Source: Prochlorococcus sp. AG-436-J02
GTDB taxonomy: Bacteria; Cyanobacteriota; Cyanobacteriia; PCC-6307; Cyanobiaceae
Length of the DNA: 64,000 nucleotides
Reading direction: 5' to 3'
Assembly (NCBI GenBank): GCA_003212625.1
Contig: QCPI01000002.1
Coordinates: 50,698 to 114,697, forward strand
This document shows, in pieces, positions 1 through 64,000 of the stretch; the stretch's first letter is position 1; each line of letters opens with the position of its first letter. Made by a program: the position numbers and the translations under genes. Under the pieces are notes generated by a model. The model was given only the letters and a program-made list of their open reading frames with translations. It did no database searches and was not told the DNA's origin.

Positions 1-184
1 AGACCTAATGAAGTCAACTTTTTTTATAATTAAATTTCAATAAAAAACATGATAAATTGTTCAAAGCCTTAAACCTTTAATATAAAGAATTACTTGCCAG
101 TGCTTTTGCTCCCTAACTTTTAAATCAGCCTTTATCTAAAAGCCTTAATATTATTTTCTTGTATGAATTACTACTATACGAGGA

Positions 185-250
185 TTTACGTGGAAACCGC
201 ACAACACCAACTTTACGTAAATTCATGATTAGTTTACATTAGTTCACGTA
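185..250 (+). promoter_or_regulatory. Putative high-light regulatory region upstream of hli genes (HLR1-like)
   Basis: TTTACGT at 185 and 212, TTCACGT at 243, palindrome TTTACGTAAA at 212-221; TTTACATT-AG-TTCACGTA at 233-250 resembles the RpaB HLR1 direct repeat. Confidence 0.35.
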
Positions 251-269
251 AAGTAAATTTTTTTTCATT

Positions 270-377
270 ATGACTCCTGAAGCGGAAAAATTTAACGGTT
301 GGGCAGCAATGCTTGGTTTCGTTGCAGCATTCGGTGCGTATGCAACTACCGGTCAAATCATTCCTGGAATCTTTTAA
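270..377 (+). CDS. hli: High-light-inducible protein (HLIP), 35 aa
   Basis: ATG..TAA reads MTPEAEKFNGWAAMLGFVAAFGAYATTGQIIPGIF; chlorophyll-binding-like helix and TGQIIPGxF end; missed by ORF length cut-off. Confidence 0.9.
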   Translation: MTPEAEKFNGWAAMLGFVAAFGAYATTGQIIPGIF

Positions 378-388
378 GAGGTGTAAAA

Positions 389-589
389 ATGAAATCTTCT
401 TCTCAAATTATTACTGAGTATGGCAAGCAAAATATATTTGCTCGCAAAGCTGCTCCTCAATTGGTTCAAAATTACACCAATTATCCATTGGAAGCTGAGA
501 AAACAAATGGACGCTGGGCAATGATTGGCATGATTTGCCTTTTAGGTGCATACGTTACAACTGGTCAAATTATTCCTGGTATCTTTTAA
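389..589 (+). CDS. hli: High-light-inducible protein (HLIP), 66 aa
   Basis: MKSSSQIITEY...EAEKTNGRWAMIGMICLLGAYVTTGQIIPGIF; ExxNGRxAMIG motif; ATG at 389 preferred over the ORF-track start at 299. Confidence 0.92.
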   Translation: MKSSSQIITEYGKQNIFARKAAPQLVQNYTNYPLEAEKTNGRWAMIGMICLLGAYVTTGQIIPGIF

Positions 590-1414
590 ACAGGAATTAT
601 AAATCGATGACCTGGTAAAACAATTAATGATGACGCATTAGCAGTCTTTAGTAATTACTTTCGTTTTTTATCCAGGTATCTAAATAACTACTTCTCAACT
701 TTCATTAGGTGTTTCTAATGAATATAATAAATAAAAAAAAGAATAGAAATCGATCAGGAATAATTAGCACTTAGAAGCTTAACGGATATGTTTATTTCTT
801 TGTATACATAGCTCAATTATCTTCCAATGAGAAACCTGGTCAGGTTATTTCACAGTTCTTTAAAACCTACACTCTATTAAATGTTATTATAATGACTTTA
901 AGTTATTGGCTTCGTGCTGAAGATGAAGATATTCTCAACGAATATACTTTTTTCCATAGTTCAGACTTTTCATCTCTTCTAGAAGATATAGATTTGGATT
1001 AGAATTATAAGTACTGTTTACTATATGAATCATATATTTTTCTCAACTATGTTGGAAAATATAAGAACTTTGTTGGAGAAGAAAGTTGAGACTTTAGACA
1101 ATTATTGATTTAATAAGTTGCAAAAAACTATTAATTTAACCAATAGTTGATTAATGTCTATTCAAATTTATCTTAATTTTAGACTATAAGGTTTTAAATT
1201 GGCTTTACTAAATAACTTATATTATTTTTTAATCTTATTTAAATAAATTTTCATTACATCAATTGTGGTTTAATGTAATTATAGTTAGCCTTTTAATTAT
1301 TTTCTTTTACTTCTTAGGTTTTTACCCACGCTTTCATTTATTATTTATTAGTGATAATTAATTACGACATGAATAAATTTTTGAAATTAATTACTCCAAC
1401 TATTTAAATTAGTT

Positions 1415-1561
1415 ATGGAGCATAAGATCTATTGGATTAAATACCTTTCTCCTTTGATTGGAATGTTATTTTGTCCTATTACGATTCTATTCTTATGGTC
1501 AATTTGGTCTGGACCTATAGTCATTCCTGACACAGATCATGTTGAAGAGGTCAGTCCTTAA
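1415..1561 (+). CDS. Small predicted membrane protein, 48 aa
   Basis: ORF MEHKIYWIKYLSPLIGMLFCPITILFLWSIWSGPIVIPDTDHVEEVSP with one hydrophobic segment. Confidence 0.4.
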   Translation: MEHKIYWIKYLSPLIGMLFCPITILFLWSIWSGPIVIPDTDHVEEVSP

Positions 1562-1842
1562 ATTTTCTTATACTAATTTTTTTTCAAGCTCATAGGTGAT
1601 ATGGCTATTTTTAAAAATAGTATGTAAATGTTTTTCAATTACTTCTATTATAAGTTGTTTTATTTTCTAATACGTTAATAGTTGAAATTATAAAAGTTAT
1701 ATAGCTGTAATTCTAGTATCTAAGATCTGTTTAATTCAAGAATTAAAATGTATTATAATTAGTTAACTGATGCTCTCTAGTTTTTTCAATTAGCACTAAC
1801 ATTCACTATTAATTAGAGAACAATTCTTTAACTAGGTTTTTT

Positions 1843-2094
1843 CTATACTTCAAGCTTGAATCCTTTGTCTAAAAGTTGTTGATAAGTGAGCCTTGCTTGA
1901 AATGCGAGAATCTCAATAGGCTCTTTATCGTCTCTTTGCATTACGAAATAGTGGTTGTCGTCGCCTTTCCTAGCGAAAATCACAATTTCGGCCCCTCTTA
2001 CTAATCTCCAACATGCTTGAGATTTATGCTCAGATAATGGCCCTAGATCCCATGGAGCCTTCTCTGGATACTTTTCCCTTTTTACCCTTGGCAT
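1843..2094 (-). CDS. Hypothetical protein, paralogue of 2161..2412
   Basis: ORF; shares KYPE..PWDL and F.AR.TYQ.L.D.G with its neighbour. Confidence 0.65.
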   Translation of the reverse strand: MPRVKREKYPEKAPWDLGPLSEHKSQACWRLVRGAEIVIFARKGDDNHYFVMQRDDKEPIEILAFQARLTYQQLLDKGFKLEV

Positions 2095-2160
2095 TTATTG
2101 AATGTAAATATATCTTTTAGCCTACACTTATGATCTTCAACGTCAAGAATTATTTTTTAA

Positions 2161-2412
2161 TCAGGAAACTGCAGCCAATAAATATCCTTCATCAAATAAT
2201 CGTTGATATGTAAATCTAGCTTCGTATTCTTTAAATGCCTTTCTTTTTCCATCATTTTTTTGTATATATACATATTTGTCATCTATACGACTTCTGGTAA
2301 ATGTATAAATGTTGTCTGCCTTAGTTAGCATCCATTGAATTGATCTGCATTTACCTTTGTCATTATTTAAATCCCATGGAATATTCTCGGGGTATTTCTC
2401 TAATATTGTCAT
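2161..2412 (-). CDS. Hypothetical protein, paralogue of 1843..2094
   Basis: ORF; shares KYPE..PWDL and ARFTYQRLFDEGY with its neighbour. Confidence 0.65.
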   Translation of the reverse strand: MTILEKYPENIPWDLNNDKGKCRSIQWMLTKADNIYTFTRSRIDDKYVYIQKNDGKRKAFKEYEARFTYQRLFDEGYLLAAVS

Positions 2413-2745
2413 GCAAGACCTAATGCTTACATAAATTATGTCATTAAATAGATGTAGGCATGAGAATAAATACTGTATTTATTAGAATCTAATTATTGTT
2501 TCTTGTTGAATTTTTATAAGTGTTTTGCTTGAGAACATGAAATTCATTACCCCTAAAAGATCAAAAATTATCCTCTTATCAGCTTTAATATCATGTGATC
2601 TATATTGATTTAGTTTTTGTATTAGATTTGCCAAGAAAAATTTTTATGTAATAGCTAATGAAAAAAACATTTTTTTCTTTTTTGATTCCTTAAGAAAAGA
2701 GGTTAAATAAGCTAATTCTCTCGACATTTTCCTATTGATATATAT

Positions 2746-3351
2746 ATGAGAAGACTCTTAGGACTAGATAAGAATTGTTTTTCCAACTGGTGTGAAAAAT
2801 TACCAGGAGGAACAACTATGGTTGTGCAGCCCAAAATTGCTGGTTGCGCTATAGGGCTTAGATATAAATATGGTCAATTAGTAGATGCCTATTCTCGTGA
2901 AAACCCTGAAATTATTGAAATTATTAGGACTATAAATACTATTCCTTTAAGTATTGATGACTCTTTAAAAATTGAAGTGGAGTTAGAGGGTGTTTTATAC
3001 ACTCCTACTGTTAGTTCCAGATTGTCAAAAGATCAATTTAACTCCAACTCAATTAAACCCTTTGACATTAATAGACCTCTTGCTTTTTTGGCATTTCAAA
3101 TCTTTTCTTCAAAAAAGGATGAATTATCAGATTTGACACAACTCCAAGAATGGGGATTTGAGGTTCCTATTACCTTAAGAACAGAAGATCCAAAGCAGGT
3201 CAAGATTTGGCATTCTCAATGGATAAATAATGAATTGTTTTCGAATCTTCCTACCAATGGAATAGTTGCTAAATGTAATTCTTTTTCTACAAAGGATTTT
3301 TTAGGAGTCTCCTCAACTTTTCCTAATTGGGCTTTAGCTTTAACCAGATAA
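2746..3351 (+). CDS. Stand-alone degenerate NAD-dependent DNA ligase adenylation-domain-like protein
   Basis: Collinear with LigA: VQPKIAGCAIGLRYKYGQLV, IIRTINTIPL, IEVELEGVLYTP, RPLAFLAFQ, WGFEV, NLPTNGIVAKCN, LGVSSTFPNWALA. Confidence 0.7.
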   Translation: MRRLLGLDKNCFSNWCEKLPGGTTMVVQPKIAGCAIGLRYKYGQLVDAYSRENPEIIEIIRTINTIPLSIDDSLKIEVELEGVLYTPTVSSRLSKDQFNSNSIKPFDINRPLAFLAFQIFSSKKDELSDLTQLQEWGFEVPITLRTEDPKQVKIWHSQWINNELFSNLPTNGIVAKCNSFSTKDFLGVSSTFPNWALALTR

Positions 3352-3469
3352 CTTTTTTAATTAAATATTTGTCCTTATAATTTTTTCAAAAGTTAAGTTT
3401 TGGTAATGAAGTGAACATTGCCAAGATAGCTCATTGAAAATAATCTTAAGTAAATAATACTCTTTTGAT

Positions 3470-3646
3470 ATGTCATTTACTGACAAACAATTATTTGATG
3501 CAATTGATAAAAATGTGGATGTCAAAGATTGCTTTATCAAAATTTCGGAGGCATGTCAGGAACTAAAAACCAAAACTGGTTGTCCTGATGATGATGTGGA
3601 TCGATTTCTTGAATTTACAATTGGTAAGTGGCAAAAATATGATTGA
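3470..3646 (+). CDS. CX8C microprotein, 58 aa (member A)
   Basis: ATG..TGA reads MSFTDKQLFDAIDKNVDVKDCFIKISEACQELKTKTGCPDDDVDRFLEFTIGKWQKYD; resembles 14096, 19606 and 59951 ORFs. Confidence 0.6.
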   Translation: MSFTDKQLFDAIDKNVDVKDCFIKISEACQELKTKTGCPDDDVDRFLEFTIGKWQKYD

Positions 3647-3815
3647 AAGGCTTATTTATATATTTTCAGCAATACTCAATGATTTATTACAGCCTTTATG
3701 TCTTTTGAGTAATTTTATGATTTTAGTTAATTAGAAATTAGTGCTTTGAGGAGGTGTAAGTTGCTGTAAAAACAAGATCTGTTTTAATTTTTTATTAATA
3801 GTCTATAGTATAAAA

Positions 3816-4061
3816 ATGATAGATGTTCCTCATAAATTATTTCTAGGATTTATATGCCTTTGTGTAACCACTGTAACTATTCAGTTAATTCCTTTGTCTA
3901 AGCAAGCCTCAGCATGGAATCGTTGCTTAAAAAAAACATCTGAGTCATTGAGTCAAGTCAAAGCTTTTCAGCAAATTGATGATCAAAGCAAGGAAGTCTT
4001 ATCCGTGATGATATGTAATGGTGCTGTTTTTGAACCTAAAATCAAGTCGAACATCCAATAA
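3816..4061 (+). CDS. Hypothetical small exported or membrane-anchored protein
   Basis: ORF with N-terminal hydrophobic segment FLGFICLCVTTVTIQLI. Confidence 0.5.
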   Translation: MIDVPHKLFLGFICLCVTTVTIQLIPLSKQASAWNRCLKKTSESLSQVKAFQQIDDQSKEVLSVMICNGAVFEPKIKSNIQ

Positions 4062-4190
4062 ATCATTCGTTTTAGTTTTATAAGATTGCAACTACTGGAA
4101 TTTGTAAAATATTATGTTCAACTTTCTTTAGCTAATTAATGAAAATACTAATTTATAAGGAATGTGTGAAAATCTTACTTCTTGTTGATA

Positions 4191-4283
4191 CTACGAGTTC
4201 AATAGAGTTCCAAATAAGCCAGCAAATGCAGAAAGGATGAATATAGACACGATACAAATCGCAAGAATTTTTGAGAGATTCAT
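4191..4283 (-). CDS. Possible 30 aa single-TM peptide
   Basis: MNLSKILAICIVSIFILSAFAGLFGTLLNS. Confidence 0.3.
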   Translation of the reverse strand: MNLSKILAICIVSIFILSAFAGLFGTLLNS

Positions 4284-4697
4284 TTTTTGTTGTAAAAAGT
4301 ATTTTTATTTTGATTCATACCGTAACCAATGTTCAACAGTAAAGCTTTACTAACTCAACGAATTGACACTAGGAATATTCAATGAGCTCATTGCTGTCTT
4401 TAACCATTTATAGATCTTGTCTTATTTTATAAATTTATCTTGCTATTGCTGGCGATTGAGCTTTTTCAAATAGATAAATGATTGACTGAATCGTTTAATT
4501 TTCGTTGTATCAAAAAGGAACTTTCCTATAAATCTATCCCTTGATCTCTGAATAATTTTCCATATAACCTTAGATTCCTGAGTTTAATCTAGTCGCTTCT
4601 GTTCCCATATCTTTTCGCTTTAATGTCTTGGACTAATATAAATATTGTAAGTTTGTTAATTATAAGTTAGTATTATAAGTACAACCATTTATTTATC

Positions 4698-5054
4698 ATG
4701 CTCACTGGTAAGGATTTATTAGCCAAGGTCAAAGACTTGGGAGATGTCTCAAAATCTGATCTTGTAAAAGCTTGTGGATATGTATCCACTAAGAAAGGAG
4801 GCGGAGAGCGTCTTAACTATACTGCCTTTTATGAAGCACTTCTTGAAGCCAAAGGTGTAAACCTAGCTGCCGAAAGTGCTGGTGGTATTGGTAAAGGTGG
4901 AAGAAAGCTTAGTTACGTGGCCACCGTTCAAGGAAATGGAAACCTATTGATAGGAAAGGCCTATACAGCTCTTTTAGATCTCAAACCAGGTGATAATTTT
5001 GAGATTAAGATGGGACGTAAAGGATTCCGTTTGGTTCCAGAAGGAGAAGGTTAA
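4698..5054 (+). CDS. AbrB-family transcriptional regulator (cyanobacterial AbrB-like)
   Basis: MLTGKDLLAKVKDLGDVSKSDLVKACGYVSTKKGGGERLNYTAFYEALLEAKG...; cyAbrB hallmark N-terminus and C-terminal basic region. Confidence 0.88.
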   Translation: MLTGKDLLAKVKDLGDVSKSDLVKACGYVSTKKGGGERLNYTAFYEALLEAKGVNLAAESAGGIGKGGRKLSYVATVQGNGNLLIGKAYTALLDLKPGDNFEIKMGRKGFRLVPEGEG

Positions 5055-5087
5055 TTAGTAAAAATCTGTACTAAAGAATCTAGATTT

Positions 5088-5125
5088 AGCCGAGAAGCAT
5101 ATCTGCTACTCGGCTTCTTTATTGA
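5088..5125 (+). terminator. Rho-independent terminator after the AbrB gene
   Basis: AGCCGAG / CTCGGCT stem followed by CTTCTTTATT. Confidence 0.75.
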
Positions 5126-5187
5126 AAAAAAATACCTAGATAGTATGGCTGATTATTCGTCTATAGTTTAATTACTCGTTTACATTT

Positions 5188-5217
5188 CCCTCCCCCTTTT
5201 GAGGGCTTTTTTCTTTT
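5188..5217 (+). terminator. Second terminator-like hairpin
   Basis: CCCTC-CCCCTTTT-GAGGG followed by CTTTTTTCTTTTTT. Confidence 0.6.
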
Positions 5218-6333
5218 TTATATACCAGCATTATTTTTTTTTGTAATTCAGGTTTTTTTATCTTTACAGGTTTTTGTTTCTCGTCTCTCAAAAAAAAACT
5301 TACATACATCATTATAGATTATGTGTTTTATATAGGGGCTTCGAACCCATGCAATTGAATTTGCCATAAGCATTATTTATTTTTCTTTTTTTTTTAATTC
5401 AATAATTTCGAATTATTTCTGGATAGCTACCATTTTTTATTTATTCTTGTCAAGTTTTTCACCTGTGCTCAAGATCTTTTTTTTTTTTTGAGCAGATATT
5501 TGATTTTTATTTAATTTAAAATTTCATATTCATATTTCCATTTCTCATTCTTTTGTCTTTTTTGGACTAAAATAACACTTGTTATGTTCTATTCCATTTA
5601 TCAAGAGTTTGTTACTAATATTTGTAAACTAATTTCATTGCTTGAATATTTTTTGAGCTAAATTAATATATTGATTTTTTGATGTGATGTTTACATTTCT
5701 AGTTCGTTAGATTTTTCACTCCATTTCATCAATCGATAGGTAGGACACAATAGTTTTGAGGAGTCATAGTCAACTATATTATATGTAAATATTTATTATT
5801 CTTATTTTCTTGAAATCTTAGTTTGGATTTCCAACCTTATTTTGGTTGACTAAGTAAATAACTTAGAAACAAATTATCTATTTTCCTTTTTTCGCGCTTG
5901 TATCCCGAAATAAATGGATAAGGTAATTAAAAGAATTACTAGTAAGGAACTACTATTTCCTAGGATCTCTATAAGCATATTTTTTGTCAATGAAGATTAT
6001 ATTTGTATATTTAAACTCTTTCAGACTATTTAAACTATTCCCTTATAAAGTGCTGTTACAAATCGTATATATAACTTCATGTGCCAAAAAAAATAATTTA
6101 CATGGACTATTTTTTACTAATCAAGTTTATCAGCTAAATTATGGGTTGAATTCACATGAGATTATATAAATAAGTGTTATAAATCTTTTCACGTATAAGG
6201 AGATTAATCCCAGTTTTACAATTTTTTATAAGTACACCTAGATGAATAATCCTATTAATTAGAATGATTTTGATCTCGTTAAACAAATATGATAAGAATG
6301 AATAACAATCTGACTATTGGATTTCTTATAGAA

Positions 6334-6735
6334 TCAATAGAATTGAATGCTATCATTTACCGGTTTCCATACTTTGCCTTTCAAAGTTAATGAAATTCTT
6401 CTAGCCCACAGAAGAAAAGGGAATAATATTTTACTTCTCTTGTTAGAGCTAAAAACAATCTTTAGTAGTTCTAATAGCTTCTCACTCGGCTGTTTAAGCT
6501 CAGAGCAAATCCAGTTTATAGCATCTGAACCATGCTTGATTTCACCATTATTTATTAGGATAGCTCCTTTATTTAAATCATATCCTTTGTTATATAATTG
6601 AGTTAGTAGCCCTAGATTTTTTCTTCCATCTAAAATCATTATTGAAGGAAAACTACTTTGTAACTCCAATAATTGGGCAAAATGATCACAAAAAGGACAT
6701 TCACCATCATATATAAATATTGTTTTATTTGACAT
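6334..6735 (-). CDS. DCC1-like thiol-disulfide oxidoreductase (DUF393 family)
   Basis: IFIYDGECPFCDHFAQLL signature. Confidence 0.8.
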   Translation of the reverse strand: MSNKTIFIYDGECPFCDHFAQLLELQSSFPSIMILDGRKNLGLLTQLYNKGYDLNKGAILINNGEIKHGSDAINWICSELKQPSEKLLELLKIVFSSNKRSKILFPFLLWARRISLTLKGKVWKPVNDSIQFY

Positions 6736-7049
6736 GACTGACTACTATTAATTTTATCTTACATATTCATCATTGAATTAGCGTTGAGTTGATAAAGAAA
6801 TTACATATAACCTAAAAGATAAGCTTATTAAATCTTTTGCTTTGCTTGTTGTTCTCTATAGTTTTAGCTAATTTAATGTATAGTAATATTAAATAGGTTA
6901 TTTTGTTTCAATGAGTTTCAATGAAAAATTTATAAAAGATTCCCTAAGGTATTATTTTTCTGGTCATAAAATTTTTATGTAGCCTATATTTTATTCTGAA
7001 AAAAATCAAAAGAAACTAACTATATTTTTATCTTATTTGAGTTTCAATT

Positions 7050-7223
7050 TTAGTTGGAGCTCTTAAAAACATTGCTTTTAACGTTTTCTTCTCGAATCTG
7101 TGGACGTAATAAGGACATAGGGAGTGCCGTTACTATGGCGAATGAAAGAACTAGTATTAAATCTGTAGTGAAGTGACTTATACCTAGCTCAGATTGAGTA
7201 AGAGCAAAGTTTAGATAGGACAT
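7050..7223 (-). CDS. Small single-TM protein, 57 aa
   Basis: MSYLNFALTQSELGISHFTTDLILVLSFAIVTALPMSLLRPQIREENVKSNVFKSSN. Confidence 0.45.
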   Translation of the reverse strand: MSYLNFALTQSELGISHFTTDLILVLSFAIVTALPMSLLRPQIREENVKSNVFKSSN

Positions 7224-7783
7224 TTTATTTATATAAATACTACTTAACTATATTTTATAATGTATTAAATATCTTTTTATGTAGTAAAAGTTATTGCAGG
7301 AATTTTTTCTATATCGTTCGGCTTTATAACCAATTAATTAGTAGTCTATATTGTCTTGGATTCTCTTTCCTGTCTTGGTCTGAAATATTTTTTACCTTTT
7401 TACGAAATTCTAAATTCTAATGCTTCTGGAAGAGGATATTTTGTAAAATTCCTATTTGTTTATTTAGACCTTATTTATAACTGTATGTTTTTTCATCTTG
7501 TAGATTCTCCTTTTTTATCTAGAAATTATTTGTTTTGGAGGTAAAAGATTTTTCTAAAACTAAAATGTGCTTTTATAGATTTTTTCACGTTTCAAATCAA
7601 ATAAGTTTTACTTGTATTAATTTATTTACTTTAATAAAGTGATAATAATACGTTTCTTCTAGAGGCCTTTGTTTTCCTACATAATGTTTTTAAGTTGGTT
7701 TATGGGTTCACATAATTCTTGCCTGACAAGACTAAAGCAGATAAAAAGGGGGAATAGCTTTTCTTTCGCCCTTTTAATTGGAT

Positions 7784-9076
7784 ATGAATGAAATTAAATG
7801 TCCTGAATGTGGTAGCTCAATCAGAATGGATGAGGATAAATACTCCAATATAATTAAGCAAGTAAGAGATCAGGAATTTGAAGATGAAATGAGCAGAAGA
7901 CTTGAACTCTTGGACAGGGATAAAGAGAAATCTATAGATATTGCTATTCAAAAAAACCGCCTTCAAATGCAAGAGGCCTCTTTTTTACATGAAAAAAGAA
8001 TACAAGCTCTTCAGTCACAGTTAAATAATGCTGATGCCGAGAAGAAAATGGCCGTAAACAAAATCAAGCATTGTTTAGAAAAAGAACGGGATTCACTTGG
8101 ATATTTATTGGAGAAAACAAAAGAAAAAAATGAATATGATAAAAAAATCGCTGTTTCCACCGCCATTTCTGAATTAAAAGATGGTTATGAAAGGATTAAA
8201 AATGATCTAGATAAGGTTGAATTACAAAAAGAATTATCAGAAAGATCGATAAAAATGAAATATGAAATTCAGATAAAAGAAAGAGATGATGTAATTGAGA
8301 GACTTCGTGACATGAAACTGAAGCTTTCTACAAAAATGGTGGGCGAGTCATTAGAGCAACATTGTGAAAATGAATTTAATCGCTTGCGAGCCAGTGCTTT
8401 TCCTAATTCATATTTCGAAAAGGATAATAATACTAGCTTCGGGAGTAAGGGTGATTATATTTTTCGCGACTTTGATAGTGAAGGCAATGAAATCGTCTCT
8501 ATAATGTTTGAAATGAAAAACGAATGTGATACAACCTCTACGAAAAAAAAGAATGAGGATTTTATTAAAGAATTGAACAAAGATCGTATTCAAAAGAATT
8601 GTGAATATGCTGTTCTGGTTTCATTATTAGAATCTAATAATGATTTGTTTAATTCAGGTATTGTAGATTATTCTCATCGATATCCAAAAATGTATGTTGT
8701 TCGTCCTCAATGCTTCTTATCCATAATTTCATTATTACGAAATGCCTCGTTTAAGGCGCTTGAGTATAAGACTGAGCTTACAGCTATTAAAGAGCAAAAT
8801 ATAGATATTACTAATTTCGAGAGAAGCCTTGAGCTATTTAAGGATTCTTTTGGTAAAAATTATTCACTTGCCTCTAAACGTTTCGAAACGGCAATTAATG
8901 AGATTGATAAGTCTATAAACCATTTACAAAAGACAAAAGATGCTTTACTTGGTGCAGATAGAAATCTTAGATTGGCTAATGATAAAGCTCAGGAAGTTAC
9001 CGTTAAAAGATTGACTCGAAATAACCCTACTATGAGAGACAAATTTAATATTATCAGAAATAATGAAGCTGCATAA
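7784..9076 (+). CDS. DUF2130-family protein (coiled coil plus nuclease-like C-terminal domain)
   Basis: N-terminal CPECGSSI zinc-ribbon-like motif, long coiled coil, then GSKGDYIF...IMFEMKN; ATG at 7784 preferred over TTG at 7778. Confidence 0.8.
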
Positions 9077-9140
9077 TTTTATTTTATTTTTACTCAAGAT
9101 AATATTAATGTAGTTTTGAATTCATTTTTATATAGTTATT

Positions 9141-9386
9141 GTGAATCAGAACAGAGCTTGTCTTCATTTTGTCAGAAATTGTGATTTATATAAGATTGGA
9201 ATAACAACAAGTTTTGAGAGGTGGATGCGACAAATTAAGCTAGATAATTTTGTTGCTAAATTATATTATACGGTTTTTAAGTTATTATAAAAGCAATTTA
9301 ATAAAAGATATAAAGTTATCCAAATTCCACAAACGGAGTATTTTCGATTAGATCAGTAACAGATTAGAGAGATAAAAAATTATTAG
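9141..9386 (+). pseudogene. Degenerate GIY-YIG-family endonuclease-like remnant with two in-frame TAA codons
   Basis: One frame reads VNQNRACLHFVRNCDLYKIGITTSFERWMRQIKLDNFVAKLYYTVFKLL*KQFNKRYKVIQIPQTEYFRLDQ*QIREIKNY*. Confidence 0.65.
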
Positions 9387-9707
9387 TAGATATGTTTCAA
9401 TAACTATTACTTCTTTTATTTTTTTATTCTATTTCTTTATTTTCAGTATTATTTTTTCTTGTATTATTTTTTAAAATCTTAGCTAGTAATGATATGAGTG
9501 ATGCTTTATATGGATCACTTTTATAGAAGGTGTGGTTTCATTTTGCTTATCATTTTTCTCTATAGTTATTAATTCAAATATATATATTAGCTTGTTGAAT
9601 GAATTAAAGTTTATGTTATCAAGATTTGCATTTTATTTTTGTCTGCTTTACTGTTTAGATATTCTTCAAGACTTTTCTTTTGATTTTATAATTATTCTTT
9701 TTGATAA

Positions 9708-10082
9708 TCAATCTTCCCACATGTCTTTGCTTGATTTTTCTTCTTGTTGCTGTTGTTTAAGAAGCTTTAGCCTTTTATCAAATTCAATTTCTTCTGGACT
9801 TTTTGATTCTACTTTTTTATTTTTGGAGTATTTTGCTTTAACTTCAATTATCTTGTTAGTTAATTCATCTGTAAAATGTTCTTTTATTTCTGCCCATGCT
9901 TCTTTCTCCTCAGCGTGGCCAACCGTTCCTTTTACTTGGTCAATGATTATGTCTCTTACAAATAATCGCAGATCCTTCTCTGACATTGAGTTTACACGAC
10001 TGGAGATATACATATCTTTTAGTGCATCTAATTCGATATCAGTTAGATCCTTATAGGTTAGCTCTTCCATTTTTTTAGGCAT
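9708..10082 (-). CDS. Hypothetical charged protein
   Basis: Clean ORF MPKKMEELTYKDLTDIELDALKDMYISSR...; preferred over the low-complexity antisense ORF 9532..10056. Confidence 0.6.
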   Translation of the reverse strand: MPKKMEELTYKDLTDIELDALKDMYISSRVNSMSEKDLRLFVRDIIIDQVKGTVGHAEEKEAWAEIKEHFTDELTNKIIEVKAKYSKNKKVESKSPEEIEFDKRLKLLKQQQQEEKSSKDMWED

Positions 10083-10317
10083 AATTTATTTCTATACCTA
10101 ATTAGTATCTACTATTTTTGACCTAAAATTCAATGATTTAACATTCATTTTTGCTTCCTACGCATTTTTGGTGACAATCTGCTCATCATGGTGAGAACTT
10201 GAATATCAATTATAGTAATTTTATATGAACTTCATAGACGATAGAATTAGATTATAAATTTCTATTCTAAATTAACTAATATTGTAAAATGTTGGAAATC
10301 TATCTAAGATTATTTTT

Positions 10318-10566
10318 TTAACTATTTCTAGAATTAATCATTGTAAATACTCCTTCAATTAATATTGCAGTAAAGAAAAGACTTAGCGATGGAATAAAGA
10401 TTGGATACCAAAGTCTTTCAAACAAACAATATAGCTTTGAATAACCATTAATACTAAAAATAAAACTAATTGCTAGAAATGTTGCACCTAAAATTAATAT
10501 ATAAAGATTATATATTAATATGTTATCAAGAACTATTTTCCATTTACTTTCTTTTAATTGATTCAT
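10318..10566 (-). CDS. Small two-TM membrane protein
   Basis: ORF with two hydrophobic segments. Confidence 0.5.
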   Translation of the reverse strand: MNQLKESKWKIVLDNILIYNLYILILGATFLAISFIFSINGYSKLYCLFERLWYPIFIPSLSLFFTAILIEGVFTMINSRNS

Positions 10567-10623
10567 TTGAATGTAAATTGATTTTTTTATTTGATAGTTT
10601 TAATAAATGGTTTTGATATTACA

Positions 10624-10752
10624 TTATGAGCCGCCTCTAAATGCATAAAGATTAATTCCAATTGATTTTAAATAAAATGCTCCGACTATAGCTATAGAGT
10701 TTAGACCTAATACAAATAACCATATTTTCCAAGGTTGCTTTGATGATTCCAT
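10624..10752 (-). CDS. Small single-TM protein, 42 aa
   Basis: MESSKQPWKIWLFVLGLNSIAIVGAFYLKSIGINLYAFRGGS. Confidence 0.45.
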   Translation of the reverse strand: MESSKQPWKIWLFVLGLNSIAIVGAFYLKSIGINLYAFRGGS

Positions 10753-10962
10753 TTGTTATTAGTAATAATATATTCAATATTTATCTTAATATATAATATT
10801 CAATGTTCTTAGTATTATTTACATAATATTAATTTCATATCATATAGGATATATGAACATTTTCTTTTATTAGATAAGTTATACAAAATCATGTTATTTC
10901 GATGTTTTTACAAAACTAGATTTTTTGATGATTACTAGTTTCTATGATTTAAACTTTATTTA

Positions 10963-11991
10963 TTATGTTTTTACAATAACTTGATTCAATTTTTTTCTAA
11001 TACTTTCTAATTGTTCATAGCTTCCTAGGTAAATTAAAATCATACCAGGATATAACGTTAAATTATCCAGAGGATTTCCAGTTAGTTTTCCTGATACTTT
11101 AGTTGCTAAAAGGTTTGCTCCATATAGTTTGGTGAAGTCGATATCTTTTTCAAGTTGGGTACTGAAATTATTAATCATTAATACATCATCGGTCAACTTG
11201 AATTCTTCAATTTCAAAATCAGAACCAGTAAGTAAATCCATAAAATCTACGGCTATGGGTCGTAAAGCTGAGGCTGCCATTGTTCTTCCTGCCGCAACAT
11301 AAGGACTAACAACTGCATTCGCGCCAGCAAGTTTTAATTTGTTAGATGCTTCCTCTGTCGCGGCTCTTGCGATTAACCTGCAACTATTGTTTAATGCTTT
11401 AGCACTTAGTATTACATATAGATTTGCTGCGTCACTTGGTAAGGTAACGACTAAACTGCGACAATTATTTATTCCTGCAAGCAATAATGTTTCGTCCATA
11501 GTTGCATCTTCCATAAGAACATTGAATCCATTTTCCTCCGCTTCAATTTTTCTTGTTGGGTCAATTTCTATTATTAGAGTAGATATTTCTTCGGATTTAA
11601 GCTGATCAGCTATTTCTTTTCCTGTTCGACCATAACCACATATTATTACGTGATTTTTCATTTTTCTAATTAATCTCCTTAATCTTAGCTCTTCTAGTCT
11701 AATGAAATAACCTAGTTCAGATAACTGTATAAACCTTTGTAGTGTTAATTGCACTACAAATAAGCCACCACCAATGATTAAAAAAGTTATAATTCTACCA
11801 GATGAACTCAGAACTTCTACTTCACCAAAACCTATGGTCGTAATAGTTATAAGTACCATCCATAAACAATCTCCCCAGTCCCAACCTTCTGTAATCCGAT
11901 AACCTAATGCACCAATGAAAAACAATATAATTAGTAATGCTAAAGGTGTTGCCCAGACTTTTAAATAGTTTTTATATCTATTGCCTTTCAC
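10963..11991 (-). CDS. Two-TM potassium channel with TrkA-N/RCK domain
   Basis: Pore TITTIGFGE and Rossmann RCK VIICGYGRTGKEIADQL. Confidence 0.88.
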   Translation of the reverse strand: MKGNRYKNYLKVWATPLALLIILFFIGALGYRITEGWDWGDCLWMVLITITTIGFGEVEVLSSSGRIITFLIIGGGLFVVQLTLQRFIQLSELGYFIRLEELRLRRLIRKMKNHVIICGYGRTGKEIADQLKSEEISTLIIEIDPTRKIEAEENGFNVLMEDATMDETLLLAGINNCRSLVVTLPSDAANLYVILSAKALNNSCRLIARAATEEASNKLKLAGANAVVSPYVAAGRTMAASALRPIAVDFMDLLTGSDFEIEEFKLTDDVLMINNFSTQLEKDIDFTKLYGANLLATKVSGKLTGNPLDNLTLYPGMILIYLGSYEQLESIRKKLNQVIVKT

Positions 11992-12154
11992 GTTCTTAAA
12001 ACTATTTATAAGTTTACAATAATAGTATAGTCATAATTTAGTTAAATCTTTTTATTTGTATGAGTATTAATCTTTCAGTTTTATTTAAATAGTTCTTAAA
12101 CTTCATATTTTACATATAATATAAAAAGGTATATTTATTTAGAAATCTGAAGAT

Positions 12155-12376
12155 ATGGACCTTTTAAAACCAGATGAGAAAAAAGAATTATTTGAAGTCG
12201 CTTATCAGGACATTTCTGCAATTCTCGCTAGCTTGCGTGATAAAGGCTTAAGCGATTTAGAGATATTTGAATTTGGGAAATCCCTTATTAATCACTTTGA
12301 TCCTATAAAAATGGAAGACTTAAAAAAAGATTCTGATTACCAGGACGCACTATTTAGAGAAGCTAACGACTTATAA
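12155..12376 (+). CDS. Hypothetical small acidic protein
   Basis: ORF MDLLKPDEKKELFEVAYQDISAIL... Confidence 0.5.
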   Translation: MDLLKPDEKKELFEVAYQDISAILASLRDKGLSDLEIFEFGKSLINHFDPIKMEDLKKDSDYQDALFREANDL

Positions 12377-12434
12377 TCCTGATTTGTTGATTGATTGTAG
12401 AAAATTCATAATATCTTTAATATGATTTTAAATG

Positions 12435-12617
12435 TTAATTAGTCTTTTTCTCTTTTAAATAATTAATTATATCTTTGCATTGAGCTATTGATAGTGATGA
12501 GAGTGGAGATGAAGCTGGAATCTTTAAAAGTATACATGTTGCAATTATCTCATTAGAATCTAGACTAAGAGTATCAGCCAACTCTTTAACTCTTAACTTA
12601 GCAGTATGAAAAACCAT
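12435..12617 (-). CDS. Stand-alone IF2_N-like domain protein
   Basis: LRVKELADTLSLDSNEIIATCILLKIPASSPLSSLSIAQCKDIINYLKEK resembles the IF-2 N-terminal domain pattern (VyeLAkeLgvsskeLl..Lkelgi...ssL). Confidence 0.6.
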   Translation of the reverse strand: MVFHTAKLRVKELADTLSLDSNEIIATCILLKIPASSPLSSLSIAQCKDIINYLKEKKTN

Positions 12618-12833
12618 AATTTCTTTTTATTCTAGTTAGATTGATAGTTTATCTTTAATATTTATTGTATTTTTTATTTTATATACAATTCATTTGAAAT
12701 TATCAATGTGTGAAATAATTTGTAATTGACTTTTCGTCCACAAGAATTGTAAAAGGAAAACAATTGTGATTATATGTATTAAGAACTTCTGTTACTCACG
12801 AATTTTTTAATTTAAGTTTCTCATCTTAGAATT

Positions 12834-13073
12834 TCAATTAAAGTTGATTTGTGCACACTCATATCCGGATTCTCTTATATCCTTATTTTCATCAATTATT
12901 GCTTTTAAGGCACAATCGCAATAATTGCTGATTGAGCTCCTAGAAATTGACTTAGTTGCCGGGTTACTTAAAGCACTAGAAATACAGTCCTCCATTTGAC
13001 TTTCAGGATATGAATGGGCTGGAGAAGAAAATGTGAACATTAGAATTATTAACAGGAATAAAATCTTCATTTG
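12834..13073 (-). CDS. Small exported cysteine-containing protein
   Basis: ORF with signal-like FLLIILMFTFSSPAHS; ATG at 13073 (MKILFLL) is a more natural start than the track start at 13115. Confidence 0.5.
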   Translation of the reverse strand, partial: QMKILFLLIILMFTFSSPAHSYPESQMEDCISSALSNPATKSISRSSISNYCDCALKAIIDENKDIRESGYECAQINFN

Positions 13074-13173
13074 ATTATAAAAGAGTAATAATATATTTTT
13101 GAATATAACATTCAATTATTATTCAGTGTTTATTTGTTTTATTATACAATATTTATTAAATTGTCTTTCTTTA

Positions 13174-13389
13174 ATGTCTTTAGATCAATTAAGAAAATTT
13201 TTAAAGGTAATGCAGAATGATAACTCTCTAAAAGAGGAGGTTATTTCATCCTCAACTGCCGATGATGTAGCATTGATTGCTTTGAAGAGAGGTTTTGAGT
13301 TCTCGGGTGACGAATTACTTAGGTTTTCTGGTAAAAAAGTTGGTAGAGTGACCGTACAAAAGAATGATGTACCTGGAGAATACAATTAA
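13174..13389 (+). CDS. Nif11-like peptide, 71 aa
   Basis: MSLDQLRKFLKVMQNDNSLKEEVISSSTADDVALIALKRGFEFSGDELLRFSG; Nif11 domain pattern. Confidence 0.75.
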   Translation: MSLDQLRKFLKVMQNDNSLKEEVISSSTADDVALIALKRGFEFSGDELLRFSGKKVGRVTVQKNDVPGEYN

Positions 13390-13394
13390 AGAAT

Positions 13395-13541
13395 TTATTT
13401 TCTTCTGCTTAGTTCTTCTACGATTTCTTCCCACTCCTTACCCGCTTTTTTGAAATTATCTAACTTAGCTTTTTTTATTAAAAATTTGTAAGAGAAAATT
13501 ATTAAAATAATTACTAATATTAGTATAAATATAAAGCTCAT
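13395..13541 (-). CDS. Small single-TM protein, 48 aa
   Basis: MSFIFILILVIILIIFSYKFLIKKAKLDNFKKAGKEWEEIVEELSRRK. Confidence 0.45.
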   Translation of the reverse strand: MSFIFILILVIILIIFSYKFLIKKAKLDNFKKAGKEWEEIVEELSRRK

Positions 13542-13701
13542 TTTTATTCTATATATAATATTTCTACTATAGCTTTATAATTTTTTTTATATAATATCCA
13601 ATGTGATTTCTGTTAAATTAGGTTATCATACTTAATTCTATATAAAAGTTTCCTATTTCCATTCTTTATGAACTAGTATCTAATTGAGATTCAGTAAAAT
13701 T

Positions 13702-14034
13702 ATGGATATTACACTCATAGCAATTGCAATTATCCTATTGCTTGCGATAGTACTTCTGATCCTGTTTTTGTTAAAAAGTATTAATAAACAATCTTTTGCA
13801 GCTGAAGATGGTTCTGTTTTTGAAACTCAATCCGATCTAGACTCATATTTAGGCCTTTATGAAAAAACTAAACCTTTGTTTGCGCTTCTTGATGCTAATT
13901 CTTCCAGTCAGGAAGCTCTTGGATTTGAGAGATCATTTTTATTGAAACTAAAAAATGGAGGTTTTGATGATTTAAAATCACTTATCAAATATCGAACACA
14001 AATTAAATTATTATCAGAATTAATTAATACATAG
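13702..14034 (+). CDS. Hypothetical membrane-anchored protein
   Basis: MDITLIAIAIILLLAIVLLILFLLKS N-terminal anchor; ATG at 13702. Confidence 0.55.
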   Translation: MDITLIAIAIILLLAIVLLILFLLKSINKQSFAAEDGSVFETQSDLDSYLGLYEKTKPLFALLDANSSSQEALGFERSFLLKLKNGGFDDLKSLIKYRTQIKLLSELINT

Positions 14035-14095
14035 ATTAATTTATTTTTTATTTAAGACCCTTTATACTAATATATAAATAATCATAAAGTCTTCA

Positions 14096-14287
14096 ATGAG
14101 TAAAACTAAATATTCGGATGAACAACTTTCTGAAATGAGTGAAGATGCCTTTGTAAATATCAAAGAAGCTTGTATGAGACTTCAAGAGCGATCAAAATGT
14201 AGTAATGATGTAGTTATTAAAATGTTAAATGAAGTTGCTCAATTCTATATTCAGCAAGACGAAAAAAATAGTGTAAAAGATCTATAA
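14096..14287 (+). CDS. CX8C microprotein, 63 aa (member B)
   Basis: MSKTKYSDEQLSEMSEDAFVNIKEACMRLQERSKCSNDVVIKMLNEVAQFYIQQDEK... Confidence 0.6.
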   Translation: MSKTKYSDEQLSEMSEDAFVNIKEACMRLQERSKCSNDVVIKMLNEVAQFYIQQDEKNSVKDL

Positions 14288-15031
14288 ATTATTATTGCTC
14301 TCTATTACATATTTTTTTAAAGGTATAGGATTTATAAAATTAGTGTGAATATCTTCAAACAATTTAATATCTTCGATAGATCCATCTACATTGATTAAAT
14401 TGTTTATTATTCCAGAGAAAGTAATATCACCACCAGTAGTACTTGCCATGACAGTAGATGGATTAAATAAGCTTATAAGTTCAGGTAATACAGTTTTTCC
14501 TTTAATAAATTTACCTGCAAGTGGTATTGAGAAATCTATTACTGGTGTTATAACTAAATCAATCTTTCTAGGATTTATTTTTTTGTCAAGGAATCCGTGT
14601 GGCTCTATATAAACTGAATTTAATAAGCAATCAATAACATAGCCATTCTCTCTATTGGGTACTGAGGCTCCTGAGGTAGCCTGGATATTTAGTTTTTTAG
14701 ATGTGTAATTTTCTCCAGGTTTTAACGTAATTACTTCTTTAAATCCCAAACTCTTAACAATCTTGCTAGCTGCCTCTGATGCTATTACTGGTATTGATTT
14801 ATTGATTTTTTTGAGAGTTTGTGGGTGTGCATGATCTGGTTGCCCTTGAGTTAATAATAATAAGCTTATATTTTTGGGTGTATCTAATTCTTTATTTAAT
14901 TTACCTTTTATAAGCCAATCTCCAGGTGGGAATGTTAAATCACCTGATAACCATGGATCGATAAGAATTCTAATTTCTTCTATCTCTATAAGCCAACCAT
15001 TTGCTCCATAATATGTGGCTTTAATTGTCAT
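14282..15031 (-). CDS. MBL-fold metallo-hydrolase-like protein (COG2220/UlaG-type)
   Basis: MTIKATYYGANGWLIEIEEIRILIDPWL...LLLTQGQPDHAHPQTLK. Confidence 0.75.
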   Translation of the reverse strand: MTIKATYYGANGWLIEIEEIRILIDPWLSGDLTFPPGDWLIKGKLNKELDTPKNISLLLLTQGQPDHAHPQTLKKINKSIPVIASEAASKIVKSLGFKEVITLKPGENYTSKKLNIQATSGASVPNRENGYVIDCLLNSVYIEPHGFLDKKINPRKIDLVITPVIDFSIPLAGKFIKGKTVLPELISLFNPSTVMASTTGGDITFSGIINNLINVDGSIEDIKLFEDIHTNFINPIPLKKYVIESNNNL

Positions 15032-15101
15032 AGATTTGTTTTAACAAATAAAAATTTTCAATAAGTATAGCCGATTTAAATTCCTAATGGGTTCATTTAT
15101 A

Positions 15102-15209
15102 CTATTTCAATAGTATAAATATAATAATCAGAATAATAATGATCGATATTATCAGCAGTGAAAATGTTTTTATATATTTTTGAAATTCATACAACCAATC
15201 ATTTTCCAT
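15102..15209 (-). CDS. Possible 35 aa single-TM peptide
   Basis: MENDWLYEFQKYIKTFSLLIISIIIILIIIFILLK. Confidence 0.3.
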   Translation of the reverse strand: MENDWLYEFQKYIKTFSLLIISIIIILIIIFILLK

Positions 15210-15534
15210 AATACAAGATATATTTTTATATTATATACCTTAGATCTCTTCTTTGATTATTAAAATATTTATTTTATGATTTTGTAGTAACCATCGTTTA
15301 TTCATATTATTTTCTATTAAGGTTTAGTATATTCTATAGAATGCAAGCTTTATTTGAACAATTTACTATTGATTAGTATCCTTCTCATTAAAATATTATT
15401 CTTCTTTCTTTACATCATATGTTCTATAAGAATCTTCTGGTTTTTAAGTATATAATTTTATCATATTTAATCTTTTTTTAAATTTTGTCCTATATTTACT
15501 TTTATCCTATAGTTAATAAATAACTGTTTTTATC

Positions 15535-16227
15535 TTGAATAAGCATATTATAGCTATCGGAGGGGGCGGTTTTGGTAGAAATACTTCGTCCTTTTTGATA
15601 GAGAAATATATAATTAGTCTTTCTCCTAATGATTGTCCTAGGATATGTTTCTTACCTACAGCTACAGGTGACAATGATAGCTATATAGTTCGCTTTTATT
15701 CTGTTTTTACACGTTTAAATTGTCAACCTACCCATTTAGATTTCTTTAAGAGGACTGTTGATATAAATTCTCATATTATGAATCAAGATATTATTTTTGT
15801 TGGAGGTGGTAATACTAAAAGTATGATAGCTGTTTGGAAGGAATGGGGGATGAACAATTTTCTTAGGAAAGCTTATGATGAAGGAGTAATAATGAGTGGT
15901 GTCAGCGCAGGAGCAATTTGTTGGTTTACAAATGGAATTACCGATTCATGGGAGAATGAATTGCAAATTTTACCCTGCTTAGATTTTATAAATGGTACAT
16001 GTTGTCCCCATTACGATGAAGAACCATCACGGAAGCCATTTGTAAATAAAGTCCTTAGAGAAGGCATAATATCTAATTGTATTTCGATTGATGGCGGTTC
16101 AGCTATGCATTTTATAGACGGGAAGCCTTTTAAAAATATTTCTTTTAAAGCTAATAAAAATTCTTATAATTGTTCCTATAACAATGATAAAGTTATTCAA
16201 AAACCTTTTCCTATTTTTCAATTGTAA
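15535..16227 (+). CDS. Peptidase S51 (peptidase E / dipeptidase E-like)
   Basis: IIAIGGGGFG, FVGGGNTKSMIAVW, SGVSAGAICWF; TTG start. Confidence 0.85.
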   Translation: MNKHIIAIGGGGFGRNTSSFLIEKYIISLSPNDCPRICFLPTATGDNDSYIVRFYSVFTRLNCQPTHLDFFKRTVDINSHIMNQDIIFVGGGNTKSMIAVWKEWGMNNFLRKAYDEGVIMSGVSAGAICWFTNGITDSWENELQILPCLDFINGTCCPHYDEEPSRKPFVNKVLREGIISNCISIDGGSAMHFIDGKPFKNISFKANKNSYNCSYNNDKVIQKPFPIFQL

Positions 16228-16319
16228 AATTTTTATATGTAATAATATAATATAAATTTTTTTTCTATAAGATTAGTCTATATTAATTTTCTATATGCCT
16301 TTATTCTTATCTTACAATA

Positions 16320-16526
16320 ATGTATTTATTTTTATTATCTTTTGCTGAAATAGGATTAAATATACCTCTTTTGCTTTTGTTGTTACTCTTTGGAGGCTTT
16401 TTCGTTGTTAGTTTTTTTATAACAAGTCCAAATATGGATACAAAGGGTTTATTGAGGGTTTTATATTCCAAACCAGTTAGAAAAGCTGATGGATCAGTGG
16501 AATATCCAGAAAGTAGGAAAGATTAA
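16320..16526 (+). CDS. Small membrane protein
   Basis: ORF with one hydrophobic segment. Confidence 0.5.
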   Translation: MYLFLLSFAEIGLNIPLLLLLLLFGGFFVVSFFITSPNMDTKGLLRVLYSKPVRKADGSVEYPESRKD

Positions 16527-16732
16527 ATTAAGTAATATTTTTAATTGTTATAGAATTTTTTAGCATCTTTTGTTTGTTAGAAGTTATTGATATACAACTT
16601 AATCGATGCCTTTAATGATTATGAAAAAGATTGTTATAATGAATCTTTTGTGAAATTTAGAACTCCTTATAGCCTCATTGCACTGTTGAAGAGTAACGTC
16701 ATATATGAAAGTAATTTTAAGAAGTAAAAAAA

Positions 16733-17953
16733 TTGAAAAAAAGCCTACTAACTAAATTCGAATTAGTCAATCGAGATAATATCGGACGGACTTTTCTACC
16801 ATCTGGTTTAAATGGTCAAGCATTAGAAATATCCTTGGATGATATTCCTTCTAGAAGAGAAGTTAGAGAAGCTATCCCCAAGCATTGTTTTAGTCGACAG
16901 ACTCATACATCTCTTTTTTACCTTTGCAGAACAGTCGGAATACAGACTTGTGTTGTTTTGATGGGGCTTTCTATTCCTCTTACGAAAGAGTTCATTCCTC
17001 TATGGATCATTTATGCCATTTTTTCTGGTACAACATCTATGGGACTTTGGGTATTAGCACATGAATGTGGTCATGGAGCCTTTTCAGATAATCGTAAATT
17101 GGAAACCTTTGTCGGTTATCTTCTACATTCTTTTTTACTTGTTCCATATTTTTCTTGGCAAAGATCACATGCCGTTCATCATGCATTTACTAATCACATT
17201 ACTGATGGTGAGACACATGTCCCCGTTGTGATCTCAGGAGACGGCAAACTCGAAAAGAAAGGAGGTGAAAACGAAATTAAGTCGTCCATGTTATTGGGCA
17301 AAACTTTATATGGCTTTAGTCAACTTTTTCTTCACTTGATTCTTGGTTGGCCAGCATATTTACTTGCGGGCAAAACTGGAGGCCCTCGATATGGCATGAG
17401 TAATCATTTTTGGCCAACAGCACCTTTCTCTAAAAAACTTTGGCCCTCTATTTGGGCAAAAAAAGTATGGATCTCAGATTGGGGAATCATTTTTATGCTT
17501 TTATTATTGATCTCTTGGTCAATAAATTTTGGAATATATTCAATGATTTGTCTTTATCTAGGTCCCTTACTTGTTGTCAATATTTGGCTTGTAATTTACA
17601 CATGGCTTCATCACACAGATACAGATGTACCACATCTAGGTGAAGGTGAGTTTTCTTACATGAGAGGAGCATTCTTATCTATAGATAGGCCCTATGGAAA
17701 AATATTAGATTTTTTACATCACTCAATTGGATCAACCCATGCAATACATCATATTGAGCCAACAGTTCCTCATTATCATGCAAGACTTGCTACTAGAGTT
17801 TTAAAAAATAAATTTCCAAAAGTTTATCTTTACAACCCTACCCCAATTTTTAATTCTCTTTGGCATATAGCTACTAATTGTGTGGCTGTAAAGAAAGATC
17901 TTGATGTTGATAGGTATGTATGGAAACAACCAAAAGCATATCACTCTAATTAA
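16733..17953 (+). CDS. desA: Fatty acid desaturase, DesA-like
   Basis: Histidine boxes HECGHGAF, HAVHHAFTNH, HAIHHIEP; TTG start. Confidence 0.82.
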   Translation: MKKSLLTKFELVNRDNIGRTFLPSGLNGQALEISLDDIPSRREVREAIPKHCFSRQTHTSLFYLCRTVGIQTCVVLMGLSIPLTKEFIPLWIIYAIFSGTTSMGLWVLAHECGHGAFSDNRKLETFVGYLLHSFLLVPYFSWQRSHAVHHAFTNHITDGETHVPVVISGDGKLEKKGGENEIKSSMLLGKTLYGFSQLFLHLILGWPAYLLAGKTGGPRYGMSNHFWPTAPFSKKLWPSIWAKKVWISDWGIIFMLLLLISWSINFGIYSMICLYLGPLLVVNIWLVIYTWLHHTDTDVPHLGEGEFSYMRGAFLSIDRPYGKILDFLHHSIGSTHAIHHIEPTVPHYHARLATRVLKNKFPKVYLYNPTPIFNSLWHIATNCVAVKKDLDVDRYVWKQPKAYHSN

Positions 17954-18055
17954 TTTATCTTAGTTTAATATTACTTTCGAATCATAAATTTATTTATATT
18001 AAATGACTATTTTATAAATTAAGTTTAAAATAAAAATTAAGGTTAGTAATTAAAA

Positions 18056-18238
18056 ATGACAAAGAAGGACTATGAATGCTTCTTATTTAAGATAGATCAA
18101 TTAAATAAGTTGGTTGAGATGTTAAATGTATCTTCTGATAAATATCAGTTATTTATTAAATGTAAAACTCATGAGGAGGTCGTCGAACTTGCTAGAAAAT
18201 GGGGATATGAAATTGGTAAGAGATGGGGAGATTATTAG
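18056..18238 (+). CDS. Nif11-like peptide, 60 aa
   Basis: KCKTHEEVVELARKWGYEIGKRWGDY matches the C-terminal Nif11 pattern. Confidence 0.65.
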   Translation: MTKKDYECFLFKIDQLNKLVEMLNVSSDKYQLFIKCKTHEEVVELARKWGYEIGKRWGDY

Positions 18239-18259
18239 TAAATAAAAGTATTTATTAAT

Positions 18260-18514
18260 CTAATTACCTCCGCCATTACAGCTCCAAACTTTTGATGGTA
18301 TTCCCTGTGTATTCTTTCCATCGATACGCCATGTTTTTGTAATACAATCATTTTGTGTATTAGCCCATATTGACATTGGTTCCAGTGCAGTTGATACTTC
18401 CTTTAGTGATTTTGAAATGGATATAACTGAAATTGATGTAAATAAGAGTGAGAAAGTGCTTAAACCTGCACAAATCAGGTACTTGTTATCCACAAATAAT
18501 TTCTTTAGCATCAT
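18260..18514 (-). CDS. Small exported or membrane-anchored protein ending SCNGGGN
   Basis: Hydrophobic N-terminus YLICAGLSTFSLLFTSISVI; C-terminus WRIDGKNTQGIPSKVWSCNGGGN. Confidence 0.55.
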   Translation of the reverse strand: MMLKKLFVDNKYLICAGLSTFSLLFTSISVISISKSLKEVSTALEPMSIWANTQNDCITKTWRIDGKNTQGIPSKVWSCNGGGN

Positions 18515-18645
18515 TATATTAAATATTAAAATTCACAGTACATAAAATTATTAAATTTATCTTACTAAGTTTTGTTTTGAAAATATTACAGATTTATTTT
18601 TACGACTATTAATTAAAAAATCTTATATAAATTGTTTAGAAGTGA

Positions 18646-18804
18646 TTAATTCTTATTTTCAAGAAATTCTAGGATCTTTTTAAATCTGTCGGTATTTTCA
18701 TAATTCGGACTTGCGGTTAAAAATACAACTAAAAGTATCATTAGCACTCCAATGATAGAAACCCCTAACATTACTTGCTGGAACGGGTCTAATGATTCAA
18801 GCAT
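18646..18804 (-). CDS. Small single-TM protein, 52 aa
   Basis: MLESLDPFQQVMLGVSIIGVLMILLVVFLTASPNYENTDRFKKILEFLENKN. Confidence 0.45.
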   Translation of the reverse strand: MLESLDPFQQVMLGVSIIGVLMILLVVFLTASPNYENTDRFKKILEFLENKN

Positions 18805-18897
18805 CTTTTTTTTGTTTAAATAATCGAATAATTTAATTTTAATTGAAGGAGGACCTTTTTATTGATATTTGATCTAAATATTTTATTTGCTGGATCG

Positions 18898-19068
18898 TTA
18901 TTTACTCTGCTTCGTTTCTTTAGGCCATCTAGCCTTTAGATTAAGTGGGTTTTTGAAATTTACTTCAATAGGGTTGCCTTGAGCTAAGGCAATTAATGCT
19001 TTTAATGCCCATCCTCCGATAATTAAAATAAACGAGATTAAGAGTAAATAAATTATGTTGGTAAGCAT
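18898..19068 (-). CDS. Small single-TM protein, 56 aa
   Basis: MLTNIIYLLLISFILIIGGWALKALIALAQGNPIEVNFKNPLNLKARWPKETKQSK. Confidence 0.45.
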   Translation of the reverse strand: MLTNIIYLLLISFILIIGGWALKALIALAQGNPIEVNFKNPLNLKARWPKETKQSK

Positions 19069-19374
19069 TAATGTTAAACAGTACTTAATTACATATTATT
19101 ATATTTAAATACTTAGTGTTATTGTAAATATCAGCATTATTTTTTTATTATTAATACCTTATCAATAAATAATTTTAATTGAAAATCAATTCACTATGCT
19201 CAGGTTCAATCTGTGACAATTCTAATAAATGAATTTCTTCCTAGCTATAAATACCCATTTTGCTTCCAATTTTCGATAATTGTGTTTGATTAAGCATTTT
19301 ATTATTATTTTTTTTATAATATGATTGATTTTTAAGCAATTTAGTATGAATATAAAATGGATAGTTTTAATTGA

Positions 19375-19584
19375 ATGATCAACAATCCTTATACATATTT
19401 ATTTATTTCTTTTCTTGTTCTATTTGCTATTTTAATTTTATTCTTTAATTTAAAGCCCAACAAAACACTTTTAAATAATAAAATTCTTTTAAAAAATCTT
19501 TTAGAAAGTTTTGATTTGGAATTGCCTGAGGAGTTAAAACGACTAGAAAAATCTTCTACTGACCCTCAAAAAAAACTTTCATAA
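19375..19584 (+). CDS. Small membrane protein
   Basis: ORF with hydrophobic N-terminus. Confidence 0.45.
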   Translation: MINNPYTYLFISFLVLFAILILFFNLKPNKTLLNNKILLKNLLESFDLELPEELKRLEKSSTDPQKKLS

Positions 19585-19605
19585 TATTTTTATTTGTTTT
19601 TTCCA

Positions 19606-19776
19606 ATGTCCAGCTTTGATTTTGATGACACTGAAACATCTGGTATTTGGTGGTCAACTAATGTTTCGATTAGAGATTTATGTATAGAACTTAAGGAAGA
19701 GACAGCTTGCAAAGATAAGGATATAGTTCAACTTCTCCGATCTATTGCTAATTCAATTGAAGAAAACAGTTTTTAA
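19606..19776 (+). CDS. CX8C microprotein, 56 aa (member C)
   Basis: MSSFDFDDTETSGIWWSTNVSIRDLCIELKEETACKDKDIVQLLRSIANSIEENSF; ATG at 19606. Confidence 0.6.
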   Translation: MSSFDFDDTETSGIWWSTNVSIRDLCIELKEETACKDKDIVQLLRSIANSIEENSF

Positions 19777-19824
19777 TTTGGGTATATTGTTTAATATATT
19801 TTAATATTTATCTAACTGTAATTT

Positions 19825-20841
19825 CTAGGAATAGCTTACCTTGTGCTTCGAACATGTTCTGATTGTTTTGTTGTTTTTACCTATTCTTGCTTTTAGCCAT
19901 TTTTCAAGAGATGTGGGAAATATATTTAAATCTTCTTGGATTTTCTTAAGTTTATTCATATCGGCACCATAACCTGCCCTTTCAATCCAGTCTGCCATTA
20001 CACCAATGTCGTATTCCAATAGCTTTATGGCTAATCTTGGGATCATGACATACTTAGTTTTGATTCTTTCTGAATAAATTACTTTTCGGAGTGTATTTGC
20101 CATTTCCCTTCCTGTTAGTTCTTCTCCCGCAATATTTAGAGCTTGATTTTTATATTCATTCGGTTTAGATAATATACCTCTTACCCATTTTCCTATATCT
20201 TCCACTGCAATTGTTTGCCACTTGTAATTTTCACCGATTATTCCTGGAAAAATATTGCTAGATAAAGAATATCCGCTTAATTTATTTTCAAAATTTTCAA
20301 AATAGCTAACTGGTCTCAAAATGGTTGAAACCTTATAAAGATCCATCCTCTTGATGTATTCTTCTATATCCCATTTGCTCGTAAAATGTCCTGGGGCTGG
20401 TTCATTTTTGAGTGGATCTTTTGGTTTACTAATAGAACTAAATATAAAGTGCTGAAGATGTCCTTTCTCATAAGCAATTTTTACTTGATTAATTAAGTTA
20501 AAACCTTGCTCAATTTCATAATCTCGAACAATACTTCCTCTAAAGATTTTCCATCCTTTTGTAGGAGTAGTGTTTCCAAAAATAGCTGAAGCTCCTTCAA
20601 ATGCTTTGTTTAGACTTGCTGCATCAAGTAGGTCTCCTTTGACCACTTCTACATTGTTTAGTCTTGCCAGTTCAAGCGCATTTATTGTTTTTGTGTTTCT
20701 TGTAATAGCTCGAATTTTATATTTATTGGTTTTGCAAAGCTCAGTAACAACTCCCATACCTTGTCTACTTGTTGACATGGTTACTGCTATGACAGGCTTT
20801 CGATCTGTCATCGACTCAATAACTTCAGTTGCAGCAACCAC
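19825..20841 (-). CDS. NmrA-like NAD(P)-binding protein
   Basis: PVIAVTMSTSRQGMGVVTEL, IRAITRN, VEVVKGDLLD, FGNTTPTKGW. Confidence 0.78.
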   Translation of the reverse strand: MVAATEVIESMTDRKPVIAVTMSTSRQGMGVVTELCKTNKYKIRAITRNTKTINALELARLNNVEVVKGDLLDAASLNKAFEGASAIFGNTTPTKGWKIFRGSIVRDYEIEQGFNLINQVKIAYEKGHLQHFIFSSISKPKDPLKNEPAPGHFTSKWDIEEYIKRMDLYKVSTILRPVSYFENFENKLSGYSLSSNIFPGIIGENYKWQTIAVEDIGKWVRGILSKPNEYKNQALNIAGEELTGREMANTLRKVIYSERIKTKYVMIPRLAIKLLEYDIGVMADWIERAGYGADMNKLKKIQEDLNIFPTSLEKWLKARIGKNNKTIRTCSKHKVSYS

Positions 20842-21039
20842 GACTCTCTCGACTTGGGTTAAGTAATGTAAATTATAGGTAAACTTATGTAAAGTCGCTG
20901 CCTTTTGCTTCTTCGGTGATGAAAGACTTTTTATCTTCTGTAGATCGATATCAATATTTTTTTTGCGTAAAGGAATGTTTTATTTACGTTTTTTCTTAGA
21001 AATAATGGCTATGTATTAAATAGTTCTTAATTTGATCCT

Positions 21040-21240
21040 ATGGCAAATGAAGTTCTTCCCGGAAACGATCGAAAAAATATTATCTTTGATGTTGTCGATG
21101 GTGTTCCACCTTCAGGCGATGAATCTGAAGAATTTAGATCTTTCCGTTCTAAAATTGAATCTGACATTAATATGCTTGAATTTTCAGCTGAGGAATTAGG
21201 TTTTAATAATGTTTTGTTTGAATATATGAGTCAAGGATAA
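21040..21240 (+). CDS. Hypothetical small acidic protein
   Basis: ORF MANEVLPGNDRKNIIFDVVDG... Confidence 0.55.
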   Translation: MANEVLPGNDRKNIIFDVVDGVPPSGDESEEFRSFRSKIESDINMLEFSAEELGFNNVLFEYMSQG

Positions 21241-21258
21241 TTATATATTTGGAGTTTT

Positions 21259-21648
21259 TTAATCTAGACCTTGGAATAATTCTTTGTGAACTGCAAACGT
21301 ATGGTATAGACAAGTACCATTCTCTGGCGATAATCTTTCCCCGTCTTTATTCCATGCAAGTGAACATATTAATTCTCCATCCCATTTTACATTGTGCTCA
21401 TTTATTTCTTTAGACCATTTTCTAACATCCTTAAAGTGATCAGGCATATGAGTACCTATCTTTCTGCATATATCACATAAAATTGATAATATTGGTGGTT
21501 TAGTGTTTAATTTAAGCTCTTTAGTTAGTGATGGCTGAGTAAAGACTCCAACGTATCTTATATGGTCAATAATCTTTTGCTCTTTGTTATTTAATTTTGC
21601 CTTTATACATGCATCTTCAAATTCATCGATTGGAGTTATCGGTCGCAT
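21259..21648 (-). CDS. Hypothetical protein
   Basis: ORF, ordinary composition. Confidence 0.6.
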   Translation of the reverse strand: MRPITPIDEFEDACIKAKLNNKEQKIIDHIRYVGVFTQPSLTKELKLNTKPPILSILCDICRKIGTHMPDHFKDVRKWSKEINEHNVKWDGELICSLAWNKDGERLSPENGTCLYHTFAVHKELFQGLD

Positions 21649-21974
21649 ACTAAAACTAATTAGTTATTTAAATTATCTTTTATTATCTTGTTTTAATCAA
21701 GTTTATTTTCCTTTATTAATTCATGAATCTAGTTGTCCTTTCAAATAATTTAATTATTTTATCTGACTTCAAAGTGTTCCTGATGTATCAAACCGTCCCA
21801 GATATTCAACTTCTCTGACTATTTCATGAAGTTCTGATTTATATGAGTTTCTTCATGATTCCCTTTATAAAGCCTGTCATAGCGTCGTTGCTCAAGAATA
21901 AAATGTTACAAAATACAATATCAATGGTTATATTCCCAGATGGCTGGTATTTATATTGAGTCTTACTAAAGAAC

Positions 21975-22127
21975 ATGCTTCCTTTAACTTTCGCTGGACT
22001 TCTAAGCACACCAGCTCCTACTGCGCCAATCCTAGGTATCGCTTTTATGGCTCTATTCGGAATTATGGCTGTCGTTGTCGGCCCTAATTACGATGGTTTT
22101 AATGATCCAAATACATCTAATAAGTAA
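21975..22127 (+). CDS. Small single-TM protein with STPAPT and VGPNYDG motifs, 50 aa
   Basis: MLPLTFAGLLSTPAPTAPILGIAFMALFGIMAVVVGPNYDGFNDPNTSNK. Confidence 0.65.
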   Translation: MLPLTFAGLLSTPAPTAPILGIAFMALFGIMAVVVGPNYDGFNDPNTSNK

Positions 22128-22149
22128 ATAGCTCATAAAACCTGAATAT

Positions 22150-22186
22150 GTGGTTAGTTGTCTAATTGATAACTAACCACTTTTTT
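22150..22186 (+). terminator. Rho-independent terminator
   Basis: GTGGTTAGTT-gtctaattgat-AACTAACCAC-TTTTTT, perfect 10-bp stem. Confidence 0.88.
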
Positions 22187-22404
22187 CTATCTAAATTTAT
22201 AGACCACTTCTTATGCCGAAATTCATTAATTAAATTAGAAAAGCTAACCGACTATTTTGTAGCGAATCATTTATCGTTTATCAACATAAGATTCTTATTG
22301 GTGTATCAATAAGTCAAATATAATTATTTTTTGTTTTAGAACGGGTAACCAATTTATTTATTAATTCATTTTCTGCTATTTATAACTAGCTTTATTTATC
22401 ATTT

Positions 22405-22554
22405 ATGGGAAGTTTTTTATTTGCTGGTCTTACTAGCACACCAGCTCCTACAGCTGTTCTAGTAGGTGTCGCTTCAATCGTTTTATTCGCAATTGTTGGT
22501 TTAGCCGTAGGTCCTGATTATGATGGGATGAACGCTCCAGAAGTTAAAAAGTAA
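22405..22554 (+). CDS. Small single-TM protein, tandem paralogue of 21975..22127
   Basis: MGSFLFAGLTSTPAPTAVLVGVASIVLFAIVGLAVGPDYDGMNAPEVKK. Confidence 0.65.
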   Translation: MGSFLFAGLTSTPAPTAVLVGVASIVLFAIVGLAVGPDYDGMNAPEVKK

Positions 22555-22581
22555 AAAACTAATTTTATTAAAAAAAACTAA

Positions 22582-22613
22582 GGTAAATAAATATCGTTAT
22601 TTACCTTTTTTTT
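22582..22613 (+). terminator. Rho-independent terminator
   Basis: GGTAAATAA-atatcg-TTATTTACC-TTTTTTTT. Confidence 0.8.
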
Positions 22614-23220
22614 ATGGCATTTTTTTTATTGATTTTATGTTTGTAATAAGTTTCCTATATGATTCTCTATTATCAGGATTCATTTCACTTACTTTATAAG
22701 TATTTATATATACGTGTAATTTTTTAAAAAATAAATACCATGATTTAGAGAACTTTTTCTTAATTTCTTTTCTCTTTCTTCCTCTTTCTAATTGATCTCT
22801 CTTAAGCCTTCTTAAATAACATATTTCTTTCTTTTGTCTACAAAATATGTTCATTGTATTTTTATAATCTATATTTAACCTGTGCGAAAAAATTCCTTCA
22901 ATAATTAGAAATTTAGTCCCTTTTAATTCTGATGTTATTGAATGTGAGGATTTTCTTCTCCTAAAATCATAATTAATTAACTTTATAGATTTTTTCTTGT
23001 TATAAATTGAATTTATTGTTTTGATTATTTCTTTTTCTTTAATACTTATAATTCTGTCGTAAAGGTCAATAATAAATATTGATAATATTTTAATTAATAA
23101 ATTATCTCTATAGTATGAATCTGTTTTGATTATAAATGCATTATTTAGATCATTGTATAATTTCTTAGCTAAGTGAGATTTTCCAGATCCAGATGGACCT
23201 GTAATTACTATTGTTTTCAT
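22612..23220 (-). CDS. Uridine-kinase-like P-loop nucleoside kinase
   Basis: MKTIVITGPSGSGKSHLAKKL, KTDSYYR, FLIIEGIFSH, RRLKRDQLERG. Confidence 0.7.
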   Translation of the reverse strand: MKTIVITGPSGSGKSHLAKKLYNDLNNAFIIKTDSYYRDNLLIKILSIFIIDLYDRIISIKEKEIIKTINSIYNKKKSIKLINYDFRRRKSSHSITSELKGTKFLIIEGIFSHRLNIDYKNTMNIFCRQKKEICYLRRLKRDQLERGRKRKEIKKKFSKSWYLFFKKLHVYINTYKVSEMNPDNRESYRKLITNIKSIKKMP

Positions 23221-23302
23221 TGGCTACTAATAAATATATAATCTATTCAAAATAAAAGGTTCGTATTTGATACTAAAACATAATCTAATATTTTGGTCTA
23301 AA

Positions 23303-23425
23303 TTAATTTTTTTGATAGTCAACCCCATTCTTATTGAATCTATTTTCGATAAATCTTACTACTAGAATGATTACAGGAATATGCATAAGTCCACCTAGTA
23401 CTACTGTAGTTTCATTGTAAGCCAT
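23303..23425 (-). CDS. Possible 40 aa single-TM peptide
   Basis: MAYNETTVVLGGLMHIPVIILVVRFIENRFNKNGVDYQKN. Confidence 0.4.
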   Translation of the reverse strand: MAYNETTVVLGGLMHIPVIILVVRFIENRFNKNGVDYQKN

Positions 23426-23525
23426 GATCTTTTTATAAGTATTTTATAAATATACGTTATTAATCTTTTGTTAGCCTGATATGTATCTTTTAGTTATATA
23501 CCTGGAATACATCTGTAGGTATAAA

Positions 23526-23753
23526 TTACATTATTTCAGATAACTCGTTTTCGAAAAACCAATTTATCTCACCATTGTTTAGTTTGACTACCAAGCCAAA
23601 TTGATTTCCATCAACCATTTTATATCCAACCAATTCAACAATAGGATCTTTACTAATTATTAATAAGATGTTCTCTGGTAAGCGGTCATTAACCTCACTG
23701 ATTTCTATTTTTAGTTTTTGCCCTTTTTTAAGAGTTGTAGAATCTTCTATCAT
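23526..23753 (-). CDS. DUF2862-like cyanobacterial protein
   Basis: KKGQKLKI...VGYKMVDGNQFGLVVKLNNGEINWFFENEL. Confidence 0.7.
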   Translation of the reverse strand: MIEDSTTLKKGQKLKIEISEVNDRLPENILLIISKDPIVELVGYKMVDGNQFGLVVKLNNGEINWFFENELSEIM

Positions 23754-23793
23754 AATTAAATTTATTTACTAAATAAATAATTAATGTAATAGT

Positions 23794-24084
23794 TTATCCA
23801 ATTATTGATAGTGATAATTGATTCTCGATTCCACTGTATTTAATATATTCTTGAAATTCAGATGAATTAAATGCTTTTTGTGCGGCTGCTTTAGATTCAA
23901 ATTCAACTATTACTCCTAACTGACCACCATCCCATTCGTTTAAATCTGAATTTTGATTTACGTCTTTTGCAATAATTGTTCCTCCAACAGATCTAAGCCA
24001 TGGAACCACCGTCTTTACATATTCTATGAATTGAGCTGTGCTTTCGATTTTGGCTTGTTTTAGCCAGTACCCTTTGTTTGACAT
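23794..24084 (-). CDS. DUF1330-like protein
   Basis: MSNKGYWLKQAKI...GGTIIAKD...VIVEFESKAAAQKAFNSSEFQEY. Confidence 0.75.
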   Translation of the reverse strand: MSNKGYWLKQAKIESTAQFIEYVKTVVPWLRSVGGTIIAKDVNQNSDLNEWDGGQLGVIVEFESKAAAQKAFNSSEFQEYIKYSGIENQLSLSIIG

Positions 24085-24268
24085 TCCTTTATTTTTTCTT
24101 TAGATTTTCTCATGAAACGGTCACGTTTTGTATTGCTGAAAAAATAATTAATGTTTTATACGTTAAGTATTTATGCTAATAGGAATTGTATTTAATTTTA
24201 ATTTTTTTGGATTTTCTATTATTAATTATTGAATTAGTACATCTAAGTATTTTCTTAAATTTTAATGG

Positions 24269-24496
24269 TCAATTTATAGGATTAATTGATTCAAGTTTTG
24301 ATTTTAGTTGTATAGCTAAATGCTGACGACCAACTGCTAGCAATTTAAGAGTGTCTTCATGCATTCTTAATTGTGCATCAGCGACCTGCAATCCTTTTAA
24401 AAGTTCTTGAACATCTTTCGGTAAGTTTTTTAGATCATATTTCTTATCTTCAAATGTTAAGATTGCATCCTTATCGTTTATAGGTGTATTTCCCAT
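24269..24496 (-). CDS. Hypothetical small protein
   Basis: ORF MGNTPINDKDAILTFEDKKYDLKNLPKDVQELLKGLQVADAQL... Confidence 0.6.
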   Translation of the reverse strand: MGNTPINDKDAILTFEDKKYDLKNLPKDVQELLKGLQVADAQLRMHEDTLKLLAVGRQHLAIQLKSKLESINPIN

Positions 24497-24539
24497 TAAT
24501 TTTAAAATGAATATAATGTAATTATAGCATTAATTGTAT

Positions 24540-26279
24540 TTACAAATTACTCGAAATAAATTGTTTATCGAAGAAATCTTTATAGCGTCCTTTTTGCTTA
24601 ATTAAATCATTGTGGTTCCCAACCTCGCTTACTTTCCCACTTTCTATTACAGCAATTTTATTTGCGTTTTGTACTGTTGACAATCTGTGTGCAATTACCA
24701 AGACGGTTCTATTATCCATTGCTTGTTTAAGACCTTTTTGAACAGATGCTTCTGCTTCCACATCAAGAGCACTTGTAGCTTCATCTAATAGTAAAATTGT
24801 GGGATCACCTAAGATTGCCCTTGCTATTGAAATTCTTTGTAGTTGACCCCCTGAAAGATTTGCGCCTCTTTCTTCTATAAAAGTTTCATAGCCATCAGGA
24901 AGTTGTTCAATAAAATTATGGGCATTTGCAATTTTGGCTGCTTTAATAATTTTATCTTTACTTGTGGGTCTTCCAAACTTTATCGCTTCAGATATTGTCC
25001 CGGAAAAAATAAAGGTTTTTTGAGGAACTATTGCGATTAAATTTCTTAATATTTTTGTATTTATTTTATTTAAATTATAGCCATCAATAAATATGTTGCC
25101 TTGACTAGGTTCGATAAATTTTAATATTAAGGAGAATATAGTACTTTTGCCTGCGCCTGAAGGTCCAACAAGTGCAACAATTTCACCTTTACCTATTTTT
25201 AAATTGATATTATTTAAAACTTGATTATTTGCAATATACGAAAAAAATACATTACTAAATACTATTTCACCATTAATATTTTTAGGATGTATCTCTTGTT
25301 TTGAGTTTGATATTTCTATTGGGTTTATTGTTATTTCGTTTAACCTTTTTAGTGATGCCTGTCCTTGCTTTAACTCATTATAATTAGTAGTTATATGACT
25401 TATAGGATCAATTAACATCAATAGTGCAGTGAAATAACTTCCAAACTCTTCGTTTGAGATATCACCCGTTTGTATTCTATAAGTTCCAATGGCAAGGATA
25501 GTTAGAATTCCAATTATTTCTATTAGTCCAACTATTGGATGTTGAAGGGCTACAAGTCGAAGCATTCTATATTTTGCTTTTTTGTGTAAATTAACTTGTT
25601 TATCAAAATTCTTTTGCAACCATTCTTCAACAGCGAATGCTTTAACCATAGGAAGGCCTTGAATTGCTTCTGATAGCAAGCCTGCTAATGAACTGATTTT
25701 ACTTTGACTCTGTTCAGCTGCTTTTAATACTCTTGCTCCAAAATCACTAACTAATAATGCAATTATTGGGGCTAGAATTATAGTTGCAAGTGATAAATTC
25801 CAATCAATAAATATCATATAACCAAATACCACTAACAATTGAAATACTGATGGAGTTGTATCTTGAATTGTTTTATATATCACTTCTCCTACTCGATCAA
25901 CATCTTCTGTAAGTCTGTATGCGATATCACCTGAGGAGAACTTTTCTATAAAAAGTATATTGGTCTTTTGTAGCTTTCTAAATAACGTTGTCCTAAGGTC
26001 TTGACTTAATGCTAATGATGGTTTTGCAAGAAGACTATCTTGAAGATATTGTGCGATTTTTTGAATTATAAAAACTAATAAAGCTTGAACTATTACCTTT
26101 AGAACTTGACTGGTATTTCCTTGTCCAATTGCTGGGATAAGTTTTCCTGCTAACCAAGCTAGTAGTGGCCAACAGCTTACATAAACAAGCATGCTGATCC
26201 CACCCATTATCAATACTGGTATGTGTCCCTTCAGCCTCCGTATAAGGTAAGTAAAATTAATTTTGTTTTTTTTATTCAT
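24540..26279 (-). CDS. ABC exporter, fused permease and ATPase (MsbA-like)
   Basis: Walker A GPSGAGKST, LSGGQ signature, LLLDEATSALD, N-terminal TM domain. Confidence 0.93.
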   Translation of the reverse strand: MNKKNKINFTYLIRRLKGHIPVLIMGGISMLVYVSCWPLLAWLAGKLIPAIGQGNTSQVLKVIVQALLVFIIQKIAQYLQDSLLAKPSLALSQDLRTTLFRKLQKTNILFIEKFSSGDIAYRLTEDVDRVGEVIYKTIQDTTPSVFQLLVVFGYMIFIDWNLSLATIILAPIIALLVSDFGARVLKAAEQSQSKISSLAGLLSEAIQGLPMVKAFAVEEWLQKNFDKQVNLHKKAKYRMLRLVALQHPIVGLIEIIGILTILAIGTYRIQTGDISNEEFGSYFTALLMLIDPISHITTNYNELKQGQASLKRLNEITINPIEISNSKQEIHPKNINGEIVFSNVFFSYIANNQVLNNINLKIGKGEIVALVGPSGAGKSTIFSLILKFIEPSQGNIFIDGYNLNKINTKILRNLIAIVPQKTFIFSGTISEAIKFGRPTSKDKIIKAAKIANAHNFIEQLPDGYETFIEERGANLSGGQLQRISIARAILGDPTILLLDEATSALDVEAEASVQKGLKQAMDNRTVLVIAHRLSTVQNANKIAVIESGKVSEVGNHNDLIKQKGRYKDFFDKQFISSNL

Positions 26280-26317
26280 TCCATCAAACTAACAATGTTT
26301 AACTTAAAAGCACGTAA

Positions 26318-26536
26318 ATGAAATTAGATCAATTTCTTAAGTTGGTTGGAATCGTTCAAACTGGTGGGGAAGCTAAATTGATTATCAGATCAGGAAAAAT
26401 AACCGTAAATGGCATAGTGGAAAATAGAAGAGGTAGAAAATTAGTTGATGGTGATCAAATTATTTTTGCTAATGAAACATACATTGTTCCAAATTCTGAT
26501 CCTCTAGGCCGTAAGTTGGCATTGAGTGAAAAATGA
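26318..26536 (+). CDS. S4-domain RNA-binding protein (YbcJ-like)
   Basis: [46 protein letters not shown]. Confidence 0.82.
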
Positions 26537-27282
26537 GGAACTACGTGCGTAAACCCGTAATCGCAGGGAATTGGAAGATGAATATGACATGTACTGAGTC
26601 TATTGAGTACATGCGCGTATTAATTCCATTACTGAAAGACATACCTAAAGATAGGGAAATTGTTATTGCCCCTCCATTTACAGCTATTTACCCTTTATCC
26701 GAGTTTATTAAGGGAACCAGCGAGTCACTTTATTTATCCAGTCAAAATGTTCACTGGGAGGATAGCGGTGCCTATACGGCTGAAGTCTCACCTCTAATGC
26801 TTAATGAACTTTCGGTTAAATGTGCAATAGTTGGTCATAGTGAACCACGAAAATATTTTAGTGAGAGTGATGAGCAAATAAATAAGAGAGCGCAATCTGC
26901 CCAAGATCATCAATTAATTCCCATTGTCTGTGTAGGTGAAACTTTTCAACAAAGAGAGCTTGGAGAGGCAGAAAGAGTTATTAGAAGGCAGATTGATCAA
27001 GGACTTGAAGGCATTGATGTTAAAAGATTAATAGTCGCTTATGAACCAATTTGGGCAATTGGAACAGGAAAAACATGCGCAGCTAATGAAGCAAATAGAA
27101 TTTGCGGACTTATACGTAAATGGATTGGTTTCGAAGACGTTATAATTCAATATGGTGGATCAGTTAAATCTAGTAATATTGATGAAATAATGTCTATGTC
27201 AGATATTGATGGTGTATTAGTTGGTGGAGCTTCTTTAGATCCTATAAGTTTTGCGAGAATTGCAAATTACGAAACAATCTAG
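26533..27282 (+). CDS. tpiA: Triosephosphate isomerase
   Basis: [45 protein letters not shown]. Confidence 0.96.
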
Positions 27283-28102
27283 TAATCACTTGCTGAAATA
27301 TTGGGAATGCGACACCAATATATTGGCAATAATCAATATTACTAATGATTCATTTAGTGATGGAGGGCTTTTTATTGATTTCACCTCGGCTATTGAGTAT
27401 GCATGTTTATGTGTTAAAAATGGTGCGAAAGTATTAGATTTAGGTGCACAAAGTACTAGACCTGGAGCAGTTGAGGTTGGTGCAGAATTAGAAATTAAAA
27501 GACTAATCCCAATAATTAAGGAACTAAAACTAATACATCCTGATATACAGCTTTCTATTGATACCTTTCATCATTCTGTTGCTAAAACTTGTTTAAATGC
27601 TGGTGCAGATTGGGTTAATGATATTAGTGGTGGGCGCCATGACCCTGAGATATTTAATGTCATTGCTGATTATGAATGCCCATATGTCTTAACCCATAGT
27701 CGTGGAAATAGTATGACAATGGATTCTCTTGCGAAATATAATAATATTGTTATGGATGTGAAAAATGAATTATCAAATCAAATTGAACTAGCTTTTTCTG
27801 CTGGTGTTAAAGCAAAACAAATTATCATTGATCCAGGTATAGGTTTTGCAAAAAATGTTGATCAAAATTTGAGTTTGCTAAGAAATTTAGAAGAATTTGT
27901 ATCAATGAATTATCCAGTATTAGTAGGTCCCTCCAGAAAGAGATTTATAGGTTTTGTTATTAATGAATCTCATCCTAATAATAGAATATTTGGAACAGCA
28001 GCTGTTGCCTCTAGATGTGTTATTGCTGGAGTTAATTTTCTAAGAGTTCATGATATTAAAGAAATTTCTCAAGTTATAAAAATGACTAAGTCAATAATTT
28101 AA
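27251..28102 (+). CDS. folP: Dihydropteroate synthase
   Basis: [55 protein letters not shown]. Confidence 0.94.
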
Positions 28103-28111
28103 TTATTAAAG

Positions 28112-31100
28112 CTAATCTTCTGTATTAACTCCTTCAATTCTATCTTCTACTTCTTGATAGAGCTCTTTTAATTGTTCTATATTTTCCTCTGATGTTTCCC
28201 AATATCCTCTTCCATTAACTTCTAGTAATGTTCCAACAATTCTTCTAAAACTATGTGGATTTAACTCCATTAATCTTTTCCTCATTTCAGGATCATTTAT
28301 AAATGTTTCATTTGACTCTTCATATACAAAATTATCAACCTGTCCGCTAGTTGCACTCCAACCCAATGTGTAATTAAGACGGTTTGAAACCTCTCTTACA
28401 CCTTCATAACCAGACTTAAGCATTCCTTCATACCATTTTGGATTAAGTAATTTTGTTCTTGAATCCAATCTAATTGTTTCACTTAAAGACCTAACCTGAG
28501 CATTTGCTGTTGTTGTATCTGCTATATAGCTGCTTGGAGCTTTACCATCATCTCTTAGGTTTTTAATTAAATTTGTTGGATCTGAATCAAAATAATGACT
28601 CACATCTGTTAATGAAATTTCTGATGAATCAAGGTTTTGAAATGTAACATCAGCAGTTTTCATAACTGATTCAAAAACATCTCTATTTTGATTCATTTCT
28701 CCGGGGTTATCAGCATTGAAGGCGTATGTTTTTCTTGATAGATACATTTCTTGTAATTCATTTTCTTCTTCCCACGTTGAATTCTCTACTGCAAGATTTA
28801 CATTTGAGCTATAACTTCCACTTGCATTTGAGAAAACTCTGCTTGCAGATTCTCTAATTGATTTACCTTCTTTTTCAGCCTGTTCAATTGTATGTTTTCT
28901 TACGAAATTTTGTTCGACAGGCTCTTCTGCTTCTGCGGCCATTTTTACTGCTTGATCTATTAATGCCATTTGATTAATAAATAAATCCCTGAAAACACCG
29001 GAGCAATTAACTACAACATCAATTCTTGGACGTCCTAATTCCTCAAGAGGAATTAGTTCTAACTTGTTAACTCTTCCAACAGAATCTGGTTTGGGTTTTA
29101 CTCCAACAAACCAAAGTATTTGAGCTAATGACTCACCATAAGTTTTGATGTTGTCAGTACCCCATAGAACACATGCAATAGTTTCAGGCCATGTGCCTTG
29201 TTCCTCTTTTTGTCTCTCGATAAGCTTGTCTACAACACCTTTAGCTGATGCAACTGCAGCTACAGTAGGAATTGATTGAGGATCTAATGCATGAATATTT
29301 TTACCACTAGGTAACACACCAGGGTTTCTTATTGGATCTCCACCTGGACCTGGAAGTACATAATCCCCATCTAAAGCTTTTAAAAGGCTCTCCATTTCCT
29401 TGTCTGCACAAATCTGCTCTAAACAAAATCGTAAATAATCAAATAATTTATCTAAGGAATTTGAATTTACTTTTTCAAATCCTGCTTTTCTTGTTGCTGC
29501 TATCCATGGTGAGGGTATAGAAAATCCAATACTTCTTAAGAATTCAATAAATAACGTCCATAGACTCTTCTTCATATTTACTCTTCCATCTCTTCCTGTT
29601 AAGGCTTTAACCATTGAACTAACAGCTTCTCTGGAAGTATCAGTAATTGATTTATTTAGTTCAACATCTTCTAATTTGCCTTTGTTGTTTCCCTCATAAA
29701 CTTCTTCTATCTTTTTCCCTTTTGATTCTGCTAGTAAACCTGGTAATGATCTGATTCCATCATCTTCCCTTTCTATTGATGCGATACTTACCAATGTCGC
29801 TATTGCTTCTTCAGCTGTAGCTGGTTTACCAATAGTATGCAAACCACAAGGCAATAATCTACTTTCAATTTCCATTAATTGTTTATAAACATTACCCACA
29901 ACTAAATCTCTTTCATCTATTCCTAATTCAGAAGCATCTTTTTTTGGTAGCTTTACATCTTCATCTAAATTACATTTCTTTGATGTTTCAATTATCGCGT
30001 TGACGATTTGAATTCCTCTTCCACTCTCTCGTAATTGTTGGTAAGAACCTACTAATTCGCCAAGTTCTTTTAATCCTTTATAAAGTCCAGCATTTTCTGC
30101 AGGCGGGGTTAAATAACTAATTGTTGATGCATATCCTCTTCTTTTAGCAATTGTTGCTTCAGAAGGATTATTTGCTGCGTAGTAATAAAGATTTGGTAGA
30201 CCACCAATTAATGAATCTGGATAGCAAGTCTCACTCATTCCCATTTGTTTCCCGGGCATGAATTCGAGTGAGCCATGGGTTCCAAAATGTAAAACAGCGT
30301 CTGCTTTCCAGACTTTTTCTAAATAGGTGTAATAAGCAGCAAAACCATGATGAGGACTTGCACTTCTAGAATAAAGCAATCTCATTGGATCCCCTTCGTA
30401 TCCAAAGGTTGGTTGTACTCCTACAAATACATTCCCAAACTCTTTTCCATAGACAAGAAGATTTTGTCCATCACTATTTAAATTTCCAGGTGGTTTTCCC
30501 CAGTTTTCTTCTAATCGTTCAGAGTATGGAGTTAACTTTTCATATTCTTTAACACTCATTCGATGTGCTATTGATAATTCTGGTGAACCCTGTAATGCCT
30601 CAGGATCATTTATTAATGCCTCCATTAGTTCTTTAGGGTTTTTAGGTAAATTATTAATTACATATCCTTGTTTTTTCATTTCTTGAAGAACTCTATGAAT
30701 TGATCCAAATACATCAAGATATGCCGCCGTTCCGACGTTTCCTTTGTCTGGTGGAAAACTAAATACAGTAATAGCTAGTTTCTTTTGGTCACGTTTTTTA
30801 ATTCTTAGTGATGACCATCTAATTGCTCTTTCAGCTATTGCATCTACACGATCTTGAAGAGTGTGAGCTTTTCCAGTTGCATCATCTCTTCCTGATAAAA
30901 CAATTGGCTCTATAGCACCATCTAATTCTGGAATAGCAATTTGTAATGCAACTTGAACTGGATGAAGTCCTAAATCACTACCTTCCCATTCTTGAGTTGT
31001 TTGAAAAACCAATGGCAAGGCAACCATATATGGTCTATTAAGTTTTTTTAATGATTCAATTGCTTTTGGATGATCCTGTCTTGCTGGGCCACCTACAAGT

Positions 31101-32125
31101 GCAAAACCAGTAAGAGAAACAACTCCATCAACAATTGGCTTCTCAGGGTTTAACGGATCATAATAAAATTCGTTTACTGGCTTTGAAAAATCTAATCCTC
31201 CACAGAAAATGGGTATCACTGTTGCTCCTCTATATTCAAGCTCTTGAATTACAGCAACATAGTGAGCATCATCTCCAGTTACGATATGACTTCTTTGAAG
31301 TACAAGTCCGATAACAGGTCCTTCCTTAGCCTTGGTTGATAAATCATCCCTATTAGAGGTCCAATTTAGATATTCTTTTTTATCCTCAAACATGCTTGGG
31401 GCCAATGGATGCCAAATTCCTAAATCTGGAAAAACTTCTGGCTCTGCTACTTCAATTTTTTCTTCATTTTTATTAAGTTCTGGAAATATATATTTGTCTC
31501 CAAGCATCAATAAGAAGTTCCTCAGATTATCGGGAGTTCCACCTAGCCAATACTGAAAACTAAGCATAAAACTTCTTGCATCTTGCGCCTTGTCAACTGG
31601 TAGGTACTTAAGTATTGAAGGAAGAGTATTAAGAAGCTTCAACATTGAATCTTGGAAACCGGCACCTCCTGCTTCTTTCCTCTTTTTCATAAAGTCACCA
31701 ATTATGCTTTTGCTTTGACCCAATTGGGACATAGAAAATGTGCCCAATTTGTTCAATCTCATCACTTCTGGCATTGATGGAAATACAACTGCTGCCTTCA
31801 GATTTTCCTTGTGAGGTTCAACTGCTTCAACAACCTTTTGAGCTAAATCTTCAATAAAAATCAATGAAGCTACAAATAAGTCCGCATTTTTTATATCGGT
31901 TTTAAAGCTTTCATAATTATCATTATCTCTAAGTTCTTCAATTAGATATCCATTTAATTCTATTCCAATAGGACCATTTTTTGAATTTAATGAGTTAGCA
32001 GCCTGTGTTAGAGCATTTTGGTATTGAGGCTCAAGAACCACATAGACAGCCTTCATTACTGCTTTATGCTTGTGATTCTCAACAGGTGAAACTCTGCGAT
32101 TGGCTGAGCGAACCTGTGTAAACAT
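28112..32125 (-). CDS. chlH: Magnesium chelatase subunit H
   Basis: 1337 aa; [40 protein letters not shown], typical ChlH/CobN-family features. Confidence 0.97.
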
Positions 32126-32190
32126 CTTTTCTTCTGTAGGAATTCGACCAAGCCTAGTGTTTTCTGGCCCTTTACTGTGTTATTTAGTTA

Positions 32191-33087
32191 ATGCCTGTTA
32201 CATGGAATATCAAATATGATTCTAAAAAAACTAAAAAAATGACTTCTGATAAACAATCTATACCAGTTTTGGTCGCAGGTGCTTTAGGGCGAATGGGATC
32301 AGAGGTTATTAAAGCAATTAATTCCTCCAATGATTTTGAACTTGTTGGCGCTATTGATAATCAGAAGGAAAAAGAAGGACAGGATATTGGATCCTTAATT
32401 GGGTTAGGGCCATTAAATGTATTTGTTTCAAGCGACTTCGAAGGCTCATTGTGCACTGCTAGTCAGAATGTACCTAAGGATGGAAGTAATAATGGTGCCA
32501 TTTTAGTTGATTTCACCCATCCTAAGGTTGCTTACAAACACACGCGTACATCAATAGCTTATGGAGTGCATCCTGTTATAGGTACTACTGGAATAACTAC
32601 TGATCAATTAAATGACCTTTCTAAGTTTGCAGAAAAAGCTTGTCTTGGTTCAGCTATAATTCCTAATTTTTCTGTAGGTATGGTTCTGTTGCAACAAGCG
32701 GCGGCAGCAGCAGCTCGTTTTTATGAATACGCCGAATTGACTGAAATGCATCACAACAAGAAAGCTGATGCCCCAAGTGGTACATGTATTAAAACAGCTG
32801 AATTAATTGAAGAGCACAGGTCATCTTTCAATAGTCCTTTAGTGAAAGAAGAAGAATCTCTTGATGGATCCCGAGGAGGTCATCGTCCGAGTGGTTTGCG
32901 ACTTCATTCAATAAGACTTCCAGGACTTGTAGCTCATCAACAAGTTATGTTTGGCTCTCAAGGAGAGACTTATGAGCTAGCTCATAACACCATTGACCGA
33001 TCTGCCTATATGCCTGGAGTATTATTGGTAATCAAAAAAATCAGATCATTTAATCAATTAATTTATGGATTAGAGAAGATTCTATAA
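32191..33087 (+). CDS. dapB: 4-hydroxy-tetrahydrodipicolinate reductase
   Basis: [31 protein letters not shown]; actual start may be ATG at 32239. Confidence 0.95.
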
Positions 33088-33098
33088 TTATATATAAA

Positions 33099-33746
33099 AT
33101 GTTATTTCCAATTAAGAAAAATGAATTAAATAAGTTAATTCCATCTGTTGCAACAGGAAAACAATTTAATTCTGCATTGGGAAATCCTCAGAAGATCTTC
33201 CAAAGAATTATGGTCTCAGCTATTGGAGGTGTAATTACATTGCTAATTAGTCAAAGTCAAGTAACCAGTCAGTTTTATTCTCTATGGTTGGTATTAGGGT
33301 TTGTATTTCTTTTATATATTTTATGGGGACCAATACTTGAAGCTAGTAGAAAAAACTCTAAGTTTAAAAATTATTCATTTTCCGCATTGGTAGATGGATA
33401 TATATCAGATGTCTATGTTGAAGAAAGAGTAGAAAACCAACAGGAACAAGCAAATAAAGATGGAAGATTAGAGATAGTTAAAAAAAAGAGAACCTGGGTT
33501 GTTTTAGATATCGAAGATGATGATGGTTTGATAGGTAATATAAGCTTTCCATTACAAAATAAATTCAATATACTAACAAAAGGAATGAGAATACATTGTG
33601 TCGTTTTTAGTAATAGAAGAGATTTTAGTTCTATTCAGGCACTCAGTGATGCTTGGTGTCCTGAAATAAATTTGTGGGTGGGAAATTATCCATTTCTACT
33701 TCGTCCGGCATTTGAAGAATTTGTTAATCGTCGAATTATAAATTAA
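33099..33746 (+). CDS. Conserved cyanobacterial membrane protein, unknown function
   Basis: ORF with two hydrophobic segments near the N-terminus and a soluble C-terminus. Confidence 0.65.
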   Translation: MLFPIKKNELNKLIPSVATGKQFNSALGNPQKIFQRIMVSAIGGVITLLISQSQVTSQFYSLWLVLGFVFLLYILWGPILEASRKNSKFKNYSFSALVDGYISDVYVEERVENQQEQANKDGRLEIVKKKRTWVVLDIEDDDGLIGNISFPLQNKFNILTKGMRIHCVVFSNRRDFSSIQALSDAWCPEINLWVGNYPFLLRPAFEEFVNRRIIN

Positions 33747-33771
33747 TTATTCATTTAATTAATGATATAAT

Positions 33772-34908
33772 TTGTATATGAATATAGCTATTATTGGATC
33801 AGGATTAACTGGAACTATAGCTTCCATTTCATTAGCGAAAGCAGGTTCAAGAGTTGATTTATATGAAAGATTATCTGATGAAGAACTAATAAATAGAGAT
33901 AGAACCTATGCCATTACACATTCATCAAGACGAATATTGGAAAGAATTGGTGTCTGGTCTGATATTTCATCAAGCTTAGTCTCATTTCAATATCTTAATG
34001 TTATAGATAATCAAATAAATAAAAATTTTCAATTTCTTGTGAATGATTTAAACAATAGAGAACAGCAGTATGTATCTGTTGGATGGATTGCACAACACAA
34101 TATAATTATGTCTTCAATGTTAGAGTATATTTCACATATAGAACACATTAATAAAATTCCTACTTCTGTCATCCCTAATACTCATAATTATGATCTAATA
34201 ATTGCAGCAGATGGATCTAATTCCACAACAAAAAAGAAACTTAAAACTCCTTCATTTAGTTTTGATTATGATCAAATTTGTGTCACAGCAAAGGTTCTTT
34301 TAAGAGGTCTTAAAAGTAACGAAGCATTTGAGATTTTGAGCACCGAAGGTCCTTTAGCAATTTTACCTCTTGGAGGAGATTTATTTCAAATAATCTGTAG
34401 TCAATCTATAAAAAAAGCCTCTTACAATCTAAGTCTTCCTAAACATATTTTCTTAGATTACTTATCCACACTTCTTCCATATGGTGTAGAGCCTGACACT
34501 ATAATTGACGAACCCAAGCCTTATCCGATTAAGTTCCAATTAAATTCTTCATTTCATTCTGGTAAATACATTTATGTAGGTGAAACTTGTCACACATTTC
34601 ATCCTGTAGGTGGACAGGGATTGAATTTATGTTGGCGTGATGTAGAGTGCATTACAAATTTAATTTCATTACCTTTTATTAGAAATTATAAATTTATTAT
34701 TCCAGTGCTTTATTCATTTTCAAGATTAATTGACGTTTTATCAATATCGTTTATAACAGATTTTTTGGTTAGATATTCAAGAACAAATAGTTGTTTATTA
34801 TTTATTCCCAAAATAATTATTTTTAGTATTCTAAAAAGATCAAAAATTGCACGAAAATTTATTCTAAATATAATGACTAATGGATTTGGATTTAATTTTC
34901 ATAAATGA
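33772..34908 (+). CDS. FAD-dependent monooxygenase (UbiH/VisC-like)
   Basis: IAIIGSGLTGTIASISLAKAG, DLIIAADGSNS, GETCHTFHPVGGQGLNLCWRD. Confidence 0.85.
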   Translation: MYMNIAIIGSGLTGTIASISLAKAGSRVDLYERLSDEELINRDRTYAITHSSRRILERIGVWSDISSSLVSFQYLNVIDNQINKNFQFLVNDLNNREQQYVSVGWIAQHNIIMSSMLEYISHIEHINKIPTSVIPNTHNYDLIIAADGSNSTTKKKLKTPSFSFDYDQICVTAKVLLRGLKSNEAFEILSTEGPLAILPLGGDLFQIICSQSIKKASYNLSLPKHIFLDYLSTLLPYGVEPDTIIDEPKPYPIKFQLNSSFHSGKYIYVGETCHTFHPVGGQGLNLCWRDVECITNLISLPFIRNYKFIIPVLYSFSRLIDVLSISFITDFLVRYSRTNSCLLFIPKIIIFSILKRSKIARKFILNIMTNGFGFNFHK

Positions 34909-35114
34909 TAAATACAAGTAAACCAATAAATCCACCTTCACCTGAATTATGTTCTTTCATTATCGATAAACTTGGTATAAGTGAATCAGCATTGGACTTA
35001 GGGATTAAAAGAGCATCTTTGGAAAATGCTCCCTTACCTATAGTTATGTGGAGCTATGGTTTGCTTACTCTTAATCAGCTCAATATTATTCTTTCATTGG
35101 AGGAAGAGTATTAG
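34905..35114 (+). CDS. DUF2949-like protein
   Basis: FIIDKLGISESALDLGIKRASLENAPLPIVMWSYGLLTLNQL. Confidence 0.7.
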   Translation: MINTSKPINPPSPELCSFIIDKLGISESALDLGIKRASLENAPLPIVMWSYGLLTLNQLNIILSLEEEY

Positions 35115-35679
35115 TTTTTTATATACTTTTAAAACATATTTAAGATCATTTATATTTTAATAATTATTCCTTAATAAGATTTCATACTTGTTATTAATTA
35201 ATCACCTGTTTACTTTTAAATAACCATTTATTATCTTTCTTATGTTATTGTATGCTTTCAAAAAGCTTAATTAAGATACTAACTAATATTGTACACCTTT
35301 TATTTATCCGTTAGAATTAACATATACATCTAATAAAATAAATAGCTCTTATTAAATATTGATGCTAATCTAATTTCTCTTAAACCTGGTTTCCCCTGAA
35401 ATACATATCACTTGCTTTCATAGGATAAGTATGTTTTTGTTAATGATTAATTATTTATTTTGTCTTTTAAGTTCTTTTCAACATTTATTGTGTGTTTTAA
35501 GATTATGAAAACTAACTCACATGATTTATCAGATATATCTTTGAGGTTTGCAATATTATAATTAAATTTTGTTGGGATTTTTTTAAACCAACAATTAAAC
35601 TAGCTAATTTTCCAACTCCTGTCATTATTTAATTAATGAAATACCTTCTAATTCGCAATCTCAGAGTAAAGTAGTCAAC

Positions 35680-36231
35680 ATGGACACAAATTATTTAAAT
35701 ACAACCGGGTGCAACACTTTTTTAAATTGTAAGATCGCTACTGATGCGACTAAAAAGCTTGATTTTTTGATTTTAGTTATTGAAACACTACAAATCAATG
35801 CAACAGATTCTTTTTTATTGCAGGCAAGAAATAAAGGTATGTCTGATGACTTTTTAAATCGCGTTAATTTTTGGAAATTAAGAACTTCTAACCCTTTGAG
35901 AAAATCATATGCTTTTACTTCTCTCTCTTCTGAACAGATTGATTCTTTAGTTGAACTTATATCTTCCATGGCTGATGGCCTTTACCCATTAATTAGGCAA
36001 TTACTTTCTTCAAAGGAATCTAAAACACTTAATAAAGAAAGATGGTTTTTATTTAGCTCACGTCTTAAGTCACTTGTTAGGGAAAGGATGAATTTGCAGC
36101 GAAGTTATATCACTTCTATATTAGATGACGAAAATAATGAAGTAATTAGAGAGTTATTAGTGATTCTTTCTCTATCATGTGGACCGGGAGGAGCTAATCG
36201 TTTAAAAGCATCTATGTATCATCAAATTTAA
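35680..36231 (+). CDS. DUF3038-like protein
   Basis: Sequence pattern and adjacency to a DUF4335-like ORF. Confidence 0.7.
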   Translation: MDTNYLNTTGCNTFLNCKIATDATKKLDFLILVIETLQINATDSFLLQARNKGMSDDFLNRVNFWKLRTSNPLRKSYAFTSLSSEQIDSLVELISSMADGLYPLIRQLLSSKESKTLNKERWFLFSSRLKSLVRERMNLQRSYITSILDDENNEVIRELLVILSLSCGPGGANRLKASMYHQI

Positions 36232-36240
36232 TTTAAATAA

Positions 36241-36852
36241 ATGATTAACTTAACCTATAGATTTGCTCAAGATTCATCTTCTTTAGAACTTTCAGGTATA
36301 CCTGATGTATCAAATGGAGATGCTGAAGATACTATTGGGATCCTATCCTCGTGGACCTTAAAGATTATAGGATCACCTCTGTTGGAGGGGGAAAAGGATC
36401 ATCTTGATAATTTGATGGATGTTATTCTTAAATATTCAAGATCGTACATCTCTGGCATTCGAAATACTTATATATCTAATAAAAATATTGTAACAATTAA
36501 ACCTTTTGGTCTTTATCATAAATTAATACTTAATAGTACAAAGGAAGGAGTAAAACCTTTGGAAATCGTTTTGGATGACTCCGAACTAGCAGATATCACT
36601 AGATGTCTAGATCTTCTAAGATTTGACCATAGATTTAATATAAAATGGAATATTAAATTAGACAGGCCTTTTAGTAAGAGATATATTAATATTAATTTTA
36701 AGAAGTCAAAAAAGAATTTAAACTTTTTTTATTCCCTTATTTTTTTCCTTTCGACTAGTGCCTTATTAACATTACTTCCAATTAACAACAAATTCGAACC
36801 AATAATTGAAAATAATGCATCTCAAGATCTGTCTGAGCGTTTAAATAACTAA
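36241..36852 (+). CDS. DUF4335-like protein
   Basis: NLTYRFAQDSSSLELSG...PLLEGEKDHLDNLMDVILKYSRSYISG; C-terminal TM. Confidence 0.7.
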   Translation: MINLTYRFAQDSSSLELSGIPDVSNGDAEDTIGILSSWTLKIIGSPLLEGEKDHLDNLMDVILKYSRSYISGIRNTYISNKNIVTIKPFGLYHKLILNSTKEGVKPLEIVLDDSELADITRCLDLLRFDHRFNIKWNIKLDRPFSKRYININFKKSKKNLNFFYSLIFFLSTSALLTLLPINNKFEPIIENNASQDLSERLNN

Positions 36853-36949
36853 CAATATTCTTTTTTAGTTATTTAGATATGTTATTATGTTATTTAAATC
36901 ATATTATTATACCAATACCTTATAAAATTAATAAAGTAAATTATATTGA

Positions 36950-37600
36950 ATGAAACTTTCAAATAGTGATAGGGATAAAATCGATTTTACTGATGATAAT
37001 TTGTTTTATCTTCAGCCAAGATATGTTCATCATCTAAGCCTTTCATTTAGAACTCGACTTACAAAATTATATTCAGAATATCTTTACAGCCATCATGTGG
37101 TTTTAGATCTTATGAGTAGTTGGGTAAGTCATCTGCCTACTAATATTCGATTTAAAAAAGTAATAGGTCATGGAATGAATTCTTCTGAATTAAGCGCTAA
37201 TAATAGGCTTGATAGCTTTTGGGTTCAAAATTTAAATAAGACTCAAAATATCCCAATAGAAGATTCAACTGTTGATATTTGCTTGATTGTAGCGGGATGG
37301 CAATACCTGCAATATCCTGAAAATGTTACTCTAGAACTATCAAGGATTATAAAATCAGATTCCTTATTAATTATTTCATTCACTAATCGAGCATTTTGGA
37401 CTAAGTCTCCCAATATCTGGTCTAATTCATCAGAGGATAGAAGAATTGAATACGTAAGTAGTGTTCTCTCCGACAATGGCTGGATTGTTCAAAAGATCAT
37501 AAATGAAAGGACTTTTGATAATAAGCTATTTGGTTTATATTCCAGAGAAAGCGATCCTTTTTTTTCTGTTATTGCCAGAAATAATAAGTCTAATAACTGA
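36950..37600 (+). CDS. SAM-dependent methyltransferase-like protein
   Basis: HVVLDLMSSWVSHLP, IPIEDSTVDICLIVAGWQYLQYPENVTLELSRIIK. Confidence 0.72.
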   Translation: MKLSNSDRDKIDFTDDNLFYLQPRYVHHLSLSFRTRLTKLYSEYLYSHHVVLDLMSSWVSHLPTNIRFKKVIGHGMNSSELSANNRLDSFWVQNLNKTQNIPIEDSTVDICLIVAGWQYLQYPENVTLELSRIIKSDSLLIISFTNRAFWTKSPNIWSNSSEDRRIEYVSSVLSDNGWIVQKIINERTFDNKLFGLYSRESDPFFSVIARNNKSNN

Positions 37601-37651
37601 ATTAGTTTTTATTTATATGCCTATTTAGGATATAAAAAATGTAATTTCATT

Positions 37652-37960
37652 ATGTCCTATTCTCTAATTAAATTTAGTTCTGAGGATTGTGGTACCTGTC
37701 ACAGAATGAGCTTTTTTGATTCTAAAGTTGCGAATGAGTTAGGTCTTGAATTTATTAGTGTAAAGTTACAAGATACATTGGTTTATAGAAAATATAGACC
37801 TATTCTTTTAAAGCAATATCCTACAAAAGAGGGTATGGGTTGGCCAACTTATTTACTAGTTAATAATCCTGAGGATGATTTTAAAATTATCGGTGAGTTA
37901 AAGGGTGGTATTTCTAAAGGTGATTTTAGAGATAGACTTTCAAAATTATTATCTGAATGA
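37652..37960 (+). CDS. Thioredoxin-like protein
   Basis: LIKFSSEDCGTCHRM and GWPTYLLVN. Confidence 0.75.
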   Translation: MSYSLIKFSSEDCGTCHRMSFFDSKVANELGLEFISVKLQDTLVYRKYRPILLKQYPTKEGMGWPTYLLVNNPEDDFKIIGELKGGISKGDFRDRLSKLLSE

Positions 37961-37968
37961 ATTAACAA

Positions 37969-38151
37969 TTAACTTACTGGTTGCATTAATCCACCACTGC
38001 CTGAATCAGAATCATCGTCGTCGTTTCCTGCATCAACTGTTAAAAGTGTATATATACCTAATGCAATTAGACTAATCAATCCACTAAAAAGGCTAAGACC
38101 ATAATGGTTGCTACTGATTTCTATTACTTCACCCAAGGTAAAAATACTCAA
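37969..38151 (-). CDS. Small single-TM protein with acidic tail
   Basis: LFSGLISLIALGIYTLLTVDAGNDDDDSDSGSGGLMQPVS. Confidence 0.6.
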   Translation of the reverse strand: MSIFTLGEVIEISSNHYGLSLFSGLISLIALGIYTLLTVDAGNDDDDSDSGSGGLMQPVS

Positions 38152-38244
38152 ATTTTGGTGACTATAGCAAGTATTCTCTTTTAAAGTGTATTAGGCAACC
38201 AATTAATGTATTGACATGAGAGATCTTTCTTGACTTTGGTGTTC

Positions 38245-41200
38245 TTAACTAGATTCTATTTCATTATTCATTATTTTTAACCACTCAGTTAGTTGGTCTA
38301 GAAGCTTTTCTGTTTCCAATATCCCCAAACCTCTTATAGTCACAGTTGAATATCGATCACTTTTTTTATAGATAAATCTGCCTTGAAGATGGTTGGGTAA
38401 CCCTTTTCTAAGTATTTTAAAAGCTGGCTCATCCATCATTGTTTCTAACTCGACATTAGGTTTAGATAATTTGATTCTCATGAAGCCACACTTTTTGGCT
38501 ATTATTTTTAATTTCATTACTTCTATTAATGATTCTACCGCTTTTGGAAGTGTTCCATATCTATCAACCAGGTTGCCAGCAAATTGTAGTAAGGCTTCAT
38601 TGCTTTCACATTGAGTAGCTAATCTATAAGCGTTTACTTTTTCATCTGGATCTGTAATCCAATCGCCAGGTATAAAAGCCGTAATTGGTAGATCAATTTG
38701 TGTATCTTCAACATTAGGAATATCCTGTCCTTGTATTTCTGATATAGTTTCTTGCAATAATTCCATATATAAATCAAATCCGATTGTCTCCATTTGTCCG
38801 CTTTGTTCAATACCTAAAATATTTCCAACCCCCCTAATTTCCATATCCCTCATTGCTAATTGATAACCACTACCTAGATCTGTGAACTCCTTAATTGCTT
38901 TTAATCTTTGTCTTGAGGATTCATTTAATTTTTCATTTCCTGGATAAAATAACCAAGCGTGGGCTTGAACCCCACTACGACCAACTCTTCCTCTTAATTG
39001 ATAGAGTTGAGATAAACCAAATTTATGTGAATCTTCAATTAATATTGTATTTACTCGGGGAATATCTAATCCACTTTCTACAATAGTCGTACAAAGCAAA
39101 ATGTCTGCATCTCCAGCATTAAATGCTAGCATTGCATTTTCTAATTCACCTTCTTCCATTTGCCCATGAGCAATAAGTAGTTTTATATTTGGTATCATTA
39201 CTTTTATTTTTTCTGCAACTTCTGCTATTCCTTTAATACGTGGAACTATATAAAATACTTGACCACCTCGATCAATCTCTTGAGAAATAGCGCTTCTAAT
39301 TATTTCATTATCAAGTGGAGCTAAATGAGTTTTTATTGGTCTCCTTAATGGAGGTGGTGTTGTTATTAAACTCATTTCACGTACACCAGAAAGACTCATA
39401 TAGAGTGTCCTTGGAATAGGTGTCGCAGATAGTGTTAAAACATCAACACTTTTTTTTATTTCCTTGATCTTTTCTTTTTGATTAACTCCAAAACGTTGTT
39501 CCTCATCAATAACTAAAAGTCCTAAATCCTTATATGATAATTTCTTGTTCAAGAGTTGATGTGTACCAATGATTCCGTCAATACTTCCTTCTTTAAGACC
39601 AGATAATATTTGCTTGCGTTCATTAATCGTTTTGAATCTATTTAATAATGATACTTTTATTGGATAAGGTGCGAATCGATCAGATATTGTTCTCCAATGT
39701 TGTTGAGATAATACAGTAGTTGGTGCTAAAAAAGCTATTTGTTTTCCAGATGTAATTGCTTTAAATATCGCTCTTATTGCAACCTCTGTCTTACCAAAAC
39801 CTACATCACCACAGACTAATCTATCCATAGGCTTTTCGCTTTCCATATCTGACTTTACTTGAATCGAAGCTTTTGCTTGATCAGGTGTGAGAGGATAAGG
39901 AAATGAATCTTCTAATTCGTTTTGCCAAGGTCCATCGATTGGAAATTTATAACCTTTCTCTTTACTTCTTTCTGCATATAACTTTATTAAATCTAGAGCT
40001 ACTTTCTTTACAGATTTCTTAGCCTTTTCCTTTGTTTTAAACCAATTAGTACCTCCTAATTTGTTAATAGTGGGTGTCTTGGAGTTTGAATTCCTATATC
40101 TACCTAGACTACTAAGTTGATCGGCAGCAACACTTAGCTTGCCGTCCATGTATTTAATTACTAAATAATCTCTTGACTCTCCATTTATATTAAACTTCTG
40201 TATATTTTGAAATACCCCTATTCCATGATTTCTATGGACAACATAATCTCCGGGTTTCATTTTATTAGGATCTATTTTTCTACTTGCAGCCTGTTTCCTT
40301 CTCCTTACATAACCTGTACTAATAATATTATTTTGACCAAAGAACTCCTTATCTGTTATTAATCCTATTTTCCAAGCTGGTAGTAAAAAACCTTCAATTT
40401 CTCCATCAATATTACTTTTAATAGCTGCGGGTATATTATCCTTTACAATACTATTAATAGCGTTTATATCATCCCTATTGGGTATAAATTTAGAAATACA
40501 TTCATGTTCTTCCAGTAGAGAAACAGCACGACTTGGTTGAGCAGACATTATCCATATAGAATACTTATCTTTTATATAGTTCTTTAACGAAATACTTATT
40601 TTACCATATTGATTTGGAAGCCATTTGTGTAATTTGCTTGAAATATTAAACACATTATTTCTCGAAGTTAAATCTTCTAAATCAGTTGTATCAATTCCTG
40701 CATAAGTATTCAATTTATCATAAATAGTATTTATATTTACATGAAGACTTGGCTTATAAAATTTCTGATCGATTTTTTTGCCTTTATTTTCTATAGCTTC
40801 CTTATAGCTTTCGTTAACAATATTATACCATGCATTCCCATGTGACTTTGCTTGTAATCTTTCATCAACTACTATAAAAGTATCATCACCAATATAACTT
40901 AATAATGATTCTGGTTTCTCAAATGCGACTCCTAAATATTTCTTAGCAGAGGAAAGTGAATGCGTATTTATTAATTCTGAATATTGATCTTCTGAAAGTA
41001 GATCTCTTATAGGATTATCATTAGTAGACAGAAGTTTTTCAATGATTAGAGGATCGAATCCCGTTGGAGTAATACATACATTATCAACTTTATCTAGCGA
41101 TCGCTGAGAGATTGGATCAAACTCTTTAATTTTTTCAAGTTGGTCGCCAAATAGCTCTAATCTTATGGGAAGTTCACTACTTACAGGATAGATATCAAGT

Positions 41201-41748
41201 ATATCTCCTCTTCTACTCCATGTTCCTTCTTGGTCAATATTATTTGTTTTGATATATCCACATTCACTTAATCTTTCAGATAGTTTGATTAGATCAATTT
41301 CATCTCCTATCTTTAATTTTATACACTTAGATATTAGATACTTTAATGGTGGCAAATGGGGCTGTAAGGATCTTTCAGTAGCAATAACCGCAATATTCTC
41401 ATCATTTTGTAACTCTAATATATCACTTAGAACTTGTAGTTGTCCCCATACAATTTCAGATGATAAATATGAACAATCATATGGTGAAATCTCGCTGGTT
41501 GGATACAAACATGTTTTATTCCAGCCACAATTTTTAAGAAGTGGGAACCATCTTGTCGCCTCTTCTAAGGTTGGAACAATCACAAGTAGTTTTCTTGATT
41601 CTTTTTTAGCAAGAGATGTTGTAATCAATGCTTTCACAGTACGTGAAGCACCTGATAAGATTAATCTATCCTTTCTATTTGCTCTTTCTTTTAATTCATT
41701 GGTTAATGGATGTTCTTTTAATTTTTCTACAATTGACTCTAAAGACAC
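38245..41748 (-). CDS. mfd: Transcription-repair coupling factor
   Basis: 1167 aa; CGDVGFGKTEVAIRA, DEEQRFGV, TLSATPIPRTL, QLRGRVGRS. Confidence 0.97.
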   Translation of the reverse strand: MSLESIVEKLKEHPLTNELKERANRKDRLILSGASRTVKALITTSLAKKESRKLLVIVPTLEEATRWFPLLKNCGWNKTCLYPTSEISPYDCSYLSSEIVWGQLQVLSDILELQNDENIAVIATERSLQPHLPPLKYLISKCIKLKIGDEIDLIKLSERLSECGYIKTNNIDQEGTWSRRGDILDIYPVSSELPIRLELFGDQLEKIKEFDPISQRSLDKVDNVCITPTGFDPLIIEKLLSTNDNPIRDLLSEDQYSELINTHSLSSAKKYLGVAFEKPESLLSYIGDDTFIVVDERLQAKSHGNAWYNIVNESYKEAIENKGKKIDQKFYKPSLHVNINTIYDKLNTYAGIDTTDLEDLTSRNNVFNISSKLHKWLPNQYGKISISLKNYIKDKYSIWIMSAQPSRAVSLLEEHECISKFIPNRDDINAINSIVKDNIPAAIKSNIDGEIEGFLLPAWKIGLITDKEFFGQNNIISTGYVRRRKQAASRKIDPNKMKPGDYVVHRNHGIGVFQNIQKFNINGESRDYLVIKYMDGKLSVAADQLSSLGRYRNSNSKTPTINKLGGTNWFKTKEKAKKSVKKVALDLIKLYAERSKEKGYKFPIDGPWQNELEDSFPYPLTPDQAKASIQVKSDMESEKPMDRLVCGDVGFGKTEVAIRAIFKAITSGKQIAFLAPTTVLSQQHWRTISDRFAPYPIKVSLLNRFKTINERKQILSGLKEGSIDGIIGTHQLLNKKLSYKDLGLLVIDEEQRFGVNQKEKIKEIKKSVDVLTLSATPIPRTLYMSLSGVREMSLITTPPPLRRPIKTHLAPLDNEIIRSAISQEIDRGGQVFYIVPRIKGIAEVAEKIKVMIPNIKLLIAHGQMEEGELENAMLAFNAGDADILLCTTIVESGLDIPRVNTILIEDSHKFGLSQLYQLRGRVGRSGVQAHAWLFYPGNEKLNESSRQRLKAIKEFTDLGSGYQLAMRDMEIRGVGNILGIEQSGQMETIGFDLYMELLQETISEIQGQDIPNVEDTQIDLPITAFIPGDWITDPDEKVNAYRLATQCESNEALLQFAGNLVDRYGTLPKAVESLIEVMKLKIIAKKCGFMRIKLSKPNVELETMMDEPAFKILRKGLPNHLQGRFIYKKSDRYSTVTIRGLGILETEKLLDQLTEWLKIMNNEIESS

Positions 41749-41818
41749 TATTTGTATTCAATATATAAACTTAGACTACCACAAAATTTATTTATCTTGT
41801 GGAATATTCCTAGCAAGT

Positions 41819-42469
41819 TTAATTATGATTTCGAATAGATTTTAGTTTTGTAACAAAAGATATTAGCTGTTCTTGATTAAGCTCCTTCCTTGTCGAAACA
41901 TTGAATTCTTTCATTAAATATTTTCTACCTTGTTTATAATCCCATGATAAATCTCTAAGCAATCTGTCAGATTCTTCAATCATTTGGTTAGTGTTTTTTA
42001 TATTTTTTTTTGCTGAATCAAAATTTTCTATTTTTTTTAATTGGGTTAAATATTTCCTAATTTCCTCATATTTAGTAATTTTATTTCGATCATTATAACC
42101 AAATGTTTTTTCGAGAAATTTTATTTCATCATTTCTATTCCAATTCAGACGATTGATTTCTATATCTATTGCTGCTAGTTCATTGCTCCAATCAATAGGT
42201 TCTCGATTTATATTGATACTATCTATTTCCTCACTTTTGTTTTTGACATGATTTAATTTGTTTATAATATTGTTTTCATTTATAGATTTTATATCATTGT
42301 CATTAATATTTAATCTTTTATTTAATCTTGAAATTGCTTTATCTTCTGCATTCTCTACAGTAGAACCTTCGGCTAAGGCACTGCCAAGTTTCTTGTCATT
42401 CAACCAGCCATTTACCCGAACAACAGCTTTGTTATCAGATATATGACATAGTTTTGATTGAATTCTCAT
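41819..42469 (-). CDS. Hypothetical protein
   Basis: Clean 216 aa ORF, no confident family. Confidence 0.65.
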   Translation of the reverse strand: MRIQSKLCHISDNKAVVRVNGWLNDKKLGSALAEGSTVENAEDKAISRLNKRLNINDNDIKSINENNIINKLNHVKNKSEEIDSININREPIDWSNELAAIDIEINRLNWNRNDEIKFLEKTFGYNDRNKITKYEEIRKYLTQLKKIENFDSAKKNIKNTNQMIEESDRLLRDLSWDYKQGRKYLMKEFNVSTRKELNQEQLISFVTKLKSIRNHN

Positions 42470-42554
42470 AATATTTTTGATTAATACAAATTAGAATTAA
42501 TAGAGTTAAAATATAGCAATTAGCACTTCAAAATAGTTCTTTTTTCTGATTTTA

Positions 42555-43274
42555 ATGGATTCAGCATCTTTAAGATCCTTAACTCCTTTACTAGATGGAA
42601 TCGACAGATGGGTAGAACTTGCTCCTTTGTTACCTGTGATCGTTTCATTAGAACTTGTATTGTCTGCAGATAACGCAGTCGCTCTTGCTTCTATAACTAA
42701 AAATCTTAGAAATATTGATCAGCAAACACAGGCTCTAAATATTGGAATTTTTATAGCTTTATTATTGAGAATCCTTGTTATACTTACTGCTCAATTCTTT
42801 TTAAATTTTTGGCCTGTTAAGCTTTTAGGTGGTCTTTATTTAATTTCTTTATCTCTTTCTAAAGTAATCAGTATTAACACCCAACAATCAACTGATTATG
42901 CAGCACCATCTGCTGCTAATTCAACTAGTTCTTTATTAAAAGTTATTCTGTTATTGGCAGTAACTGATTTAGCTTTTTCTATCGATAGCATTACAGCAGC
43001 AGTAGCAATAAGCGATCAATTCCTTCTGGTTATTACCGGCGCAATTATTGGAGTAATAGCTTTAAGGTTTACATCTGGATTATTTCTTAAATGGCTAGCC
43101 GTATATCCTAATTTAGAAACAGCCGGATATATAGCAGTTGCAGTGATTGGTATAAAGTTGATTATTCAATTAATTTTTTACAGAATGGATATTCCTGAAT
43201 ATTTATTTTTTCTGATCATGTTATGTATCTTCCTTTGGGGTTTTTCAGGTAAAAAAGTTAATGAGAATATTTAA
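42555..43274 (+). CDS. TerC-family integral membrane protein
   Basis: [17 protein letters not shown] and [19 protein letters not shown]. Confidence 0.85.
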
Positions 43275-44281
43275 TTTCCTAGGATATCATTAATATTCAT
43301 ATCAGATTGGATAGATAATGTGTATCCATCTGTTTTATTTTTACCTTCTAATTGACCATATTTAATTACTATTGGATAATCATTTGTCATTACTTCTATT
43401 CCATTTTTTTTGTTTATCATAATTATTTCTCCAGGAGTTTTTTCTTTTTTTTCACTATTTAACTTTAATTGAGTATCTGGTAATTTATCTTTATTAGTTA
43501 TTAATATCGCTTCAAAAATTTTTATTCTTTGATTATTTTTTATTGTATATGCATTTGGATATAGTCCTAGTATTTTTTTTATTATCTTTCTTGCACTTTG
43601 ATTCCAATCTATTAGATAATCCTCTTTTTTTATTTGCCTTGCGTAACTTGGATCCCCTTTTAGATTTGATTGCTCAATGGCTTTCAATTTATCTAACCTA
43701 TAAGTTTGATTTAATCCTTTGGTTAATGATATACGTCCAAGTGATTTAATTAATAGTTTTGATGATATTTTAGATAATTTATTTGTAAGTATCTCTAGAT
43801 TATCTGTATCTTTTATTTCTGTTGATTCTTGTTCAATAATTGGACCAGTATCTAATCCTTCTTCCATTGCCATAATACATATACCTGTCCTTGTGTCATC
43901 ATTAATAATGCTCCACTGTATTGGTGCGGCACCTCTCCATACTGGTAATAGGGAAGCGTGACTATTCCAACATCCAAGTTTAGGTTGATCTAAAATCTCT
44001 TTTGGAAGAAGTTGACCAAAGGCTACAACTATATAAACATCTGGATTCAAATTTATTAGTTTATCCTTTGTATATTGGTCATTCTTTATAGATTGTGTTG
44101 TATATACAGGTATCCCTAATTCTATTGCTTCTTGTTTGACAGGGGAGGCAGTTAATTTTTTTCCCCTAGTTCGCTTTCTATCTGGTTGTGTAACTACGGC
44201 TACTACTTCATATCCAGCATTAACAATATCTAGTAAATTTTCTGCAGCGTATCTAGGAGTCCCCCAAAAAATAATTTTCAC
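43271..44281 (-). CDS. fmt: Methionyl-tRNA formyltransferase
   Basis: [51 protein letters not shown]. Confidence 0.96.
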
Positions 44282-45663
44282 GCTTCACCGGTTATTGACA
44301 TGTTTTCAACCCAAACAAATGGACTAATTCCTTGATGAGTAACTATCTTTTCTTTTTCTATTTTTACTATACTATTTAGTACTTTAATTATATCTCCAGC
44401 AACTGTTGCAGCTTCTATTGATGTTCTTTTGGAGTCTTTTACTATCCATCCATCAAAAGGTAGAGAAAATGAACCTTGACTAGCCTTTACTCCTGAGTGA
44501 AGTGCGGATAATTCATCTATTAAAATGTATTCTTGAAGCGTAGATTTTACACTCAGAGTTTCATCCATATCCATTTCACCTTTACTTTTGCTAACAACTA
44601 ACCAATCCGGAGAGACTGATACTTTGGCTCCTAAGCCAGCATGTCCTGTAGGTGCAACTCCAAACTTCCGTGCTGTTGCTTCTGAATGAAGTAAGTTTGA
44701 CAAAATTCCTGATTTAATCAAATTAATATTTTGAGTTGGAGTACCTTCTCCATCAAAACTAAATGCTCCTATATTGTCTGGATGAAGCCCTTCGTCACTA
44801 ATATTTAGACTTTTGACTGCTATTTGTTTACCAAGTGACTCTTCGTTCATTAGACTTAGACCATCAATAATTGATCGTGCATTAAACATTGAACTAAATG
44901 CATTTATCAATTGAAGAAATGCTTCAGGTGTAAAACAAATTAAATATTTTTTTGTTTCTATCGCTTTATAATTTAAATGACTAATTATCTTCTTGGATGT
45001 TTCATCTATACATGAATTTATATCCAGTTTTTCTAAATCCGAATTTATTCTTATAGCTCCCGCACTCCTAGGCTTTTTGTTTTTCTCCTCTGACTTAGCA
45101 TATAAGTATATTGAGGACTGAGATAATTTCATAAATCTATTAGCTCCATCACTATTTATATATAACCTTTCAATATAACTTTCACTTAATCCGTTATAAG
45201 GAACAGAATCTATTGAATCATGTGTATCTATTAATTGTTTTTCAGCTCTCTTAAGTATTGTTAATAATTGATCAATAGAATGACTTTTTGAAAGTTTAGA
45301 ACTTATATCCTTTAAGGGTGACTTGGCTAATGATGAGAATTCTGGAGATTCTTTTTCATTACCATATAAGCTAGCTTCAATTGCTCCTTTCATCGCTTTC
45401 ATTATTCCTTTATCTGTTAAATCTGATGTACTTGTAATTCCTACTTTATTTTTATTCCAAACTCTTAATGTTATTGAATTCCGTTGAGAACCTTTTAGCT
45501 GCTTTGCATTTCCATTTTGTACCTGTACTGATATATCAGTGCTAGAAGAGGCACCCATGTCCCATTTTCTAATATCTAATTCATTACTGTATTTATCTAA
45601 TAGTTGATTTAAAAAAACTGGATTTAATTCACCATTAGTTTTAGTAGTAATATTATTTGTCAT
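44278..45663 (-). CDS. pmbA: TldD/PmbA family metalloprotease, PmbA-like
   Basis: TldE-type C-terminal half; directly downstream of tldD. Confidence 0.85.
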
Positions 45664-45664
45664 T

Positions 45665-47098
45665 CTATCTTCCTCCTACTGTTATTGAATCTACTTTTAT
45701 ATGTGGTTGTCCGACCGTTACATTTATACTTCCACTAACAGAACCACAAAAGCCAGCAGCAAGATCTAAATCATTAGCACACATTGATATTCTTGGTAAT
45801 ATTTCTTTTGCCTCTCCTATTAATGTTGCACCTTTTACTGGTTTATCAAGTTTTCCATTTTTTATTAGATAACCTTCTTCAACAGAGAAATTAAATTGTC
45901 CTGTTGGACCTACACTTCCTCCTCCCATTGATTTGCAATAAAGACCTTTATCTATACTTTCTATTAATTTATCAGGAGAATATGTACCTTGTTTAATATA
46001 AGTGTTTCTCATGCGACTAGCTGCTGCAAAAGAGAAGTTTTGTCTTCTACCACTCCCTGTTCTTGGATGACCAGTCCTCAGGGCACCTGCTCTATCTGAA
46101 ATGAATTGTTTTAATATTCCATTTTCAATCAATAAAGTATTTTGAGGTTCCATTCCTTCATCATCCATAGAGAGAGAGCCAAAAGCATAATTAGATAACC
46201 CTTCATCAACAGCGCATACAGCTGTATTCGCAATTTTTTTGTTTACTTTGTCATGGAAAGGGGAAGTTCCTCGTTCTAACTGAGTCGTTTCTAAAAGATG
46301 TCCGCAAGCTTCATGAAAAATTACCCCACCAAATTTATTTGCTAAAACAACAGGCATTTGTCCTGCTTCGACATATTCTGCATTCAACATTTGTTCAGCA
46401 CTTTCATTCAATTCAATGGCACTTTTATTGATATCCCAGTTTCTCAAATCATTAGGGTTGCCTGAGCTCCCATATCTTCTTGCAGATGTTGACCTATTTT
46501 TATCTTTTATTGCAATTACATTCATTCCAACGGTCTGATGTAAACGAATGTCTCTTGCGAAGACGCCATCTGTCGCTGCAATAACAACTTCCTGCCAACT
46601 TCTTGAATAACTTGCTCTACGTACCTCTAAGTTTTTGTTCTTACTCGAGAGTAATTTGGTCGAATCTAATAATTTAATTGTTGATTCGTTTATATCAGGT
46701 GAATCTTTTAACCAATTTTTCTTTTTAATACCATAATCCTTCAAGCTATCTAGACCTTCAAAATTATGTTTGTTTTGTGTAGCAATTTCAAGGCCTAACA
46801 TTCCTAAAGCTTGTGAAAGAGCAAAGAGAAGACCAGCCTTGGATAAATCATTTGTACTTACAAAACCATCTTTTTTGCCTAGAAACACTCTGATTCCAGC
46901 ACCAATACCAAAGGATGGGCTTACATTGGATATGTCATCCTGTTCTGCTAGTAGAGAAATGTTGTCAGTTTTTTCTAAGAATATCTCTATTAGGTCTGCC
47001 CCTGCTGACTTGCCAAGCGATAATAATTCTTCAATTTGTGGTCTTAATGTCTCGTCAAAAGTATGAAATAGTTGATTTTCACTGTGTTTAGTTAACAA
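45665..47098 (-). CDS. tldD: TldD metalloprotease
   Basis: GGVIFHEACGHLLE zinc motif, MDDEGMEPQNT, GRRQNF. Confidence 0.93.
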   Translation of the reverse strand: MLTKHSENQLFHTFDETLRPQIEELLSLGKSAGADLIEIFLEKTDNISLLAEQDDISNVSPSFGIGAGIRVFLGKKDGFVSTNDLSKAGLLFALSQALGMLGLEIATQNKHNFEGLDSLKDYGIKKKNWLKDSPDINESTIKLLDSTKLLSSKNKNLEVRRASYSRSWQEVVIAATDGVFARDIRLHQTVGMNVIAIKDKNRSTSARRYGSSGNPNDLRNWDINKSAIELNESAEQMLNAEYVEAGQMPVVLANKFGGVIFHEACGHLLETTQLERGTSPFHDKVNKKIANTAVCAVDEGLSNYAFGSLSMDDEGMEPQNTLLIENGILKQFISDRAGALRTGHPRTGSGRRQNFSFAAASRMRNTYIKQGTYSPDKLIESIDKGLYCKSMGGGSVGPTGQFNFSVEEGYLIKNGKLDKPVKGATLIGEAKEILPRISMCANDLDLAAGFCGSVSGSINVTVGQPHIKVDSITVGGR

Positions 47099-47245
47099 TG
47101 TATGTTTATATTGTGAGTTTTTTTATTATGGCATTAGAAGGGCATAACTGCGACTTGCTATATTAAGAACACATATTTATTGTAATTAGTACAATTAATA
47201 GATCATAAAAAGGCATTATTGAATAGATATTAATTTAGATTCTAC

Positions 47246-47701
47246 TTAGTTAGATCCTATCCATTTTTGACCATTTAATCTCTGAAGAACTCTGGAAATC
47301 AATAGAGCTAATGTTGTCTTTTTCTCATCAATTAAAAATGACTCAACAATGCTTGGATCGGAATTTGATTCCGCTAATAATATTGTCTTATCCGAGGTTA
47401 TGAAATCCTTACTAAAACAAAGCCAGAATTTCCTATCTGTTGTCAATTCACAAAAAACCATCCAACATTCTCCTCCTACTACAGGTCTTTTGCCATGTAA
47501 TAATTTTATAGCTTTTACTTCTACACCTTTATCATTAATTGATTTTTTTAAACCAGGAATAAAATAATTTTCTATAAACTCCTCAAAAGGTTTGTCTTCA
47601 ATTTTGGGAGGTTTAATAGTTTTTTTAGGTATACTAGATTTTTCTAATGTTGAAATTTCATTCTTAGTATTTAAATCGTTAGAGGATTTCGGATTTTCCA
47701 T
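47246..47701 (-). CDS. DUF2996-like protein
   Basis: KPFEEFIENYFIPGLKKSINDKG...GGECWMVFCEL. Confidence 0.72.
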   Translation of the reverse strand: MENPKSSNDLNTKNEISTLEKSSIPKKTIKPPKIEDKPFEEFIENYFIPGLKKSINDKGVEVKAIKLLHGKRPVVGGECWMVFCELTTDRKFWLCFSKDFITSDKTILLAESNSDPSIVESFLIDEKKTTLALLISRVLQRLNGQKWIGSN

Positions 47702-47767
47702 AATAATACTTTAGCAAATTTTCCTAAACTTGTTAACTGTTTATTCAAAAAAAAATTAATGTGGCTT

Positions 47768-48361
47768 TTACCAATTTGTATATGAATAATCATCCCAATC
47801 ATTATAGCTTGAACTCTTTTTGTCATTATATTCATAGTCTGTTTGTTCATTAAACTCCTTATTATCATACTCATCTGAATAATCTGAAATTTCAAATGAT
47901 TGAGCTTGATTATATTGATATGCTTCATTCCTCTCTCTTTTTCTACCTATTACCCTAAACCTTGCTTTCATAGTTGGAGATGGATCTTTAGCATCTCTTT
48001 CGATCAAAGTTTTTTGATATGGATTTGTATTAGTTAAATCTAACTTTTCCTTAGGTTCTTCTTCTTCTTCTTCATATTCTTCTTCTTGATTATCAATTTT
48101 ATAGTAACTTAAATTACTCTTCTGTGATTGTATTGTCTTTGCTAGATGAGTTGTAATGAAGTAGGAAAGTATAAAGCCAGTCCCAGTTGATATTGATAGA
48201 TATGTCCCTAATGATAACGTAGGTGTATTCCAAATAAGTATTTGTAATTTTGTTTTCTCCTTTTGATTTGTGATATTTAAAAGAGTAATTACTAGAAATA
48301 CTGAAGCAATAGATATAGACCTTATTAGGTTAGTAAATTTCATTTGTTTGGACCAACCCAT
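47768..48361 (-). CDS. Membrane protein with acidic tail (LapA/DUF1049-like N-terminus)
   Basis: Two TM segments then EEEYEEEEEEPKEKLDL; 22-bp overlap with ubiX. Confidence 0.65.
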   Translation of the reverse strand: MGWSKQMKFTNLIRSISIASVFLVITLLNITNQKEKTKLQILIWNTPTLSLGTYLSISTGTGFILSYFITTHLAKTIQSQKSNLSYYKIDNQEEEYEEEEEEPKEKLDLTNTNPYQKTLIERDAKDPSPTMKARFRVIGRKRERNEAYQYNQAQSFEISDYSDEYDNKEFNEQTDYEYNDKKSSSYNDWDDYSYTNW

Positions 48362-48948
48362 CTATTAATTTTATCTAAATCCTCACCAAGAGAGTCAAAT
48401 AGTCTGACTACTATAAAATCAATTATATCCTCAATGGTTTTTGGGTTTGTATACCAGGCTGGTATTGGTGGAACAATACACGCACCTGCATTAGCAAGTC
48501 GTTTTAAATTTTCTAAATGAATTAAGTTAAAAGGTGATTCTCTTGGGGAAATAATTAATGGCCTGCTTTCTTTTAAATGAACATCTGCACATCTTTCTAT
48601 TAAATCTAATGAAAAGCCAGATGCTATGCGCCCTAATGTTCCCATTGAGCAAGGGACAATAACCATACCCTTTGTTTGATGGCTTCCGCTTGCAATAGAT
48701 GCTGAATGATCATTCCATCTATAACATTTTAATTTTCCTGAATCAACATTTAGTTTATTACGCCAGAAAGCAGCTTGAGCAACTGGTTCTACTGGAATAT
48801 TAATATTACGCTCGCTTTTCGCGACATTGTATGCACCTTTGCTAAGAACTAAATCCACTGTTTTGTCATTTTCAAGCAATAATTGTATAGATCTCTCTCC
48901 CAATTGCATCGCAGATGCACCTGTAATAGCAATAACAATGCTCTTCAT
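48340..48948 (-). CDS. ubiX: Flavin prenyltransferase UbiX
   Basis: IAITGASAMQLGER, GMVIVPCSMGTLGRIASG, IISPRESPFNLIHLENL. Confidence 0.93.
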   Translation of the reverse strand: MKSIVIAITGASAMQLGERSIQLLLENDKTVDLVLSKGAYNVAKSERNINIPVEPVAQAAFWRNKLNVDSGKLKCYRWNDHSASIASGSHQTKGMVIVPCSMGTLGRIASGFSLDLIERCADVHLKESRPLIISPRESPFNLIHLENLKRLANAGACIVPPIPAWYTNPKTIEDIIDFIVVRLFDSLGEDLDKINRWVGPNK

Positions 48949-48952
48949 TTTT

Positions 48953-51256
48953 TTATGTATCTGATGTGATTTCGGGATTGATTTTTATATTGTCTATTAG
49001 ATCAGTCTCTTCATTCCTTACAAGTTCTAAGTCAATTTGATTTTTTAAAATGTCAACTTTCTGTATTTTTACATTAACTTTTTGTGCAAGTTGGTAAGTT
49101 TTCTTATTTTTCCGTCCTATTAAAAGGTTTTGTCTAGATCTATATTCATACCAATCATCTCCTAGAGTACTTACATGAACTAAACCTTCTGCTGTTAAAT
49201 TATCAATCTCTGCAAAGAATCCATAACTTTGAACACCTGTGATGATAGCAGTTAATTCTTTGCCAACTATTTTCTGAGCTTCTCTTCCTTGTGCTATTGA
49301 AATAATATTATTCCTAAGTGACTTTGATTGTTTTCTTATTTCGTTAAGATGTTGAATTAATTTTATATTTATATTTTTTTCAATTGTATCTTTTATCTTA
49401 TTAGAAAAAACCTCCCAATTTACTTGATTCCAAGAATCTTTTTTACCTAATGAAATAGATTCCTTTGTTCGATTAGAGCTTTTATTTTTACCATCATTTA
49501 AAAGTGAACAAATAATAAATTGATTAACTATATTCCAATAATTTAAGGATGGACTACACCAAGGAGACTCTATATACTTATTAGATAAATTATTTATAAA
49601 ATCATCCTCAGTTATTTCATCATTAGTTTTGAAAAGTTTTAGGTGGATTCCTGGAATTACATGTTTTAATAATTTATGTAATATTCTCTTTTCACTACTC
49701 GTACTAATTGAAGATATTAATTGGTTTGTTGTTAGTGATCCTTCACTATTTAGTATTATATTATTATCTAATGCTAAGGCTGATTTTGTGATTTCGTTTA
49801 TAGATGATTGATCAATTTCCTCGTGTTCTTTATATATAAATGGTAATTTATATCCTATTAAATGCTTGGCTAGGATATTATTTGATAATCTAATGAATAC
49901 ATCTAATATTGATTGAGGATCATCATAATCAAATGTTTTAGCCCAACCGTGAAAATCTCTACTTGGAAATGCTTTTTGTAATTCACTTAATCTTTCTAAA
50001 TCAGGTATGTGTTGATCTAATTTTATAATACTATTTGACTTTGAATAATTAGTTTTGATAAGTGAATAATTGTGTAAATGTGCTCTAAGTTATTTTTTAA
50101 TGGGTTTAAGAGCTATCGGAATTGATTTTGATGTAACTTTTCTTTTGTTTATTGCTATAAGGTGGTTTGTTTTAATTATTTGTACTGGTTTAATTATACT
50201 TAAAGAAAACTTCCAATCTATAACAGTACCTTTGCTATTTATATCTATCATTAGTGATATAGATTCACATGTTTGATCAAGTTTGAATTGAGATGCTGAA
50301 TTGAGAGAGTCATTTAAGAAAGCAAGCCATTTATTACCTAAACATGCAATTTCGCCTTTTTCCTTGAGAAAATTGTCTAATTTACCACCCATATTAATTC
50401 TCTCAGCAACAGCTGGAGAATGGATCCAAAATCTATAACCTCCCTCATGTGGCTCAGCAAAAATTGCTGGTAGAGATGGAGAGTCTGAGCAATCCCAACT
50501 TTGGAATAATAATGTTGGTTGTGTTGTTAAATCTTCTCTACCTTTTAAAGATATTTTTTTAGGTGAAGCTTTGGGAACTTCATCATTCTTAGAAATATTG
50601 TTCTTAGAAAGTAATATTTCTAGATCTCCTTCTAAACCGGAATTTAAAGATAATTCTCTGATTATTTTACCTTTTGCTTTGTATTGAGCAATTGGGTATC
50701 TACTTATTTCTATTTCATAAATTATATCTTTGCTTATTTTATTATCTATTAATACTTTTTCACTTTCGAGTTCAATTACAGATATTATTCTATCATCTAA
50801 GGGATAGGCATTTAGTTTACCGTTTGATTTATTTGATTCTATTTTTGCAAGTAAAATATCATTATATCTTTTTAGAACACATTGAATAGAACCCTCAGGA
50901 GCTCTTCGTTTCTGTGCTTGCTTAGTAATTAATGCAATCACTGAATCGCCATGCCATGCATTATTTAAATTTGACTCTCTTATATAGATGTCTTCCCCTT
51001 GATCTTCTCTAACTACAAAGCAATATCCTTTGCTGCTACATCGTACTCTCCCTTTTATAAAGTCAATCTCACTATTAATAGTTAGTCTTTCATCGTTGTT
51101 ATTTTGGATTATTCCTAGTTTTGCTAGAGCCTTGATTGCTATTCCCAATTTATCTCTATCAAGTTTTTTACTAAGTTTCAATGACTTTTCAAGTTGTGCT
51201 AGTTCTAACCCATCTTCTTTTTCGAGATTGTCTAGAATCTTTGAAACTGTAGTCAT
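48953..51256 (-). pseudogene. RNB-family (RNase II/R-type) exoribonuclease interrupted by in-frame TAA at 50090-50092
   Basis: 388 aa ORF (50090-51256) with OB-like N-terminus and RNB-like region, then 378 further codons in the same frame to TAA at 48953-48955, including S1-like ELTAIITGVQSYGFFAEIDNLTAEGLVHVSTLGDDWYEY; (50090-48953)=3x379. Confidence 0.8.
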
Positions 51257-51340
51257 AATGCTTTGTGAAGTAATTAAATTTCTTCGTGTGTAAGGTTTTA
51301 AAGATGCAAGGCTTTAAAGTTAAAAAAAACTATTTGATTG

Positions 51341-51634
51341 CTAGTTATCATTAGTAGTTTCTTTTTTGGTTTGTGCCAGTAGCTTGATTCCTATTATTAA
51401 GAATACTATTCCAGAAAGAAGCTTGAGCATAAAGTCTGGAATGAGATTAGCGATAGATCCACCTGCTAACGCACCCAAAATAGTAGCGAGGATAAGAGCT
51501 ATTGACGAGCCAATAAATACGGCTAAAGGTTTATTAGTACTACTACTTAAGGTAATTGTGGTTAATTGCGTTTTGTCACCCATTTCAGCAAGAAATACAG
51601 TAACAAATGTTGTAAAAATCAGCGTAAGTAGCAT
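51341..51634 (-). CDS. UPF0016/GDT1-family half-size membrane protein
   Basis: FLAEMGDKTQLTTITLSS. Confidence 0.85.
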   Translation of the reverse strand: MLLTLIFTTFVTVFLAEMGDKTQLTTITLSSSTNKPLAVFIGSSIALILATILGALAGGSIANLIPDFMLKLLSGIVFLIIGIKLLAQTKKETTNDN

Positions 51635-51638
51635 TAAT

Positions 51639-52043
51639 TTAAATCAAATCTCGAATCGGAATAAAGCCTACAAAACCTTGTGACACTAGGTATATTCCTA
51701 AACTTAACATAATTATTCCTGAGATAACGGTAAACTTTTCTCTTGGTAAGTTATTCGCTATCCACTGACCGATCAGAACACCGAGAAGGCTTGTAGTAAT
51801 AAGTGCTAATGCAGCCCCTGTAAAAATAATTAGTGGCCTACCAGATTGAGCTGATAGCATCAATGTTGCAAGCTGAGTCTTATCACCTAACTCGGCAAGA
51901 AAAATTGTACTAAATGAAGTAATTAATATACTGATAAAGCTAGCTGAGTCCTTGGTTGTGACAACTTTTATTTTAGGATTTGAATTAGGTTCACCCATTA
52001 CTTCACATTGAGAGATTTTATCTTTAGTATTATGCTTAAACAT
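51639..52043 (-). CDS. UPF0016/GDT1-family half-size membrane protein
   Basis: FLAELGDKTQLATLMLSAQSGRPLIIFTGAALALI. Confidence 0.87.
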   Translation of the reverse strand: MFKHNTKDKISQCEVMGEPNSNPKIKVVTTKDSASFISILITSFSTIFLAELGDKTQLATLMLSAQSGRPLIIFTGAALALITTSLLGVLIGQWIANNLPREKFTVISGIIMLSLGIYLVSQGFVGFIPIRDLI

Positions 52044-52304
52044 TTTTATATCATATATATAAAACCTCTAAATAATCAAGTTACGAATGAATTCCCTATA
52101 TTTATTAGAATATTTCTTACTGAAACTTGGTTGTTGAACTAAACAAAAAGAAAAATTCAAGCCTTAAATGATTTTCTGAGACATGTTTATTAATATCTCT
52201 GTCAACAAAAGGGAGTTTAAGCTAGGAGTAATGATCAAAATTTTTTAATTATTGTGAACTAATGTCAGTTTGTTTAGTATAATTAAATCAGTTTTTTGAA
52301 CAAC

Positions 52305-52388
52305 ATGGGAAACCTATTGCCACTTGTAGCAGTCTTTCTTGCAGGACCAGCCATTATTGCATTAATCTTTTATAGAAGAGGAGTTTAA
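52305..52388 (+). CDS. psb30: Photosystem II protein Psb30 (Ycf12), 27 aa
   Basis: MGNLLPLVAVFLAGPAIIALIFYRRGV; below ORF-track cut-off. Confidence 0.75.
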   Translation: MGNLLPLVAVFLAGPAIIALIFYRRGV

Positions 52389-52391
52389 GAA

Positions 52392-54281
52392 TTACGCTGT
52401 CTCACCAAGGGCAATCTCAGCAAAAGCAAGGATCTTTTCAGAAAAAAACTCTTGGTTTATATTAGCTTTTTTAGATGATATTGGTAAATTTGAAATTAGA
52501 CTCTCTCCTTTTGAGTTAGTGATTTGAATTTTCATATCATCTGTTAATTGACATTTATAATTTCTTTTATGCAACTGTAAGTCTATGATCTTACTATAAT
52601 TTTTAATATCAATTATATTTAACTGTAATCTCCTTGTTTTTTTCCATGTATTTATTTCAATTTTAAAAGCAATATCAACTAAGTCATTTATTTTAAATGT
52701 AGTTGCACAATTCCATTTGATTGCATCTTGATAAGCGGTACCATCATATAATTTCAATTTTAGATGATTTCCTTTTAGAATATATATATCAACTATTCTA
52801 CATTTTCTAGTCCAGAATATAGGAGCCTTATTCATCATTCCAAAAGGTCCTATTAACACTAATTCATTATAAAAGTCATAATCAATATCCTTAAAACTTA
52901 AGTAAGCATCTGGTCTAATTGATTTATTCAGATTACAATTTCTCAATTCTCGAATAGCTATAGTATTTAGTGTTTCTTTAAGTATAGGGATATTCTGTTC
53001 TTTGATAGTAAAACCTGCAGCAGCCGAATGGCCTCCATGAGCCTCAAGTATTTCGGAGCATTCATTTAATGCCAAATTTACATTTATATGGCTGTTTGAT
53101 CTTATTGATCCTCTGAATATTTTATTTTCTGATTCGCAGAGTATTGCTGTAGGTAAGTTGAAATCATCAGCAATTCTTGCGGCTACAATACCGATTATTC
53201 CAGGATGCCATTCTCTATTAGATATAACCAGAAATTTTTTATTTTTTGTATATTCAGTTTTTGCTAATATTATTGCTTGTTTCACAGATAATTCCGTAAT
53301 TCTTTTTCTCTCTTTATTAAGATCAAAACACTCTTTAATTAGTTTTTTTAAAGTAGTTTCGGATGAATTTGTTAGAAGATCTATTATTAATTTTGGATTA
53401 CCAATTCTACCTACTGCATTAATCAATGGGGCTATCTTGTAACCGATATCATCTGCAGAAATAGTAGAATTATTTATTGAGAGCTTTTTGATTATTAACC
53501 TAATCCCTATGTTTTTAGTGGTATTTATTTTTGGTAAACACTCCTTAAGCCATTTTCTATTAGCTCCTATGATAGGTGCCATATCTGCCACTGTACCAAT
53601 ACAAAAAAATACATTTGCAGTTGTGTTTTCAATATTATAATTTAATTTATTACATATATTGTTTGCTAGCATATATGCAATACCAACGCCAGCTAAATAT
53701 TTATAGGGAGAATCCTTAGGCGTTTTTTCTGGGTGAATTAATGCAAATATACTTAAATTGGATTTTTGAATCTTGTGATGATCAGTTATTATCAAATCGA
53801 TGCCAAGTGCGTTTGCCTTTTTAATTGCATTAAATGCAGAGATACCATTGTCTACAGTTATAATTAACTTTATTTCATTTATATTTATTTCATCTACCAT
53901 TTTAATATTTAATCCATAACCATCATCTTTTCTTGATGGAATAAATGGTATAGCATTTCCACCTAACTTAGATAATAATTCAACTAAAAGTACAGTACTC
54001 GTTATTCCATCTGCATCATAATCACCACATATTGCTATTTTTTCATTTCTATCACATGCATCAATTATTCTTTGAGTTGCTTTTTTCAATTCTTTGAAAT
54101 GAGTTTCTGGGTTTGGGAGCTCTGAAGGTGTTAAGAATTCAGCCAACTCATTTTCTAAATTTATTCCTCTTCTGCATAAAACTTTCTGTAAAGTAAGATT
54201 TACCAAGCATTTATCCAGTTGAACCATATTTATTGGTTTAGGTAATATCCATCTTTGGATTTGACTATTATCTGTTGCCAA
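52392..54281 (-). CDS. recJ: Single-stranded-DNA-specific exonuclease RecJ
   Basis: ICGDYDADGITSTVLL, DHHK, GGHSAAAGFTI. Confidence 0.95.
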   Translation of the reverse strand: MATDNSQIQRWILPKPINMVQLDKCLVNLTLQKVLCRRGINLENELAEFLTPSELPNPETHFKELKKATQRIIDACDRNEKIAICGDYDADGITSTVLLVELLSKLGGNAIPFIPSRKDDGYGLNIKMVDEININEIKLIITVDNGISAFNAIKKANALGIDLIITDHHKIQKSNLSIFALIHPEKTPKDSPYKYLAGVGIAYMLANNICNKLNYNIENTTANVFFCIGTVADMAPIIGANRKWLKECLPKINTTKNIGIRLIIKKLSINNSTISADDIGYKIAPLINAVGRIGNPKLIIDLLTNSSETTLKKLIKECFDLNKERKRITELSVKQAIILAKTEYTKNKKFLVISNREWHPGIIGIVAARIADDFNLPTAILCESENKIFRGSIRSNSHINVNLALNECSEILEAHGGHSAAAGFTIKEQNIPILKETLNTIAIRELRNCNLNKSIRPDAYLSFKDIDYDFYNELVLIGPFGMMNKAPIFWTRKCRIVDIYILKGNHLKLKLYDGTAYQDAIKWNCATTFKINDLVDIAFKIEINTWKKTRRLQLNIIDIKNYSKIIDLQLHKRNYKCQLTDDMKIQITNSKGESLISNLPISSKKANINQEFFSEKILAFAEIALGETA

Positions 54282-54327
54282 AAGCTTACCCTACATTGAT
54301 TCATAATTTATTGGAATTATATTAGAA

Positions 54328-55089
54328 ATGCTATTGAACCACATGAATAATTTATCAGCTGTTTTTTGGGATGTTGATGGAACCATCGCTGACACAGAGC
54401 TATCTGGTCATAGGGTTGCTTTTAATTTGGCTTTTAAAGATTTTGAATTGGATTGGTACTGGAATGAGAATAAATATTTAGAACTTTTAAAAATATCCGG
54501 CGGCTTAAAGCGAATTATCCATTATCGAGACTTAATTCAGAGTGAACTCAATAATGATGACTGTTCACGAATCCAATCAAGAAAACGTTTTCACTATAGG
54601 GAATTGATTAATTCCGGAAAAATAAAAGTTAGACATGGTGTTCTAAGACTTGTAAGGGAACTTGCAGATTTTAATATTGTGCAAATAATTGTTACTACTA
54701 GTGGAAGAGATTCTTTAGATCCACTTTTAAATAATTCATTGAAATCTTATTTAAAATTTTTTTCTCATATAATTACATATGAAGATGTACACAACCATAA
54801 ACCCTTCCCAGATGCATATGATCTGGCCGTAAAATTATCTAAGCAATCTAAAGAGAATTGTATTGCTATAGAAGATTCAAGAGTTGGTGTTGAAGCTGCT
54901 ATTAGAGCTGGAATTAATTGTCTCTTGACCTTACCCCCGTGGTCATCTAATTCTCATAACTTAATTAATGATGCTAATGCATGTGTTGATAGCCTTGGAC
55001 ATAATAATAGTTATTCAAAATTGATTTATGGTAAGCCCTTAATTAATAATATGGTTGATGTTTCCTATCTTAAAAGCATCCTTATCTGA
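54328..55089 (+). CDS. HAD-superfamily hydrolase, CbbY-like
   Basis: FWDVDGTIADTELSGHRVAFN, TTSGRDSLDPLL, AIEDSRVGVEAAIRAG. Confidence 0.88.
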   Translation: MLLNHMNNLSAVFWDVDGTIADTELSGHRVAFNLAFKDFELDWYWNENKYLELLKISGGLKRIIHYRDLIQSELNNDDCSRIQSRKRFHYRELINSGKIKVRHGVLRLVRELADFNIVQIIVTTSGRDSLDPLLNNSLKSYLKFFSHIITYEDVHNHKPFPDAYDLAVKLSKQSKENCIAIEDSRVGVEAAIRAGINCLLTLPPWSSNSHNLINDANACVDSLGHNNSYSKLIYGKPLINNMVDVSYLKSILI

Positions 55090-55093
55090 TTAA

Positions 55094-55423
55094 ATGCAGA
55101 AAACTAAATTTAGAAAATCTTTAGACTCATTATTATTTTTTGTCAAACCACTAGTTTCTGATTCATGGAGTAAGCGAAGTGTTTTATTTATTTCATTACT
55201 ATCAGGTTTTTATTTTACCAATAGCTTAATTTCTTTTTTACTGGATAAACCTATTAATACAGTCTTTTTATCTATCTCTTTTTTACTTTTAATAGAGATA
55301 TCAATACGATCATTATTGTTTACTGACTTTTCAAAATTTTCTTTAATTATAGTGATTATTAATAACTTCAGGATAGGATCGACTTATGCACTAATACTTG
55401 AAGCCTTTAAGCTTGGTTCTTAA
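55094..55423 (+). CDS. DUF565/Ycf20-like membrane protein
   Basis: C-terminal IINNFRIGSTYALILEAFKLGS. Confidence 0.75.
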   Translation: MQKTKFRKSLDSLLFFVKPLVSDSWSKRSVLFISLLSGFYFTNSLISFLLDKPINTVFLSISFLLLIEISIRSLLFTDFSKFSLIIVIINNFRIGSTYALILEAFKLGS

Positions 55424-55429
55424 TAAAGT

Positions 55430-55609
55430 CTAATCAGATTCTTCTTCTGAAGTGTCATTCATTGGATATACAAAACCTTGAGCTCTTCCAGTTAAGACTG
55501 ATTTACCTATGGATAAGGCTTTTTCTGCTGCAACAGCTGCTTTACCTTTCCATATCGCATGCCTTTGATTTCTTTTTCCTTTAGAGGTCTTTTTCTTTGG
55601 TACCGCCAT
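55430..55609 (-). CDS. rpmF: 50S ribosomal protein L32
   Basis: [59 protein letters not shown]; missed by ORF track. Confidence 0.95.
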
Positions 55610-55780
55610 TTTTTCTCAACATTTGCTGAATAGACATTTTATAACGTCATGTACCATTTTAACAAAAACTTTGACCAAGATCTTTTTTCTTGTCTTTTTT
55701 CCTAAATAAACTCAAGTTAGTAATCATTTTGACTATAGTTTATTTATATATTCTATTGAATTTATTGAATCTATTGTCTA

Positions 55781-57508
55781 ATGAATAAAAGTTATAGTCA
55801 ATTATTAAAGGATATTCAAAGTGGAGAAATAACTTCAATTATCTTAATCCCAAATAGAAGAGAGGTTATAGTCGAATTTACTAATGGAGAGAAAGAATTA
55901 ATTCCAATATTTTATAATGATCAAAAAATACTTAGAATCTCTGAAGAATTTAATGTCCCTCTTACTGTTAGAGATGTAAGATCAGAACAACGTTTAGCGA
56001 ATTTATTTACTGGATTTGGCCTCACTTTTATCTTTGTTTTATCTCTCTCATTTTTAATCAGAAGATCATCAAAGTTATTAAACAGCATGCAGAGTTTTTC
56101 TCGCCGATCTTCTCGAGTGAAACATGAAGAATGCGTTAAATTTACTTTTGACGATGTAGCTGGTTTAAATGAAGAATCAGAAGAATTAAAGGAAATAGTT
56201 AGTTTTTTAAAAAATCCACAGACCCTTATTGACCTAGGGGCAGTAACCCCAAAAGGTGTTTTGCTTGTTGGACCTCCTGGTACTGGCAAGACATTATTAG
56301 CTCGTGCAATAGCAGGTGAAGCAAATGTTCCTTTCTTTTCTATTTCAGCATCAGAATTTGTTGAAATGTTTGTGGGTATTGGCGCTAGTAGAGTAAGAGA
56401 TCTTTTTAGAAATGCCAAAACTAAGTCACCATGCATCGTTTTTATAGATGAAATTGATTCGATAGGACGTCAGAGGGGAGCTGGCATTGGTGGTGGTAAT
56501 GATGAACGAGAGCAAACCCTAAACCAACTTCTTACTGAGATGGACGGTTTTGAGTCTAATAGTGGTGTAATTGTACTTGCTGCTACAAATAGGCCCGATA
56601 TCCTTGATCGTGCTCTTACAAGACCTGGAAGATTTGATCGGCGTATTGATATATCTCTTCCTGATAGAAAAGCTAGGTACAAAATATTGTCCGTACATGC
56701 CAGATCTAAACCCCTTTCTGATTCAGTCAAACTTAATGATTGGGCTTTAAAGACACCCGGTTTCTCGGGAGCTGATCTTGAAAATTTGTTAAATGAAGCA
56801 GCAATTTATACTGCAAGAAATGATAAATCTAAAATTGGTTCTAGTGAACTAGAAGTAGCTCTTGAAAAAGCTCGCTTTGGATTACTATCTAAACCACTTA
56901 CTGATATTACAAAAAAAAGACAAATTGCATATCAGGTAATTGGTAGAACATTAGTTTCATTATCTATTCCATCGCAAGATAAATTGGAAAAAATTTCTTT
57001 ATTTAAGTCCCTTGGAGATATATCAGGTATGACTTATTTCACACCTGATGAGGAAAGTCTTGATAGTGGACTTATCACCAGAAGCTATATCTATAACAAA
57101 ATTGTCATTTCCCTAGGTGCTAGAGCAGCCGAAACAATTATTTTTGGTACTAAGGAAGTTACTCAAGGATCACAAAAATATCTTGAAGATGTTTATTTTT
57201 GGGCTAATCAAATGGTTACCAAATTTGGTTTTTCCGACCTTGGACCTATTGCTTATGAAACTAGTAATGATTCAATTTTCCTTGGAAGAGATATTCTTAG
57301 AAGTAAACAAGATTACTCCCAGAAAACAAGTAAAGAAATTGACAAACAGATTATATTAATAACAAAGAAAGCTATGAATCATGCAATAAAAATATTATCT
57401 AATAAAGTTTCACTAATGCATCTACTTGTTGACGAACTTATAGATAAAGAAACACTTGAAGCTGAACATGTTATTGCTGAACTTAAATCTTTCCTATCAG
57501 AAAATTAA
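55781..57508 (+). CDS. FtsH-family AAA protein with degenerate protease domain
   Basis: [39 protein letters not shown] intact; HExGH position reads QVIGR. Confidence 0.9.
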
Positions 57509-57529
57509 TCAACCATTAATTTATTATAT

Positions 57530-58126
57530 TTATAAAGCTGAAAAATATTCTTTACTTCCCTTGGGGTCTTCTTTCATTGTTTTGTCACCTGGTGTCCAAC
57601 CTGCAGGACATACCTCATCAGGATGTGATTCAACGTATTGATATGCCTGTAAAATCCGCAAAGTTTCATCTATATTTCTACCTACTGGTGCCTTATTGAT
57701 AGTTGAATGCATAATTACACCACTTGGGTTAATTATAAATAACCCCCTATCAGCTTCTCCATCTTCATTTAATACATTATAAGCTTGACATATTTCTCGC
57801 TTAAGATCGGATATAAGTGGATAATTAATATCACCAATTCCTCCTTCATTTCTTGGTGTTTGAATCCAAGCTAAATGTGTATACTTGCTATCAACCGATA
57901 CACCTAATACTTCTGTGTTTTTAGTGCTGAAATCACTATATCTATCGCTGAAGGCTGTAATTTCAGTTGGACATACAAAAGTGAAATCTAATGGATAGAA
58001 AAATAGAACGACATATTTACCTTTGTATTGAGAGAGTGTGATGTCTTTAAATTCTTGATCAATGACTGCTGTTGCAGCAAAGTCTGGTGCTTGCATCCCT
58101 ACCCTTAGGCATTCATTAGTAGTCAT
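57530..58126 (-). CDS. 2-Cys peroxiredoxin
   Basis: [15 protein letters not shown] and [13 protein letters not shown]. Confidence 0.96.
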
Positions 58127-58194
58127 GGAAATTTTCGTATTTTTTTAATGGTTTAGAGGCTAGGGTCTTTCCCTTTTCCTAAGAATAATTTATC

Positions 58195-58656
58195 ATGTTA
58201 AGTACAAAGGTTTCTCATTTCGCTAAACGACCATTATCTCAAAAAATGAATGATCAAATAAGTTGGGATCTGTCCCTAGTTAAAAAATATAGTTGCTCAA
58301 ATCATTTTAAGTTATTAAATCAGTTGAGGAATGAACTTAAAAAGTACCCTTTAAATAAAAAGAAAAATACATCATCTAAAACAATAAATGATAGTAACAT
58401 CGTTAATAGAGATAATTTAAATATAACTACTTCAAAAGATATAAGTTATTCAAAACAAACATATTCTAATAAAGTAGATAATAATAATACCAATGTAAGT
58501 TTTAATAATTCAAAGAATTTTTCAATTTATAAACATACATCTATAGAAAATAATAGGAAACAATTAGATACCAACCTTTTTGAAGTAAAAAATATAAATG
58601 AAGAAAAATCAACCTCTACTTTTAAAGATCGTCTGAACCAAATAGATATGAAATAG
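58195..58656 (+). CDS. Hypothetical Asn/Ser/Lys-rich protein
   Basis: Clean 153 aa ORF, low-complexity middle. Confidence 0.5.
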   Translation: MLSTKVSHFAKRPLSQKMNDQISWDLSLVKKYSCSNHFKLLNQLRNELKKYPLNKKKNTSSKTINDSNIVNRDNLNITTSKDISYSKQTYSNKVDNNNTNVSFNNSKNFSIYKHTSIENNRKQLDTNLFEVKNINEEKSTSTFKDRLNQIDMK

Positions 58657-58781
58657 AATCAATAAAATATTTTGTTTAACATAAGATTAGAAAATAAATT
58701 AGATGTATTATTGATTTTACTGAATATTACAATTTACAGGTATCATTAGTTAACATCCAGCTATAGTTTGAAAAAATTGAA

Positions 58782-58855
58782 TGTCAGTGGAGAGACTTGA
58801 ACTCTCGACCTCAGCGTTATGAATGCTGTGCTCTAACCGGCTGAGCTACACTGAC
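58782..58855 (-). tRNA. tRNA with CAT anticodon (tRNA-Met, or tRNA-Ile2)
   Basis: Minus strand GTCAGTG-TA-GCTC..GAGC-A-CAGCATTCATAACGCTG-AGGTC-GAGAGTTCAAGTCTCTC-CACTGAC-A cloverleaf. Confidence 0.93.
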
Positions 58856-59792
58856 ATATTTATACCTTTGAACTTTACAGACTAAATGTATCGTCTTGTC
58901 AAGTAATAAGTACTTAAAAGTACTATATCAAGTCTGCTAGGAAAGTCGGTATACAAAACCATATTAATTCAGTATGGTCTACAAAGGAAGAAATCTTTAG
59001 ATCTCGAATCTTTTACGTCCTTCCTTAATTGCTAATTGCTTAATTAAATGGGTTTATAGTTCCAACAACTATTCCACAAAAAAAATAAATTACTTTTATT
59101 TAACTAGAATTAATTATTTTTTGTTTATAAATAATATTAAATAGATTAAGTAAATGGATCCATCTATTTTCAAAAATACTTAATATGTAATTGCATAATT
59201 AAAATATATTTTATTGTATTTATCTTGCACTGAAAAAAAGGTAATAATAATATAAATTTTCTAACTCAAAGAATTTCTTAAATTAAATGCATCGCAATAA
59301 TAAAGTTATTTGGTTTAGCCCATTTTTTATGAGACTAAGGACATATATAAAACTTTATAAATAAATAATATTTCGAATAAAATATAATAGAATTTCTAAT
59401 AATATATACCTTAATGAATTAAATTCAATAATATTTCAATTATACATCATTTTTTTATTACTGTTGGATCTGTTCATTAACTCACATGGTTTTTATTAAT
59501 CATAATAATATTATAATCATAAAAAAAAAACACCAGAATACTTTCAATGATTTTAAAGCATAGATATATTATTAACAAGTATTGTAAATAATGAGGAATT
59601 GATGCTATTTTATTATATATTTCACTTAGTTAAATTTTCTTTTATGTAAAAATTAGTATTATTTTCAATGTTCACTAACTATTGCTTTTGATTATATCTA
59701 GATTAACCTAGATAGTTTTTTTAAACAATATATAATGGTTTTATAATTGTCCCATAATTAATATAATATAAATGCTTTAGTGACCTGTTTTA

Positions 59793-59933
59793 TTAGTCTT
59801 CCTCATCATTTTCAAGTCTTATTTCGACACCTACAAAGGTTGCGAATAAAACAAAAAATAATCCTAATAATATTTTCAATAAGCCAATGTTATTTATTGG
59901 CTCTGGAGATTGAAAGAAATCTGGAATCATCAT
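59793..59933 (-). CDS. Small single-TM protein, 46 aa
   Basis: MMIPDFFQSPEPINNIGLLKILLGLFFVLFATFVGVEIRLENDEED. Confidence 0.5.
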   Translation of the reverse strand: MMIPDFFQSPEPINNIGLLKILLGLFFVLFATFVGVEIRLENDEED

Positions 59934-59950
59934 TTAATCATAAGTCGTTT

Positions 59951-60151
59951 TTATTTTTCCCAATCCTGCTCTTCCTTATCAAGGATATCTTCTACTGTAT
60001 TGTCAAAGGTTTCAGCCACAGATCTAAGCATTTTAGAAATAGTTTCATCTGGACAGGCAAGATCTTTTTGGATTGCTTCTGCACAGTCTTTTATTTCTTC
60101 CCAGGCATCTACCAGGATTTGTGAATCTACCGGTTTCCATTCTTCTGTCAT
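59951..60151 (-). CDS. CX9C microprotein, 66 aa (member D)
   Basis: MTEEWKPVDSQILVDAWEEIKDCAEAIQKDLACPDETISKMLRSVAETFDNTVEDILDKEEQDWEK. Confidence 0.6.
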   Translation of the reverse strand: MTEEWKPVDSQILVDAWEEIKDCAEAIQKDLACPDETISKMLRSVAETFDNTVEDILDKEEQDWEK

Positions 60152-60285
60152 TATTCATCATCCTTAATAAGGAATAGTTATAGGGATTTCTTCAACCATA
60201 AGATAATACATATATAATTTAACTACTGTCTTGGTTTCTTGATTTTTTAAAAACTAGCTATCACTGATGCTAATTTCAATAGCTA

Positions 60286-60441
60286 ATGAAACAATCTTCA
60301 CAAGAAATTCAAAAGCTTCGAGCAAAAGCTCAATCAGCGATAGATAGAACTTCTCAACTACAGCAAGTCTTAGCTCAAATTGAAGCAACCTTGTCAAGAA
60401 AGGAAAATCAAAAGGTAACTGAGAAAACTGCAAAAATATAG
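60286..60441 (+). CDS. Small helical protein, 51 aa; paralogue of 60909..61064
   Basis: MKQSSQEIQKLRAKAQSAIDRTSQLQQVLAQIEATLSRKENQKVTEKTAKI. Confidence 0.65.
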   Translation: MKQSSQEIQKLRAKAQSAIDRTSQLQQVLAQIEATLSRKENQKVTEKTAKI

Positions 60442-60646
60442 GAAAATCTTGTATCAAGAAGTTTCAAACCTTGAATTATTATTTACGTCTCATGAAAACT
60501 AACTATAAATGAATATAGAGACAGATTTTTATTATGCTTTTGCCTAAACCAGTGAGACCTGTAGATTCAGAAAAAAAAGGAAAGGATAACTAATTCTAAA
60601 TTAAATCCTTTTGTTTGATAAGATGATTTAATACTCATAGAAAAAA

Positions 60647-60684
60647 GGATATAGTTCAAATGCTGAGCTATATTCTTTTTTTTT
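60647..60684 (+). terminator. Rho-independent terminator-like hairpin
   Basis: GGATATAGTTC-aaatgct-GAGCTATATTC then TTTTTTTTT. Confidence 0.65.
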
Positions 60685-60908
60685 ACAAAAATAATATTTT
60701 AATTAATTTTGTGACTTTTTAATCTTTATTTATTTTTTATATTTCATATCAAATCCATAAATTATTAGCAATCCATCTTTTCATATTTTACCTATTGACA
60801 TATAGAAAATCTCTGGCATATTTTTTCTATCGTGTATATGGCTCACTGATTTCTACGTTAGATCATTTGCATTTAACTTCTTAAAATCATGACTTTTTCA
60901 CTTTCACT

Positions 60909-61064
60909 ATGAAAACCGCATCTAAAGAACTTCAAAAACTACGATCTATGGCAGAGAACTCATTGAAGAAAACAGCTGAGCTTCAGCAAGTACTAGCTCA
61001 AATTGAAGCCACTCTTACACGAGCTGAAAACCAAAAAGTTATTAAAAAAACAAGAAATTATTAA
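60909..61064 (+). CDS. Small helical protein, 51 aa; paralogue of 60286..60441
   Basis: MKTASKELQKLRSMAENSLKKTAELQQVLAQIEATLTRAENQKVIKKTRNY. Confidence 0.65.
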   Translation: MKTASKELQKLRSMAENSLKKTAELQQVLAQIEATLTRAENQKVIKKTRNY

Positions 61065-61221
61065 TACAATTTAAATTAAATTTAACAATAAACTTGCCTA
61101 GTATTTATATTTACAAAATCCTTATTATAAAATAAAAAAATTTTATAATATAATAAATTACCTATATTACATTAATTTTATCAAACATAATCAAATATAT
61201 TTAGATTTAAAAGGATTAATA

Positions 61222-61428
61222 TTATTCGTTAAAGGGAATAACTGGTAAACGAATTGTATTAATAGTCTCATCAACAATCAATTCGTCATTGTATGATTCA
61301 TTATCACTTTTATTTAACTTTATATTATTTATATCATTCTTTGCCTCTAGATTTACAAAGAAAAAGTATATTGCTATTAGAAGTAAATAAGGAATTAAAT
61401 TCTTGATATCAATATATAATGATTTCAT
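61222..61428 (-). CDS. Small single-TM protein
   Basis: ORF with LIPYLLLIAIYFFFVNL. Confidence 0.45.
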   Translation of the reverse strand: MKSLYIDIKNLIPYLLLIAIYFFFVNLEAKNDINNIKLNKSDNESYNDELIVDETINTIRLPVIPFNE

Positions 61429-61637
61429 GTTCTAAATTAATACTTAAAATTGCTTGTTATACATATTATAGTTATATTTATCAACCTACGCAAATTATTT
61501 TTGAAACCAATGAAAAACTAATTGCTATGATAGAATTTAATAACTAAAGATAGCCTCCTTCTTGTTTTTTTTATTTTCATAAATATTATAGAATTTTCAT
61601 TACTTTAAAATATTACAATAGATATTAAATAAATATT

Positions 61638-62138
61638 TTATTTATTTAATAAGTTTAATTTAACACAAGCAGAATAACAAACTATTCCACATGCAACTGA
61701 TAAATTTAGGCTTCTAACGCCACCTAGCTTTATTTGACTTTCTCCACCTGGCATTTCTATTCCAGCTATTAAATCACATTTGTTTTTTATGTAATCCGGC
61801 AATCCTGTATCTTCTCTTCCAAACAAAAGAATATCAGTATTTTTATAGATAATATTTTCTATAGAATTTTCACTTTTTTTAGTTAATGCGATTATTCTTG
61901 AAGTATTAAAACATTTCTTATACTCATCAAAGGATTCATATAAATGTACATCTACATCTTTCCAATAATCTAAACCAGCTCGCTTTAAATATTTATCTTC
62001 AAAGCTAAAGCCAGTGGGCTTAATAATGTCTAATGCTAAATTGAATGCTAGACATGATCTACCAATTGTTCCAGTGTTCTGAGGAATTCTTGGTTCAAAA
62101 AGTGCAACACGTGGTCTCTGGATCAGTGATGTCTTCAT
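61638..62138 (-). CDS. trmL: tRNA (cytidine(34)-2'-O)-methyltransferase, SpoU family
   Basis: ALFEPRIPQNTGTIGRSCLAF, LLFGREDTGLPDYI, RSLNLSVACGIVCY. Confidence 0.92.
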   Translation of the reverse strand: MKTSLIQRPRVALFEPRIPQNTGTIGRSCLAFNLALDIIKPTGFSFEDKYLKRAGLDYWKDVDVHLYESFDEYKKCFNTSRIIALTKKSENSIENIIYKNTDILLFGREDTGLPDYIKNKCDLIAGIEMPGGESQIKLGGVRSLNLSVACGIVCYSACVKLNLLNK

Positions 62139-62692
62139 GGAATTTTGCTACCAATCTTGTCTAATTCAATTGCTGTCCCATTTATTGCTAGCCATTTTTG
62201 TGTTGAATGGCTTGATATTAATGAATAAAGAATTGTTAGTCTTTCTCTAAATAAATGTCCAATTTTAGTAGGTGGAACTAATCCCCAACCTATTTCTTCT
62301 GAAACAACAATAATTGCGTTATTATTATCTTTTAAACAATTTATAAAATTATTTTGAACCAAATTCCATGAATTCTCATCTGTCATAATGTACTGTTCAA
62401 TTAATCCTCCTAAAGAATCTATTAATATTGTTTGTTCTTTGCCTATAGACTCAATAACATTACAAATATCTGAAGGATGTTCTATTATTTTCCAATCATC
62501 AGGTCTTCTTTTTCTGTGAATATCGATCCTACGTTTCCATTCCGGATCATTTTCTCTTGGTTTTGATGTGGCTATATATGTAATGCATTCATGATCCTTT
62601 ATTAAAAATTCAGCTAATTGACTTTTTCCACTTTTGGTTGGACCAGATATTGTTATAAGCCCCTTAAAATTCTTGGCTATTGGAATAAGCAT
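62135..62692 (-). CDS. cobU: Adenosylcobinamide kinase / guanylyltransferase
   Basis: GPTKSGKSQLAEFL, YIATSKPRENDPEWKRRIDIHRKRRP, VSEEIGWGLVPP. Confidence 0.9.
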   Translation of the reverse strand: MLIPIAKNFKGLITISGPTKSGKSQLAEFLIKDHECITYIATSKPRENDPEWKRRIDIHRKRRPDDWKIIEHPSDICNVIESIGKEQTILIDSLGGLIEQYIMTDENSWNLVQNNFINCLKDNNNAIIVVSEEIGWGLVPPTKIGHLFRERLTILYSLISSHSTQKWLAINGTAIELDKIGSKIP

Positions 62693-62830
62693 GGTTGAAT
62701 ATTGTTAAATATGATTTTATTTATTAAAAAAGATTATATATATTATACATTGAGAAGTTTCTAATTTAAATTTTCAATATTTGTATTATATAATATATAT
62801 AATTATATTTTATTAATTGTAAATAGGAAT

Positions 62831-63448
62831 ATGTATAAGATTTCAAACATAGTTATAATTTTTGGTATTTTCCTTTTGGTTTTATCAATTATTAATATAT
62901 CTACAGCTAATGAAATTAGTCCAACGTTAGTAAGAGGAGAAACAATATCGGGAATAGCTTCTATCATTTTAATTACGATTGGCTATCTTTGGACTGAAAT
63001 AAATCCCAAACAACCTAGTAAAGTATTTTTAAACGGCGAGGAAGCTTTTGAACTAAGTAGTGAATTATCTAAGGAACAAAAACATGAATTAGCATGGGGA
63101 AGTCATTTGATATTAACAGCTACAGCTGCTAGTACAGTCTTAATCTTTTGGGATAATAAAGTCATTCTAAGAAGAGGCTTAATCACAAATAAATCATTTA
63201 TCCCAGGTAATATTTGCAAAAGAGCAATAGAGCAACAAAGATTAATTTCCCTAGTTAATACCGAATTATTTCCGGGTAAAGAAGAGTTTGATTCAGTATT
63301 AGATGGTTTGCCTGCTGTTATTGTTTATCCACTTTCTAGAAAAGGTTTAACTATAGTAGGTGGATGGTCCAAGCGATCATTCACAAAATCGGATGAAAAG
63401 TGGATTTCAGGTTGGTCTGATAAATTATTTGATTTACTTAATACCTAA
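62831..63448 (+). CDS. CCB2/CCB4-like cofactor assembly protein (DUF2930-like)
   Basis: Two N-terminal TMs, SHLILTATAASTVLIFWDNKVILRRG. Confidence 0.6.
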   Translation: MYKISNIVIIFGIFLLVLSIINISTANEISPTLVRGETISGIASIILITIGYLWTEINPKQPSKVFLNGEEAFELSSELSKEQKHELAWGSHLILTATAASTVLIFWDNKVILRRGLITNKSFIPGNICKRAIEQQRLISLVNTELFPGKEEFDSVLDGLPAVIVYPLSRKGLTIVGGWSKRSFTKSDEKWISGWSDKLFDLLNT

Positions 63449-64000
63449 AAAATAAACAATAGTTTCTACTTGCTTATTATCTGATGTGAAATGAAATGAA
63501 TTATCATTATTTTCCCATTTAGCAAGATCGGAGATGATTTTTATCTGAAATTGCTCCTCGCCTTTATTATTAAAAATACTGCTAGAGAATATATTGTTCT
63601 GCAATTTAAGTTGACTAGAACTAATATTGTATGTACCTTTTGTAGAGATTATATTTGTATTATCAAAATTCACATATATTGGACTATCTAGATTAATATT
63701 GGATGTATTTATATACCAGTTAAAAGAGTTTGTTTTTATAAAATATTTGCTTGTATCTGACAATATAATAGATACATTATTAAAAACTCTTATAAGGCTG
63801 TTTGAATTGTTGAGTGTAGAACTTCCCGACTCTACTAGTAATTCTCTACCATTATTTTTAATTATGTTAATAGTACTGTCAATAATTTCTATATCATTAT
63901 TTGTTGGATCCAAAATTGCTTTAGGACTACTAATCCTGACACTATAGTCATTCTTAGGATGTTCTTGTATTATCTCAAAATTATGAATATAGCTATTTTT
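63434..64000 (-). CDS. LptC-like protein, 5' end beyond the window
   Basis: Frame stays open through base 64000: KNSYIHNFEIIQEHPKNDYSVRISSPKAILDPTNNDIEII...; repetitive beta-strand pattern. Confidence 0.6.
   Translation of the reverse strand, partial: KNSYIHNFEIIQEHPKNDYSVRISSPKAILDPTNNDIEIIDSTINIIKNNGRELLVESGSSTLNNSNSLIRVFNNVSIILSDTSKYFIKTNSFNWYINTSNINLDSPIYVNFDNTNIISTKGTYNISSSQLKLQNNIFSSSIFNNKGEEQFQIKIISDLAKWENNDNSFHFTSDNKQVETIVYFLGIK

Follow-up and report, generated by a model that had tools for sequence, protein, structure and literature searches.

A zam gene interrupted by two opposite single-base indels in a Prochlorococcus genome, and its possible recent loss

Zam, the acetazolamide-resistance protein of Synechocystis PCC 6803 and Synechococcus PCC 7002, is composed of the domains CSD1, CSD2, RNB and S1, and it combines a degenerate active site with two redox-active cysteines, C73 and C79 (PMC9145284). 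It is encoded in single copy, with a distinct canonical RNB gene at another genomic location, and zam mutants of both strains are viable, with slower growth and alterations in pigmentation and photosynthesis (PMC9145284). Canonical RNase II/R enzymes, such as RNase R (PDB 8cdu, 5xgu) and Rnb/Rnr of Escherichia coli, contain RNB and S1 domains as well, and in addition the four Mg-binding acids of the RNB motif (D-x5-D-x-D-D). Here, we describe an interrupted gene of this family in Prochlorococcus sp. AG-436-J02, which lies within a stretch of 64,000 nucleotides that was analysed as a whole (the window). The features of the locus are as follows.

48953–51256, minus strand: zam, cyanobacterial RNB-family paralogue, disrupted; 59–73% amino acid identity over the full length to 27 uninterrupted zam genes from the genus, which occupy the same locus next to ubiX
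50093–51256, minus strand: N-terminal open part of 388 codons, comprising CSD1 with Cys73/Cys79, CSD2 and the first part of RNB with degenerate catalytic positions
50093–50098, minus strand: A6 run with the first indel (+1 compared to relatives), from frameshift-aware alignment
50090–50092, minus strand: TAA (codon 389), exposed by the +1 shift
50030–50050, minus strand: second indel (−1), position approximate; frame-restoring, located in an AT-rich linker that leaves the exact base ambiguous
48956–50089, minus strand: C-terminal part without a start codon, comprising the remaining RNB domain and the S1 domain
48340–48948, minus strand: ubiX, intact; separated from the zam stop by four bases on its downstream side

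The sequence identifies the disrupted gene as zam, the cyanobacterial RNB paralogue, located next to ubiX. Pfam analysis of the read-through protein returned OB_RNB, CSD2, RNB and S1, which is the CSD-RNB-S1 order of the Zam clade and the CSD1-CSD2-RNB-S1 order of the described proteins, and the CSD1 cysteines are kept at exactly 73 and 79 in the window as well as in 29/29 relatives. While the protein belongs by sequence to the same family as canonical RNase II/R and shares their RNB and S1 domains, it has none of the four Mg-binding acids that characterize the active enzymes: in the register taken from an alignment to RNase R these positions are occupied by S253, S259, S261 and L262, and the same four columns contain S, S/A/T, S/F/Y/C and L in the 29 relatives. 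An alteration of the catalytic Asp cluster had already been noticed in an earlier note on this DNA, and the acids are indeed absent; this is, however, no sign of decay, since the four residues are nearly alike in all relatives and the altered cluster is thus an old trait of the Zam family (PMC9145284). Against the RNase R model of NCBIfam the protein scores 183 bits, far below the cut-off of 598 bits. The canonical RNB gene of this genome lies on another contig (C38) and is intact across the RNB domain, and a second zam copy was not found elsewhere in this genome, of which the assembly covers only 54%.

The window copy differs from the other family copies listed, which are open to their natural end, by an interruption at codon 389. 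Inspection of open reading frames and translations confirmed what the earlier note had described, namely one in-frame TAA followed by 378 intact codons: in the minus-strand frame 51256–48953 the single internal stop is the TAA at 50092–50090 (codon 389 of 767), and the same frame then remains open for 378 codons up to the TAA at 48955–48953. The chance of such an open stretch at the local composition is p ~3e-13, and the frame past the stop is therefore a real coding remnant. Pfam detects the remaining RNB domain (E = 1e-8) and the S1 domain (E = 3.8e-10) in it, in agreement with the family assignment made earlier; the spacing between the final TAA and the ATG of ubiX is four bases and not five, as had been counted. 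The part following the stop (48956–50089) had been reported to be devoid of Met and of a listed ORF, and this applies to GTG and TTG as well: no in-frame ATG, GTG or TTG, and no ORF beginning with one, is present there. The possibility that the gene is split, with an independent cistron downstream, was rejected because the second part has no start codon and the relatives carry one gene; homologues ending at the same point in front of a separate gene, which the earlier note had named as a counter-indication, are thus not what the relatives contain.

All 27 full-length zam genes of genus relatives are free of internal stops (27/27), and among the ~150 family zam matches listed the window copy is the only one with a stop inside the conserved protein. 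The shorter matches in relatives G030 and G039 are due to contig ends and do not represent truncations, and the two TAAs of the G132 zam mark its natural C-terminal end. As zam is present in 165/167 near-complete genomes of the family and hence nearly universal, its loss is unusual.

The nature of the interruption was analysed by a three-frame alignment of the window against a profile of the genus relatives, using frameshift penalties from −8 to −25. At every penalty tried, the alignment chose a +1 shift at ~50098 and a −1 shift at ~50045; the path with two frameshifts exceeds the in-frame path by ~69 BLOSUM62 units, unpenalised, and the same +1/−1 pair was recovered by a second frameshift scan using fewer relatives. 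In this region the sequence of the relatives is ...ALKPIKDNLEVIYTIIHSSKLIN..NNSIIKLD. The window reads in its first frame ...ALKPIKK(stop)LRAHLHNYSLIKTNYSKSNSIIKLD, without a match to the relatives from the stop to SNSII, and one base along ...KNNLEHIYTIIHLSKLIIQSQ, of which the segment from KNN to KLI is identical to the genus consensus at 14/17 residues. Directly at the stop site the relatives show P-I-K-[DE]-N-L-E-V-I-Y-T, to which the window corresponds (P-I-K-N-N-L-E-H-I-Y-T) only after the +1 shift, and between the indels the conserved protein runs on in another frame (window KNNLEHIYTIIHLSKLI; relatives KDNLEVIYTIIHSSKLI). The shifted frame stops at the TAA at 50023–50025, so that the second shift has to occur before that point; it sits in an AT-rich linker, the length of which varies among relatives as well. 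The long clean frame past the stop is thus accounted for by the second indel, which restores the original frame. These findings refute the earlier explanation by a point nonsense change without indel, e.g., CAA to TAA. Such a mutation fits the first frame, which is open before and after the TAA, but residues 389 to ~408 of that frame have no counterpart in any relative and it is the +1 frame that agrees with all of them, and the alignment of relatives proposed for finding the codon that preceded the TAA placed no sense codon beneath it. We consider a nonsense mutation as next to impossible.

Suppressed or recoded translation had been suggested as another explanation, i.e., a programmed or tolerated event such as slippage at the A6 run, frameshifting or stop readthrough that yields full-length Zam. 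The A6 immediately before the TAA is a slippery context, and the gene has been conserved until now. However, no single recoding event gives the conserved protein: its synthesis would require a +1 shift and then a separate −1 shift within ~50 nt, before the shifted frame ends, and plain readthrough would place ~20 foreign, out-of-frame residues into the RNB domain. A shift or stop at this site is found in 0/27 genus copies and in none of the family copies listed, and since it is shared by no relative it is not a conserved device. Because two independent shifts of opposite sign are required, we regard recoding as very unlikely.

As judged from its sequence, normal selection has acted on zam during almost the whole of its separate history. 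Its amino acid divergence ratio, with relative G001 as the yardstick, is 1.06 and ranks 43 of 83 genes, which is the median, and its codon-position pattern is the same as in the control. Moreover, the mean identity to relatives amounts to 68.3% for the N-terminal and 68.8% for the C-terminal part, so that no differential relaxation between the two halves of zam is seen. Since the rate was normal before the break, the lesion is either recent or not real, and the earlier proposal of a very recent mutation or an assembly error holds in this form.

If the lesion is not real, two single-base indel errors would have arisen by assembly or amplification along a single stretch of low coverage in a single-cell genome, and the true gene would be intact. 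The genome indeed appears to derive from a single amplified cell, as its fragmentation (45 contigs, 54% complete) resembles that of the SAGs (AG-) among the relatives. For a published workflow for single-cell Prochlorococcus genomes ~3 indels per 100 kb were reported in benchmarks (PMC6122165). Provided that this is a single-cell genome, such a rate suffices for two errors somewhere in the stretch, and as it predicts ~3.8 errors in the coding sequence that was scanned, two of them in one bad stretch are quite possible. The opposite sign of the indels and their distance of only ~50 nt would fit one bad stretch, and the otherwise normal purifying selection on a gene that is nearly universal in the family would fit an artefact as well. 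However, inside the other intact conserved genes (~127 kb coding) no clear frame error is seen where ~3.8 are expected at the benchmark rate, and the zam genes of other fragmented genus genomes are free of frame errors. Illumina indel errors are, moreover, uncommon in runs of just 3–6 A.

The underlying frameshift scan covered 128 conserved genes from two contigs of this genome (~42,000 codons, ~127 kb); ORF-length scans for broken genes additionally listed antisense ORFs, which were removed by eye, and the frameshift scan is the cleaner result. Apart from zam, shifts were confined to a single C-terminal tail and to four genes bearing multiple lesions, which encode a DUF3804 protein, an FAD-dependent amine-oxidase-like protein, a PD-(D/E)XK nuclease-like protein and a T5orf172/MUG113 protein, and a clear internal frameshift is seen in none of the other intact conserved genes across ~215 kb of this genome. 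In a control genome that is similarly diverged, the ~44,700 codons contained a single shift, close to a start. This comparison points to true pseudogenes in this genome and to little indel noise. We judge an artefact to be a substantial possibility that falls somewhat short of being probable. If it applies, the locus illustrates that two opposite indels can mimic a nonsense change or recoding by generating a stop with a long open frame behind it.

We hold it moderately probable that two single-base indels of opposite sign, close to each other, disrupted zam very recently in a lineage of Prochlorococcus and that this represents a real loss of function. The lesion is present in this assembly and absent from the orthologues of the genus and from those listed for the family; it probably resides in the cell's own DNA, with Zam function lost. 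The additional base in the A6 run exposes the TAA at codon 389, and the missing base ~50 nt downstream returns the remaining ~360 codons to the original frame; in a real loss, translation would end at residue 388. The predicted product is a 388-residue fragment that would retain both cold-shock domains with the redox cysteines and less than half of the RNB domain, while S1 would be absent; the C-terminal part should not be made, as it contains no start codon. The second indel cannot be a selected compensation because the TAA precedes it. As ubiX starts four bases after zam, the early stop may furthermore affect ubiX translation. A real loss would mean that a cyanobacterial protein of nearly universal occurrence has been knocked out naturally in the most abundant phototroph of the sea, with the break still fresh and within a genome that is still losing genes.

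Prochlorococcus is usually regarded as streamlined with few pseudogenes, and our search of the literature on Prochlorococcus pseudogenes yielded nothing relevant. Whether a living, free-living lineage lost Zam within an ongoing decay that also hits several genus-conserved genes is close to an even call, and we lean slightly against it. Clear cases of decayed conserved genes were not seen within 100 kb of contig C1, and there are almost none in relatives.

On contig C2, to the left of the window, decayed genes that are conserved in relatives are located at 15563–15946, 26245–26450, 26666–28192, 36566–37426 and 47265–47540; they comprise genes for a DUF3804 protein, an 87-aa protein, an amine-oxidase-like FAD protein (mostly gone), a PD-(D/E)XK nuclease-like protein and a thiamine-binding-family protein. 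Inside the window, a remnant of the T5orf172/MUG113-domain gene with several stops and about four frameshifts lies at 9144–9710 on the plus strand. This gene encodes ~180 aa and is intact in G001, G005, G006 and G019; it is decayed in G025, too. Finally, a 182-aa gene that is PyrR-like by eye matches at ~955700 of contig C1 of relative G006 (L097:701-928) with residues 1–76 only, and it may be a further broken gene.
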